Part shown: positions 1 through 53,977 of the stretch, piece by piece
Layout of the letters: each line of letters starts with the position of its first letter
Position numbering within the stretch: the stretch's first letter is position 1
Source: Bacteroidaceae bacterium
GTDB taxonomy: Bacteria; Bacteroidota; Bacteroidia; Bacteroidales; Bacteroidaceae
DNA length: 53,977 nucleotides
Assembly: GCA_017617335.1 (NCBI GenBank)
Contig: JAFZWK010000020.1
Span: forward strand, 1 to 53,977
Direction of reading: 5' to 3'
Notes under the pieces: model-generated
What the model was told of the DNA's origin: nothing
Seen by the model: the letters and a program-made list of their open reading frames with translations, nothing else
Database searches by the model: none
Made by a program: the position numbers and the translations under genes

Positions 1-351
1 ATGGCATACTTTTCAGTTTGTGAAATAGCTCCCTGAGAACTGTAGCGCTGCAACGCTTCTGTATGTGATTTGCAAGACACAGCCCTGCTAATTGCTGACA
101 AGAAAAGTGATATGAAAAAATCTTTACACTCGTAATTGACTCATAAAGAGAGTGTTACACCAACGATGACGATGATCTTTCTAAAACCAGTCTCTGGGTG
201 TTAGCTGTTCAACAAAAACCGCAAAAACACCTTTTTTCAGGTTAAGACGTTGTCTTTGATGCCATGCCTGTGCCCTTTTCCTTGTGAACAAGTTCCCGGC
301 AAAAGTCCCAGCCACACCATCCATTCCTTCGGAATTCCAACCTGAAACAAA

Positions 352-429
352 GAAAAACCCCGCCCTTCGGGCTAAAAAATATTTTTTTGTTACAATGCGC
401 AGCGGTTTTCGACGTAGTCGGGGTTTTTC
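352..429. repeat. Inverted repeat with nested hairpin
   Basis: GAAAAACCCCG at 352-362 is the exact reverse complement of CGGGGTTTTTC at 419-429. Inside lies a short GCCC/GGGC hairpin (362-372) that shares G362 with the outer arm, so the two folds exclude each other. The T-run at the end of each arm makes it look like a bidirectional terminator or a relic of a structured RNA. No function can be assigned. Confidence 0.4.
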
Positions 430-743
430 CTGACGATGGTATGACCTGACGAAGGCAGGTGCAGTAATACAAGGGCTATAGACTTGGGAGCGTGCTCACA
501 AAGGATATAGAACTTGGATTGATGCAAGGTCCAACGGACTTACACCATCGACAGGGGTTCTTCTCGGTTTTCTTTCTAAGACCAGATTCAGGGCGATGGC
601 AGAACAAAGGCACAACGTGCCAGGACTTTCATGAGGTGGTTTTCTTCCTAAAATCCGCCTCTGGCCAACGTCAACGTCATCGTTATCGTTAATTTTCTTT
701 GAAAACTCCCCTACCCGATGTATCGTGTCAGAAAGAGGGAGTT

Positions 744-787
744 AACACGTTGCGATTCGAGTTTCAACACGTTGTCCCGAGCGCAGG
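744..787 (+). repeat. 22-bp-period AACACGTTG array, 2 copies
   Basis: The core AACACGTTG occurs at 744-752 and 766-774, exactly 22 bp apart, with unrelated 13-bp spacers. The same core, spacing and orientation recur at 22674 and 33929. The period is not a multiple of three, so it is not a coding repeat. It lies about 107 bp beyond the 3' end of the tRNA-Val gene. Confidence 0.7.
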
Positions 788-893
788 GCTGGGATTTGAC
801 AGAAACGATGAGGGCACAAAAAAAGCCGTTACCCTCATCATGCAGGTACCGACTTCCGGAAACATACTAACTCAATAACTCATGAAAAGAATG

Positions 894-968
894 TGGGCGT
901 TGACGGATTCGAACCGCCGACCCTCTGCTTGTAAGGCAGATGCTCTGAACCAGCTGAGCTAAACGCCC
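894..968 (-). tRNA. tRNA-Val (anticodon UAC)
   Basis: On the minus strand a complete cloverleaf can be read. The acceptor stem pairs GGGCGTT (968-962) with AACGCCC (901-895), the D arm contains AGCTCAG, the anticodon loop is CTTACAA giving UAC, and the T arm contains GGTTCGAATCC. The discriminator base is A. The 3' CCA is not encoded (the next bases read CAT), so it must be added after transcription. It decodes valine GUA/GUG codons. A canonical promoter lies about 30 bp upstream. Confidence 0.96.
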
Positions 969-997
969 GAAGGGTGCCATTCCGCTGAATTGCGGTG

Positions 998-1029
998 CAA
1001 AGGTACAACAAATCCTCGGAACGGCAAAA
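998..1029 (-). promoter_or_regulatory. Promoter of tRNA-Val
   Basis: On the minus strand TTTTG (1029-1025) is followed after exactly 19 bp by TACCTTTG (1005-998). This matches the Bacteroidetes primary sigma factor -33/-7 consensus. The tRNA is therefore transcribed independently of trpS. Confidence 0.85.
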
Positions 1030-1051
1030 TTTTCAGGATAAAAAATTATCG

Positions 1052-2149
1052 CTATTTGGCAAAACGCTTGGCTTGCTCCTGAATAAGGGCCTCATCCTGG
1101 AAGTAATTGATCTTCATGGCACGGCGAACGCTGTCCATTGTCTCGACGGCTGTCTCGCGTGCTTTCTCGCATCCCTTGCGCAGGATCTCGTACACGGCAG
1201 GGATGTCCTTCTCGAACTCAGCACGGCGCTGGCGGATGGGCTCGAGGGTTTCCTGCAGGACGGCCATGAGGAGTTTCTTGCACTTCATGTCGCCCAAGCC
1301 TCCACGGGTGTAGTGGTCCTTCATTTCCTGCAGGGTCTGGTAGTCGGTGGTGAAGCGGGCCACCTGCTCATCGGTGGCAAAGGCATCGAGATAGGTGAAG
1401 ACGGTGTTGCCCTCGAGATGGCCAGGATCGCTTACCTGGAGATGGGTGGGGTCGGTGTACATGCTCTTTACCTTCTTGTTGACCTCGTCGGCGGGATCGC
1501 TCAGATAGATGCAGTTTCCCAGGGACTTGCTCATCTTGGCCTTGCCGTCGGTGCCTGGGAGACGCAGGCAGGCAGCATTCTCTGGCAGCAGGATGTTGGG
1601 CTCGATGAGCGTATCGCCATAGATGTAGTTGAAACGGCGAACGATCTCGCGGCATTGCTCGAGCATGGGTTCCTGATCCTCGCCTGCCGGCACGGTGGTG
1701 GCCTTGAAGAGGGTGATGTCGGCTGCCTGGCTGATGGGATAAGTGAAGAATCCGACGGGGATGCTGTCTCCGCTGAAGCCTCTCATCTGGATCTCTGTCT
1801 TGACGGTGGGATTGCGCTGCAGACGGCTCACGCTCACCAGGTCCATGAAGTAGAAGCTGAGCTCGCAAAGCTCGGGTATCTGGCTCTGGATAAAAAGAGT
1901 ACTCTTCTGAGGATCGAGACCTGCCGCCAAATAGTCGAGAGCGACCTCAATGACATTTTGACGGACTTTCTCTGGATTCTCGATGTTGTCGGTCAGGGCC
2001 TGTGCATCTGCCTCGAAGATGAAAATCTTGTCGTAAAGGCCTGAATTCTGGAGTTCCACACGACGGCGCAGGGAACCCACGTAATGACCAATGTGAAGGC
2101 GACCTGTGGGACGGTCACCCGTCAGAATAACTTTTTCTTTTGTAGCCAT
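1052..2149 (-). CDS. trpS: Tryptophanyl-tRNA synthetase
   Basis: This 365-aa class I aminoacyl-tRNA synthetase charges tRNA-Trp with tryptophan using ATP in the cytoplasm. The ATP-binding HIGH motif is at residues 19-22 within [17 protein letters not shown], and the KMSKS loop is at 205-209. The length fits the bacterial family. The gene is downstream of mutL across an 84-bp gap filled largely by a 7-bp tandem repeat. No promoter matching the consensus is obvious in that gap, so it may be co-transcribed with mutL. A 349-aa open frame on the opposite strand is a shadow. Confidence 0.97.
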
Positions 2150-2154
2150 ATTTA

Positions 2155-2218
2155 TATTTACTATTTAATCATTTACCATTTAGGATTTACCATTTACCAT
2201 CTACCATTTACCATCTAT
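2155..2218. repeat. Heptamer tandem repeat (CATTTAC) in mutL-trpS gap
   Basis: From 2170 to 2218 seven consecutive 7-bp units read CATTTAC or one- to two-base variants (CATTTAG, GATTTAC, CATCTAC, CATCTAT). Two further TATTTA-type units lie at 2155-2168, offset by one base. On the coding strand of trpS this is GTAAATG repeated just before the start codon. Copy number of such a short repeat could vary by slippage. Confidence 0.8.
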
Positions 2219-2233
2219 TGGCGGTTTCAGAGG

Positions 2234-4093
2234 TTAATTGAACAACTTGTCGATCACCTCCTGATGCAGGATGGCGATGATGGGCTTTCCGTCAGGACCG
2301 TAGACGGATTCCTTGCAGGCGAAAAGTGACTCCACCAAATCGGAAATCTCCTGCTGGGTAAGCACCCGACCAACGGGAATACTGGCGCTGCGAGCCAAGG
2401 CGAGAGCCAACCTGTGCTGTATCTCGTTCTCGATGCCAGAAGGCGTCTCTTTGGCAGACTCTACCATGTTGGTAAGCACTCTCTTGGGGTCTAATCCGTC
2501 CAATCCAATCGGCACTCCATTGAGCGAGAAACTACCCTGCCCCAGAGGCACGATGTCGAACCCTAAGGCACGTATCTCATCAGTCAACTCCTCGAGCAGC
2601 ATGGCATCCGAAATGCTGTACTGGATGACCTCAGGAAAGAGAAGACCTTGGCTGGAAACGGGCTTGCCCTCCATCTGGGCGCGATAACGGTCATAGAGGA
2701 TACGCACGTGGGCGCGATGCTGATCAATCACCATGATGCCAGAATAGGAACTCGACAAGATGTACTGGCCCTTGAATTGGAAATACTCTACACCATCCAA
2801 AGGAAATTGACCAGGTTGTCCCTCATAGAGGTTCTGCATGGACGGCTCAGGAGAAGCCTGAATGGTCTCACCCATGATTTCACCTTCGCGACGGACTCCC
2901 TGTCCAGCCTTTACCACACCTGCATAAAGCTTGTCCCAATCGACAGGAACACGACTGTATGAGCCTGCGTCGGAATGGGTGGTAAAGGGATTGAAAGAAG
3001 TATTCACCTCCACGCGAGGGGAAGATGTTCCAGAGGGAGAAGGCTCCTTGCCGAAAGCAGGAATGTCTGGCCGCCCCTCCACATCGAAATCGATCGTGGG
3101 AACTGCGTTGAAACGTCCCAACGCCTCGCGAATGGCTGCAATGACTATCTGCCAGATGGCTGCCTCGTTCTCAAACTTGATTTCCGTCTTGGTGGGATGA
3201 ATATTGACATCGATACAGGAGGGAGCCACCTGGAAATAGAGGAAATAAGGTATCTGCTCGCCCTGGGGAATCAACTGCTCATAAGCCTCCATTACGGCCT
3301 TATGGAAATAGGAATGGCGCATGTAGCGTCCGTTGACAAAGAAGTACTGGTAAACTCCTTTCTTCCTGGCGGAATCAGGTTTGCCCACATAGCCAGAAAG
3401 ATGCACAAGACTGGTATCCACATCCACAGAAAGCAACTGCTCATTCAGTCGCTTGCCAAACACATTGATGATGCGCTGGCGCTGACTGCTGGCAGGCAAC
3501 TTCGTGACGAGTACCCCATTGTGGGTCAGGGTGAAGGATACGGAAGGATTGACCAGGACAATACGCTCAAACTCCTGAATGATATTGTTGAGTTCCGTCT
3601 GATTGGACTTCAGGAACTTGCGGCGGGCAGGTACGTTAAAAAAGAGGTTACGCACCTCAAAGTTGGCTCCCACAGGACACGAACAGGGTTCCTGCGAAAC
3701 GACACGAGAGCCTTCGATGGTAAGCACTGTACCCAATTCGTGATCAGGGGTGCGGGTAGTCAGGCGAACCTGAGCGACGGCAGCGATGGAAGGAAGTGCT
3801 TCGCCACGAAATCCCATCGTGTGGAGGCTGAAGAGATCCTCTGCCTTGAGTATCTTGGAAGTTGCATGACGCTCGAAAGCCAAACGAGCATCGGTCTCGC
3901 TCATTCCCTTGCCGTCATCGATGACCTGAATGGAAGTCCGACCAGCATCCACTACAAGAACGTCCACATTCATGGCTCCAGCATCCACTGCATTCTCCAT
4001 CAGTTCCTTGATGACGGATGCAGGACGTTGGATAACCTCACCAGCCGCTATCTGGTTGGCTACTGAATCTGGCAGAAGATGTATGATGTCCAT
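2234..4093 (-). CDS. mutL: DNA mismatch repair protein MutL
   Basis: This 619-aa protein couples MutS mismatch recognition to downstream repair. The GHKL ATPase head shows the E-N motif ([11 protein letters not shown], residues 31-41), DDGKGM (59-64) and GFRGEAL (94-100). A variable linker (about 330-430) is followed by the C-terminal dimerisation domain. In endonuclease-type MutL that domain carries DQHAxxExxxxE and CPHGRP. Here the positions read [12 protein letters not shown] (457-468) and GPDGKP (599-604), so the usual metal ligands are missing. Nicking activity is therefore doubtful. The gene starts 32 bp after a small membrane-protein gene, probably in one operon with the outer-membrane biogenesis genes. 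Confidence 0.96.
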
Positions 4094-4125
4094 TTGCTTA
4101 TGTATTACCTAACTGTCAAAAAAAA

Positions 4126-4419
4126 TCAGAATCTGAAAGTGCCTGTGAGCAGATAATGCCAAATGATAATAAGCACAATGACGATGACGATAGCAATGGG
4201 CCAAGACAAACGGGTTCCCTTCTGCTGATGACGCTTGGCACGAGGAGTATACTCGCTAAAGGTCCCCTTGAACTTGGTAGGGTCGTAAGGCTCAGGAGGC
4301 AACTCTCCCTTTTCTCGCTTCACGTCGTCAACCATTTTCTGCAGCTTATCCTTACGCTCATCGGTAAAAATACTTACCCTGCGGAACTTGCGGGGTTGTC
4401 TTGTTTCAAACATTCCCAT
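4126..4419 (-). CDS. Small membrane protein of unknown function
   Basis: This 97-aa protein has a basic, charged N-terminal two thirds, about 70 residues, then one strong hydrophobic segment (about residues 73-91, rich in I and V) and a short tail TGTFRF. The layout predicts a single membrane anchor with a cytoplasmic N-terminus. I do not recognise a named family. It begins 6 bp after the OstA-like gene and ends 32 bp before mutL, so it is translated within this operon. Confidence 0.85.
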   Translation of the reverse strand: MGMFETRQPRKFRRVSIFTDERKDKLQKMVDDVKREKGELPPEPYDPTKFKGTFSEYTPRAKRHQQKGTRLSWPIAIVIVIVLIIIWHYLLTGTFRF

Positions 4420-4425
4420 CGTTGC

Positions 4426-6234
4426 TTATTCTTCTTTTTGTTCTACATTTACTGTCTCCTCAACCTTTTCTTCGGTTTGAGTCTCTGCAATCTCTGATGT
4501 CGTGGTGGCCTCCTGTGGCTCGTTCTGAGGCTTGTCCCGCTTCTCTTCCTCCGTCTCGGCAGCAGCCTTCTTCTTCCTCTTCTTGGAAATCTCATTCAGC
4601 CGTTGCTTGGGAGCCTCATGCCGAACACTCTCCTTGAGCTCGCTGCCAGCCTTCTTGGTACGCCAATTGAAAATGTCGCTCTTATCTTGGGGACGGATGT
4701 ACTCGAACCAGGCAAAATTGTCCAAATAGAGTTGTTCTGGAGGAATCATAAACAAGGGATAGATGGTTCCACTGGCAGCCGGCATCCATATCTTCTGCAC
4801 ACGACGGTCAGCCATATAGAGCTTGAGCTCGGAGGTTTCCACGTGATTCATGCCTATCATCAGGCTGTCATCATCGAAAGGATAATAATTGACCAGCACA
4901 TTCCCATCCAAGGTGGTCAGATAAATCTCACCATCACGGAAATAGGAATGCATCTCATCGCCTGTAGCCTGATTGTAGTGAACACTATCGATACGTTCCA
5001 CGGAAAGGGCCTGACGCAGAACCTGCACGCTGTCTACCGTACTATCGTTGAGGAAGGCACGTATCTCCTCGCCCACCAACTGCTGGCCCAACTGCCAAAG
5101 GATGGGGTCGTAATACATCACCATACAGGAATCCTTGCTGTTGTACACCAAAGAGTCACAAACAGCCTGAAGATCATTTCTATAAGCCCTCACATGACGA
5201 ATCCCATGCATGGTGCGATACATACTGTCAGTATCAATGAAATAGGTATAGACTTTGAAGGAATCAGCATGAACATACATCGTGTCAGGTCCCTGGGAGA
5301 AATCCATCAAGATGGCACTGTCGGCTGCCTCAGCATATCCATTGGCATCATCGTAATAGGCATAGTTGCCGAAGAACATGTTCTTGTTGACCACGTCCAC
5401 AAATTCAGCATTTCCAAAAGCTTTGCCGACCTTCAACTCGCTATCCCAAACAACGCTGTCGCCAATCAATTTCTTCCCGCTGTCTGTAAGGATACTACGA
5501 TCCAGAAGATAGGAATTGTCAGTTTGAGTGTTGTAGTAACCAGACTCAGAATAGATATGGCTTTCACCATGTTCTATGTTAGAGGGTCCCACGATATGGG
5601 CGATACCTGTCTGAGTGTTGTAATGCAACGTATCGGAGATGAGGGTGGTCTTCGTCTCAGCAGGAGGAGCCGGATTGAGCAACTTGACGTTGTAATTGAA
5701 GACTGCCTCACGGGTGGCTGGATTGTACTCTCCCCAATCGCTCGTCAACTGATTACCCTGATCAAGCAGCTTACCTCCCTCGAAGAAATATCCCAGATTA
5801 TAGAGACGATCATAATCAAGGCTATCCGTGTAGATTACCATCTCGCGATGTTTCAGCACCACATTGTGACGCACTCGAGCCAGCTGATCCAACCCGCTGT
5901 AGTAAAGCACATCGCCCGTCAGGGAAAGGGTGTCGCCCTGCAACATGCGCACATGGCCAAAAGCATCAAAAGAATTCGATGCCTCGTAATAAAGCGCACT
6001 GTCGCAGTACATCAGAGTGCCCTCATGCTGGAACTTGACGTTGCCTACCAAAAACTGAGCATTGCGGTTGACGTACTCGTCGTAATAAAGCTTGTCGGCA
6101 TGCAGCAGGTGAACCCTACTGTCAGACTGACGTCTGGGAGTGGATTTCCGTTGCCTGGCTGGTGGTGTAGCTAACACGACATAAAGGCCAAACAAGGTTA
6201 GCAGACATAAACCCAGGAATCTGCGATTCATCAC
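4426..6234 (-). CDS. OstA-like (LptA/LptD N-terminal type) envelope protein
   Basis: This 602-aa protein has an N-terminal hydrophobic signal or anchor (about residues 5-25) and a long run of OstA-type beta-jellyroll repeats (for example HADKLYYDEYVNRNAQFLVG and later YNTQTGIAHIVGP). Such domains bind and guide lipopolysaccharide across the periplasm in LptA, LptC and LptD. The last 50 residues are highly charged (KKRKKK followed by many E and T). Its start overlaps the stop of the upstream parvulin gene by 4 bp (ATGA), implying coupled translation. With the chaperones and lptB nearby it probably serves LPS or outer-membrane protein export. Its exact step is inferred. Confidence 0.85.
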   Translation of the reverse strand: MMNRRFLGLCLLTLFGLYVVLATPPARQRKSTPRRQSDSRVHLLHADKLYYDEYVNRNAQFLVGNVKFQHEGTLMYCDSALYYEASNSFDAFGHVRMLQGDTLSLTGDVLYYSGLDQLARVRHNVVLKHREMVIYTDSLDYDRLYNLGYFFEGGKLLDQGNQLTSDWGEYNPATREAVFNYNVKLLNPAPPAETKTTLISDTLHYNTQTGIAHIVGPSNIEHGESHIYSESGYYNTQTDNSYLLDRSILTDSGKKLIGDSVVWDSELKVGKAFGNAEFVDVVNKNMFFGNYAYYDDANGYAEAADSAILMDFSQGPDTMYVHADSFKVYTYFIDTDSMYRTMHGIRHVRAYRNDLQAVCDSLVYNSKDSCMVMYYDPILWQLGQQLVGEEIRAFLNDSTVDSVQVLRQALSVERIDSVHYNQATGDEMHSYFRDGEIYLTTLDGNVLVNYYPFDDDSLMIGMNHVETSELKLYMADRRVQKIWMPAASGTIYPLFMIPPEQLYLDNFAWFEYIRPQDKSDIFNWRTKKAGSELKESVRHEAPKQRLNEISKKRKKKAAAETEEEKRDKPQNEPQEATTTSEIAETQTEEKVEETVNVEQKEE

Positions 6235-7595
6235 TTAATCCAACCTGGATAGCGGAATTCACAATCACGCCAATCCTCGTTAATTCGAACGTAAGTATTC
6301 TTTTGTTTCTCCTTTATCCATTCTTCGATGAATGCCTCGCTACGCTTATTCTCCACAATACCACGAAGCACCTGAAAATCCTCGCTCATGCTAGCACGAT
6401 GCGACTTGATGCGACTTTTCAATTTAGCAATGGCACACACGGTGGCTCCCTTTTTGTTCACCATCGTGAAAGGCTTAGAGATTTCACCTATCTCCAATCC
6501 CTCCACAACACGAGCCAAGTCAGGATAGATACTGGACAACTGGCCCATCTCGAAACGAGTGGTGTGGTCACCCTGCTCTGTCTCATTGGAAAGGATACCA
6601 TGATTGTTGCGCGTTTCCTTATCTTCAGAAATGACAGAAGCGCCTTCCTCAAAAGAGAACTTTTCAGTACGGATATCGTCAGCGATAGAATCGAGACGAG
6701 CCAAACAGGCGTTGATGTCCTCTTCTGCCACCTGAGGACGCAGAAGAATATGACGGCACTTTACTTTATCGCCACGCTTATCAATCAATTGGATAATATG
6801 GTATCCGAATTCACTCTGTACGATCTTGCTGACCTTGCCTGGCTCCGTCAGTCCGAAAGCCACGTTGGCGAAAGCTGCATCCAATTCACCGCGTCCCATG
6901 TATTCCATCTCTCCACCCTGACGGGCAGAACCAGGATCTTCGGAATAAAGGCGAGCCAAAGCATTGAAAGAAGTCGCACCACTATTGACTCGCTCTGCAT
7001 AATCACGCAGTTTATCCTTCACACGATCAATCTCCTCCTGAGGTATTTTAGGTTGCTGCACCAGAATCTGCACTTCCACCTGAGTTGGAATCAAAGGCAG
7101 GCTGTCCTCTGGAAGATCCTTAAAATAACGACGCACCTCAGCAGGAGTAACTTTGACGTCAGAAGTAAGACTCTTGCGCATCTCACGCACGGTAAGTTGG
7201 TTCTTGTACATATCAAAAAGCTCCTCTCGTATCTGAGTCATCGTCATGCGCATGTACTCCTCCAGCTTCTCTTTTGAGCCTGCCATCAACACTTTCTGAT
7301 TGATATCCTGCTCTACATAATTGTTGACCTCTTTATCCGTGACCTCGATACTGTCAATTGCTGCCTGGTGAAGGAAAAGCTTCTGGACAGCCAATTCTTC
7401 TGGAATCACACAATAAGGATTGCCATTAACCTGATTGCCGTACTCCGTGCGAACCTTCTCCACATCAGAGCGCAGGATGGCCTCATCGCCGACCACCCAT
7501 ACAACCTCGTCAATCACATTACTCTTTTGTGCAAAAGAACCAAGAGCCAAAAACAAGGCACCTATCAAACACAAAGTCTTTTTGCAAAAATACAT
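6231..7595 (-). CDS. SurA-like periplasmic peptidyl-prolyl isomerase
   Basis: This 454-aa secreted protein has a signal peptide (residues 1-22, ending SFAQ), a SurA-type N-terminal chaperone region and two parvulin-type domains (about 168-275 and 280-390). The first parvulin domain is well conserved (YSEDPGSARQGGEMEYMGRG and FGYHIIQLIDKRGD). The second is degenerate. SurA proteins escort outer-membrane proteins through the periplasm. It lies 9 bp after another parvulin gene and overlaps the OstA-like gene, forming an outer-membrane assembly operon. Confidence 0.92.
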   Translation of the reverse strand: MYFCKKTLCLIGALFLALGSFAQKSNVIDEVVWVVGDEAILRSDVEKVRTEYGNQVNGNPYCVIPEELAVQKLFLHQAAIDSIEVTDKEVNNYVEQDINQKVLMAGSKEKLEEYMRMTMTQIREELFDMYKNQLTVREMRKSLTSDVKVTPAEVRRYFKDLPEDSLPLIPTQVEVQILVQQPKIPQEEIDRVKDKLRDYAERVNSGATSFNALARLYSEDPGSARQGGEMEYMGRGELDAAFANVAFGLTEPGKVSKIVQSEFGYHIIQLIDKRGDKVKCRHILLRPQVAEEDINACLARLDSIADDIRTEKFSFEEGASVISEDKETRNNHGILSNETEQGDHTTRFEMGQLSSIYPDLARVVEGLEIGEISKPFTMVNKKGATVCAIAKLKSRIKSHRASMSEDFQVLRGIVENKRSEAFIEEWIKEKQKNTYVRINEDWRDCEFRYPGWIK

Positions 7596-7604
7596 AGTTG
7601 GAGT

Positions 7605-9041
7605 TTAATGATTGTTTACCGTTTCAAGTACATCCTGATGGACTTCAACGGTATATTTCTTGCGCAACTCAGCTACAAATTCGTCTTCCTTTTTGCGTTG
7701 GTAATCAGTAACTACCTGACTGCTCACGTCTGTCCACTTCTTGGGGCCCTTCTTCAGTTTCGTGCCCAAAACGCCCATATAGGGGAAATCCTTGTTCTCA
7801 ACCGTCTTGGCATCTTTCACCTTCAAGGCCAGCGCGTCCACATTGACATTATCACCTTGCTTGAACAAACGCTTCTCCATTCGAACAGTAACACTATCCT
7901 TGTTGAAATTCTCGCGTACGGTAGATGTCCACTTTTCCTCAGGCACTTTCTTGAGTAACTTCTTGACAGCATCCACATCGGCCTTCTCGCGGCAATAGTA
8001 TATCATGCCGTTGAAATGAGGCTTGTCCCACGCGTACTGTTTCTTGTTCTTAGCAAAATAATTCATCAAGCCAAGAGTATCCTTGCTGGCAGGTTCCCAC
8101 ACTTCACGATTGCAAATCTCAAAAAGCAACAAGCCGTCGTGATACTCCTGAATAAGGTATTTCAGTTCATCGTCTTGTTGGCACAGGCGTTCTGTCTCTT
8201 CATCAAGAATCTCCTCCACACTCTTCTGAGGATCAGACTTCTGTGAGATACTTTCAAGCAACTGGGTAGCCAAACGATCCTTCATACCTTGACTCTCGAG
8301 GAATTTAAGAATATTCGGCTGCAACTCAGCATAACTCTCAAGCTGCTTTCGGTCCATCATCTTTACAATATGGTAACCCACAGGAGAAAGGAAAGGTTCA
8401 CTCATTTCCCCCTTCTGGAGGCCATAAGCCACGTCCTCAAACTCCTTTACTGTCTGATTGGGACCTATCCAAGGAAGCAATCCGCCACGAGCAGCAGACT
8501 GAGGGTCCTCTGAGATCTCTTTAGCCAATGCAGAAAAGTCTGCCCCACCCTTCAGAGCATTGTAGGCAGAATCTATACGTTCCTTGGCCTTATTCTGTTC
8601 TTCGACAGTAGCCGACTGCTGGACACGAAGGAAGATATGAGCAGGCTGAATCAGATCGTGACCATTGAGACTCGCCACCATATTCTGGTAATACTTCTGA
8701 CATTCACTCTCCATTTGGGTCTCTGGAACCAACATAGGACGAATCTGCTGATCACGATAGGTTCGAAACTCCTCGTTGAAACTGGTTAGAGTGTCGTACT
8801 GAGCATCCATCGCTGCAAGCACCTTCAGCTTATAATTAATAAACAAATCGGCATATTCCTTGACAGACTTCTTGTCGACAACTCCGTCCGAGTTGTTCTT
8901 ATTGTAGTTGTATTCAAACTCACTACGAGTCACAGGGCTACCATTGATATGCATCACAATGGGATCGGCCTCCTGAGCCATTCCGAATGCAGGAAGCAGG
9001 ATTAGGCCTATAGCAAACAAAATTTTCTTGTTACGATTCAT
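7605..9041 (-). CDS. Parvulin-type peptidyl-prolyl isomerase (PpiC/PpiD-like)
   Basis: This 478-aa protein has a signal peptide (residues 1-22, ending GMAQ). A parvulin domain lies at about 130-235, with the SEDPQSAARGGLLPWIGP and SPVGYHIVKMMDRK signatures. A long C-terminal helical and alpha-beta region of unknown role follows. It is a second periplasmic foldase next to the SurA-like protein. It follows guaB by 81 bp without a clear consensus promoter, and precedes the SurA-like gene by 9 bp, so the two chaperones are co-expressed. Confidence 0.9.
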   Translation of the reverse strand: MNRNKKILFAIGLILLPAFGMAQEADPIVMHINGSPVTRSEFEYNYNKNNSDGVVDKKSVKEYADLFINYKLKVLAAMDAQYDTLTSFNEEFRTYRDQQIRPMLVPETQMESECQKYYQNMVASLNGHDLIQPAHIFLRVQQSATVEEQNKAKERIDSAYNALKGGADFSALAKEISEDPQSAARGGLLPWIGPNQTVKEFEDVAYGLQKGEMSEPFLSPVGYHIVKMMDRKQLESYAELQPNILKFLESQGMKDRLATQLLESISQKSDPQKSVEEILDEETERLCQQDDELKYLIQEYHDGLLLFEICNREVWEPASKDTLGLMNYFAKNKKQYAWDKPHFNGMIYYCREKADVDAVKKLLKKVPEEKWTSTVRENFNKDSVTVRMEKRLFKQGDNVNVDALALKVKDAKTVENKDFPYMGVLGTKLKKGPKKWTDVSSQVVTDYQRKKEDEFVAELRKKYTVEVHQDVLETVNNH

Positions 9042-9122
9042 CGTTTTGTATATATTATCTTTTTCAACTTAATCTTTCCTCTGCAACAACGAGTCAAGAA
9101 TTCTTTCTGTTCAGCAAACTTT

Positions 9123-10610
<1,488 letters not shown>

Positions 10611-10624
10611 TTATTTATTGCGTG

Positions 10625-10655
10625 CAAAGGTACAAAAAAAATCTTCTTAAACAAT
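10625..10655 (-). promoter_or_regulatory. Promoter of guaB
   Basis: On the minus strand ATTG (10655-10652) precedes TACCTTTG (10632-10625) with a 19-bp spacer, the Bacteroidetes consensus. The 5' untranslated region would be about 15-20 nt. Confidence 0.8.
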
Positions 10656-10676
10656 ACGATTAAGTGCCAATTTTTC

Positions 10677-12848
10677 TTAATTGCCCAATTCAGACAAGAA
10701 CTTGATGCGAACCAAGCGTACTTCGTCCTCGCTATACTCGTCACCTAACTCATCGAGAGCTACTTCCAAATCATCAGTTTCAGACTCATCGTGGAAATAG
10801 TCATAGATGTCGAGCATGTGCTCCTCGTCCATCACTTCCTCTATGTAATAATCAATGTTGAGTTTGGTGCCACTATACACGATGGCTTCTATCTCATCAA
10901 GCAACTCATCAAATTCAATTCCTTGGGCTTTTGCCAAATCGTCAAGTGCAATCTTTCGGTCTATTCCTTGAATAATACTTACCTTATTCTTGCTCTTGTT
11001 GGGAACAGTTTTAACACGTACATCCTCTATGCACTCTATTTCATTCTCTTCGCAATAGCGTGCAATCAACTGACAGAACTCAGCGCCATAACGTTTGGCT
11101 TTTCCCTGACCTACACCAGTAATGCAGGCCAATTCTTCTTCTGTACGAGGATAGACAGTGGCCATTTCTGCCAAAGAGATGTCTTGGAAGATGACATAAG
11201 GAGGCAAATCAAGTCGCTCTGATGTCTTCTTGCGCAAATCTCGAAGCATACCCAACAAAACATCATCCAAAGCAGCTGGACCTGCGCTTACAGGATCCTC
11301 GTACTCATCGAACTCATTGTCTTCTGTTATTTCGAAGGAAACAGGATTCTTCATGAACAGACGTCCCTTCTCTGTTATCTTCAATAAACCATAGTTTTCA
11401 ACTTCCTTCATCAGATACTTATCAATCTGAGCCTGACGAAGCACAGCATTCCAATATATGGCTTCATGATCATCGCCACAACCGAAACATGCAAGATCAT
11501 CGTGTCGATGAGCAATAATCTCCTCAGACTCATGCCCTATCAACACATCGATGATGTAGTCTATCTTGAAGTTTTCCTTCACGGCATCCACAACCTTCAA
11601 AGCCTTTATCAAAGAATCCTGAGCTTCAACCTTCTTCTTGGGATGCAAGCAGTTATCACAATTGTGACAATTATCCTCAGGGTACTCTTCGCCAAAATAG
11701 TGAAGAAGTATCTTACGTCGGCATACGCTGGATTCTGCATAGGAAGCCGTCTCAGCCAACAATTGCCGCCCAATCTCTTGTTCTGCCAAAGGTTTTCCCT
11801 CCATAAACTTCTCCAGTTTCTGAAGATCCTTGGGAGAATAGAAAGTCAAGCAGATGCCTTCACCTCCATCACGTCCAGCACGACCCGTTTCCTGGTAATA
11901 TCCCTCCAGACTCTTAGGGATGTCATAATGAATGACGAAACGCACATCTGGTTTATCAATGCCCATTCCGAAGGCTATTGTAGCAACAATAACATCCAAG
12001 CGATCCATCACAAAATCATCCTGCGTCTCGTTACGTGCCGGACTATCCATACCTGCATGATAAGCACGAGCACTGATCTGGTTGGCACGAAGCACTTCAG
12101 CCAATTCTTCTACCTTCTTACGACTCAGACAATAGATAATTCCACTCTTGCCAGGATGTTGCTTGATGAACTTGATAATATCTTTATCAACATCCTTTGT
12201 CTTGGGGCGGATCTCGTAGTAAAGATTGGGACGATTGAAACTGCTCTTGAACTCATCAGCATCTGGCATGCCCAAATTCTTCTTGATGTCTGTGCGTACC
12301 TTATCGGTAGCCGTAGCTGTCAAGGCTATCACAGGTGCCTTGCCTATTTGGTTGATAATGGGTCGGATACGACGGTACTCAGGACGGAAATCATGACCCC
12401 ATTCACTGATACAATGAGCCTCGTCAACAGCATAAAAACTGATTTTGACGTGATTCAGAAATTCTACATTTTCATCTTTTGTCAGACTCTCAGGAGCCAC
12501 GTAAAGCAACTTTGTATGTCCACTTTGGATATCCAACTTCACGTCATCTATCTGTCCTTTTGTCAACGAAGAATTCATGAAATGAGCAATCCCGTCATCT
12601 TCGCTTACCTGACGGATCGCATCCACCTGATTCTTCATCAAAGCAATCAAAGGGGAAATGACGATAGCTGTACCTTCCATCAGAAGTGCAGGCAATTGAT
12701 AACAAAGCGACTTTCCCCCGCCTGTAGGCATAAGTACAAATGTGTCACGTCCAGCAAGCACGTTACGGATAACGGCTTCCTGGTCACCTTTGAAAGTGTC
12801 GTAACCAAAGTACTTCTTGAGCTGCTCAGTCAGGTTTATGTCACTCAT
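10677..12848 (-). CDS. recQ: ATP-dependent DNA helicase RecQ
   Basis: This 723-aa 3'-5' helicase acts in recombination and fork repair. Walker A is PTGGGKS (residues 41-47) and the DEAH box is in VDEAHCISEWGHDFR (about 135-150). The superfamily 2 motif VI is in QETGRAGRDG. The RQC zinc site uses cysteines in CRRKILLHYFGE and NCHNCDNC, and an HRDC domain follows (about 520-600). A C-terminal acidic tail with a winged-helix-like segment makes it longer than the E. coli protein, as is common in Bacteroidetes. It has its own promoter and is separated from clpX by a terminator. Confidence 0.97.
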   Translation of the reverse strand: MSDINLTEQLKKYFGYDTFKGDQEAVIRNVLAGRDTFVLMPTGGGKSLCYQLPALLMEGTAIVISPLIALMKNQVDAIRQVSEDDGIAHFMNSSLTKGQIDDVKLDIQSGHTKLLYVAPESLTKDENVEFLNHVKISFYAVDEAHCISEWGHDFRPEYRRIRPIINQIGKAPVIALTATATDKVRTDIKKNLGMPDADEFKSSFNRPNLYYEIRPKTKDVDKDIIKFIKQHPGKSGIIYCLSRKKVEELAEVLRANQISARAYHAGMDSPARNETQDDFVMDRLDVIVATIAFGMGIDKPDVRFVIHYDIPKSLEGYYQETGRAGRDGGEGICLTFYSPKDLQKLEKFMEGKPLAEQEIGRQLLAETASYAESSVCRRKILLHYFGEEYPEDNCHNCDNCLHPKKKVEAQDSLIKALKVVDAVKENFKIDYIIDVLIGHESEEIIAHRHDDLACFGCGDDHEAIYWNAVLRQAQIDKYLMKEVENYGLLKITEKGRLFMKNPVSFEITEDNEFDEYEDPVSAGPAALDDVLLGMLRDLRKKTSERLDLPPYVIFQDISLAEMATVYPRTEEELACITGVGQGKAKRYGAEFCQLIARYCEENEIECIEDVRVKTVPNKSKNKVSIIQGIDRKIALDDLAKAQGIEFDELLDEIEAIVYSGTKLNIDYYIEEVMDEEHMLDIYDYFHDESETDDLEVALDELGDEYSEDEVRLVRIKFLSELGN

Positions 12849-12876
12849 TGGTTTACGTTTAAAGATAACTTATTTA

Positions 12877-12908
12877 CAAAGATATAAAAAAAATTTTGAA
12901 TTCCACAA
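12877..12908 (-). promoter_or_regulatory. Promoter of recQ
   Basis: On the minus strand TATCTTTG (12884-12877) matches TAnnTTTG, with TTG (12908-12906) 21 bp upstream. It sits immediately after the clpX terminator, so recQ starts a new transcript. Confidence 0.65.
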
Positions 12909-12938
12909 GCATTTCAGCAGTTTTTTCTTCTGAAACAT

Positions 12939-12968
12939 AAAAAAAGTGCAACTTATCGCTGCACTTTT
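12939..12968 (-). terminator. Rho-independent terminator after clpX
   Basis: On the minus strand the 9-bp stem AAAAGTGCA / TGCACTTTT (12968-12960 and 12950-12942) with a 9-nt loop runs into a T-tract (12945-12939). It lies about 35 bp past the clpX stop. Confidence 0.85.
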
Positions 12969-13001
12969 CTATTCTTTGATACCAAAACCTTATCCAGAAA
13001 C

Positions 13002-14234
13002 CTATCCCAAGTGTTGATGTGCCTCCACCTGCCGCTTGGCATAATCCAGAGTAATCTCCAACTTGGAATCGCACTTTGATGGGGCATCAAACTGGGCATC
13101 AATCATAATGCTTTCCATTATACTGCGAAGTCCACGAGCTCCCAATTTATACTCCACAGCCTTATCTACAATGTAGTCCAAGACCTCAGGAGCAAAGGTC
13201 AACTCGATACCATCCATGCGGAAGAGTTTTATCTGTTGTTTCACCAATGAGTTCTTGGGTTCTGTTAAAATACGACGTAAAGCCTTACGATCCAATGGGT
13301 TGAGATACGTCAACACAGGCAGACGTCCAATAATCTCAGGAATTAGTCCAAAGGACTTCAAATCCTGAGGTAAGATATATTTCATCAAGTCCTTGGAATC
13401 AATTTTCTGAAGATTCTGTACACTACGATATCCCACCACATGAGTATTCAGACGCTGTGCTATCTTCTTCTCAATACCATCAAAGGCACCTCCACAAATG
13501 AAAAGAATGTTATGGGTATCCACGTGGATGTAATCCTGATCAGGATGCTTGCGTCCACCCTTTGGAGGCACATTGACAATGCTTCCTTCAAGTAATTTCA
13601 ACAATCCCTGTTGAACACCCTCACCACTCACATCACGCGTGATACTGGGATTGTCACTCTTTCTGGCTATCTTGTCAATCTCATCAATAAAAACAATGCC
13701 TCGTTGAGCAGCTTCCACATCATAGTCGGCAACCTGTAGCAGACGGCTCAGGATGCTCTCCACGTCCTCACCTACATAACCAGCTTCAGTGAAGACTGTG
13801 GCATCCACAATGGTGAAAGGAACTTTCAGCAAGCGGGCAATGGTGCGTGCCAACAAGGTTTTACCCGTGCCAGTACTTCCCACCATAATGATGTTGCTCT
13901 TCTCTATCTCTACACCATCGTCATCCTTCTTCTGAGCCAAACGCTTATAGTGATTGTAAACGCTCACTGCCAAATATCGTTTGGCATCATCCTGACCAAT
14001 AACGTACTGATCCAGATAATCCTTTATCTCGTGTGGTTTGGGCAATTTCTTCAGGTCGTCTTCCGTCATGCAACGTGTTCCCTTTTCCTTCACGTTAAGG
14101 TTATCTTGTACGATGTTCCAAGCTTGTTCTGCACAATCATTGCAGATATAGCCATTCAAGCCCGTGAGCAGCATGACCACATCACGCTCAGAACGTCCGC
14201 AGAAAGAGCAAGTATTATATTTTTTGCTCGGCAT
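13002..14234 (-). CDS. clpX: ATP-dependent Clp protease ATP-binding subunit ClpX
   Basis: This 410-aa AAA+ unfoldase feeds substrates to ClpP. The zinc-binding domain uses C9, C12, C31 and C34. Walker A is GSTGTGKT (119-126), Walker B is VFIDEID (181-187), and the pore loop is GYVG (152-155). Length and order of motifs are standard. It begins 12 bp after clpP, giving the usual clpP-clpX operon, with tig upstream. Confidence 0.98.
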
Positions 14235-14246
14235 TCTCTCTCTCTT

Positions 14247-14918
14247 CTATTGTTTCTTACGGTTCAGCACTTGGTCTATCATGCCATACTCCTTGGCTTC
14301 CTCAGCTGTCATCCAGTAATCACGGTCACTATCGGCCCATACTTTATCGAAGGGAGTATGACTATGCTCTGAAATAATCGTATAAAGTTCTTTCTTGAGC
14401 TTCTGAATCTCACGAGCAGTAATCTCAATATCACTGGCCTGACCTTGAGCACCACCCATCGGCTGATGAATCATCACACGGCTATGAGTCAAGGCACTAC
14501 GCTTGCCTTCTGTACCTGATACCAAAAGAACAGCTGCCATACTGGCTGCCATTCCTGTGCAAATAGTAGCTACATCACTACTGATAAACTGCATGGTATC
14601 ATAAATGCCAAGTCCAGCATGTACACTTCCTCCAGGACTGTTGATGTAGATACTGATATCTTTCCCTGGATCTGCGCTGTCGAGGTACAAGAGCTGAGCC
14701 TGTAGGGTATTGGCTGTGTAGTCATCAATCTGTGTTCCCAGGAAGATGATGCGATCCATCATTAAACGGCTAAACACATCCATCTGAGTAACATTCAACT
14801 GACGCTCTTCCAGAATATAGGGATTCAGATACTGGTTCTGTGCACTTATCACATCATCCAGAGTCATACTATTCATGCCCAAGTGACGGGTTGCATACTT
14901 TTTAAAATCGTTGTTCAT
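14247..14918 (-). CDS. clpP: ATP-dependent Clp protease proteolytic subunit
   Basis: This 223-aa serine protease assembles into the tetradecameric ClpP barrel. The catalytic triad is visible as S126 in GMAASMAAV, H151 in MIHQPMGG and D200 in DRDYWMTAEEA. The N-terminal 30-35 residues are longer than in E. coli and probably include a propeptide. The gene lies 142 bp downstream of tig. That gap holds a GGGACG/CGTCCC inverted repeat (14952-14957 and 14978-14983) without a T-tract, possibly a structured leader. Confidence 0.97.
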   Translation of the reverse strand: MNNDFKKYATRHLGMNSMTLDDVISAQNQYLNPYILEERQLNVTQMDVFSRLMMDRIIFLGTQIDDYTANTLQAQLLYLDSADPGKDISIYINSPGGSVHAGLGIYDTMQFISSDVATICTGMAASMAAVLLVSGTEGKRSALTHSRVMIHQPMGGAQGQASDIEITAREIQKLKKELYTIISEHSHTPFDKVWADSDRDYWMTAEEAKEYGMIDQVLNRKKQ

Positions 14919-15060
14919 GCGTTTAGTTCTTGTTTAAATTAGGATTAAGGAGGGACGGACCTCCGTTGAAAGTGGAACGTCCCAATATTTATTATAATTA
15001 TGTACGTACACAAGCATGAATACACTTATCTTGTGCCACGAACGCTCTTAGAGAATCCTG

Positions 15061-16428
15061 TTAGGCAGTCTTTTCTTCCTGGAACAACTTGTTGAATTCC
15101 TCCAGACTTACTTCCTTGTTCTTGAGGGTCAACACATCCTTGGCAGCTTTGCCAATCTTGTTCTCTACAGTGCGAGACACCAAACCTTCTGCCTGCTCTT
15201 TGTTCTTAAGCATCTCAGTGGCATACTGCTCCAAAGACTCATCAGGAATATTCATCATGCCATATTGAGCGAACTGCATACGAGTAGCTTCCTTGGCGGC
15301 TTCCATCACGTCAGCCTGCTCTACCTTGATTTGCAACTGATCACTCAACTGTTCTTTAATCAAGTGCCACAACAACTCTTTCAAACTACCCTCAAAGTTC
15401 TTCTCCACATACTCGTCGTTGTTGGGATTGTTGAGTTTCATGATACGCTTCAGAATAGTCTCAGGGAACTCAACTTCACCAATACGATTGGTCAAATAAG
15501 CACGCAAATCAAGCATGAACTTGTACTCACTATCGTTGGCAAACTGAGTTTCCATATTTTTCTTAATATACTCGCGGAATTCCTCTTCACTCTTCACTAC
15601 ACCCTCACCAAGCATTCTATCGAACAATTCCTGATTAACGGGAGCTGGTTCATAACGAGTGATTTCCTCTATCTGGAAGCTGAAGTCTCCCTTCTTCTCT
15701 GCAGCTACACTTTTATCCAACTTCAACAAAGAAGCCAACTCGACCTCGCTGTTGTTGTAAGCATTAGCAGGATTGAAAACGATTACATCATTAACCTTAG
15801 CACTCAGGAACTTGGCTTTCTCCGTATCGTTCTTCATATAATTAGGCAACATTACTGCGCCTTCTACCTGTACGCCACCTTCCAACACGTTACCATTCTC
15901 ATCCAATTCTGCCAACAGGCCCTTCACCATATCATTATCCTGATATTCATCCACCTTGTTGTACTGACCACCACGCTGTGCATAAGCCTGTACCTGCTGG
16001 TCAATCATTGCATCGTCAACCTTGATGGTGTAATAGGTCAGTTTGTCCTTTTTACTGATCTTGCCATCAAATTCAGGAGCCAAAGCAATATCAAAAGCAA
16101 AGGTAAACTCCTCTTGGTTATCAAAATCCATTTTAGGAGTCTTTTCTTCGTTGGGCAGAGGCTCACCTAAGATATTTATCTTCTGCTCACGAATATACTT
16201 GTAAACTTCCTCGCTCAGAATCTTGTTGACTTGCTCTGCCAGCAATTCTGTACCGAAGCGTTTCTTCAACAAACCCATAGGCACTTGACCAGGACGAAAT
16301 CCTGGAATGTTTGCTTTCTTACGGAAATCCTTCAGAGCTGTATTAACTTTTTCTTCGTAATCTGTTTTCTCCAACTTGATGGTAAGCAATGCGTTTACCT
16401 TGTCTACGTTTTCCAGTGAAATATTCAT
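15061..16428 (-). CDS. tig: Trigger factor
   Basis: This 455-aa ribosome-associated chaperone binds nascent chains at the exit tunnel. The ribosome-docking signature GFRPGQVP is at residues 43-50. The middle region corresponds to the FKBP-type isomerase domain but is strongly divergent (the usual GD.V.idy pattern reads NDMVKGLLAEL), as often in Bacteroidetes. The C-terminal helical arms end near residue 430. It heads the tig-clpP-clpX group and has a canonical promoter. Confidence 0.95.
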   Translation of the reverse strand: MNISLENVDKVNALLTIKLEKTDYEEKVNTALKDFRKKANIPGFRPGQVPMGLLKKRFGTELLAEQVNKILSEEVYKYIREQKINILGEPLPNEEKTPKMDFDNQEEFTFAFDIALAPEFDGKISKKDKLTYYTIKVDDAMIDQQVQAYAQRGGQYNKVDEYQDNDMVKGLLAELDENGNVLEGGVQVEGAVMLPNYMKNDTEKAKFLSAKVNDVIVFNPANAYNNSEVELASLLKLDKSVAAEKKGDFSFQIEEITRYEPAPVNQELFDRMLGEGVVKSEEEFREYIKKNMETQFANDSEYKFMLDLRAYLTNRIGEVEFPETILKRIMKLNNPNNDEYVEKNFEGSLKELLWHLIKEQLSDQLQIKVEQADVMEAAKEATRMQFAQYGMMNIPDESLEQYATEMLKNKEQAEGLVSRTVENKIGKAAKDVLTLKNKEVSLEEFNKLFQEEKTA

Positions 16429-16494
16429 TTCGATTTATTTGATTTTTTTTGTTATTCAAACTATAATCTTACGAGGTTTGCTTTAAAATGCGGG

Positions 16495-16526
16495 CAAAGG
16501 TACGAAAAAAAGTTCATTCCACAAAA
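16495..16526 (-). promoter_or_regulatory. Promoter of tig
   Basis: On the minus strand TTTTG (16526-16522), a 19-bp spacer and TACCTTTG (16502-16495) form a perfect Bacteroidetes housekeeping promoter, about 66 bp upstream of the start codon. Confidence 0.87.
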
Positions 16527-16542
16527 TTTGGAGATTGAAAGT

Positions 16543-17469
16543 TTATGATTCCTGAACAGAACGTTCTGCATCCATCTTCTGGAAGTCCTTCATTCTCAAT
16601 ACAAAACTATTGGTTAAATACTTATCAAGCACAATAGGGTTGACACTCAATTCATGAGGCGTACCATGAAAAAGAATCTGCCCCTCAAAAAGGAGATAGG
16701 CACGATCCGTGATACAAAGGGTCTCTTCCACGTTGTGGTCAGTAATGAGTACGCCTATGTTGCGTTGCTTCAGCTTCCACACGATGTACTGTATATCTTC
16801 CACAGCAATGGGGTCCACTCCTGCAAAAGGTTCGTCGAGCATGATAAATTTAGGATCGATGGCTAAGCAACGTGCTATTTCCGTTCTACGCCGTTCACCA
16901 CCACTCAATTGATCTCCCAAATTCTTGCGTACCTTCTCTAAATGAAACTCAGCAATCAAGCTCTCCAACTTCTCTTTCTGATAATCACGAGGTTTACCAG
17001 TCATTTCCAACACACTGGAGATATTGTCCTCAACACTCATCTTGCGAAATACACTGGCTTCCTGAGCCAAATATCCAATACCTCGACGAGCACGTTGATA
17101 CACAGGCAATTTCGTTATCTCCTCGTTACCTAAGAAAATATGTCCCGCATTAGGAAGCACCAAACCTGTAGTCATGTAAAACGATGTGGTCTTACCTGCA
17201 CCATTAGGACCCAACAAGCCTACGATCTCACCCTGACGAACACTGAAGGTCACATTGTTGACTACCGTTCGCTTGCCATAGATTTTCACAAGTCCTTCAC
17301 TTCTTAGCTCCAAAGGTTGTGGTTCCTGATGTTCTACTAATTCAGATTGAGGATTAGCATTCATGTCCTCCTGAGCATGAATATCTAATTGAATATCTTG
17401 CTGGATCATCTCTTGATTCAACAGCGATTCCATATTTTCCGAAGAAATATTCGTCTGACTCTGTTCCAT
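16543..17469 (-). CDS. lptB: LPS export ABC transporter ATP-binding protein LptB
   Basis: This 308-aa ATPase is predicted to power lipopolysaccharide extraction from the inner membrane with LptF/G. Walker A is GPNGAGKT (87-94), the signature is LSGGE (188-192), Walker B ends with D212-E213, and the LptB-typical YLAQEASVFRKM stretch is present. The core is normal, but about 50 acidic and glutamine-rich residues precede it. Methionines 13, 21 and 36 are alternative starts. A TAnnTTTG box lies only 8 bp before the chosen start, favouring a leaderless mRNA or one of the later starts. A short tail also extends the C-terminus. Confidence 0.92.
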   Translation of the reverse strand: MEQSQTNISSENMESLLNQEMIQQDIQLDIHAQEDMNANPQSELVEHQEPQPLELRSEGLVKIYGKRTVVNNVTFSVRQGEIVGLLGPNGAGKTTSFYMTTGLVLPNAGHIFLGNEEITKLPVYQRARRGIGYLAQEASVFRKMSVEDNISSVLEMTGKPRDYQKEKLESLIAEFHLEKVRKNLGDQLSGGERRRTEIARCLAIDPKFIMLDEPFAGVDPIAVEDIQYIVWKLKQRNIGVLITDHNVEETLCITDRAYLLFEGQILFHGTPHELSVNPIVLDKYLTNSFVLRMKDFQKMDAERSVQES

Positions 17470-17476
17470 TTGACTG

Positions 17477-17484
17477 CAAAAGTA
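17477..17484 (-). promoter_or_regulatory. Possible -7 box of lptB
   Basis: Minus-strand TACTTTTG fits TAnnTTTG. No clear TTTG is seen 19-21 bp upstream. If used, transcription would begin at or inside the annotated first codons. Confidence 0.4.
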
Positions 17485-17537
17485 CGAAAAAAAGGTAAAA
17501 AGCGTACGATCTATAACGTTTTTTAGGAGAAAATGAG

Positions 17538-17545
17538 TATTTTTG
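17538..17545 (+). promoter_or_regulatory. Possible -7 box of mlaE
   Basis: Plus-strand TATTTTTG fits TAnnTTTG, 28 bp before the mlaE start codon. The -33 element is weak. It diverges from the lptB box across about 55 bp. Confidence 0.45.
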
Positions 17546-17573
17546 CATACTCAAAACACAGAATTAGGCATCT

Positions 17574-18317
17574 ATGTTCATTGTGAATGGCTTGGCCTCC
17601 TTTGGTCGATATCTTGAATTGATGGGCAAAGTTTTCAGTTGGCCAGAACGTTGGCGTATGTTCTTTAAACAATACGTCAAGGAGATGGCACAACTGGGTG
17701 TGGATTCTATAGGCATCGTCTTGCTGATCAGTTTTTTTATTGGTGCCGTCATCTGTATCCAGATCAAGATCAACATCCAGAGTCCTTGGATGCCAGCTTT
17801 CACGACTGGTTACACAACGCGTGAAATCATGGTCTTGGAATTCTCCAGCAGTATCATGTGTCTCATCCTGTCAGGAAAAGTGGGTTCTAACATCGCGTCT
17901 GAACTAGGCACCATGCGTGTCACACAACAGATTGATGCTTTAGAAATTATGGGAGTCAATTCTGCATCTTTCCTAATTCTGCCTAAGATTGCCGGCATGA
18001 TGACCACCATTCCATTCTTGGTTATATTCAGCATCGCGGCAGGATTCATTGGGGCCTATGCTACCGCCATCGCTGGTGTCATCACGGTAGACGATCTAAC
18101 GTTAGGTCTTCTCCACTCCTTCAATCAATGGTTTATCTGGATGTCTATCATCAAGAGTTTTATCTTCGCTTTCATCATCGCCAGCGTGAGCTCCTTTTAT
18201 GGTTACACGGTAGAAGGTGGCTCGTTTGATGTAGGCAAATCCAGTACTGACGCTGTGGTTAGCAGTAGTATGCTTATCCTCTTTGCAGACATCTTCCTAA
18301 CTCCTTTGTTGTCATGA
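17574..18317 (+). CDS. mlaE: MlaE-family ABC transporter permease
   Basis: This 247-aa inner-membrane protein has five to six hydrophobic segments and the MlaE signatures (GSNIASELGTMRVTQQIDAL and the ALEIMGV region). MlaE/MlaF move phospholipids between the inner membrane and MCE proteins to keep outer-membrane asymmetry. Its stop overlaps the start of the ATPase gene by 4 bp. No gene for the MCE substrate-binding protein MlaD follows here, so that partner must be elsewhere. Confidence 0.93.
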   Translation: MFIVNGLASFGRYLELMGKVFSWPERWRMFFKQYVKEMAQLGVDSIGIVLLISFFIGAVICIQIKINIQSPWMPAFTTGYTTREIMVLEFSSSIMCLILSGKVGSNIASELGTMRVTQQIDALEIMGVNSASFLILPKIAGMMTTIPFLVIFSIAAGFIGAYATAIAGVITVDDLTLGLLHSFNQWFIWMSIIKSFIFAFIIASVSSFYGYTVEGGSFDVGKSSTDAVVSSSMLILFADIFLTPLLS

Positions 18318-19081
18318 TAGAAGTCCGTCATCTATACAAGTCATTTGAGGACAAGGATGTCCTGAAGGATATCAATGCCATTTTCGAGGAAGGAATAACC
18401 AATTTGATTATTGGTCAAAGTGGTAGTGGCAAGACGGTGCTGATGAAAAACATCGTTGGCCTTTTTACTCCCACGAGTGGAGAGATTCTTTATGACAATC
18501 GTGACTTTGTAAAGATGTCCAAGCGCGAGAAAGTGATGCTTCGACGCGAAATGGGTATGATTTTCCAATCTGCCGCCCTCTTTGATAGCATGACGGTATT
18601 GGAGAATGTAATGTTCCCTTTGGACATGTTCTCCGACATGAATCAGAGCGACCGTATCAAAAGGGCAAAGTTCTGTTTGGAACGCGTCAACCTGCAAGGA
18701 GCAGAGGGAAAGATGCCTGGTGAAATTTCTGGTGGAATGCAGAAACGTGTGGCCATTGCTCGTGCTATCGCACTCAATCCTAAGTATCTCTTCTGCGACG
18801 AGCCGAATTCAGGATTGGATCCTAAGACGAGCCTCGTGATTGACGAATTGGTTCACAGCATTACGCACGAATACAAAATGACCACCATCATCAATACTCA
18901 CGACATGAACTCTGTGATGGGTATTGGCGAAAACATCATTTTCATCTGCGAGGGTGACCTTGAATGGCAAGGAAACAAAGACCAAATCATGACCTCCACC
19001 AACGAACGCCTCAATTCATTCATCTTCGCTTCCGATCTGTTCCGTAAAGTCAAGAAAGTGGAAAACGAGGAAAGAAAATAG
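18314..19081 (+). CDS. mlaF: MlaF-family ABC transporter ATP-binding protein
   Basis: This 255-aa ATPase pairs with the MlaE-like permease. Walker A is GQSGSGKT (34-41), the signature is EISGGMQKR, and Walker B is LFCDEPNSGLDP. The length fits the family. It overlaps mlaE by 4 bp and is the last gene of this plus-strand pair. A convergent gene ends 30 bp away. Confidence 0.93.
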   Translation: MIEVRHLYKSFEDKDVLKDINAIFEEGITNLIIGQSGSGKTVLMKNIVGLFTPTSGEILYDNRDFVKMSKREKVMLRREMGMIFQSAALFDSMTVLENVMFPLDMFSDMNQSDRIKRAKFCLERVNLQGAEGKMPGEISGGMQKRVAIARAIALNPKYLFCDEPNSGLDPKTSLVIDELVHSITHEYKMTTIINTHDMNSVMGIGENIIFICEGDLEWQGNKDQIMTSTNERLNSFIFASDLFRKVKKVENEERK

Positions 19082-19110
19082 CGATTACGCTTTTATTTTA
19101 TAGACAACGG

Positions 19111-19926
19111 TTAAAAGATTCTGCCGCACAACCTCAGATTCAAGCAAGGATACACACTCATCTTGCTCATGATCCGAAGCGCCTTGGCACCTTTTCCATC
19201 CCAATCCTCATCGTTTAGCTCTATGTCGTTACAGGTGATTTCAGGTTTTCCCCACAGGATACAACCAACATCGAACTTCACACCCACGCGGCGCTTGGGT
19301 ATGGCACGACCTGTTCCTAATCCCACATACAAACGCGAGCTTCTTGTTTTGAAAGTAGCCTTCACATCACCATTCTCATTGGGAACCAACAGGTAGTCGC
19401 CAAGTTTCACACCTATATATTCTTGCTGTTGATAACTTGGAGAGGAAGGGTTCTGGTTTGCTTTGTCTATCTCTTGATTAGCATCATTGATATACTGTAA
19501 AGCTCCAGGCTCCTTATTATACACTTCTACCACATCACTATTCCCAAAGAATGCACCTACCGTCAAATGGAACCCGCTGACAGGAACAGGATAGAAATTT
19601 ACCAGGACCTTCCCGTTCATCATGTTCAGTTTTCCTTTCAAGGCAATCTTATCTGCCGGAATGCTTTTGTATGTTCCCCAGGTGCTACGATATTCACTCT
19701 CATTCAAGTCAAGATCATAGGTGCCAGTGAACTTAGGCATAGCAGAAAATCCCACTTGAATTTGAAGGAATCGGGTCAATGGAACCGCAAGATCTGCACC
19801 AAAACCAGTCGTTCCAGCATCCACGCCTACTGCCAAATGATTGAAAATGTTCAAATCGACAGGTTCGTTTGCTTCAATCGTCAGCATACCAGCGAGTATC
19901 ATCATTGTTGTTATAATCCTTTTCAT
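19111..19926 (-). CDS. Outer-membrane beta-barrel protein of unknown function
   Basis: This 271-aa protein has a signal peptide (residues 1-19, ending IEAN) followed by alternating amphipathic strands (FLQIQVGFSAM, LVNFYPVP, LTVGAFFG, SRLYVGLGTG). It ends in phenylalanine (RLCGRIF), the usual C-terminal signal for BAM-dependent barrels. No enzyme motif is seen. It is transcribed alone, divergently from the TonB-dependent receptor. Confidence 0.82.
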   Translation of the reverse strand: MKRIITTMMILAGMLTIEANEPVDLNIFNHLAVGVDAGTTGFGADLAVPLTRFLQIQVGFSAMPKFTGTYDLDLNESEYRSTWGTYKSIPADKIALKGKLNMMNGKVLVNFYPVPVSGFHLTVGAFFGNSDVVEVYNKEPGALQYINDANQEIDKANQNPSSPSYQQQEYIGVKLGDYLLVPNENGDVKATFKTRSSRLYVGLGTGRAIPKRRVGVKFDVGCILWGKPEITCNDIELNDEDWDGKGAKALRIMSKMSVYPCLNLRLCGRIF

Positions 19927-19983
19927 ACCTTTCTTTTTTTAGATTGTAATCACCTACACCTGTTTTTTTTGTAAATACAGCAT

Positions 19984-20011
19984 CAAATGTACAACTTTTT
20001 ATTTATATTTG
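19984..20011. promoter_or_regulatory. Divergent promoters between barrel protein and TonB receptor
   Basis: Minus-strand TACATTTG (19991-19984) fits the -7 box of the barrel gene, and plus-strand TATATTTG (20004-20011) fits that of the receptor gene. The two -7 boxes are 12 bp apart, so each overlaps the other's -33 region and the promoters would compete for polymerase. Confidence 0.5.
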
Positions 20012-20050
20012 CACATGATTTACAGGATTTTCTAAAATAATATTACCCAA

Positions 20051-21955
20051 ATGAAAAGATTTGCATTTCTTTTATCTCTTTCAGTAGCTTCACAAAGCTT
20101 TGCTGTCAGCGAAAGCACTGAGCCGATGGATACCTTGTCGCAAACAATGAACGAGGTAACGGTAACAGGCACTCGCAATCAAACTGACATTCGCCACTTA
20201 CCCATGACCATTTCTGTAGTTAATCGTGAACAACTGACTGCCAACGAGCGAGTCAACGTGTTGCCTACCTTGATGGAACAGGTTCCAAGCCTCATGGTGA
20301 CGAGTCGTGGCGTGATGGGATACGGAGTCAGTACGGGCAGTGCTGGCGGCATGATGCTTCGTGGCATTTCCTCTGGTAGCGGCCAACTTCTGGTCCTCAT
20401 CGATGGACATCCTCAATATCAAGGCATTTATGGGCACAGCATAGCCGACAGTTATCAGACGATGATGGCTGAGCGAGTAGAGGTTCTGCGTGGTCCTGCC
20501 TCACTTCTCTATGGTTCCAACGCGATGGGAGGAGTCGTGAATATTGTGACTCGAGGTATGCAGACAGATGGAGTCCGCACGAATGTAAACTTGGGAGCTG
20601 GAAGCTACGGCACGATTCAAGGAGAAGCCTCCAATCAAGTTCGGGCTGGCAAGTTCTCCAGTACTGTAGCGTTGCAGTATGGACGCAGCGATAACCACCG
20701 TCCCAACATGGGCTTTGAGCAATATGGAGGGTACCTGAAACTCAATTATGACATCAACGACAATTGGAATGTATTTGCCGATGGGGATGTCACCCATTTC
20801 AACTCCTCTTATCCAGGAGCAATCTCCAAACCTATGCTCGAGGCTGACCAATGGATTACTCGTGCCATTGCGACTCTTGGTGTAGAGAACCACTACGAGC
20901 GTACGAGTGGACGCCTCAGCGTTTATGATAACTTTGGGCGCCATAAAATCAATGATGGCTACGCTGCCAATGGAGGCACTCCTCAAGACAGATTCTTCCG
21001 CTCGAAAGATGCTCTCGCTGGCGTCAGCTGGTATCAGAGTGCCAACTTCTGGACAGGCAACCGCATCACAGTAGGCGTTGACTATCAACACATTTATGGG
21101 CGCGCCTATTACACCAACCGCAAGACAGGCGAGGTACTAGATACGCCTAACAAGCAATCAGGACACGTCCACAACAACGAGGTGGCAGGCTATGTGGATT
21201 TCCGTCAGGACATTGCTTCCTGGCTTACTCTGGATGCTGGCGTTCGCTACGACAATCACTCCATCACAGGCGGCGAATGGATTCCTCAGGGCGGTTTCGT
21301 GGTTCGCCCCATCAAGACAGGAGAGTTCAAGGCAATGGCCAGCAAAGGTTTCCGCAATCCTACCACGCGCGAGATGTATCTTTATCCTCCCTCCAACACA
21401 GATCTTGAGCCTGAGCGCCTGATGAATTACGAAATCTCTTGGCGCCAGCGTCTTCTCGACAATCATCTCATCTATGGAGTCAACCTTTTCTATATCGATG
21501 CCGACAACATCATTCAGACAGGTCCCAACCCTGCCGGACCTCCTCCAATGCTCAACCAGAACACAGGTGAACTCAAGAACAAGGGGTTCGAAATAGAAGC
21601 AACCTGGTACATAAACAGACACTGGGCACTCAACACCAATCACAGCTACCTCCACATGGAGAATCCTGTTGTTGCAGCCCCCACCTACAAAGGCTATCTC
21701 GGTGCTCAGATGAGTTATGGCAAATGGAGTGTGAATGCTGGATTGCAGCAAGTTTGTGGCCTCTATACTGCTGTTGGAGAAAACGAGGAACAGGAAGACT
21801 TCACTCTCCTCAATGCTACAGTAAGCTATCAGGCACTCGATTGGTTGCGTCTTTGGGCAAAGGGCGATAATCTCCTCGGTCAGAAGTATGAGATCAACGC
21901 AGGCTACCCCATGCCCAAAGCTACCTTCATGGGTGGTGTTTCGCTTACTTTCTGA
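20051..21955 (+). CDS. TonB-dependent outer-membrane receptor
   Basis: This 634-aa protein has a signal peptide (residues 1-18), a TonB-box-like segment followed by NEVTVTGTRNQTDI, and a plug domain (about 40-160, with VLIDGHPQYQG, RVEVLRGPASLLYGSNAMGGVVNIVTRG). The beta-barrel ends in GVSLTF. It imports an unknown ligand, such as a siderophore, haem, cobalamin or nickel complex. There is no SusD partner and no N-terminal carboxypeptidase-like domain, so it is not a SusC glycan transporter. A LolA-like gene starts 34 bp downstream, probably in one transcript. Confidence 0.92.
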   Translation: MKRFAFLLSLSVASQSFAVSESTEPMDTLSQTMNEVTVTGTRNQTDIRHLPMTISVVNREQLTANERVNVLPTLMEQVPSLMVTSRGVMGYGVSTGSAGGMMLRGISSGSGQLLVLIDGHPQYQGIYGHSIADSYQTMMAERVEVLRGPASLLYGSNAMGGVVNIVTRGMQTDGVRTNVNLGAGSYGTIQGEASNQVRAGKFSSTVALQYGRSDNHRPNMGFEQYGGYLKLNYDINDNWNVFADGDVTHFNSSYPGAISKPMLEADQWITRAIATLGVENHYERTSGRLSVYDNFGRHKINDGYAANGGTPQDRFFRSKDALAGVSWYQSANFWTGNRITVGVDYQHIYGRAYYTNRKTGEVLDTPNKQSGHVHNNEVAGYVDFRQDIASWLTLDAGVRYDNHSITGGEWIPQGGFVVRPIKTGEFKAMASKGFRNPTTREMYLYPPSNTDLEPERLMNYEISWRQRLLDNHLIYGVNLFYIDADNIIQTGPNPAGPPPMLNQNTGELKNKGFEIEATWYINRHWALNTNHSYLHMENPVVAAPTYKGYLGAQMSYGKWSVNAGLQQVCGLYTAVGENEEQEDFTLLNATVSYQALDWLRLWAKGDNLLGQKYEINAGYPMPKATFMGGVSLTF

Positions 21956-21989
21956 AACTTCTCCTCCCATTTATATGGGCTAAAAACAA

Positions 21990-22655
21990 ATGGATCGTAT
22001 AGACAAATCATTGCTTAAAACTACAACAAGAGTGCTGCCCTCTGCGGTGGTACTCTTGTTCTTCATTCTTTTCTCTGGCACCATTCATGCCGAAACATCC
22101 AATCAGAAGAAAGCCGAAGAAATCTTCCAAAAGGCTTACAATCAGTTCACAGGTCCTGAGGGATGCACCTTCTCTTACAAGGTGAACATCATTGGCATCT
22201 ACAAGAATGCAGGCACCATGTGGACGAAGGGCAAGAAACAGCGCTTCATAGAAAAACGTTATCTGGGATGGACCAACGAAGACGTTTTCTATAAGGCTGA
22301 CAAGAAGAACAAGGTGGTGGAAATCCACAAGCCCAACTCGCCCAAACGTGACAAATACTCCAGCAAATTCAAATTCAACGCAGAGGATTTCATTTACAGC
22401 GTAGAAACAGAAGGTAATAACTACATCATCTCGATGGATATGAAGAGTGGAGGGACCAGCACCATCAAGCACGCCCTTGTCACCATCGACCGAAAGACAT
22501 ACGCTCCAGTGAAACTCCGTTTGAAAGTCATCTTCTTCTGGGCAACCATCGACATCTCAGACTTCAAGAAAGGCATTACTGACGAATCCATTTTCGAATT
22601 CCCCAAATCCCAATTCTCTGACTATAAGTTCAAGGACGAGAGAGCGAACGAGTAA
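21990..22655 (+). CDS. LolA-like outer-membrane lipoprotein carrier
   Basis: This 221-aa protein has an N-terminal signal sequence (about residues 16-35, ending IHAE) and a fold typical of the LolA/LolB half-barrel, with strands such as GTMWTKGKKQRFIEKRYLGW and VFYKADKKNKVVEIHKP. LolA family members carry lipoproteins across the periplasm. In Bacteroidetes several such proteins occur and the cargo is often unknown. Its place directly after a TonB receptor gene suggests a linked envelope role. Confidence 0.75.
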   Translation: MDRIDKSLLKTTTRVLPSAVVLLFFILFSGTIHAETSNQKKAEEIFQKAYNQFTGPEGCTFSYKVNIIGIYKNAGTMWTKGKKQRFIEKRYLGWTNEDVFYKADKKNKVVEIHKPNSPKRDKYSSKFKFNAEDFIYSVETEGNNYIISMDMKSGGTSTIKHALVTIDRKTYAPVKLRLKVIFFWATIDISDFKKGITDESIFEFPKSQFSDYKFKDERANE

Positions 22656-22673
22656 CATACCCCTCTGAAACGC

Positions 22674-22739
22674 AACACGTTGAAATCACAAACACAACAC
22701 GTTGAGATGAGAAAGTCAACACGTTGACAAGTTTGGCTC
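22674..22739 (+). repeat. 22-bp-period AACACGTTGA array, 3 copies
   Basis: AACACGTTGA starts at 22674, 22696 and 22718, exactly 22 bp apart, with 12-bp spacers of different sequence. It fills the 83-bp gap between the convergent LolA-like and TlpA-like genes and touches the stop codon of the latter. All copies have the same orientation as at 744 and 33929. Confidence 0.8.
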
Positions 22740-24043
22740 TACTCTCGCTCAATCGCAGCCTTAATAATCGGCTCCAAATCCTCAGCATCGTTCGACGTGG
22801 AGAGGATGATGCCGTCTCGATCGATGAGGAACATGGCGCCACCAGCATTGCCTGCGCCATTCAGCTCCCAGACGTGGTTCTCGTCGTTCAGTTCCAAGAG
22901 CGAGGACCAGGGGTAGCCATCCTGCTCTAAGGCCTGATGCATGTCCTCAGCCTTTTGCTCACGGGCTATGGCGATAACGGTGAAGCCCTTGTCCTTGTAC
23001 TTCTCATAGACAGGAATCATAGCCTTGCTGTGACGGCGGCAAGGACCGCACCACGAGGCCCAGAGGTCAATGAGCGCCACCTTGTCCTTTGTCAGCGAGG
23101 AAATGGGAACGAGCTGCCCGTCGGTGTTTCGGGCCTTGTAGTCAATGTAGGGCTTGCCAGGCTGTAGATTGAAAGCAGTCTCTGCCGTCGCAATCCGCTG
23201 ATGTATAGGATGTCCTTTGTATTGCTTGCACAATTCGTTGTCATAGAGTTTAATCATCCTCTCATACGGCGTGGAGTCAAAGTCTTTGAATAATTGGGCG
23301 TCTCCAAGCACTTCAAACGCATTGAGAACATCATAGTATGCCCACAGCATGGGATGCTCAGCGTAATACTCAACACGGAACGGACGTACTCCCTTGGCCA
23401 AACTGTTTCGTCGCTGCCACAGTGCCCATCCCTCTTCGTTGTAGCCCTGGTGCTCATCGTCGAGATAAGCGTTCAGCACGTTCCTGACGCTGTCTATGTA
23501 TTCCTGAGGCAGTCTCTCAGCATCGCTTCTTTCCAAGGTTTGATATGCTGAAATGAAATCAGGCTGAAAGTATTTCTCCTTGTGCTCTTCCAACTCACGG
23601 TCCAGTTCATCAACAACATTCCAGAACCGCACATCCTCAATGCTGTCCAGTGTCTGATGAAGAATTCCTTCCTTGCCCGTACTCTGAACCTTCGGTGCTT
23701 TGTCCTCATACATTTCTATCTGGACAGTTCCATTTTCCACAAGGAATTTGGCCGAAAACCAATGGCCTTCATCCATCTGCTTGGGGAGAACAACCTCGTA
23801 CATTTCTGGCCATTCAGTTTCGATGTCGCACTCCACTACCCCATCCACAGCTTTGTGGTGGAGTAACGAATCGTCATTGACACGAAGGTCAGTCCCATCC
23901 TTGCAGATAACCACATCGTCACCATATTGGCCAGTCATGATCTGGACCCGTACGTGGCACTTCACTTCCTTCTCTCTCTGGAAGCATCCCATCAGGAATG
24001 TGCAGGTCAACACGACAACAAGATAAAAAATTTTCTTTATCAT
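22739..24043 (-). CDS. TlpA-like thiol-disulfide lipoprotein
   Basis: This 434-aa predicted lipoprotein has a signal peptide and lipobox LMGC with the lipidated cysteine at 20. A DUF4369-like beta domain and helical linker precede a C-terminal thioredoxin domain with the redox motif WCGPC (CGPC at 332-335). The usual cis-proline before the FLID strand is replaced: the segment reads GNAGGAMFLID. It follows a larger TlpA-like gene by 22 bp and ends the sigma factor operon. Likely it reduces or isomerises periplasmic disulfides, but the missing cis-proline could change substrate handling. Confidence 0.88.
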   Translation of the reverse strand: MIKKIFYLVVVLTCTFLMGCFQREKEVKCHVRVQIMTGQYGDDVVICKDGTDLRVNDDSLLHHKAVDGVVECDIETEWPEMYEVVLPKQMDEGHWFSAKFLVENGTVQIEMYEDKAPKVQSTGKEGILHQTLDSIEDVRFWNVVDELDRELEEHKEKYFQPDFISAYQTLERSDAERLPQEYIDSVRNVLNAYLDDEHQGYNEEGWALWQRRNSLAKGVRPFRVEYYAEHPMLWAYYDVLNAFEVLGDAQLFKDFDSTPYERMIKLYDNELCKQYKGHPIHQRIATAETAFNLQPGKPYIDYKARNTDGQLVPISSLTKDKVALIDLWASWCGPCRRHSKAMIPVYEKYKDKGFTVIAIAREQKAEDMHQALEQDGYPWSSLLELNDENHVWELNGAGNAGGAMFLIDRDGIILSTSNDAEDLEPIIKAAIERE

Positions 24044-24065
24044 TTGTTTATTGATTTAGTTGATA

Positions 24066-26456
24066 TTACTTCATCTGCTCTAGCAGCCTTGCCAATCCTT
24101 CGAGGTCGCGAGGGTCAGCATTCACATCGAGGATGGAGCCATTGCGGTCGATGAGCTTGTAGGTGGGAAAGGCATGGACCTGCAGGAAAGCCTCGATGGC
24201 ACTCTGCTGGGCTTCGGGCAGATTGTAGTGAACCACGTTGTCGCCCGTCACGTCATACATCTTGATGACATTCTTCCACGATTCGTCGCTACTGTTATTG
24301 GCAAGATAAAGATAGATGAGGTCGTAGTCCTTCAAGCGCTCGTATTCCGCCTGACTATGAGAGAGAGCGTCTTTGCAAGGGCCGCACCAAGTGCCCCAGA
24401 TGTCAAGCAGGATAATCTTGCCCTTGTACGGCTCGATGAGTTTACGTAGGATTTGCTCGCCGTCGCTCATGTCTGCAACATCTTCTGCTGGCTTCAGGTT
24501 CTCGGAGTGCGAGATGTCCCTGCGCTGAAGGGCGAGGTACTTCTCTTGCTCTGCCTGCAGGAAAGTCTTGGCTGCAGGCATCTTCACGTTCTCTTCAATG
24601 TACTGCATGGTGGTTTTGCTGAGAGGCTTTCGTTCGTGGTCGAGCCCTCTATAGAGTTTGTTTGTCGTGATGATGTCGCGCATATCTTGGTCGCAGCCGA
24701 GGGAATCAAGGATGCTCAATGTCTGATAGAGGTCCACTAGAGGCTTCATTTCTTCGAGCGCCACCTTTATGTCCTCGTGCATGAAAAGCTCATGGCATTG
24801 CTTCACGCAGTCCCTTGCGTTAAAGTCATCAGATGCCTGCTGATTGTCTTCCTCGCTTTGTTCTCGTATGATAGACTTTACGATTTCTTTGCCATAACAA
24901 TCTATCGCAGCCAGTTCCTCATCGCTTATCTTCACCTTACCCGCATCCCTGTAGCGTCGCAGAATGGGTGCATACATAACATAGGGTACTGAAAAAGTGA
25001 ATTTGGGGCCTTTGATATAGTACTTGTTTTCAACAAGTTGGTCAATATAGTCCCTCGTGAATGTGTCGGAAAATCTGTAAAGCGTGTATGGCTTCTGAAG
25101 CTTCTGCCATATTTCGCGATTGACGTAGTTGAGATATTCAGCAGGTACGTGTCTGTCTTTTATGCTGAAGCGTCCCTGCATGAGTGCTTTCCCTTCTGCC
25201 ACGTTGTAATGACCTCGCAAGTAAGTTATGTAACGGTCGGAAATGTTGGGATGAGCGGCTATGGTCTTCTCCAGTTCTTGCAAGGCATCAAACTTCTCTG
25301 CCTTCATGCTTTCCAGAAAAGCCATCGCCTCAGCCTCTTCCATATCTTTCTTCTCCGATCTTCCGCCCACCCATCGGATGGGATAGGCCAGCGTCTCGTT
25401 CTGTAAACGGCTGTTCTTGCCCATGAACATCTTGTGTCCGCCCTTGAAGTCATAGAGCAGGAAGTATGTCTCGCCCGGTTCGAGCAGGGTGCGGATGAAG
25501 GTGCGCTTCCAGTCGGCATATATCTCCGACGAGTTGAGCAGGGGAATCTTTATGGTGAACCGTCCCAGCGAGTCCATCTTGCCGTAACTCGACACCTGCT
25601 TGTCCAGGAACAGATTCTCGTACGACACTTCATACGTCCCGCCTGCATCTTTCATCCATTGCGGCATATCCTTTAACCAGCCAACGAGCGTGACCGTGTC
25701 CGTCTTGTAGTGCGTATCCTTGAATAAGGTGTTGGTATCTTTCTGCGGATAATCAGGAAGGGTGATAGAACTGATGAGGTTGTAAGTGGCTTTCTTTCCG
25801 TTGATATCTATAGTTCGCAGGCCATTCTTGTTCTTATCTATATTGATTGTTATTTCTTTGCCATCGTTCTCTAATATTATAATGTATTTGTCGCCCTTCT
25901 GCTGCTTCTGCTTATAATTCCAAAACTTGCAGTCGCAGATGGCAAAGTCGTCATAGAAGCTGATGTCCCAGTCGCCTGTCTGCGTGTTTCGCCAGTTTGA
26001 GGGGAAGAGTCTTGTGGCTCTCGTCTTGACATCCTCTATGCCCAGCAGCTTCCAAGCCCCATCGAAGTCACCTTCTGTGAAGTCGAAGCACTTCGTGTCC
26101 ATAGGGAGCGGCTCGAAATGGAAGACGATGTCTGCATAACCATGATCCGTGAGGTAAGTCTCCTTGTTGAGTTCCATCCCGTCGAGGCTCTTCAGGGCAT
26201 ACGTTTTGCCGTCGGCCAGAAGGTGAGTGCCAGAGGCAAACTTCACCCAGTTATCCGGACGGCTGGCAACATGCATCATCACACATGTCTCGTCCTTCCG
26301 AAATTCTACACGGGAAATCTCTAAGAGCGTGTGAAAGTACCCTTCAATCTCTGTGTTCACTTCTTTGCTGGGTTGTTCCCACACCACAGTTTTCTCTTTA
26401 GCCTGCCCTGCTATTGCGACGAGTGCAAGCAAAGCGATGATCAACGTTTTCTTCAT
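24066..26456 (-). CDS. Large TlpA-family thiol-disulfide oxidoreductase
   Basis: This 796-aa secreted protein has a signal peptide (residues 1-19). A long N-terminal part without an assigned function contains a carboxypeptidase-regulatory-like beta region around 240-320. The C-terminal thioredoxin domain carries WGTWCGPC (CGPC 691-694) and a conserved cis-proline in HAFPTYKLID. It probably acts in the periplasm on disulfides. It is separated from the upstream secreted protein by 121 bp and from the second TlpA gene by 22 bp. Confidence 0.88.
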   Translation of the reverse strand: MKKTLIIALLALVAIAGQAKEKTVVWEQPSKEVNTEIEGYFHTLLEISRVEFRKDETCVMMHVASRPDNWVKFASGTHLLADGKTYALKSLDGMELNKETYLTDHGYADIVFHFEPLPMDTKCFDFTEGDFDGAWKLLGIEDVKTRATRLFPSNWRNTQTGDWDISFYDDFAICDCKFWNYKQKQQKGDKYIIILENDGKEITINIDKNKNGLRTIDINGKKATYNLISSITLPDYPQKDTNTLFKDTHYKTDTVTLVGWLKDMPQWMKDAGGTYEVSYENLFLDKQVSSYGKMDSLGRFTIKIPLLNSSEIYADWKRTFIRTLLEPGETYFLLYDFKGGHKMFMGKNSRLQNETLAYPIRWVGGRSEKKDMEEAEAMAFLESMKAEKFDALQELEKTIAAHPNISDRYITYLRGHYNVAEGKALMQGRFSIKDRHVPAEYLNYVNREIWQKLQKPYTLYRFSDTFTRDYIDQLVENKYYIKGPKFTFSVPYVMYAPILRRYRDAGKVKISDEELAAIDCYGKEIVKSIIREQSEEDNQQASDDFNARDCVKQCHELFMHEDIKVALEEMKPLVDLYQTLSILDSLGCDQDMRDIITTNKLYRGLDHERKPLSKTTMQYIEENVKMPAAKTFLQAEQEKYLALQRRDISHSENLKPAEDVADMSDGEQILRKLIEPYKGKIILLDIWGTWCGPCKDALSHSQAEYERLKDYDLIYLYLANNSSDESWKNVIKMYDVTGDNVVHYNLPEAQQSAIEAFLQVHAFPTYKLIDRNGSILDVNADPRDLEGLARLLEQMK

Positions 26457-26577
26457 TCCTATTTGTGATTATCCTATCGACTTTTATTTATTATATAACG
26501 TTCAAATGGTTGAAATAGTAAGTGCTTAGCACGTTAAATCTTCTTAATTTCGTCAATTCTATCTGGCTATCAAACAA

Positions 26578-27708
26578 TTAATTATAAAAAACAAACCTAT
26601 TCTGCAACCACTTTGGTTTCATTCCCTTAAAGAACGTCTTCTTGCCATTGATGATAGTCTTGAGAGAAGACCAGCAGAGCGGTTCCCATAGCGTACCTTC
26701 TGTTTGAGCAACGAGGAAGTGATAGCCGAATTCGTCGTTGCAAATGTCGAGTATATAATAGGTGTCACGATTGACAGCATCAAGGCATAAAAGAAATAAG
26801 GAAGAAGTGCCATCAAAAGTCGAGTCGTAGTTATACTGAAAATAATATTTCTGAGGGCTTTCAGTATATTTAAGAGCCAAACTGTCGAAGGCAGCCAGCA
26901 GTTGGAGTGCCAGGGGCCCTTGGTCAAGCGGAACGGTATAGATGGTGGCATCTGTTACACCTGCACAACTACTTCCCTCTTCAAAAGTACATCCCCAGTC
27001 GGGCAAGTAGTATGTTTCCTTCCTAACAGAATCAGGGAGCGAAAGATAGTGTTGGAAAGCCGCCTTTATGGAGTCGGAATATGCCTCGTCGTGCTCCCAT
27101 CGTGCCTTGCGTGGCTTGATGCGATACTGTTTAAACAATTGTGCAATATCAGCGGTCAGGTTTTCCTGGGTATAGGTTACGACAGACGTGGTGTCCTGTG
27201 ACAAAGAAATGACATATTTGAGGTATCCCTCAAAAGATCCCTCCTTTCCAACTGCAGGATGGAGATTGAGAGAAAGAAATTCTTTGGAATAATAGTAAGG
27301 ATGATTTTCCTGCTGCACCTTCGCTACCCACGTAGTATCATGACTGAGGTTCATGGAATAAATAATGGTATCTTGCCCGCCACAATGATATTCATAGTGA
27401 TAGCTTTCCTGCGCCTCCTCCTGTAGCTCATCAAGGGTGTGACGGATGTCAATCAGGCGGTTACGTTCTTCACGAAGCAGGCTGTCCTGAGAGAGAGAGT
27501 CCACGTCTTGATATAAATCCGGCCTGTAATAGAGGTGTACGGTATAACTCAAGCGCGTGGGATTGCCCTGTCCACCACTCTTGACGATAAAGGGTGCTCT
27601 ATCCTGTGCAGCGAGGCGGTCGAAGAGTTCACTCATCTTGGGGTTTATTTGCGCATGGGATACTGCACATAAAAACGCGAGCATCAAAAAAAAGATTGTC
27701 TTTTTCAT
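26578..27708 (-). CDS. Secreted protein of unknown function
   Basis: This 376-aa protein has a clear signal peptide (residues 1-19, ending SHAQ). The mature part is rich in Y, D and S and has no motif I recognise. It contains two cysteines (about W-G-C-T and S-S-C-A) close together in the middle, which might be a disulfide acted on by the TlpA-like neighbours. It starts 13 bp after the anti-sigma-like gene, so it belongs to the sigma factor operon. Confidence 0.8.
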   Translation of the reverse strand: MKKTIFFLMLAFLCAVSHAQINPKMSELFDRLAAQDRAPFIVKSGGQGNPTRLSYTVHLYYRPDLYQDVDSLSQDSLLREERNRLIDIRHTLDELQEEAQESYHYEYHCGGQDTIIYSMNLSHDTTWVAKVQQENHPYYYSKEFLSLNLHPAVGKEGSFEGYLKYVISLSQDTTSVVTYTQENLTADIAQLFKQYRIKPRKARWEHDEAYSDSIKAAFQHYLSLPDSVRKETYYLPDWGCTFEEGSSCAGVTDATIYTVPLDQGPLALQLLAAFDSLALKYTESPQKYYFQYNYDSTFDGTSSLFLLCLDAVNRDTYYILDICNDEFGYHFLVAQTEGTLWEPLCWSSLKTIINGKKTFFKGMKPKWLQNRFVFYN

Positions 27709-27721
27709 CTATATAATGAGT

Positions 27722-28432
27722 TTAATATTGAATACTGGCTTGATGAATATGCTGCTGCACGTCGGTTGTCAGACGGGTTCCACGAGCCCGCAGCTCGCTC
27801 ACGGATGGCAACTCTGCGGCAGGCAGTTGATTGGATGCATCCCTAACGTACATCACTACGTCTGGCGTGATGTGAATGGCTCGTATTACGGTCATCTCTA
27901 TGGGCACAACCTCCTGACCCTCAGCAGACATCGCAAACTCTGGTTCTTTAGTACTCTCGGGAATAGTTTTCTTTGAATGAGACTTAGGAGATTTAACAGG
28001 TCGCTTCGTCTCTGCTTTAACTACAATGGGAGTTTCTTGAGTAATCAAAGGCTGCGGTTCTTTTTTTTCTTCCGACTCTATACCATCTTGCTGCGTAGTT
28101 GTTTGTTGTACTACCACAGGTTGTCTCTCTGGCTCTACCCTATGATGACTATAATGCAGCAAGAGCAGTAGAAGAGCACAAGCGGCTACTGCTAAAAAGG
28201 CTCTTTTCATGTTGAACACTACTCCTCTCGAGGAGAGAGATAAAGAGGTGTCGTTGGCTTTTAGCAAAGTCTTTGTATCCTCTTCTGGGAAAGGAAGGCG
28301 AAGAAGGTCAAGGACAGCACGCTCGTCAAAGGTAAGCGAGGGGCGAGCTTCAAGTTCCTTGCGAAGCTGACATTCTTCAGCAGGAGTGGTGAGGCCGTCG
28401 AGGAACCTGGATATCATTTCATTATTGTTCAT
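27722..28432 (-). CDS. Putative anti-sigma factor (single-pass membrane protein)
   Basis: This 236-aa protein has a cytoplasmic N-terminal domain of about 75 residues, one membrane segment (about 79-95, AVAACALLLLLLHY), and a periplasmic part rich in K, E, Q and P with a C-terminal helix. Size, topology and position directly after an ECF sigma gene (11-bp overlap) match anti-sigma factors. It lacks a FecR domain, so the signal probably does not come from a TonB transducer. Confidence 0.7.
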   Translation of the reverse strand: MNNNEMISRFLDGLTTPAEECQLRKELEARPSLTFDERAVLDLLRLPFPEEDTKTLLKANDTSLSLSSRGVVFNMKRAFLAVAACALLLLLLHYSHHRVEPERQPVVVQQTTTQQDGIESEEKKEPQPLITQETPIVVKAETKRPVKSPKSHSKKTIPESTKEPEFAMSAEGQEVVPIEMTVIRAIHITPDVVMYVRDASNQLPAAELPSVSELRARGTRLTTDVQQHIHQASIQY

Positions 28433-28931
28433 TACGGTAACGTTGTTTTAAGTCGTTGAGAAGTTGATGGCGTGCCTTGCTGATGAGAGTTTGCACAGAA
28501 TGAGGGTCAGTTGCAAGGATATCAGCAATCTGCTGGTTGGAAAGGCCATCCTCCTGTCGCATGCGCAGTACGCGACGAAGGTATTCAGGCAAAGCTTTAA
28601 GACGATGTTCGAGCCACACGTTATTCTCACGTTCTTCGAGAAGAGATTGAGGATCAGCAGATTCCTGTCCTCCAGCAAGAGCATGTATCCCCTCTGTCAG
28701 CAAGATACGTCGATTGCGATGATGATCAATACATACATTCCTGGCAACACGGACAACGAGTGGTTTCAGCGGACGAGTCATATCAATGTGTTCACGTGCC
28801 GCCCACATGCGCATCATCGTTTCTTGTGCCACATCCTCAGCATCCTCGACATTACCAAAGAATTGTAGCCCCATTTGTAGGGCTATGGAACGCAAGGAAG
28901 TAACGTGTGATATGAAGTCTTGCTCATGCAT
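28422..28931 (-). CDS. ECF RNA polymerase sigma factor
   Basis: This sigma-70 family regulator has region 2 (GNVEDAEDVAQETMMRMWAAR) and region 4 with a helix-turn-helix (LPEYLRRVLRMRQEDGLSNQ then IADILATDPHSVQTLISKAR). I choose the start at 28931 (MHEQDF), about 169 aa, because the 12 upstream residues are atypical for the family; 28967 is an alternative. It heads an operon with an anti-sigma-like protein, a secreted protein and two TlpA-like thiol proteins, suggesting an envelope or redox stress response. Confidence 0.9.
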   Translation of the reverse strand: MHEQDFISHVTSLRSIALQMGLQFFGNVEDAEDVAQETMMRMWAAREHIDMTRPLKPLVVRVARNVCIDHHRNRRILLTEGIHALAGGQESADPQSLLEERENNVWLEHRLKALPEYLRRVLRMRQEDGLSNQQIADILATDPHSVQTLISKARHQLLNDLKQRYRNEQ

Positions 28932-29138
28932 TACACACATAAAACGAAAAAACACGCATTTTGTCAACCTGCGACATCTATAAATTAAGAAAGATTAACG
29001 CATGCAGGATGACTCTTCAGTAAAGAAAAAAGCAGAAAGTTTTCGTATAACAATATTTTGTTAATGAATGAGATCAAAAAATATAGTTATCCTCTTATGC
29101 CAAGCATACTATGTGGATCTGTCAAATTCGGGATTGAA

Positions 29139-30530
29139 TCAAATCTTTGTCTCGATCACAACAACAGCATTGGGTTCAAGCTTGACGGTAATGGTGCTTT
29201 CCTTGATGTCCAGAATCGTCTCTGAATACAGTTTTGACGGATTCACCACATGTCCGACAGCCTCGCCATCCCTTGCTCCCTCGATATGGATTCTCACAGT
29301 CTTGCTTCGGTTAATGTTGTCATTTTCGTTATAACGTGCCACCAAGGTGCGCAAGGTGCCATCTTCTCCCTTAGCGGCAACAGCGTAAAGATCTTCTTCC
29401 TGAGTCTCAGCCTTCACCTGCTTACCCAAACTGGCCAACCGGCTCCATGCATAGAAACTGTAGTAGGATGGCAGTGGCTGGAATGTATAGAAATCAAACA
29501 ATCCGTTATAGGGTGTTTCGGGTCGTGCATCATAATACATCAGGATATCCACAGACGCAGTTTGGCAGGCAACCATCGTGGCGGCAGTGAAAGCAGCTCC
29601 CTTCATTCCATGAACAGTCGCTAAGCTGTATGGATAGTCCTCCGTCCAGCCTCGTATGTAGTTCCATTCGTTCAAGATGGTTTCTGCCTTGTCGAAGCCG
29701 TGCGCGTCCACCAGCTTGCGTATGCGATCAGCCTTCTCGGCAATCTTCTTGGGATCTGTGCTGTAGATGTGCCACGAGAAGAAATCCAACGGCACGTCAT
29801 TCTTCTCCATGTGAGCCAGGAAGCGGTCAGCCCATTGCTCTTGACCAGCCAAAGCAGGACCACCAATCATGAGATGAGGGAAACATTTCTTCAGGTGCTT
29901 TGCAGTAATCGTATACAGGTCAAAGAACTGTTGCTCCGTGCCGCCCCACGTGCGCGGATTTGTGTTCCAGGTCTTTGAGTCCAAGTCAGCCTCGTTCCAT
30001 ATCTCCCAATAGCGGATGTTCCATTCGTATCCATTAGCCCACCCTTCGTTGTAGTGCCTGATGATGTGCTCACAAACCTGTGCCCACTTTTTGAAGTCAG
30101 CAGGGGGGAGTATGCCGTATTTCTTCACGTGATGTTCAATCTTCTGCCCCAGACGGAAAAAGACTTCCGTACCCATGTCACGAATACGTTTCAGATACCA
30201 GTCCGTGATGGCGAAGTCATAGGCATTGGGATCATCTGCCTTTTTGGAAAAATCAGGGAAGATGGACGTGATGTCTACCGTATGCTCTGAACCATAACAT
30301 TCGCTGAAGGCAGAGTCGTGGGTACGTGCGAAGGGAAACTTGGCGGCCCTGTAGTCATCGAAGTTATCACGCGTCTGGCTGTCTCCCAAGCCATAAGGTC
30401 CCGCAGGACCGTTGTTTACGCCATTCATCGGCTTGATGGGCCCAATCTCCTGACTGGTATATACAAACACATCAGCTGAGGCATAGCTGATCATCAAGAA
30501 TGCCAAAAGGGTGGTAAGCTGTCGTTTCAT
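29139..30530 (-). CDS. Secreted glycoside hydrolase, GH39-like
   Basis: This 463-aa protein has a signal peptide (residues 1-19) and a TIM-barrel with clan GH-A features. The acid/base glutamate is E180 in WEIWNEAD and the nucleophile is E288 in ETILNEWNYI. A small C-terminal beta domain follows (about 375-463). GH39 enzymes include beta-xylosidases and alpha-iduronidases; the substrate here cannot be read from the sequence. No SusCD pair or other glycan gene is adjacent, so it is a lone enzyme. Confidence 0.85.
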   Translation of the reverse strand: MKRQLTTLLAFLMISYASADVFVYTSQEIGPIKPMNGVNNGPAGPYGLGDSQTRDNFDDYRAAKFPFARTHDSAFSECYGSEHTVDITSIFPDFSKKADDPNAYDFAITDWYLKRIRDMGTEVFFRLGQKIEHHVKKYGILPPADFKKWAQVCEHIIRHYNEGWANGYEWNIRYWEIWNEADLDSKTWNTNPRTWGGTEQQFFDLYTITAKHLKKCFPHLMIGGPALAGQEQWADRFLAHMEKNDVPLDFFSWHIYSTDPKKIAEKADRIRKLVDAHGFDKAETILNEWNYIRGWTEDYPYSLATVHGMKGAAFTAATMVACQTASVDILMYYDARPETPYNGLFDFYTFQPLPSYYSFYAWSRLASLGKQVKAETQEEDLYAVAAKGEDGTLRTLVARYNENDNINRSKTVRIHIEGARDGEAVGHVVNPSKLYSETILDIKESTITVKLEPNAVVVIETKI

Positions 30531-30697
30531 CTATCTTTTAATAAATAACGTTCATTACGGGGGACTAAGATACAACTTTTTCTTCATTCCATGACAGGAT
30601 GGCAAGAATAATGTTACGATTAAGACAAATAAAACATAAATGTCTCATCTCATCTCACGACGTAGCGAGGCAGAATGAAAAGAAAAACAAGTTTTCC

Positions 30698-30729
30698 TTT
30701 TGTATTTCGCTCGCTTATTCTTACCTTTG
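30698..30729 (+). promoter_or_regulatory. Perfect promoter before a broken toxin locus
   Basis: TTTTG (30698-30702), a 19-bp spacer and TACCTTTG (30722-30729) form an ideal Bacteroidetes promoter. The start codon at 30752 follows after 22 bp. Confidence 0.8.
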
Positions 30730-30751
30730 TGGGCAGCAAGTAACGAAACAG

Positions 30752-31247
30752 ATGGACAATAAGGATTATATCGCACAGTTTACCGAGAACCTGTTTTGGG
30801 ACACTGATCCATCGACGCTGGACGTGAAGAAGTACCCTGCTTATGTGATTCAGCGTGTGCTAGAACTCTTGAAGCGGCTGATGGCAGAACCGCTGTTCGA
30901 TGGAACCCGCTTAGTCGGTGGGACTGCATTGGCTTTGCAGTTCGGACGGCATACGTTTGGCTTCACCCAAGGACATTGCTGCCATGAAGGTGAATGCCAT
31001 TCAAGGTCGTGGTACACGCAAGGACTTCGTGGATATGTATTTTCTTATTCAACGCTACGGCCTTGACCAGATTATGCACTTCTACAAAACTAAATATCCT
31101 GAATATTCTGAATATCGTGCGATGCTGAGCCTCACTTATTTCGAGGATGCAGAACAAAACCCGATGCCTAAAATGTTCGTTGATGTTCCGTGGGAAGAAA
31201 TGAAGCAGAGCATCTTAAAAGCCGTAGAGGCTTACAACAATGTTTAA
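30752..31247 (+). pseudogene. Remnant of DUF6922-AbiEii toxin locus
   Basis: The frame from 30752 begins MDNKDYIAQFTENLFWD, which I recognise as the start of a small DUF6922-type protein often found next to AbiEii toxins. After 38 residues it joins LLKRLMAEPLFDGTRLVGG, the start of an AbiEii nucleotidyltransferase (GG-TALALQFG, where the catalytic GS/GG loop lies). At about 30950 the homology jumps frame and skips to the C-terminal part (ASPKDIAAMKVNAIQGRGTR, then KDFVDMYFLI), ending at 31247. Two internal deletions thus fused and broke two genes. The conserved middle of the nucleotidyltransferase is missing, so no toxin activity is expected. Confidence 0.75.
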
Positions 31248-31299
31248 ATGAACGGTGTGGAGGAAGGTCTGGACTTCGCCACTACTTATTTCCTTCTCC

Positions 31300-31701
31300 C
31301 TACCTTCCCGCTGCCAGCAATTCATAGGGGATATCATCGCACAGCATGGAGCAAGCTTTCTGCTCGGGTGGTGTGTCATCACTTGATTCTGCCAGCATGG
31401 GTTTCTCATACTTAGTGACGATGCGCGTCTGATAAATGGTATCGCGAACGGTCTGTACCTGCATGATGGTGTCATGCTGCACTTGAACGACCTGAGTCTC
31501 CAAGGGGGCTGTCGGCTGAGGAACATTGGCATGAAGCGCATAGCCGGCAAAAAAACTGACGAGGCTTGCTGCAACGCCCACGGCTGCCACAAGTCCACCG
31601 CTACGACGGCAACTCTCCCAAGGTTCAACACTCATGCGACTTTCCACCTTCTGACGCTGACGACGGGCCGACTCTATTATTTGTTCGTTACTTATCTTCA
31701 T
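31300..31701 (-). CDS. Putative anti-sigma factor, small membrane protein
   Basis: This 133-aa protein has a short basic cytoplasmic N-terminus (about 33 residues), one membrane segment (about 36-57, GLVAAVGVAASLVSFFAGYA) and a periplasmic part. It starts inside the 3' end of the sigma factor gene (14-bp overlap), the normal place for an anti-sigma factor. No conserved domain is recognised, so the role rests on context. Confidence 0.65.
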   Translation of the reverse strand: MKISNEQIIESARRQRQKVESRMSVEPWESCRRSGGLVAAVGVAASLVSFFAGYALHANVPQPTAPLETQVVQVQHDTIMQVQTVRDTIYQTRIVTKYEKPMLAESSDDTPPEQKACSMLCDDIPYELLAAGR

Positions 31702-32263
31702 ATTTCTTTAGTTTTTTTCGGATTATATTCATTGTTTTATGCAGGCGGGATTTTACTGTTCCCTCAGGAATGCCCATAATCTCTGCCACTTGAGGAATGG
31801 TTAGCTCCTCCTGATAATGCAGAGAGAAGATTTGATGCAACGGTGCAGGCAGTTCGGCAAGTACTTGCTGGAGAGCCTCATCCAACACAGCAGCATCCAG
31901 TTCCACCTCTATCTGCTGTTCCGAAACAGGTTCCGCATCCAGGTTGGCCAGCATCTGAGCCTCGTAGGCATTGCTCCTGTAGAGGTTGCGGCAGATGTTA
32001 TAGGCGATGGTGAATATCCAAGTGCTGACATTACTGCCCTCCTGGTAGCGACTGCGGGCTTCGTAGGCTCTCAGGAATAAATCGTGAGTAGAGTCGGCTG
32101 CCAGTTCCTCATCGCCACCCAACTGCATGAAGAAGAAACCTTTCAACCTACGGGCATAGCGACGATACAACTCCTCGAAAGCTGTATCGCTGCCTGTTGC
32201 CGCCCGAGCCATCAACTGCTCGTCGGTCTGCTGACGGAGAGGACTAAGACGGAAGATGCTCAT
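31688..32263 (-). CDS. ECF RNA polymerase sigma factor
   Basis: This 191-aa sigma-70 family protein has region 2 (FEELYRRYARRLKGFFF and DSTHDLFLRAYEARSRY, then WIFTIAYNICRNLYR) and region 4 (LPAPLHQIFSLHYQEELT, then IPQVAEIMGIPEGTVKSRLHK). Its ATG overlaps the stop of the upstream 438-codon frame by 4 bp, so it is translationally coupled to a secreted protein rather than leading its operon. It is the second ECF system within 4 kb and is not closely similar to the one at 28422. Confidence 0.92.
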   Translation of the reverse strand: MSIFRLSPLRQQTDEQLMARAATGSDTAFEELYRRYARRLKGFFFMQLGGDEELAADSTHDLFLRAYEARSRYQEGSNVSTWIFTIAYNICRNLYRSNAYEAQMLANLDAEPVSEQQIEVELDAAVLDEALQQVLAELPAPLHQIFSLHYQEELTIPQVAEIMGIPEGTVKSRLHKTMNIIRKKLKKYEDK

Positions 32264-33519
32264 TTCAGATACCCTTTGAATTCATCAACATCAAAGTTTT
32301 TCTTATCCAACTGAGCTATGATATCGGTAAAGATATCACGCAGCCACTGATAGCGCTCCTTGTTGTGCTGCTTGTAGTAGGGCAATTGGTCATGCAGCAG
32401 ACGCATATAATCTATGGCATACGCTTCGGGAACACATGCGAATCGCCGATGGTCTTCCTTCCGTTTAGGATGGAACGGCATACGCAGATATTCCAGGCGA
32501 TAACGCTTCTCTATGTTGCGACGCTTCACAGACATATTGTCATAGGGACGGGTAGAATAGCGCATGGTCAGACCCTCGTTGTAGAAACAGGCTTTCAGCT
32601 CGTCAGGCAACCCTTTCCCAATAATGAGCCCCCACATATTGTGAGCCGACAAATAGACAGGGCGCTTGCTATTGTCGACGATATAGCGCAAGAATTTCAA
32701 TAGTTGCTGTTCCTGTTCTCCCATATGCAACAATCCCCAAACCTCCTCGTTGAAAGGAATACCTATCTTGCCAAACAGCCGCCTCACTTGGAATGGATGC
32801 ATGGCGGCATTCTCGTGGAGGACTATCTTGTCCTTATGAACACCCAGCACCTGCTGCAGAATAAGTTTACCTATGATGTCACCCATTTGAGCACCAACAT
32901 AAACACCGCCTTCATTCATTCCCTGCAACTCATTGAAATGGTACTGCAAGTCTTCCTCTGGGTACTGTCCGCTTTCATAATAACGGGTCAGTAAATTTTT
33001 CAACCTAACAGAGTCACACTCATCGATGAGGTATGGTATCCAAGTCTCATAGTCATCGGCCAAGGCTTTGTCTGGCAGACAGACTATGGCAGAATCGGCA
33101 TAAGCGTTGTAGTGCGCAAACAACGTCATTGCACCGTTTTCCTTATAGCGTTTCTCTTCTTCCTCTGGGAGATAGCTGCCTTCATGGGCACAATAATAAA
33201 AGGTATAGGTACCTGGTATGGTCTTCTCCATGTGTCCTACCACGTTCATTTGCTTGCGGTATCGCTCGCTGCCGTTCCAATCTTTGGTTCTGTTGATCAT
33301 GTCAAACACTTTGCCTTCCGACACTTCAAAGAGGTTGCGCCAGGCAATTTCATCTTTCGGGTGAATCTGAACGTATGTGTTCCAAAAATTGTAAAGGCTG
33401 TCAGCTTTTATGGAATCTGCGAATAAAACCTCGTGCCGACGGACACGCTTCGTCTCCTGTCCGCTGGCTCCTGTCATCATCGTAATGGCCACCAGCAATG
33501 TCAAAATCGTACGTTTCAT
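32260..33519 (-). CDS. Secreted protein of unknown function coupled to ECF sigma factor
   Basis: I place the start at 33519 (MKRTILTLLVAITMMTGASG), giving 419 aa with a good signal peptide; the frame extends upstream to 33576 without a signal-like sequence. The mature protein is mostly helical with conserved-looking aromatic and charged stretches (FWNTYVQIHPKDEIAWRNLF). No motif is recognised. Its stop overlaps the sigma factor start by 4 bp, which suggests it acts as signal source or part of the regulated function. Confidence 0.78.
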   Translation of the reverse strand: MKRTILTLLVAITMMTGASGQETKRVRRHEVLFADSIKADSLYNFWNTYVQIHPKDEIAWRNLFEVSEGKVFDMINRTKDWNGSERYRKQMNVVGHMEKTIPGTYTFYYCAHEGSYLPEEEEKRYKENGAMTLFAHYNAYADSAIVCLPDKALADDYETWIPYLIDECDSVRLKNLLTRYYESGQYPEEDLQYHFNELQGMNEGGVYVGAQMGDIIGKLILQQVLGVHKDKIVLHENAAMHPFQVRRLFGKIGIPFNEEVWGLLHMGEQEQQLLKFLRYIVDNSKRPVYLSAHNMWGLIIGKGLPDELKACFYNEGLTMRYSTRPYDNMSVKRRNIEKRYRLEYLRMPFHPKRKEDHRRFACVPEAYAIDYMRLLHDQLPYYKQHNKERYQWLRDIFTDIIAQLDKKNFDVDEFKGYLK

Positions 33520-33621
33520 AATCTCTGTTTCTGCTTTTGTTTTGACAGCATACACACGAAACAGCAAATCGTTCATTCTTTTTTCATTTTAGGGCAAACA
33601 ACTCGGGGATGACGGTTTGCC

Positions 33622-33861
33622 TCATTTGTACGCGATTTTGAAATAATTAAGCAATGCCCTATACTGGTCTTGGGCTGTGAGCCAGGTATCTGTCAGGAAA
33701 TCATTGATGTGCCCCCATTCTTTCAGGCCTCTATAATAGAACAGCTTTCGGCAAGTTATTTCATCAATTTCTGTCGCAAAGATACCGAATTTTGCCGATA
33801 CCGGCAAGTTTGCGGCAAGTTTTCTGCCTTTACGAGGTGGAATGTTTGCCCTCCGTTGCAC
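33622..33861 (-). pseudogene. Possible C-terminal gene remnant
   Basis: The last 40 codons of this frame (from CRKLFYYRGL onward, ending NYFKIAYK) have protein-like composition, and an inverted repeat follows the stop. The first half is basic and unlike a normal N-terminus. I do not recognise the family. It may be the tail of a lost gene or a chance frame. Confidence 0.22.
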
Positions 33862-33928
33862 CCTTTCAGACGAGAGGTAAGCAAAATTCGATGTTTTTTG
33901 GTGCCGAAATGCTCATTTTTTTAGGAAA

Positions 33929-34016
33929 AACACGTTGTTTTGGGTGTTTTAACGCGTTGACTGAGCCATTTTAACACGTTGAGATGCCTTTTTCATCACG
34001 TTGAAATTGCCGTCTC
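33929..34016 (+). repeat. 22-bp-period AACACGTTGA array, 4 copies
   Basis: Cores start at 33929 (AACACGTTG), 33951 (AACGCGTTGA), 33973 (AACACGTTGA) and 33995 (ATCACGTTGA), each exactly 22 bp apart. Spacers differ in sequence though several end in TTTT or TTTC. The two central-base changes keep the CAAC/GTTG-like half-sites mostly intact. Orientation is the same as in the arrays at 744 and 22674. Confidence 0.8.
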
Positions 34017-34036
34017 TATTAGAGGCGGTTTTGTAA

Positions 34037-34183
34037 GTGCTTGATTATCAAGTAGAGAAAGGCGATGCGGCAGGCCTTTTGCGCAAGTGGGTACAACGCG
34101 GCTACTGCAGCTACGATGCTGCCAACGACCACTATGTCAAGAGTCCGCAGTTCCTGGCCAAACATCCGCAGACCACAGAATAG
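34037..34183 (+). pseudogene. Short coding fragment, C-terminal remnant
   Basis: A 48-codon plus-strand frame (GTG at 34037, stop 34181-34183; in-frame TAA directly before it) translates to VLDYQVEKGDAAGLLRKWVQ and onward, a well-composed helical sequence with no start signals. It looks like the tail of a larger gene, perhaps of a mobile or plasmid-type protein, left after deletion. The parent family is not certain. Confidence 0.3.
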
Positions 34184-34195
34184 AAGAAACTTAAA

Positions 34196-34229
34196 GCCTC
34201 ACAGGAAATTATCTTCTCTCCTGTGAGGC
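34196..34229 (-). terminator. Hairpin downstream of the M16 protease gene
   Basis: GCCTCACAGGA (34196-34206) and TCCTGTGAGGC (34219-34229) form a perfect 11-bp stem with a 12-nt loop. On the minus strand the stem is followed by TTTAAGTTTC. It lies 64 bp after the stop of the minus-strand protease gene and is a likely terminator. Confidence 0.7.
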
Positions 34230-34292
34230 GTATGTTAAAATGACTGAGGAGAACGAGTTCCTCAATCCTGAACTCATCTGTAATCCAAAGAA

Positions 34293-37100
34293 TTACTCAG
34301 TAGGACTCTTCATTCCCACTACCAAACGGTTGCCACTACGGAATATCTTCTGGGCAAGCTTGCGGAGATCCTCAGTCGTGATGGACTCCACAACCTTATC
34401 GTAATCCTTCACCATCTCGTAGCCTGAGCGGGTCTTGTTGTAAAGGGAGTTCATCCAGTAACTGTTGGACTTGAGGTCCTCTGCATGGCTGCGAATCATG
34501 TATTCCTTGATTTTCTGCAGATAATCTGCTGATGGGCCTTCGTCACATACCTTATCCACTCCATCGTATACCACCTGCATCATGCGGTCAAGCTTTTCAG
34601 GAGCTGTGGGCAACTGGATGGTCATGACAGCAATAGACTGAGGATAATCTGTCAGCCTACCGCGAGTGGGCACTCCGTATGCACCACCCTCGTCTTCGCG
34701 AACGGTCTCTGTATAGAGCATGGACATAGCTTGCTGGAGCATGCTGACCATAATGGAGTTGCGAAGATTGTACTTCATGGGACAATGATAGGTGAAGACG
34801 GTAACGGAGTTGGGAGTATCCTGCTCCTTATCGAAGATGCAAGTCTTCTGGCCAACCTGCAGCACATTGTCGATCTTTTTGTACTTCTCGTGACCTTTCG
34901 ATACGGGCAAAGCACCCAGATACTTGGTGATAAGGGGAGCAACGGAATCCACGTTGAGGTCACCCACGAAGTAGAACTCGAAGTCACCGGCATTGGCATA
35001 ACGCTCCTTGTAAACCTCAAGCAGACGGTCATAATCGTTGATCTTGTCTACATCAGAAGAGCGGAAACGCACAGCACGCACATTGTTGTTGTAGAGAATG
35101 CTGGCGATACTGTCCTGAAGGGCAACCTGAGGATTCAGGTCCTGATTCTTGAGCGCATTACGATAACGGTCGAGAGTGCTCTGGAAGGTTTCATCATCGC
35201 GATGAGGAGCGGTAAAGCAAAGATAAAGTAACTGAAGCATGGTCTCGAAGTCCTTCTTGACACAGCTACCCTCGAGATTCTCGGTGCGGTTGCCTATGCT
35301 GGGCGAACAACTTGCCTGGATACCAGCCAACTTCTTTTGCAACTGGATAGCGGTGAACTCACCCCATCCGCCAAGACCTATCATGTCGGCATTGCTGGTG
35401 ATGAGATAATCGTTGTTGGGATAAAGACTGGTACCTCCCCAACTGGTAGCCTGCATGGAAATCTGGTTGGGAGAATAATCGGTCTGCAGGACATGAACCT
35501 TGAGCCCATTGCTCAAAGTGAGCAACTTGGCACCATACACGTCATCCTTGATCTTCTTTACAGTAACGTCACTCGTCAGCTCAGGAACCAAAGGATCGGT
35601 ATTCACCTCTTCTGCAAAGACCTCAATCTCCTCAGCATCAACAGCCTTCAAAGTATTCAGGATCTGCTCCTCGGTGGGATACTCCACGCCCTCCTTGTCT
35701 GGAAGGAAGAGAGCAATGGCACGGTTGTTTTCAGGTATCTGGGCGATGCTCTGATTGATTACCTCGAGAGGAATCATAGGAACAAGCTGCTTGTAAGTTT
35801 TGTGCTCCCACTCGATACCAGGGGTAGGCTCATTGTCGAGGAAATAACGAACGTATTCGTTAACATAACTGGTGTTCTCGACTTTGTCACGGGCCTCATA
35901 CATGGCATCAACGCGAGAGAGGAACTCCTGCTGGTAGCGGTCGTACTCACCTTGAGTGAAACCACCTCGCTTAGCACGAAGCAGCTCACGATACATGGTG
36001 GCGATGCCAGGAAGATACTGACCATCCTTCATCATGATTGTCACATCGATGGCGTCCTTGGTCTTGGCAACCATATACTCATCAAAACTGATCTGGCTAC
36101 CAATGAAGGGACAGTCAGCCTTGCGCGTAAGGTCGGCAATACGCTCAGAAAACATGCCAGAGATTGCTCCCTCGACATATTTTGCCATCAAGTAGGCCAT
36201 CGTGTTCTTCATCTCGCGGGGAGCGGGATCAGTCTTGAACAACAGCAGGGCATAGGAACCTGGCTGCTCCTTGTCCTTCTGAATGGTGACAAGAGGAGTA
36301 TCGTTGTCGGGCACAGGATAGTACTCGCGAACGGCTGCATCAGCAGGAGCAGGGTCGATGTCAGCAAAGACTGCCTGTATCTTCTTCTCTATCTCATCGA
36401 CATCCACGTCGCCCACAACGACAAGAGCCTGAAGGTCAGGACGATACCAGCGACGATAGTAGGAACGCAAATCCTCGTAAGGGAAATTCATGACAATCTC
36501 CATTGTTCCGATTGGCATACGATTGGCATACTTACTATCCTTGAAGAGAGTCTTGAAAGCCTCCTCCTGCATACGCTGCATAGCACTACGACGCATACGC
36601 CACTCCTCGTTGATGACACCACGCTCCTTGTCGATCTCCTTATCCTCGAGCAGCAAGTCGTGGCTCCAATCATGGAGAATGAGCAAACAGGAATCGATGG
36701 CTCCTGAAGTCTCGACATTCACATTATTTATATTATAGACCGTTTCATCGAAAGAAGTGTAGGCATTGAGGTTCTCACCAAACTTCACACCGATGCGCTC
36801 AAGATATTGTTTCAAAGCATCACCAGGGAAATGAGTGGTACCGTTGAAACACATGTGCTCGAGGAAATGAGCCAAACCACGTTGGTTCTCCTCTTCCTGC
36901 ATGGAACCCACCTTCTGAGCGATGTAGAAATCCACACGTTTCTCAGGCCATTCATTGTGACGGATAAAATAAGTCAGTCCATTAGGCAACACTCCCGTCT
37001 TGACAGCAGGGTCAAGAGGAATAGTCGGCATTTGCTGCTGGGCATGACCTGTAGTGAAGAGCATGACCAGAGAAAACACAGTCAAAACAATCTTTTTCAT
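34293..37100 (-). CDS. M16-family zinc metallopeptidase (PqqL/insulinase type)
   Basis: This 935-aa secreted protease has a signal peptide (residues 1-20, ending GHAQ). The inverted zinc motif HFLEH is at 78-82 and the third ligand is probably E159. The four-domain layout of M16 is present: an active N-terminal half and a C-terminal half without the motif (from about 500). M16 enzymes cleave peptides enclosed in a clamshell chamber in the periplasm. It follows a small lipoprotein gene by 48 bp, in one operon with der. Confidence 0.93.
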   Translation of the reverse strand: MKKIVLTVFSLVMLFTTGHAQQQMPTIPLDPAVKTGVLPNGLTYFIRHNEWPEKRVDFYIAQKVGSMQEEENQRGLAHFLEHMCFNGTTHFPGDALKQYLERIGVKFGENLNAYTSFDETVYNINNVNVETSGAIDSCLLILHDWSHDLLLEDKEIDKERGVINEEWRMRRSAMQRMQEEAFKTLFKDSKYANRMPIGTMEIVMNFPYEDLRSYYRRWYRPDLQALVVVGDVDVDEIEKKIQAVFADIDPAPADAAVREYYPVPDNDTPLVTIQKDKEQPGSYALLLFKTDPAPREMKNTMAYLMAKYVEGAISGMFSERIADLTRKADCPFIGSQISFDEYMVAKTKDAIDVTIMMKDGQYLPGIATMYRELLRAKRGGFTQGEYDRYQQEFLSRVDAMYEARDKVENTSYVNEYVRYFLDNEPTPGIEWEHKTYKQLVPMIPLEVINQSIAQIPENNRAIALFLPDKEGVEYPTEEQILNTLKAVDAEEIEVFAEEVNTDPLVPELTSDVTVKKIKDDVYGAKLLTLSNGLKVHVLQTDYSPNQISMQATSWGGTSLYPNNDYLITSNADMIGLGGWGEFTAIQLQKKLAGIQASCSPSIGNRTENLEGSCVKKDFETMLQLLYLCFTAPHRDDETFQSTLDRYRNALKNQDLNPQVALQDSIASILYNNNVRAVRFRSSDVDKINDYDRLLEVYKERYANAGDFEFYFVGDLNVDSVAPLITKYLGALPVSKGHEKYKKIDNVLQVGQKTCIFDKEQDTPNSVTVFTYHCPMKYNLRNSIMVSMLQQAMSMLYTETVREDEGGAYGVPTRGRLTDYPQSIAVMTIQLPTAPEKLDRMMQVVYDGVDKVCDEGPSADYLQKIKEYMIRSHAEDLKSNSYWMNSLYNKTRSGYEMVKDYDKVVESITTEDLRKLAQKIFRSGNRLVVGMKSPTE

Positions 37101-37148
37101 CTTTTACTATTTATAATTAAATCAAAAAAAGTTATCAAAATCGTAGAG

Positions 37149-37544
37149 TCATTCCATTTTCCATCGCCCGTTCTGGTATCGCAGCGGCATTCCTATACGC
37201 TCCACCGTACTGTCGGCAAAATGGACATCAAGGAAAACATGGGCATGAATACTGTCAGGCAAGCTGTCAGTCATAGCACAAGCAAACGCTAAACCTCCAT
37301 GATTACCTTTCTGCTGAGCAACAAACTGGGCAACCATATCGATCAGTTGGCTTCGATATAGATCGGGCATACTATCCGCATCGACCATCCCTTCCACGTA
37401 TTTGTCATACTTTCCATCGACGAGATACGAAAAATACTGCTCAGCCACCTGACGAACCCGCTCGTGGGTGATGGCATCCTTATCTCTGCGGCATGCGCTC
37501 GATAGGAGAGTCAACAAGAGGAACAGAAACGCAAGCTTTTTCAC
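37149..37544 (-). CDS. Small lipoprotein of unknown function
   Basis: The better start is GTG at 37544, which overlaps the der stop (GTGA) and gives 131 aa beginning [20 protein letters not shown]; the frame extends to an ATG at 37589 but that would put 15 polar residues before the signal. The lipobox is SSAC with the cysteine at 18. The mature part resembles small NTF2-like lipoproteins (repeated helices, then a GRWKME ending). It is probably exported and lipidated; function unknown. Confidence 0.75.
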
Positions 37545-38851
37545 TTCTGACGAATGAATATGTTGATGGGAGTTCCCTGGAAATTCCAACGCTCGCGGAT
37601 CTTGTTCTCCAGGAAACGGCGATAAGGTTCCTTCACGTACTGAGGCAGATTGGCATAGAAAACAAAAGAAGGTACGCGCGTGTCAGGAATCTGCATACAG
37701 TACTTTATCTTGATGTACTTGCCCTTCATGGATGGTGGAGGATAAGCCTCAATAAGAGGTAGCATTTCCTCATTGAGCTTTGCTGTGGAGACACGGCGGC
37801 AACGGTTCTCGTAAACACTCTTGGCAGTCTCCAGGACACGGAAGATACGCTGCTTGGTAAGTGCGCTGCCAAAGATAATGGGGAAATCAGTGAACGGAGC
37901 CATACGGTTGTGGATAGCATGCACAAACTCGTCCATCACCTTCTGTGTCTTATCAGGAACCAAGTCCCACTTGTTGACCACAACCACCAGACTCTTCTGA
38001 TTCTTCTGGATAAGTTGGAAGATGTTCAGATCCTGCCCCTCAATACCACGAGTGGCATCAATCATCAGGATACAGACATCACTATTCTCGATGGCACGGA
38101 TGGAACGCATCACGCTATAAAACTCCAGATCCTCAGTAACCTTGTTCTTCTTGCGGATACCAGCAGTATCAACCAGATAGAAATCGAATCCAAACTTGTC
38201 ATAGCGGGTATAGATGCTGTCCCGCGTTGTGCCAGCTATATCCGTAACGATATGGCGGTCTTCCCCAATAAAGGAATTGACCAGAGAACTCTTGCCCACA
38301 TTAGGACGACCCACCACAGCAAAGCGAGGGATATTCTCTTCAGGCACCTCATCGCTGTTCTTGGGAAGACGCTCGATAATCAAGTCCAAGAGATCACCCG
38401 TTCCGCTACCCGTACTGGCAGAGATACATTGAGGATCTCCTATGCCCAAAGAATAGAACTCAGCGGCGAGATAAGTCTCGTTGTTGTCCATCTTGTTGCA
38501 AACCAGGATGACCGGCTTGGTGCTGCGACGCAGAATCTTTGCTACAGACTCGTCCAAGTCAGTCACACCATTCATGATATCCACCATGAAGAGAATCAGG
38601 TCAGCCTCCTCAGTGGCAATAGCTACTTGCTTGCGAATCTCCTCTTCGAAGATGTCGTCAGAGTTTACCACCCAACCACCCGTATCGACAACAGAGAACT
38701 CGCGTCCGTTCCAATCACACTTGCCGTATTGGCGATCACGCGTTGTACCAGCCTCCTCGCTCACGATGGCATGACGAGTCTTGGTCAATCGATTAAACAA
38801 GGTTGACTTGCCCACATTCGGGCGACCCACGATGGCAACTAAATTTCCCAT
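37541..38851 (-). CDS. der: Ribosome biogenesis GTPase Der (EngA)
   Basis: This 436-aa protein has two tandem GTPase domains, with P-loops GRPNVGKST (9-17) and GRPNVGKSS (about 181-189), each with DTAG-type G3 and NKMD/NKWD G4 motifs, and a C-terminal KH-like domain ending in FIRQK. Der is needed for 50S subunit assembly. It has a canonical promoter and leads an operon with a lipoprotein and an M16 protease. Confidence 0.97.
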
Positions 38852-38870
38852 ATATGCTTTATTTGAGGTG

Positions 38871-38902
38871 CAAAGGTAAGCACAATGATTGATTCAAGCA
38901 AA
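38871..38902 (-). promoter_or_regulatory. Promoter of der
   Basis: On the minus strand TTTG (38902-38899), a 20-bp spacer and TACCTTTG (38878-38871) match the Bacteroidetes consensus, about 20 bp upstream of the start codon. Confidence 0.8.
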
Positions 38903-39025
38903 TTTTGAGCCCAAAAACAAGCAAACACCGCAAAAGTTCATTAGGTAGGGAGTATCGCAAATATAGAAAGCCCACTAACCATAAAGGCAGTTTTTTGTCG
39001 ATGGGAAATTCAACGCGATTTTCTA

Positions 39026-40162
39026 TTATATATTTTGAGTCCTTTCTATCCAAAGTTGGAAGAAGCGGTCATAGACATAGTACACATTGTCCGTTTGAGT
39101 GACAAAGTCTTTCTCTAACAATCCTTTGACTGCAGAGACCACAGAGCTGGTGGAGGGAAGACGGTATTTGTGAACGAATTTGCCTCCCGAAATGTTTTTT
39201 ACCTGTCCCTCAGCAGCAATGGCCAGAAAGACATTGCGCTGCTTCTCTGGCATCTGACGTAGCAGCTCACTGAAGTATGCCGACGACAGTTGCAGATAGG
39301 TGTCAATAGCCCTGTCAATCATTTCCATACCACAGGATTCTCCCTTTGGCGTCAACATGTAGAGCATGTTCATGATGCGTTGCACATTGGCCGTGATACC
39401 CTCAAAACGTTGATACACAGTCTCTACCACCTCGTATGATATTCGTCGGTCACCGTTTTTGGCAAATTGCGGCTCTGCGAATGCCCAGTAACGGTCCAAC
39501 GGAATTGTCTCGAGACTCATGGGCATCACCGACTGGTAGAAAGGACGTGAGGGAGAAAGAAACATTTCACTCATCATGTGACGCTGCGAACCGGCAAAGA
39601 TGAAGTTGGCATTCGTACATTTCTGAATCTGCGTACGCAAGGCAGCCTCCACATTCTGATGGTCATTATAATAGAGAATCTGCTGGAACTCGTCGATTGC
39701 TACCAGACAATGTTTTTCCGCCGAAGCCAGATAGGCAAATATCTCATCAAGTGTTGTCTGCGGAGGCACCATCGCGCCGACCCCCAAGCCCCACACGGGA
39801 TTACCGTTGATGTCGAAGGATATTTCAGAACGTACTGACAACAGCGCATTCAGAAAACCTTCCCAAACTCTGCGTCCCTTGGGCTTTAGAGCGTCAAGAA
39901 TGGACTTGCCGAATACGCTGACGAAATCATGCAACGAGTTGGTAGCATAGATGTCGATGAGGAAACAGTGATAGTCATCTTTGACACTCTCTTGTTGAAA
40001 ACTATGCCGTATCAGGTCTGTCTTGCCCACACGGCGTGGTGACATCAGCGCAACGTTATTGCCATTGGTCAGAAGGTTGCTGAGCATAGCCGTCTCGTCC
40101 ACGCGGTCGCAGAAATACTCTGGCCCTGCATAGCCATTGGTTACAAATGGATTATCAATCAT
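39026..40162 (-). CDS. AAA family ATPase (ATPase_2/archaeal-type)
   Basis: This 378-aa protein has a P-loop MSPRRVGKTDL (SPRRVGKT 41-48), Walker B LVAIDEFQQIL (about 165-175), a sensor segment IFAGSQRHMM and a C-terminal winged-helix domain (about 305-378). Such stand-alone ATPases occur in many copies in Bacteroidetes genomes; their job is unknown, with links to mobile elements and defence proposed. It is monocistronic, between der and the LRR operon, and its promoter lies inside a repeat array, hinting at self-regulation. Confidence 0.85.
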   Translation of the reverse strand: MIDNPFVTNGYAGPEYFCDRVDETAMLSNLLTNGNNVALMSPRRVGKTDLIRHSFQQESVKDDYHCFLIDIYATNSLHDFVSVFGKSILDALKPKGRRVWEGFLNALLSVRSEISFDINGNPVWGLGVGAMVPPQTTLDEIFAYLASAEKHCLVAIDEFQQILYYNDHQNVEAALRTQIQKCTNANFIFAGSQRHMMSEMFLSPSRPFYQSVMPMSLETIPLDRYWAFAEPQFAKNGDRRISYEVVETVYQRFEGITANVQRIMNMLYMLTPKGESCGMEMIDRAIDTYLQLSSAYFSELLRQMPEKQRNVFLAIAAEGQVKNISGGKFVHKYRLPSTSSVVSAVKGLLEKDFVTQTDNVYYVYDRFFQLWIERTQNI

Positions 40163-40180
40163 TTCTTCTCACTTTTCCTG

Positions 40181-40214
40181 CAAAGATAGTGCTTTTGTTT
40201 AAATTATCAAAAAA
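40181..40214 (-). promoter_or_regulatory. Promoter of the AAA ATPase gene
   Basis: On the minus strand a -33 TTTTTTG (40214-40208), a 19-bp spacer and TATCTTTG (40188-40181) match the consensus. The -33 element is part of the first ATTATC-AAAAAA repeat unit. Confidence 0.75.
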
Positions 40215-40251
40215 TAATTATCAAAAAATAATTATCAAAAATATGATAATT
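40202..40251. repeat. 14-bp direct repeats with inverted repeat over a promoter
   Basis: ATTATC followed by A-tracts starts at 40203, 40217 and 40231, a regular 14-bp period. The last unit also forms an inverted repeat AATTATC (40230-40236) with GATAATT (40245-40251). The array overlaps the -33 element of the AAA ATPase promoter and extends upstream, like an operator. Confidence 0.75.
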
Positions 40252-40307
40252 TAAGAAATGTGTGACAAAACATACAATAGAAAAGCATGTAGAGAAGTTT
40301 TGGCACT

Positions 40308-40338
40308 ATAAAAAATAGGGAGCGACTTGACCGCTCCC
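40308..40338 (-). terminator. Terminator of the LRR/cohesin operon
   Basis: On the minus strand GGGAGCG (40338-40332), a 7-nt loop and CGCTCCC (40324-40318) are followed by TATTTTTTAT. It lies 24 bp after the stop of the 58-aa gene and ends the operon. Confidence 0.88.
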
Positions 40339-40361
40339 CATATTCTTAACTTTCGTCTTAC

Positions 40362-40538
40362 CTACTCATAGTCAAACCAGCCGGTATCTCCCTTCACGGA
40401 GGGATCCTTGGAGCCGTCGGTGTCTACGCCACCATACTTGATTCCGTTGTTGCTTGTCACACCTCTGCTGCCTGCCAGCATCGACATCTCAATGAGGTCA
40501 GCCTCTATCATCTGAGGCTCTGTATACATCTTTTTCAT
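40362..40538 (-). CDS. 58-aa small protein at the end of the LRR operon
   Basis: This small gene begins ATGAAAAAGATGTATACA at 40538, one base after the TAA of the 401-aa gene (TAA-T-ATG), so it is probably translated by coupling. The peptide starts MKKMYTEPQMIEADLIEMSM, continues with a G/S/N-rich middle (LAGSRGVTSNNGIKYGG) and an acidic, aromatic end (GDTGWFDYE). It has no signal peptide in the usual sense and no cysteine. I know of similar MKK-x-Y-x-x-P small proteins in Prevotella but of no function. A strong terminator follows at once. Position and composition support a real gene. Confidence 0.75.
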   Translation of the reverse strand: MKKMYTEPQMIEADLIEMSMLAGSRGVTSNNGIKYGGVDTDGSKDPSVKGDTGWFDYE

Positions 40539-40539
40539 A

Positions 40540-41745
40540 TTATTTCAACACCTTTTTTCCGTTAATAATATAAACACCCTTCTCAGCCTTCGCAACCTTG
40601 CGACCACTCAAGTCGTAGATAGACTCATCGGTTGTTTCTGGTATCAGTCCTTCAATGCGAGTCTCTTCTCCGCCAATAGCCATCTTGACATTCGAATTAG
40701 CATTATCTACCTCTGCTAGAATGTCGTCAATGTCAAAGTAAGCACGGAAAGCCTTCATCTTTGTCAGGCCTTTGGAGTACCAAAACTTACTCACATTAAG
40801 AAACAGACAGTTCTCCGGCACTACTGTCTGAGCGTGGTATGTTCCCTTGAAAGTACCATATACTTCCTTTCGTGAACCCGTTTTTCCGTTTGTGTACTCG
40901 GCAATTGCATCCTCCTCGTTAGGGTCGATAGTCACACCGTCAACAGTGAATTCTTCGATGTCCTTCGATGTCTTAATGATGTATGGGTTGTTAGCTATAA
41001 ACCCGTCCTCGTCAAGGAGGGCTTCGTCGAAAGAAATAGTAATTTCCGTAGCATCGTCATTCATTTCGTGTTCCATGTACTCCTCTAATTGCACATCATT
41101 GCCAAAGACATCATACACCTGTGCCTCCGTCATGGGGAAGGGCAGGCAAATGGTGCTCCACTCGTTTGCCTTGATGGTGCGCTTCACGCGGACATCAACA
41201 TTTGCTGCTGCCGCAGGAACTGTGGTCGAGTTCTCGTCAAGGACAATGCGGTCATCGCCAGGCTCTGTAATGGTAATCATCGTGCTTACCTCTTCGACAT
41301 TTATTGATTCATTGTCTTTGCTTACTAGCTGAATGTTCTTTACAACCACAGGATAATCCCCTAATGACATCGTATTGGCTATTGTGACATTTATTGTGGC
41401 TATCTCACCATCGCCTATGGGTACGTTTGTGGTTGTGGCCTGAGCCAACAGACGCAGAACACCGTCTGCCTGCATGGAACTAATGAAGTAATTAAACTTA
41501 TTTATTCGTTCCTTACTTGCTGTCATCAACTCATCATCTTCATTGGCAATAATAGTGAGGCCTTCTGGCAGATACATGTCAAACTTAATGGTCTGCACAG
41601 CAAAGGAGTTCTTCATTCGCACAGACAATGTTTGCTGTGAACCTGCAGGGGCAGTTAATGGTTGTATATAGACAGCATCTGTCAATGATGACAAATCGCT
41701 ATCTTCAGCCTTAATCATTGTAATGGCTGCCATGACAGCCAACAT
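40540..41745 (-). CDS. Cohesin-like surface protein with GKKV tail (start possibly frameshifted)
   Basis: The open frame begins at 41745 (MLAVMAAITM), 401 aa. A cohesin-like beta-sandwich (about 25-150, MKNSFAVQTIKFDMYLPEGL) is followed by a domain with KANEWSTICLPFPMT (about 190-350), a module common in Bacteroidales secreted proteins, and a tail IYDLSGRKVAKAEKGVYIIN then GKKVLK. A better start is the ATG at 41770, but it is one base out of frame: removing one A from its A6 run would give MKKKIILSMLAVMAAITMIK, a perfect signal peptide. It has no dockerin. It follows the 1929-aa gene and precedes the 58-aa gene. Confidence 0.82.
   Translation of the reverse strand: MLAVMAAITMIKAEDSDLSSLTDAVYIQPLTAPAGSQQTLSVRMKNSFAVQTIKFDMYLPEGLTIIANEDDELMTASKERINKFNYFISSMQADGVLRLLAQATTTNVPIGDGEIATINVTIANTMSLGDYPVVVKNIQLVSKDNESINVEEVSTMITITEPGDDRIVLDENSTTVPAAAANVDVRVKRTIKANEWSTICLPFPMTEAQVYDVFGNDVQLEEYMEHEMNDDATEITISFDEALLDEDGFIANNPYIIKTSKDIEEFTVDGVTIDPNEEDAIAEYTNGKTGSRKEVYGTFKGTYHAQTVVPENCLFLNVSKFWYSKGLTKMKAFRAYFDIDDILAEVDNANSNVKMAIGGEETRIEGLIPETTDESIYDLSGRKVAKAEKGVYIINGKKVLK
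41422..41600 (-). repeat. Near-identical cohesin-domain duplication, copy 1
   Basis: This segment of the 401-aa gene matches 42191-42369 in the 1929-aa gene at a constant offset of 769 bp. In a 109-bp core I count 4 mismatches. It encodes the ELMTASKERINKFNYFISS part of the cohesin-like domain. Confidence 0.8.
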
Positions 41746-41806
41746 GGATAAAATAATTTTCTTTTTTCATAATAATTAAATTATAGCATTAAAATAAATA
41801 TTGTTT

Positions 41807-44800
41807 CTACATTGGTTCCATACTATTCTGTATGCCGGAAAAACTTCCATAGAGAATTTTGTTGGCAATCATATTGAAGTCGATAGCATCTACATCGCCA
41901 TCACCATTGATGTCTGCAGCCTTTCTGTTAAAGTTGGATTGGCTGTAGCCTAGGATATCGTTTGCTATCATGTTAAAGTCAATGGCATCTACATCCCTGT
42001 CGCCATTAGCATCACCAAGGATATATGAGGAAATCGTCAGTTTCGTCTGCACGATGTTGGGGTCAGGAGCATGGTTCGTGTTGTTTTGTTCAGTCATGCG
42101 GATTCCCTTAAAGACAAGCGGATAGTCACCTTCTTCCATGTCTTCAGAAACATTGACCGTTATCGTACATATCTCGCCGTCACCTGCAGGTACGTTTGTG
42201 GTGGTAGCTTGAGCCAACAGACGCAGAGCACCATCTGCCTGTATGGAACTAATGAAGTAATTAAACTTATTTATTCGTTCCTTACTTGCTGTCATCAACT
42301 CATTATCTTCATTGGCAACAACGGTAAGACCTTCTGGCAAATACAAGTCAAACTGAATGGTCTGGATGGCAACATTATTCTTCATCTTAATGGATAAAAC
42401 TTTCTGGTCTCCACAAAATGCCTCCACAGGCTCAATGTAAATAGCATTATCCAGCTGCGAGATGTCGGTCACTTCGATCTCTGGCTGCGATTCGGGTGTG
42501 TTCGTATAGCCACCATCCTGTGCATACACGATTCCATGCGTATTGAACGGCACGGGATAACTATCTTCGCCCAGCGTCTGAGTCCAAATGGGATTATCGC
42601 TGCTTTCTCCGTTCAGCAGATAACACAGCTCGCCGCTCGTAAGTTGCTCTGAGGTTGTCTGCGTGCCTGCACTGGCATCGCCCAACGTATTCAGATAGTA
42701 GCAATTAGAAATTGTCGTAGATTCATTCGGCTCGCGTATGAACGTATCACTTCCGTCCACACTAAGGTTATCTGTCGCAGCGATGAACAGGCAGTTGTCC
42801 AAAGTAATGTTGCTGGAATTCCCACTATAGCCAACACCTACGATTCCTCCACGGTGAGTGGCCGACTCGCCTTGGAACGAACCTGCAAATACACAGTATT
42901 CTACCAAACCTGGCGAATCACCAGACATATTTCCCAGGGCAACTATGCCACCGTCGGTACAATCACCCTCAATGTTACTGATGATGTCCACATCGCTCAC
43001 GCAGTGGCTTACAGTACCATCTGCAAGGTAACTAAGTATTCCTGCGCTGAACCTACAGCTGCTTTCAATGGTGCCTGATGTGCGAAGGTTCCGGATGACA
43101 CCACCTTCTGTCAATAATAAGAACATGGCATTTCCTGCTCCATCAACCTGGTCCGAATAATGAGAATCCTCGATGTTTAACGTAATAGTATGTCCCTGTC
43201 CATCGAAGGTACCCTTGTAACCATTCACGCCGATGGGGTAGAAGCTTCCACCATTGCAAGATCCTGTATACCCGGTATAGTCGATATCGGCTGTCAGACA
43301 TGCATTGAGCGACGAACTGGCGGCCGTGGTAAGGATAGCAAAGTTATGCAGATCTTCAGCTGTACCAATCTGATATACGTCATCCACCTTCGTCAACGCT
43401 TCTTCTGCGGAATTGAATGTGAAGGAAGTCAGCAACCAACATTTGCGGAACGCACTGGAAGAAATGCTCGTTACACTGTTAGGGATAGAAACAGACTCCA
43501 AATTTACACAACCAAAGAATGCATTATCTCCGATGCTCGTCACGCTGGATGGTATTGTAATGGAGGTCAGGCTTGAGCAGCCATAGAAGGCAAAGCCTTC
43601 AATGTCAGTCAAGCTATTCGGTAAAACAACGGAGGTTATACTCTCGCAACCCTCAAAAGCTGCTGTCAATATGGAAGTGGTACCCTCCGGGATTACCAAG
43701 TCTTTCACCTCTTCATTATTCAAATATAGTTTGGCACCGGAGCGAAGCGGATTATTCCCATATGTGAAAGCTGTCCCCAACCATGCTGCCAAATCTGCGA
43801 TATAAACAGATTCTATATTATTATCCTCACCGAAAGCATAGTAGCCAGTGAAAGTAATGACATTATCTGGCATCGATACAGAGGTCAAGCTGCTGCAACC
43901 TTCAAAGACGTGGTCTCCGATGCTCGTCACGCTGGATGGTATTGTAATGGAGGTCAGGCTGGAGCAACCCTGGAAAGCAAAATTCTCTATGCTGGTCACA
44001 CTATTTGGAATGGTAACCGATTTCAAATTAGTACAATTATAGAATACCCAGGGATTAAGTGAGGGCAATCCAGTGAAGTACTGCAACTCATCAAACGAGT
44101 CAAATGTTTCGAGAACACTCTCCTCATTATTCATGAAGCAATCACTTAAGTCACCCACAGAAGCAGCCTCAAGCGTACTCAACTCCCCGTCGCCATTCGT
44201 ATCCCAGTTTGCCACACAGATAGCCTTCACGTCTGCATCGGCAAAGGCGATGGTTTTCGGAGTTTCTGCGAAAGACATGCTATAGTCAAGATATGCATCT
44301 CCTCCTCCGTTATCCATAATGAACAGAGCAAGGGTATTATTCCCTTCATGAAGCAGTGTCGATGGAATGCGGAACAACCAATGGAAATTTTCTCCCCTGT
44401 TCTCCTTAACAAGTTTCTGCCCATTCACGTAGGCATCCATGTTGTCGTCACAGATTCCCCAAAGTTCGTAGAAACCGTCTTTAATAGACTCCATCTGGAA
44501 AGTGCGGCGCAGGAAATAACAACTTCCTGGCGTTTCCCAAGTATAGTTGACTTGATCAAACGTGTCACCTTCTCTTGCCATAGGACCAGTGAGGGCTTCC
44601 CACGCTTCATCGTTATACGCCTCAGCATACCAGGGATTATCGTTTGAATCGTTTGCCGGCTCCTGAACATTCTCACAACTCTCATTAAACACATATTTCA
44701 TACTCCATGCTTGGTCAGCACCATATTGGAGGATGGTGGGATCCTCTCCTACCTCAAGAATTGCCTTGAAATCTTTCCAGTAGTCCGCAGCCTCGTAGGC

Positions 44801-47596
44801 CGCCTTGCTGCCAACAGGTACAAATAGGATGGCATTACCTCGGTTGCTGAAGGTCACCTCATTATTTATCGATGTTGGTGTATCAGATTCCACGGTCACC
44901 ATAGTTAAATTACAGCCACAGAATGCTCCCACACCAATGCTGATCACACTCGCTGGGATAGTGACGGAAGTAAGAGATCCACACCCCTCGAATGCCCAAT
45001 CTTCGATGCTGGTCACACTTTCAGGAATAGTGATGGACTGCAAATTTCCACAACCAGAAGTGAATGCAGAATGGCCGATTCTCGTCACAGGAAGGTCAAA
45101 CAGTTCTTCCGGGATAACGACAGAAGTCGCATCAAAATTATATAAAGTCCTATGAACGTAATAGCCATTCTCGTCACGTTTGTAAACAACACCCTGCTCG
45201 TCAATGTAGATGCCGGTATTGTTATTGCCCATATAGAAGAATTCGTAGTCCAATGCACGTTCAACTCCACCTCTGTCGTCAATGTAGAAGGCAAGGAGGT
45301 TATTACCTACAACAAGCAGGCTGCTGGGAATAACGAACTCATGTGTACCGCCGTCCTTCGCACCGACAAGTGTGCCATTCAGATACACGCTGACGAAATC
45401 ATCGTGACGGACGGTGAGGGAATAATAACCCTCTTTGACCTCGTCCAGAGTGAAGATCTGTCGCAGATAATATGCACTAAATTCTGCATCCCAATTGTTG
45501 TTATCCAATGGCCCTGTCAAGGTCGGCCATCCGCTATCATCAAAGTCTGGAGAGTACCACGGATTGTCAGTGCCGTCCGTGGGATCAGTAACTTCCTCCC
45601 AATTCTCAAAGAATTGGTAGCGGGCTTCCCAGGACTGTCCCATGAGATGTACCTCATCCCCTTCCTCACGAATCTCCTTGAACTCTTTCCAGTAGTCCGC
45701 TGCCTGATAAGTTTCCTTGCTGCCAGCAGGTACATAAAGGATGGCATCAGCGCGGTTGGTGAAGGCATAGTTACCTGGGGTAACCAAGGTGGGAGGAGTG
45801 GTAGCCAGACTCACTACCTTCGTCAAGTTTGACTGATACTGAAATGCCCCTATACCTATGCTGGCAACCGACTCTCCCAGAACCACGGTCTCCAGGGAAG
45901 GATTGTCATTATAGTTCTCGAAAGCCCAATTGCCGATAGTCGTTACGCTATTGGGAATTACGAGGTCTTTGAGGTTTGTGTTCTGGAATGCACGCGTACC
46001 AATTTCTATCAGATTGTCATTTAGTGTAAGACTGGATAGTACGTTGCAACCAGTAAATGCATTTTCTTCAATTTTTGTTACATTCTCTGGTATGATGATG
46101 GATGTCAGGTTGAAACACTCCATGAACGCAAAGCTGCCGATGTTGGTCACGCTCGTAGGGATAGTGACAGTGACTAATGAAATGCAATTGTTGAACGTTA
46201 GGGACTCTATGGACGTGATACCCTGAGGAATATTAACAGATGACAAACTATGCATTCCACGGAACGCTTCCGGCCCAATGTAAGTAACACTGCTGGGAAT
46301 AGTTACCGAAGTGATATACTTCGCATCGCGGAATGCACGGGCCTCTATCCTCTCTACACCATCCGGAATGACCACTTCCGTGATTTCCGTATTCTCATCA
46401 CTGTACAGATGAAATGCACGGCCCAATGGGAAATCTCCATTATAATCATCGCCGTCATACGTAATACCACACCATGCTGCAATATCCGACACGATAACTT
46501 TGGAGAGCGAGGTGCAGCCAGAGAAGGCTCCCGTCATTACCCGCTTCACGCTGGCAGGGATGGTGATGGAGGTCATCTTGTTGCAACTCGCGAATGAATT
46601 CAGGTCAATTGAGGTGACACCCGAGGGTATCTCGTAACTTCCACTGCGTCCGGCGGGGAACATAACAATTCCTTTTCCACCTTGCCCATACCATTCCTCA
46701 TTCTCGCTGAACACAACGCCGCCCACTGAATAATAGAAAGAATTACCCTCTTCCACATTGATTTCCGTCAATGAGGCGCAGTCTTCGAATGCAGTGTTAT
46801 TATTCAAAGAGTTCACAGAGGCCGGAATGGTTATCGATGTGATGCCAGTGCCGCGCAGGGCCTCTTCTCCAATCGAAGTAAGGCTGTTGGGCAGGATGAT
46901 AGAGGTCAGACCCTCGCAGCCATCGAATGCCCCGTCTCCGATGCTGGTCAACCCCGTGAAGTATTGCAACTCATCGAAGGAGGTAATCTCAGTATTATTC
47001 TTGAATACTTCGCCCAAGTCGGTCACAGAAGCAGCCTCTGCCTCGCTCAACTCACCATCTTCATTAGAATCCCAGTTTTCAACGCAGAGCGCCTTGACAT
47101 TGGCATCGGTGAAAGTGATGTTAGGAGAAGGTGAAGCTACACTAAGACTGAACGAAACATCGTCCAATGTCAGTTTTTCTGAGTTGCTGGTAACGAAACG
47201 AATGTTACTTAAAGAGGCTGTACCACCTGTGGCTGACTCTGAAGCCGACAACGAGAGGGTGATGATCTCGCCACTCGTTCCGCTGATGGGAGTCAGCGCA
47301 AACGAAGTGGATGTCAGACGATACACGTTGTCGCCCTGCTTGCCGATGGTCAGCTCCTGATCCTCATCGGTAAAACGGTTGCTCAACGAACAATCGTTCT
47401 TGTTGATCGTCACACCTTCAGGCAGCGTCAGGTCCATCTGGAAGCTTACCAGATTCGTGGCGGTGTTGTCGAGGCTGATGGCTACGGTTGCCGTCTGCCC
47501 AGGCTCAATCGTCACGTTTGTCACGCTGATACCATCCGCCTGCACTCGAGTCAAGGCAAGTGTAAGCGCAATAAATGTCAGAATGTGTCTTTTCAT
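41807..47596 (-). CDS. Giant BspA-type LRR protein with cohesin-like and dockerin domains
   Basis: This 1929-aa surface protein has a signal peptide (1-20). Domains in order: cohesin-like 1 (about 22-155), EF-hand loop D176-E187 in WDSNEDGELSEAEAA, a 23-residue-period LRR_5 block (about 215-640), a galactose-binding-like domain (about 660-800), LRRs, a second such domain (about 960-1100), a second EF-hand (about 1128-1139), LRRs (to about 1400), a beta-helix/GLUG-like region (about 1410-1690), cohesin-like 2 (about 1715-1855) and a type I dockerin (loops 1862-1873 and 1895-1906). It ends soon after the dockerin and lacks the GKKV tail of its neighbours. BspA relatives bind host or bacterial surfaces; the role here is inferred. 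Confidence 0.9.
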   Translation of the reverse strand: MKRHILTFIALTLALTRVQADGISVTNVTIEPGQTATVAISLDNTATNLVSFQMDLTLPEGVTINKNDCSLSNRFTDEDQELTIGKQGDNVYRLTSTSFALTPISGTSGEIITLSLSASESATGGTASLSNIRFVTSNSEKLTLDDVSFSLSVASPSPNITFTDANVKALCVENWDSNEDGELSEAEAASVTDLGEVFKNNTEITSFDELQYFTGLTSIGDGAFDGCEGLTSIILPNSLTSIGEEALRGTGITSITIPASVNSLNNNTAFEDCASLTEINVEEGNSFYYSVGGVVFSENEEWYGQGGKGIVMFPAGRSGSYEIPSGVTSIDLNSFASCNKMTSITIPASVKRVMTGAFSGCTSLSKVIVSDIAAWCGITYDGDDYNGDFPLGRAFHLYSDENTEITEVVIPDGVERIEARAFRDAKYITSVTIPSSVTYIGPEAFRGMHSLSSVNIPQGITSIESLTFNNCISLVTVTIPTSVTNIGSFAFMECFNLTSIIIPENVTKIEENAFTGCNVLSSLTLNDNLIEIGTRAFQNTNLKDLVIPNSVTTIGNWAFENYNDNPSLETVVLGESVASIGIGAFQYQSNLTKVVSLATTPPTLVTPGNYAFTNRADAILYVPAGSKETYQAADYWKEFKEIREEGDEVHLMGQSWEARYQFFENWEEVTDPTDGTDNPWYSPDFDDSGWPTLTGPLDNNNWDAEFSAYYLRQIFTLDEVKEGYYSLTVRHDDFVSVYLNGTLVGAKDGGTHEFVIPSSLLVVGNNLLAFYIDDRGGVERALDYEFFYMGNNNTGIYIDEQGVVYKRDENGYYVHRTLYNFDATSVVIPEELFDLPVTRIGHSAFTSGCGNLQSITIPESVTSIEDWAFEGCGSLTSVTIPASVISIGVGAFCGCNLTMVTVESDTPTSINNEVTFSNRGNAILFVPVGSKAAYEAADYWKDFKAILEVGEDPTILQYGADQAWSMKYVFNESCENVQEPANDSNDNPWYAEAYNDEAWEALTGPMAREGDTFDQVNYTWETPGSCYFLRRTFQMESIKDGFYELWGICDDNMDAYVNGQKLVKENRGENFHWLFRIPSTLLHEGNNTLALFIMDNGGGDAYLDYSMSFAETPKTIAFADADVKAICVANWDTNGDGELSTLEAASVGDLSDCFMNNEESVLETFDSFDELQYFTGLPSLNPWVFYNCTNLKSVTIPNSVTSIENFAFQGCSSLTSITIPSSVTSIGDHVFEGCSSLTSVSMPDNVITFTGYYAFGEDNNIESVYIADLAAWLGTAFTYGNNPLRSGAKLYLNNEEVKDLVIPEGTTSILTAAFEGCESITSVVLPNSLTDIEGFAFYGCSSLTSITIPSSVTSIGDNAFFGCVNLESVSIPNSVTSISSSAFRKCWLLTSFTFNSAEEALTKVDDVYQIGTAEDLHNFAILTTAASSSLNACLTADIDYTGYTGSCNGGSFYPIGVNGYKGTFDGQGHTITLNIEDSHYSDQVDGAGNAMFLLLTEGGVIRNLRTSGTIESSCRFSAGILSYLADGTVSHCVSDVDIISNIEGDCTDGGIVALGNMSGDSPGLVEYCVFAGSFQGESATHRGGIVGVGYSGNSSNITLDNCLFIAATDNLSVDGSDTFIREPNESTTISNCYYLNTLGDASAGTQTTSEQLTSGELCYLLNGESSDNPIWTQTLGEDSYPVPFNTHGIVYAQDGGYTNTPESQPEIEVTDISQLDNAIYIEPVEAFCGDQKVLSIKMKNNVAIQTIQFDLYLPEGLTVVANEDNELMTASKERINKFNYFISSIQADGALRLLAQATTTNVPAGDGEICTITVNVSEDMEEGDYPLVFKGIRMTEQNNTNHAPDPNIVQTKLTISSYILGDANGDRDVDAIDFNMIANDILGYSQSNFNRKAADINGDGDVDAIDFNMIANKILYGSFSGIQNSMEPM
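42191..42369 (-). repeat. Near-identical cohesin-domain duplication, copy 2
   Basis: Partner of 41422-41600, inside the second cohesin-like domain of the 1929-aa protein. A run of about 58 bp is identical, including synonymous positions, pointing to recent duplication or gene conversion. Confidence 0.8.
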
Positions 47597-47616
47597 AATT
47601 TTTGTTTTACTGTTTA

Positions 47617-50600
47617 TTATTTAATGATTACTTTCTTTCCGTTTACTATATAAATGCCATGCGACATTGTCTCCACCTTGCGTCCCTGCAAGTCATAGAT
47701 GTCATGAGGACGGGTTGTCTGTTCTTCCTTCAGAGAGGAAATCTCTGTTGCAGAGCAGGATTGCAGGTCGCTGAACATGTAGTCACCGCCCTCGGTGTCG
47801 AAGAAATGGATGTTGCGGATGGCCACATCACCGCTGGCAACACCCTCGAGCGTGAAGTTGAGCAGCTCGCCGTCGTTGCCCTGGAATGTATGGTTCGAGG
47901 TCGAGAGGGCTGCCACGCGGTAGTGACCCTCCTCTACCTTATTATATAATAACTGGTGCTTCTGCTTGCGCTCAGCATTCAGCAGCATCTGGGCCACATC
48001 GGTTCCCTCGGGCACAAAGAGGTCGAACTGGAATGCCGTGTAGTCGCGTTGGTTCGCCAGGACGAGAGCCAGTCCTTCATCCGTCTGTGTCAGCGAGAGT
48101 ACATCCTCACTCTCCGCGGTCCTGCTCGGAGCACGCTTTGCCTTCACGAAGTTCTGGTCGCCGGCAATCTCGTTCACCAGAGCCACGGCATCGCCGATGT
48201 TCACGCTACCATCGTAGTTGATGTCGGCAAGAATCTCCACGAACGTCTCGGCAGGTGTACCCACCACGAAGCGGGCAATGTCCACCACATCCACCACATC
48301 CGTCTCACCGTCGCTGTTCACATCACCCTCAATGAATTCGATGATGTTGAAATCCTGCCAATATAATGCTTCCGAATAGGATGCTCTGCTTCCAGCGGGC
48401 ACGTACAGTGTAGCGTTGGCGCGATTGGAGAAGGTAGAGGAACTAATGGAAAGAGGTGTGGCAACATCCACTTTCACGGAGGTCAAGCTGCTGCAATCAC
48501 AAAACGCATTATCGCCAATTGAGGTCACACTATTGGGGATCGCAACCGAGGTCAGGCCACGGCAAAAAAAGAACAACCGATTCGTAACTTCTGAAACTTT
48601 ATTGCTCAAATGAATGGTTCTTAGAGAATAATTCTCTTCAAAGGGACTATTATATGTACTGAGAGGACTGTTATTTATGTTACGACCAATATATGCAGTT
48701 TCCAAAGGACTATTTATAAATAATGGGCGCTTTAGTGTACCATCATTCCAAGGAATGAGCCAACAATCTACACTTAATTCATCATCGCTATCTTCTATTA
48801 CGACTTGACTCAGACTATTAAATATAGATGTATTTTCATTATGATTTGTGAAATATTGGGTGTTAGAGTTTATTATTTTTTTTACCTCTTTCCCTATCGT
48901 CAAGGACGTTAGAGGACTATCCAAGAACGCATAACAGTTCATTTCTTCTGCTCTAACTTCTGCAGATTGCAGATTATTACAGCCAGAGAATGAACAAGAG
49001 GCAATCCTTATTACATTGCTTGGAATGAAAATGGAAGTCAGGCCAGAGCAGCCAGAAAAAGCATAATCATTGATATATTTCACACTGTTGGGGATGGTGA
49101 CAGAAGTTAGACCTGAGCAATTCTGGAACGCATACCAGCCTATGTAAATAATGCTTTCGGGAATAACTACAGAGGTTAGGTCAGAGCAGTTTTTAAATGC
49201 AGAATTTCCAATTGAAGTAACACCGTTGGGAATAAGAATAGAGGTTAGGTCAGAGCATCCATTGAATGCAGAACTACCAATTGAAGTAATACTGTTAGGA
49301 ATAATGATAGAGGTTAAACTACTGCAGTTATAGAAAGCAAGAATTCCTATGCTCGTCAGTCCCGTGAAGAATTGTAACTCATCGAACGAGGTTATCTCCG
49401 TATTCTCCTTGAACACCTCACCCAAATCGGTCACAACTGCAGCCTCTACCTCGCTCAGTTCACCATCTTCATTAGAATCCCAATTGACCACACAGAGCGT
49501 TTTGACATTTGTGTCAGCAAAAGCGATTGGAGGAGATGGAGCAGCCTCTTCCACAACACCGCCCTTGAACACATCTTCTGTCCATCCTGCAGCAATGTAA
49601 GCATCACGTGTGCCGTAAGGAACGGATAATGTGCAAGTGGAAGCAATGTTCCCAAATGCATCTGAGCCAAAAGCAAAAGGCTCTCGTTTTTCTGATACTA
49701 AAGAGTTTAGGCCGCTGCAATTATAAAATGCATAATCACCGATGCTAATTACAGAATTAGGTATGGTTATGCTGGTCAGGCCACTACAGCCATAGAAGAC
49801 CATACTCCCAATACTTTCTACATTATCCGGGACCGTGATGGAGGTCAAGCATCGACAGGCCATGAAAGCCTTATCTCCGATGGAGGTTACGCTATTGGGA
49901 ATGGTGACGGAAGTTAATTCACTGGAATAAATGCTATAAAAGAAAGCCCTATCTCCGATGCTGATTATACCATTGGGAATGGTAACAGATGTCGCCCAAC
50001 ATCTACAATTCACAACAGAATTGTTTTTAATTAACAAGCCGTCAATTGTTTCTTCATCACATAAAGTTGTGCCCCAATTATCGCCGCTTGATAATGTTGT
50101 GTTATTGACAAAAGAATCATTTGTAAAATAACAGCCATCGAACGCACCAGAGGCGATTGCGGTCACACTATTGGGTATGGTGATGGAACTCAGACTATGG
50201 CAATTACCGAAAGCATACGAATAAATTGTAGTCACACTTTTAGGGATAGTTATAGATGTTAGGCTCTCACAGCCATTGAAAGCAGAACCACTGATTGTAG
50301 TTACGCCATTGGGAATTGTGACGGAGGTCAAACTAGCGCAATCATTGAAAGCGGCTGTGCCAATGGAGTTAACGCTATTGGGGATAGTCACAGAGGTCAG
50401 TTCATAGCACTGGGCGAAGGCGGCATAACCGATTGAGGTCACACTATTGGGAATGGTCACAGAGGTCAGCTCGTAGCAATTCACAAAAGCATACTCGCCA
50501 ATGGAGGTTACGCTATTCGGTATAATCACAGAAGTGAGGTGAATACATTCGTCAAAAGCATTGTCGTTGATGGAGGTTAACCCTGTAAAATACTGTAGTT

Positions 50601-51474
50601 CGTCAAAAGATGTTATATCAGATTTCTTATTAAACACCATTCCAAGGTCTGTGACAGCTGCAGCCTCCACTTCACTCAATTCCCCGTCACCGTCAGTGTC
50701 CCATTTCCACACACAGCGAGACTTCACATTAGCATCGGCAAAGTCGATTTTTAATTTCACAATTGTACCAAAGTAACTCCATATATTTGTACTTCTGTAT
50801 GACGCAATTGATGCTAATGGAACATGGAGCGTTGCTGAAGTAATATTTGATTTATTAAATGCATCATATTCATAGTAATCTTCTCCATCATCATATTCAT
50901 AATGTGCCAGTGGGGGTGTTGTCGCATAGCAATAGACATCTGTCAAGGCTGTGCAACCATAAAAGGTATAGCCACCGATGCTGGTCACTCTGCCAGAGAT
51001 GATAACGGATGTCAATTCTGTGCAGTTCCTAAAAGCATTGCTACCTATACTGGTTACTCTACTAGGGATGGTAACAGAAGTTAAACCACTGCAGCCGTAG
51101 AAGGCATTGTCTCCAATACTGGTTACGCTATTAGGAATGGAAATGGAGGTCAGGCCACTACAACCAGAGAAGGCACCTTCGATGCTCGTCACACTGTTGG
51201 GAATGGTGATAGAGGTTAAGTCATAGCAATTGCAGAAAGCACGATCCCCGATACAAGTCACGCTGTAAATTGTAGCATTATAAGAAACAGTTTCTGGGAT
51301 AACGATATTCCCCGAATAACTATTGTAGGAGGCTGTCTCATACGTTACGGTAGCTTCTGTTCCTGAAAAGTTGTAATAAATGCCATCAATATAGGCATCA
51401 TAGGCATTAGCGGTAAATGACGTTAACCATGCTAGCAAGGATAATATACCCAAGAAGAATTGTTTAGCTTTCAC
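47617..51474 (-). CDS. BspA-type LRR protein with dockerin, cohesin-like domain and GKKV tail
   Basis: This 1285-aa protein has a signal peptide (1-24, ending TANA). LRR_5 blocks (about 68-180, 295-645, 690-1010) alternate with two EF-hand modules (loops 259-270 and 666-677). A type I dockerin follows (loops 1051-1062 and 1084-1095), then a cohesin-like domain (about 1115-1235, YTAFQFDLFVPEGTDVAQML) and a tail DLQGRKVETMSHGIYIVNGK plus KVIIK. The tail resembles the C-terminal sorting signals of Bacteroidetes secreted proteins. It begins 35 bp after the upstream LRR gene and ends 20 bp before the next. Confidence 0.9.
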   Translation of the reverse strand: MKAKQFFLGILSLLAWLTSFTANAYDAYIDGIYYNFSGTEATVTYETASYNSYSGNIVIPETVSYNATIYSVTCIGDRAFCNCYDLTSITIPNSVTSIEGAFSGCSGLTSISIPNSVTSIGDNAFYGCSGLTSVTIPSRVTSIGSNAFRNCTELTSVIISGRVTSIGGYTFYGCTALTDVYCYATTPPLAHYEYDDGEDYYEYDAFNKSNITSATLHVPLASIASYRSTNIWSYFGTIVKLKIDFADANVKSRCVWKWDTDGDGELSEVEAAAVTDLGMVFNKKSDITSFDELQYFTGLTSINDNAFDECIHLTSVIIPNSVTSIGEYAFVNCYELTSVTIPNSVTSIGYAAFAQCYELTSVTIPNSVNSIGTAAFNDCASLTSVTIPNGVTTISGSAFNGCESLTSITIPKSVTTIYSYAFGNCHSLSSITIPNSVTAIASGAFDGCYFTNDSFVNNTTLSSGDNWGTTLCDEETIDGLLIKNNSVVNCRCWATSVTIPNGIISIGDRAFFYSIYSSELTSVTIPNSVTSIGDKAFMACRCLTSITVPDNVESIGSMVFYGCSGLTSITIPNSVISIGDYAFYNCSGLNSLVSEKREPFAFGSDAFGNIASTCTLSVPYGTRDAYIAAGWTEDVFKGGVVEEAAPSPPIAFADTNVKTLCVVNWDSNEDGELSEVEAAVVTDLGEVFKENTEITSFDELQFFTGLTSIGILAFYNCSSLTSIIIPNSITSIGSSAFNGCSDLTSILIPNGVTSIGNSAFKNCSDLTSVVIPESIIYIGWYAFQNCSGLTSVTIPNSVKYINDYAFSGCSGLTSIFIPSNVIRIASCSFSGCNNLQSAEVRAEEMNCYAFLDSPLTSLTIGKEVKKIINSNTQYFTNHNENTSIFNSLSQVVIEDSDDELSVDCWLIPWNDGTLKRPLFINSPLETAYIGRNINNSPLSTYNSPFEENYSLRTIHLSNKVSEVTNRLFFFCRGLTSVAIPNSVTSIGDNAFCDCSSLTSVKVDVATPLSISSSTFSNRANATLYVPAGSRASYSEALYWQDFNIIEFIEGDVNSDGETDVVDVVDIARFVVGTPAETFVEILADINYDGSVNIGDAVALVNEIAGDQNFVKAKRAPSRTAESEDVLSLTQTDEGLALVLANQRDYTAFQFDLFVPEGTDVAQMLLNAERKQKHQLLYNKVEEGHYRVAALSTSNHTFQGNDGELLNFTLEGVASGDVAIRNIHFFDTEGGDYMFSDLQSCSATEISSLKEEQTTRPHDIYDLQGRKVETMSHGIYIVNGKKVIIK
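47772..48330 (-). repeat. Dockerin-cohesin cassette duplication, copy 1
   Basis: This 559-bp part of the 1285-aa gene matches 51675-52233 in the neighbouring gene at a constant offset of 3903 bp with no indel. Stretches longer than 60 bp are identical. The offset is a multiple of three. Confidence 0.85.
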
Positions 51475-51509
51475 AATAGCTGATATTTAATGAATATTTT
51501 GCTTCACTA

Positions 51510-53977
51510 TCACTTAATCACGACCTTTTTGCCGTTCACAATATAGAGGCCCTTTGTCGTGGGCTTCTCACCAATGCGGCGGCCATCGATGGTGTAGAAG
51601 GCTCCGTCCATCGGAGTTGTTGATGGAGTGACTGCAATTCCCGTTGTTGTCCCTTCGTAAAGGATTTCATTGAACATGTAGTCACCGCCCTCGGTGTCGA
51701 AGAAATGGATGTTGCGGATGGCCACATCACCGCTGGCGGCACCCTCGAGTGAGAAGTTGAGCAATTCACCATCGTTCCCTTGGAACGTACGGTTCGAGGT
51801 CGAGAGGGCAGCCACGCGGTAATGGCCTTCCTCCACCTTATTGTATAATAGCTGGTGCTTCTGCTTGCGCTGGGCATTCAGCAACATCTGTGCCACATCG
51901 GTTCCTTCTGGCACAAAGAGGTCGAACTGGAACGCCGTGTAGTCGCGCTGGTTCGTCAGGACGAGAGCCAATCCTTCGTCCGTCTGTGTCAGCGAGAGTG
52001 CATCCTCGCTCTCCGCAGCCTTGCTCGGAGCACGCTTTGCCTTCACAAAGTTCTGGTCACCAGCAATGTCATTCACCAGTGCCACGGCATCACCGATATT
52101 CACGCTACCGTCGCGATTGATATCAGCCAGTATTTCCACGAACGTTTCGGCAGGTGTTCCCACCACGAAGCGGGCAATGTCCACCACGTCCACCACGTCA
52201 ACTTCTTCATCGCCATTCACATCACCATTGATGAACCCTATGATAGACCCGAATTCCTGCCAGTAGGGTGCATTCCTGTAGGCCTCTTCGCTTCCGGCAG
52301 GCACATACAACGTAGCATTCCTGCGATTGGAGAAGGTATTAGCAACTATTGATAGAGGCGTTTCAATATCCAACTTAACTATTGTCAGAAAATCGCAGCT
52401 TAAGAAAGCATAATCACCTATTGAAATCACGTTGTTAGGAATATTTATGGACGTTAGAGGACAGAAACGGAACGCCTCAGGGCCTATAGATTTCACACTA
52501 TTGGGGATGGCAATGGACGTTAAACTTGTATTCGCAAAAAGACGGTAATCAATTGACGTAACAGAATTTGAAATTGTAACATTCTTCAGCCTTCTAAAGA
52601 CACCACCGCTTGCCAAATATTGAGATTGTCCACTATATTCGCCTGATATATTCCTACCGATATATACGTTATTTAATGAACAATCAAATGCTGGGTAATA
52701 ACATCTAATAGTGTATGTACCTCCATCTTCAACATCTTCATATTCTTCATCTTCATAATTTTCTTTAATATACAAAGTCTTTTCGCCATCAATAAGAATT
52801 AATTCTTTTAAAGATGAACAACCATAAAATGCGAACTCATAGATATTCACAACATTAGCAGGAATACTTATTGAAATCAAATTCGTACAGTTTTCAAAAG
52901 CATGACTTGCAATGTTCGTTATTCTTGTGAAGTACTGGAGCTCGTTGAACGACGTTATAGAACTATTGTTGCGGAACACCGTTCCCAAACTTGTCACTAT
53001 TGCAGCTTCAGCCTCGCTCAATTCCCCATCTCCGTTAGTATCCCAATTAGCGACGCAGATAGTTTTTACATTCGTATCGGCAAAGTTAATGGCAGGGGAA
53101 TACTCATCCCATTCCACAATTTCTTTAAAGTCCTTCCAATAGTCTGCTTCCTCATATGCAGCCTTGCTACCTACAGGGACATAAAGCGTGAGGTTGTTGC
53201 GGCTAGAGAAAGTACTTGAACTAATCGACAGCGGAGTTTCCAAATCAACCTTCACGCTCGTCAGACCAGAGCAGCCATAGAACGCCCAATCGCCGATGCT
53301 CGTCACGGAACTCGGAATGGTCACGCTCGTCAGACCAGAGCAACCATCGAACGCAAAATTGCCGATGCTCGTCACGGAACTCGGAATGATTGTGTTTTTA
53401 CATCCTGCCACCAAAGTGTTCGTTGCCGTCTCGATGATGGCATTGCTGTTATCGCGAGAGTCGTAGGTGCCGTTGGCAGAATCCACGTAAATGCTCGTCA
53501 GACCAGAGCAACTTTCGAACGCAGCTAAGCCGATGCTCGTCACATTCTCTGGGATAGTGATGGAGGTCAGGCCAGAGCAGCCTGAGAACGCAGCTAAGCC
53601 GATGCTCGTCACGGAACTCGGAATGGTCACACTCGTCAGACCAGAGCAAAAGGAGAACGCTTGATCGCCGATGCTCGTCACGGAACTCGGAATGGTCACG
53701 CTCGTCAGACCAGAGCAATCATTGAACGCAAAATCGCCGATACTCGTCACGGAACTCGGAATGGTCACGCTCGTCAGAGCAGAGCAACCATAGAACGCAG
53801 ATCCGCCGATGCTCGTCACTCCCTCGAGGATAGCGATGGAGGTCAAACTAGAGCAACCATAGAACGCAGATCCGCCGATGCTCGTCACGGAACTCGGAAT
53901 GGTCATGCTCGTCAGACCAGAGCAGCCAGAGAACGCATCTAAGCCGATGCTCGTCACGGAACTCGGAATGGTCACGC
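51510..53977 (-). CDS. BspA-type LRR protein, N-terminus outside window
   Basis: The frame is open at the right edge, so at least 822 codons of a longer gene are seen; the ATG at 53975 is internal. The visible part starts with eleven or more LRR_5 repeats of the type TIPSSVTSIGxxAFxGCSGL, then an EF-hand module (DTNVKTICVANWDTNGDGEL), more LRRs, an acidic insert rich in E and Y (from DGEKTLYIKENYEDEEYEDV on), a type I dockerin (NGDVNGDEEVDVVDVVD and ADINRDGSVNIGD), a cohesin-like domain and a tail TKGLYIVNGKKVVIK. It is the first visible gene of the operon. Confidence 0.9.
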   Translation of the reverse strand, partial: VTIPSSVTSIGLDAFSGCSGLTSMTIPSSVTSIGGSAFYGCSSLTSIAILEGVTSIGGSAFYGCSALTSVTIPSSVTSIGDFAFNDCSGLTSVTIPSSVTSIGDQAFSFCSGLTSVTIPSSVTSIGLAAFSGCSGLTSITIPENVTSIGLAAFESCSGLTSIYVDSANGTYDSRDNSNAIIETATNTLVAGCKNTIIPSSVTSIGNFAFDGCSGLTSVTIPSSVTSIGDWAFYGCSGLTSVKVDLETPLSISSSTFSSRNNLTLYVPVGSKAAYEEADYWKDFKEIVEWDEYSPAINFADTNVKTICVANWDTNGDGELSEAEAAIVTSLGTVFRNNSSITSFNELQYFTRITNIASHAFENCTNLISISIPANVVNIYEFAFYGCSSLKELILIDGEKTLYIKENYEDEEYEDVEDGGTYTIRCYYPAFDCSLNNVYIGRNISGEYSGQSQYLASGGVFRRLKNVTISNSVTSIDYRLFANTSLTSIAIPNSVKSIGPEAFRFCPLTSINIPNNVISIGDYAFLSCDFLTIVKLDIETPLSIVANTFSNRRNATLYVPAGSEEAYRNAPYWQEFGSIIGFINGDVNGDEEVDVVDVVDIARFVVGTPAETFVEILADINRDGSVNIGDAVALVNDIAGDQNFVKAKRAPSKAAESEDALSLTQTDEGLALVLTNQRDYTAFQFDLFVPEGTDVAQMLLNAQRKQKHQLLYNKVEEGHYRVAALSTSNRTFQGNDGELLNFSLEGAASGDVAIRNIHFFDTEGGDYMFNEILYEGTTTGIAVTPSTTPMDGAFYTIDGRRIGEKPTTKGLYIVNGKKVVIK
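51675..52233 (-). repeat. Dockerin-cohesin cassette duplication, copy 2
   Basis: Partner of 47772-48330. The cassette encodes the dockerin, the linker FVKAKRAPS and the cohesin-like domain to DYMF. The two tails after it differ. Confidence 0.85.
53295..53977 (-). repeat. 69-bp tandem LRR-coding repeats
   Basis: The marker GATGCTCGTCAC (or a one-base variant) occurs at 53295 and 53364, then at 53532, 53601, 53670, 53739, 53808, 53877 and 53946, always exactly 69 bp apart within each run. Each unit encodes one 23-residue LRR_5. Units share long identical stretches, unlike the diverged LRRs of the downstream genes. Confidence 0.88.

Follow-up and report, generated by a model that had tools for sequence, protein, structure and literature searches.

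The DNA analyzed here (the window, the whole stretch of 53,977 nucleotides) carries three arrays of a quasi-palindromic 22 bp unit, and the array system to which they belong is far more extensive than the initial annotation of this DNA described. Scattered bacterial repeat families are usually known by a common sequence; in the present arrays, which occur in a bacterial genus of the gut and rumen, the layout holds to the base pair and the sequence varies instead. The arrays have a strict spacing and dyad symmetry, lie past gene 3′ ends, are conserved between related species, and have core words that differ between species groups. Each probably forms a row of operator-like sites to which a sequence-specific DNA-binding protein would bind as a homodimer; this protein would occupy one face of the helix, and its specificity would have changed among species groups.

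Arrays of the window and their 22 bp period

The four-unit array (bp ∼33928–34004, + strand) consists of 10 bp cores separated by 12 bp spacers and is identical to itself at 29 of 44 positions at a lag of 22. The four cores reported by the initial annotation at an exact 22 bp spacing are present; these AACACGTTGA-like sequences start at 33929, 33951, 33973, and 33995 with 1, 1, 0, and 1 mismatches, respectively. The array lies ∼290 bp past the 3′ end of an M16 peptidase gene (34293–37100, − strand) that is directed toward it, and a short coding-like stretch (34017–34190) separates the two. Elsewhere in the window, bp 31688–32263 encode a factor of the sigma-70 family (regions 2 and 4); this gene adjoins two genes without a Pfam match (31300–31701 and 32260–33576). 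Both further arrays, reported at 744 and 22674, were confirmed. That at ∼22673–22726 (+ strand) has three exact cores starting at 22674, 22696, and 22718, and lies between two convergent genes, one without a Pfam match (21990–22655, + strand) and one for a thioredoxin-like (AhpC/TSA, Redoxin) protein (22739–24043, − strand), whose 3′ ends face it at distances of 17 and 12 bp, respectively. The two-unit array (∼743–774, + strand; starts at 744 and 766, one mismatch each) is on the 3′-end side of its neighbor, a tRNA-Val gene (893–968, − strand).

Within the window, same-strand AACACGTTG pairs (up to one mismatch in each) occur six times at a distance of 22, the only distance between 12 and 40 at which they are seen, while 20 dinucleotide shuffles of the window gave no pair at 22 and at most one pair at any distance. 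The window's own assembly (G000; 2.37 Mb in 73 contigs, 62% complete) contains 121 pairs (61 + 60) that match the variable-gap pattern AACACGTTGN{2,32}AACACGTTG and none that match its reversed control; among the matches listed, all have period 22. Spacing was measured further in 0.82 Mb of DNA, of which 436 kb come from G000 and 381 kb from its relative G054; the G000 stretches and part of those from G054 were drawn from array-bearing contigs, so array densities in them are not genome averages. Nearest core neighbors within 100 bp are 22 bp apart in 78 cases, 44 bp in two, 66 bp in two, and 88 bp in one; all 83 distances are thus multiples of 22, and the excess at 22 bp over other spacings that the initial annotation had expected of a genome scan is found. 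Neighbors with one mismatch at 10–34 bp lie at 22 bp in 32 of 32 cases, and between exact cores, whether they point the same way or not, all separations of up to 400 bp are multiples of 22.

The core in G000 and G054 is CAAC-AC-GTTG or, on the other strand, CAAC-GT-GTTG, and some arrays mix the two; its central two bases are AC or GT, and rarely AT or GC. The spacers do differ, as had been stated, but they are not arbitrary, having a two-fold symmetric consensus that reads WVWYBG|CVRWBW outward from the core. The real unit is therefore 22 bp long and quasi-palindromic, with dyads 11 bp apart, one in the core and the other in the spacer. Spacers are found in both orientations. Among arrays of at least three units the commonest size is four units (∼88 bp; 11 of 24 arrays in G000 and 10 of 24 in G054), and the flanks of these 24 G000 and 24 G054 arrays have in common only T-richness and decayed core remnants.

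Position relative to genes and conservation between species

Random positions of the motif, inside genes included, would have refuted the reading of the initial annotation, and the placement of the arrays does not show them. With genes called by a simple codon-usage script rather than a standard gene finder, five of the 57 arrays with two or more units overlap a called gene, and most of these are weak or short (three matches of two units, a weak one of four units, and one array that runs ∼10 bp into a gene edge); seven more arrays, at stretch ends, were left unclassed for placement. Arrays lie at a median of 51 bp from a gene 3′ end (n = 51); for 5′ ends the median is 177 bp (n = 39). Convergent intergenic regions are enriched, with 14 arrays per 31 regions vs 31 per 190 other regions (Fisher P 0.0011; the regions counted are gaps of at least 100 bp, and the array counts also take in shorter gaps). 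Of the 3′ regions that span 60 bp or more, 57 of 263 contain an array in the G000 and G054 stretches, as do 19 of 76 in G052. In tandem contexts the asymmetric core center has no preference relative to the gene strand (AC 42, GT 49).

Wherever both flanks could be matched between species, the array cores are present as well (10 of 10, namely six of six for arrays of other genomes against the G000 stretches and four of four for G000 arrays against the G054 stretches), with a site scored as present when one or more exact cores lay close to where they were expected. Most of the 81 and 27 flank queries had no match in the DNA compared, and 9 and 6, respectively, matched by a single flank. Across eight orthologous array pairs of equal unit number, differences affect 5 of 224 positions in the core arms, 18 of 56 in the centers, 97 of 240 in the spacers, and 235 of 480 in the ungapped flanks, a contrast between core and spacer that is biased because arrays are recognized by their cores; that bias does not account for the absence of off-register neighbors. 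The center has changed in 9 of 28 units, always by a full AC/GT flip and never by one base alone. Orthologous arrays also vary in unit number, and do so in whole units.

The same plan with other core words

The switching of the core word between species groups escaped the initial annotation. A search of 139 genomes of the genus for CAACNNGTTG pairs at 22 bp found them to be abundant in G000 (160), G054 (261), and G009 (136), which have one word in common; pairs of this pattern are few in G074 (12), G087 (8), and G101 (1), where most are CAACCGGTTG, and three other genomes have single matches. G052 has 368 CCGCNNGCGG pairs. Four of these CCGCNNGCGG pairs occur in G072, which also has units of its own (GCAATTGC/TACATGTA, common to G202), so a genome can hold more than one type. 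G012 has 105 GGTTAACC pairs in a search with a free gap of 4–34, all of period 22 among the matches listed, and such pairs are absent from the 11 other genomes searched; G118 has a small CTTAAG set with a period of mainly 23. The cores are palindromes with a 2 bp center or none (CAACryGTTG, CCGCryGCGG, CAACCGGTTG, GGTTAACC, and TGCAATTGCA), and the spacers have a symmetric consensus in G000, G054, G052, and G012. G052 arrays (L311, L266, L279, and L168) frequently carry a terminal cap palindrome, for example CCCTTAAGGG or CCCTGTAGGG, that is still in the 22 bp register.

The arrays extend to a second genus of the family, in which three of six sampled genomes bear them (G246, G302, and G331 with 33, 17, and 19 pairs); these combine CAACnnGTTG cores with spacers that are very unlike those above, one example having CACGTG at its dyad. 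Among the matches listed, the named CAACACGTTG-type carriers are mainly rumen and omasum metagenome assemblies with Bacteroidaceae, Prevotellaceae, and Prevotella labels, together with a few contigs bearing other labels, the Nocardioides one likely by chance. The contig L040, which has a Paludibacteraceae label, carries a CAACACGTTG pair and is in places similar to G000 flanks for a short distance; its pair may be due to a binning error or to transfer. The reversed control of the CAACNNGTTG search, GTTGNNCAACN{12}GTTGNNCAAC, is itself a period-22 palindrome pattern, and it matches in 20 of the 139 genomes of the genus, at up to 16 places in G052, with none within the G052 or G072 stretches examined. 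In the scan of the second genus the reversed control matched in six genomes at 1–3 places each, and in the GGTTAACC and CTTAAG searches it matched once in G079 and at 1–2 places in four genomes, respectively.

A blind scan by lag, which could also pick up coding repeats, covered 2.0 Mb of 31 genomes of the genus and found 104 period-22 loci and at most 22 loci at any other period. At least one period-22 locus is present in 17 of the 31 genomes, the other 14 being sampled by 20 kb or less each. When the five richest genomes are left out, 26 period-22 loci remain in 12 genomes (0.81 Mb), and 13 of these are more palindromic than shuffles (P 0.05). Overall, consensus units are more palindromic than shuffles (P ≤ 0.05) at 32 of 104 period-22 loci vs 6 of 48 loci with periods of 18–21 and 23–25. 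Twenty other families of the order (286 kb) gave three loci at period 22 and four at 16, so the background of the scan is above zero. A different kind of repeat, built from heptamers (AGGTTAA, CTTGAAA, and CTCTAAA) with periods of 14, 21, 28, and 35, is present in G112 (L184–L187), G001 (L192–L195), G043 (L180–L183), and pooled stretches.

Sharing of a slot past a given gene by arrays of different core types is suggestive only. Gene 1 and gene 2 were chosen since G000/G054-type and G052-type arrays both sit there, and with those genomes excluded and an array scored at a lag identity of at least 28/44, the gene 1 slot holds an array in 5 of 12 remaining genomes (G118, with period 23, G085, G012, G202, and G072) and the gene 2 slot in 3 of 13 (G202, G214, and G012); two more full-length matches (G032 and G077) have an internal stop and were left out. 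The M16 peptidase gene, not chosen for its arrays, was also used as an anchor, and 12 other genomes were read of the 24 with a full-length match; two of them (G012 and G065) have a lag-22 array in the slot, and G054 has none there although its M16 protein is 96% identical. Slot inheritance is therefore not established. A small ortholog slot test gave 3 of 4 vs 1 of 3 (P 0.37), and one further anchor gene was not conserved and was dropped. Downstream of gene 1 orthologs, L292 (G202) has an array with an 11 bp as well as a 22 bp lag (GGCTGCTTCTA), 11 bp being one helical turn, and L295 (G067) has CTGTCCGG three times in ∼200 bp, one copy inverted. By eye, L290 (G085) and L300 (G214) contain inverted repeats whose arms repeat a CACGGATTT- or CACGAATTA-like word about every 11 bp.

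Interpretation and relation to known systems

The palindromes with a center of two bases or none, the exact two-turn spacing, the conserved half-sites, and the strand symmetry together point to one protein dimer per unit, with the dimers on one helix face. The initial annotation had likewise suggested a protein bound to one face, and strict spacing, well-kept core arms, palindromic cores, and the lack of strand bias all agree with that; the protein itself is putative, and we infer its binding, its oligomeric form, its change together with its sites, and its role. One dimer would sit on the dyad of each 22 bp unit, and since units are two helical turns apart, all dimers would be on the same face of the DNA, where they might touch and bind cooperatively, or the DNA might wrap around an oligomer. 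The differing words suggest either that protein and sites change together, which would give each species group its own core on a constant 22 bp plan, or that new words come to occupy the kinds of places already in use. The position past gene 3′ ends makes the marking or insulation of transcription-unit ends the likeliest role (by a roadblock or by organization of supercoils or the nucleoid). Against a dimer stand the failure to find a binding protein, or to see any gene that tracks the arrays, and the consideration that a regulator with about a hundred sites should not easily switch specificity, yet the core varies within one genus. Also counting against it are the two types in G072, the half of the period-22 loci outside the five richest genomes (13 of 26) that are no more palindromic than shuffles, the 14 genomes in which the scan, at up to 20 kb each, gave no such locus, the terminator-like score of 36 of 51 array regions, and the empty M16 slot of G054. 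We also propose, quite tentatively and at less than even odds, a family-wide chromosomal nucleoprotein system in which the geometry is kept (22 bp units, a dyad every 11 bp, a position past 3′ ends) and the recognition word is rewritten genome-wide between species groups, as in an arms race of a putative DNA-binding protein with its sites; the slot past a given gene may then carry each species' own word.

It is rather improbable that the arrays act in RNA, as two-way terminators or as 3′-UTR hairpins formed by pairing of neighboring units. They are situated past 3′ ends, their fold z-scores average about −2.4, and the outward flanks are T-rich in G000, but folding is equally good on the two strands (mean z −2.36 and −2.40 for 48 arrays). 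With the array unmasked, a terminator-like hairpin is predicted in 36 of 51 array regions vs 59 of 129 array-free regions (13 of 17 vs 19 of 35 in G052); with it masked, independent terminators are about equally common, in 11 of 51 array regions vs 33 of 129 randomly masked array-free regions; in G052 the counts are 8 of 17 and 9 of 35. The element is not strand-oriented in G000/G054, where T-richness is 0.55 in the gene-distal flank and 0.49 in the proximal (n = 24), and leans toward orientation in G052 (0.77 vs 0.50, n = 8). The strand symmetry and the masked-terminator control both make it less likely that the arrays serve mainly as RNA hairpins or terminators. Replacement of terminators by arrays, which uncontrolled counts had seemed to indicate (9 of 57 vs 80 of 206), lost that support once random array-sized masks removed the difference. 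A terminator-like hairpin is visible by eye between gene 1 and the array in G054 and G009. The arrays may stop transcription, and ordinary terminators or a role in RNA only fit less well than sites for a dimeric DNA-binding protein.

The initial annotation also offered a small replicating repeat. Each type is indeed dispersed over many loci in a genome, orthologous arrays differ by whole units, other species have other types, and array flanks hold decayed core remnants, much as would be expected of a REP-like interspersed repeat whose 22 bp palindromic unit is spread and homogenized by a putative mobilizing enzyme, is sized by slippage or unequal recombination, and is tolerated past gene ends with no binding protein. 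We think such an origin unlikely, since array positions are common to related species (cores present in 10 of 10 cases with both flanks matched), cores are kept far better than spacers, and no off-register spacing occurs despite a 40% difference in spacers. In addition, a search for the RAYT transposase family Y1_Tnp (PF01797) gave no match in array-rich G000, G009, G054, and G052 (62–67% complete for G000 and G009, 97% for G054, and 89% for G052). Membership in REP/RAYT was rejected because the cognate enzyme has no match in these four genomes, even though the arrays are dispersed intergenic palindromic repeats; Y1_Tnp is present in 9 of 18 genomes, array-bearing G087, G074, and G202 among them, along with others that are apparently array-poor. 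DNA-uptake or self-recognition words with dialects, maintained by biased uptake, would account for a conserved core past 3′ ends with a word particular to each species group, as uptake sequences have, but known uptake words are single or in inverted pairs and are not known to form 22 bp arrays, and this explanation is very unlikely. Hardly any weight falls on crossover sites of a site-specific recombinase with a 2 bp asymmetric center, which would invert or delete units: the AC or GT centers that change only by full flips and the spacers in both orientations would suit it, yet a crossover should flip the spacers, and some centers are flipped between unchanged spacers, and other types have symmetric centers (CG, GC, or TA). 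A CRISPR array was rejected because the spacers of G000, G054, G052, and G012 share a symmetric consensus and are not unrelated. A phage origin was rejected, as the pair pattern has no exact match in viral_contigs.

A layout of this kind would require a protein that has a two-turn repeat, varies in specificity, and touches many gene ends, and each species' own word gives a handle for capturing related proteins. If confirmed, the dimer-bound arrays would bear on how such genomes mark the ends of transcription units or organize the nucleoid, and on how a DNA-binding protein and at least a hundred sites change together.

Several known systems share features with the arrays. The REP/BIME repeats that accompany RAYT transposases are short, scattered intergenic palindromes, often past 3′ ends and different in each species, as here, but the arrays differ from them in their strict 22 bp period, dyads 11 bp apart, and the lack of a Y1_Tnp match in four array-rich genomes. 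Plasmid iterons are direct tandem sites of ∼22 bp on one helix face at a replication origin; they are usually not palindromic, whereas the present arrays are, and are dispersed across the genome. The TAACTGA repeats known from Beggiatoaceae and some Bacteroidetes differ in being heptamer direct repeats that lie mostly just upstream of start codons, where the arrays have palindromic units of 22 bp and follow 3′ ends. The initial annotation knew of no named element with this layout, and we likewise found no description of such arrays in the open-access literature (a scope that leaves aside most subscription journals and all preprints), nor of their scale, strictness, and changing word. One paper leaves short repeats unannotated (PMC5771137), and another describes the BrickBuilt MITEs of Porphyromonas gingivalis, of the same phylum, as intergenic 23-nt tandem repeats, strain-variable in number, within a MITE that has a leader and a tail (PMC4596501). 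BrickBuilt repeats are of about the same size as our units, but the core is palindromic here, and a BrickBuilt-like MITE was rejected because no leader or tail was seen in the flanks of 24 G000 and 24 G054 arrays; some G052 arrays have the in-register cap units, such as CCCTTAAGGG. RemA of Bacillus, an activator of biofilm matrix genes, forms an octameric ring on repetitive, poorly conserved DNA that it may wrap, and the part of that account consulted describes no palindromic 22 bp array for it (PMC8481266). A parallel in layout is that of the Lrp/AsnC-type protein BarR; for two BarR proteins, four to five regularly spaced semipalindromic sites are predicted, two helical turns apart, with the DNA wrapped around an octamer (PMC10201364). 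The arrays have the same even, two-turn spacing of semipalindromic sites, and four units is their commonest size; the BarR sites, as described there, are in one promoter region, and the arrays lie at many loci by gene 3′ ends. BarR and RemA could serve as models of how the arrays might work, rather than as families to which they would belong.
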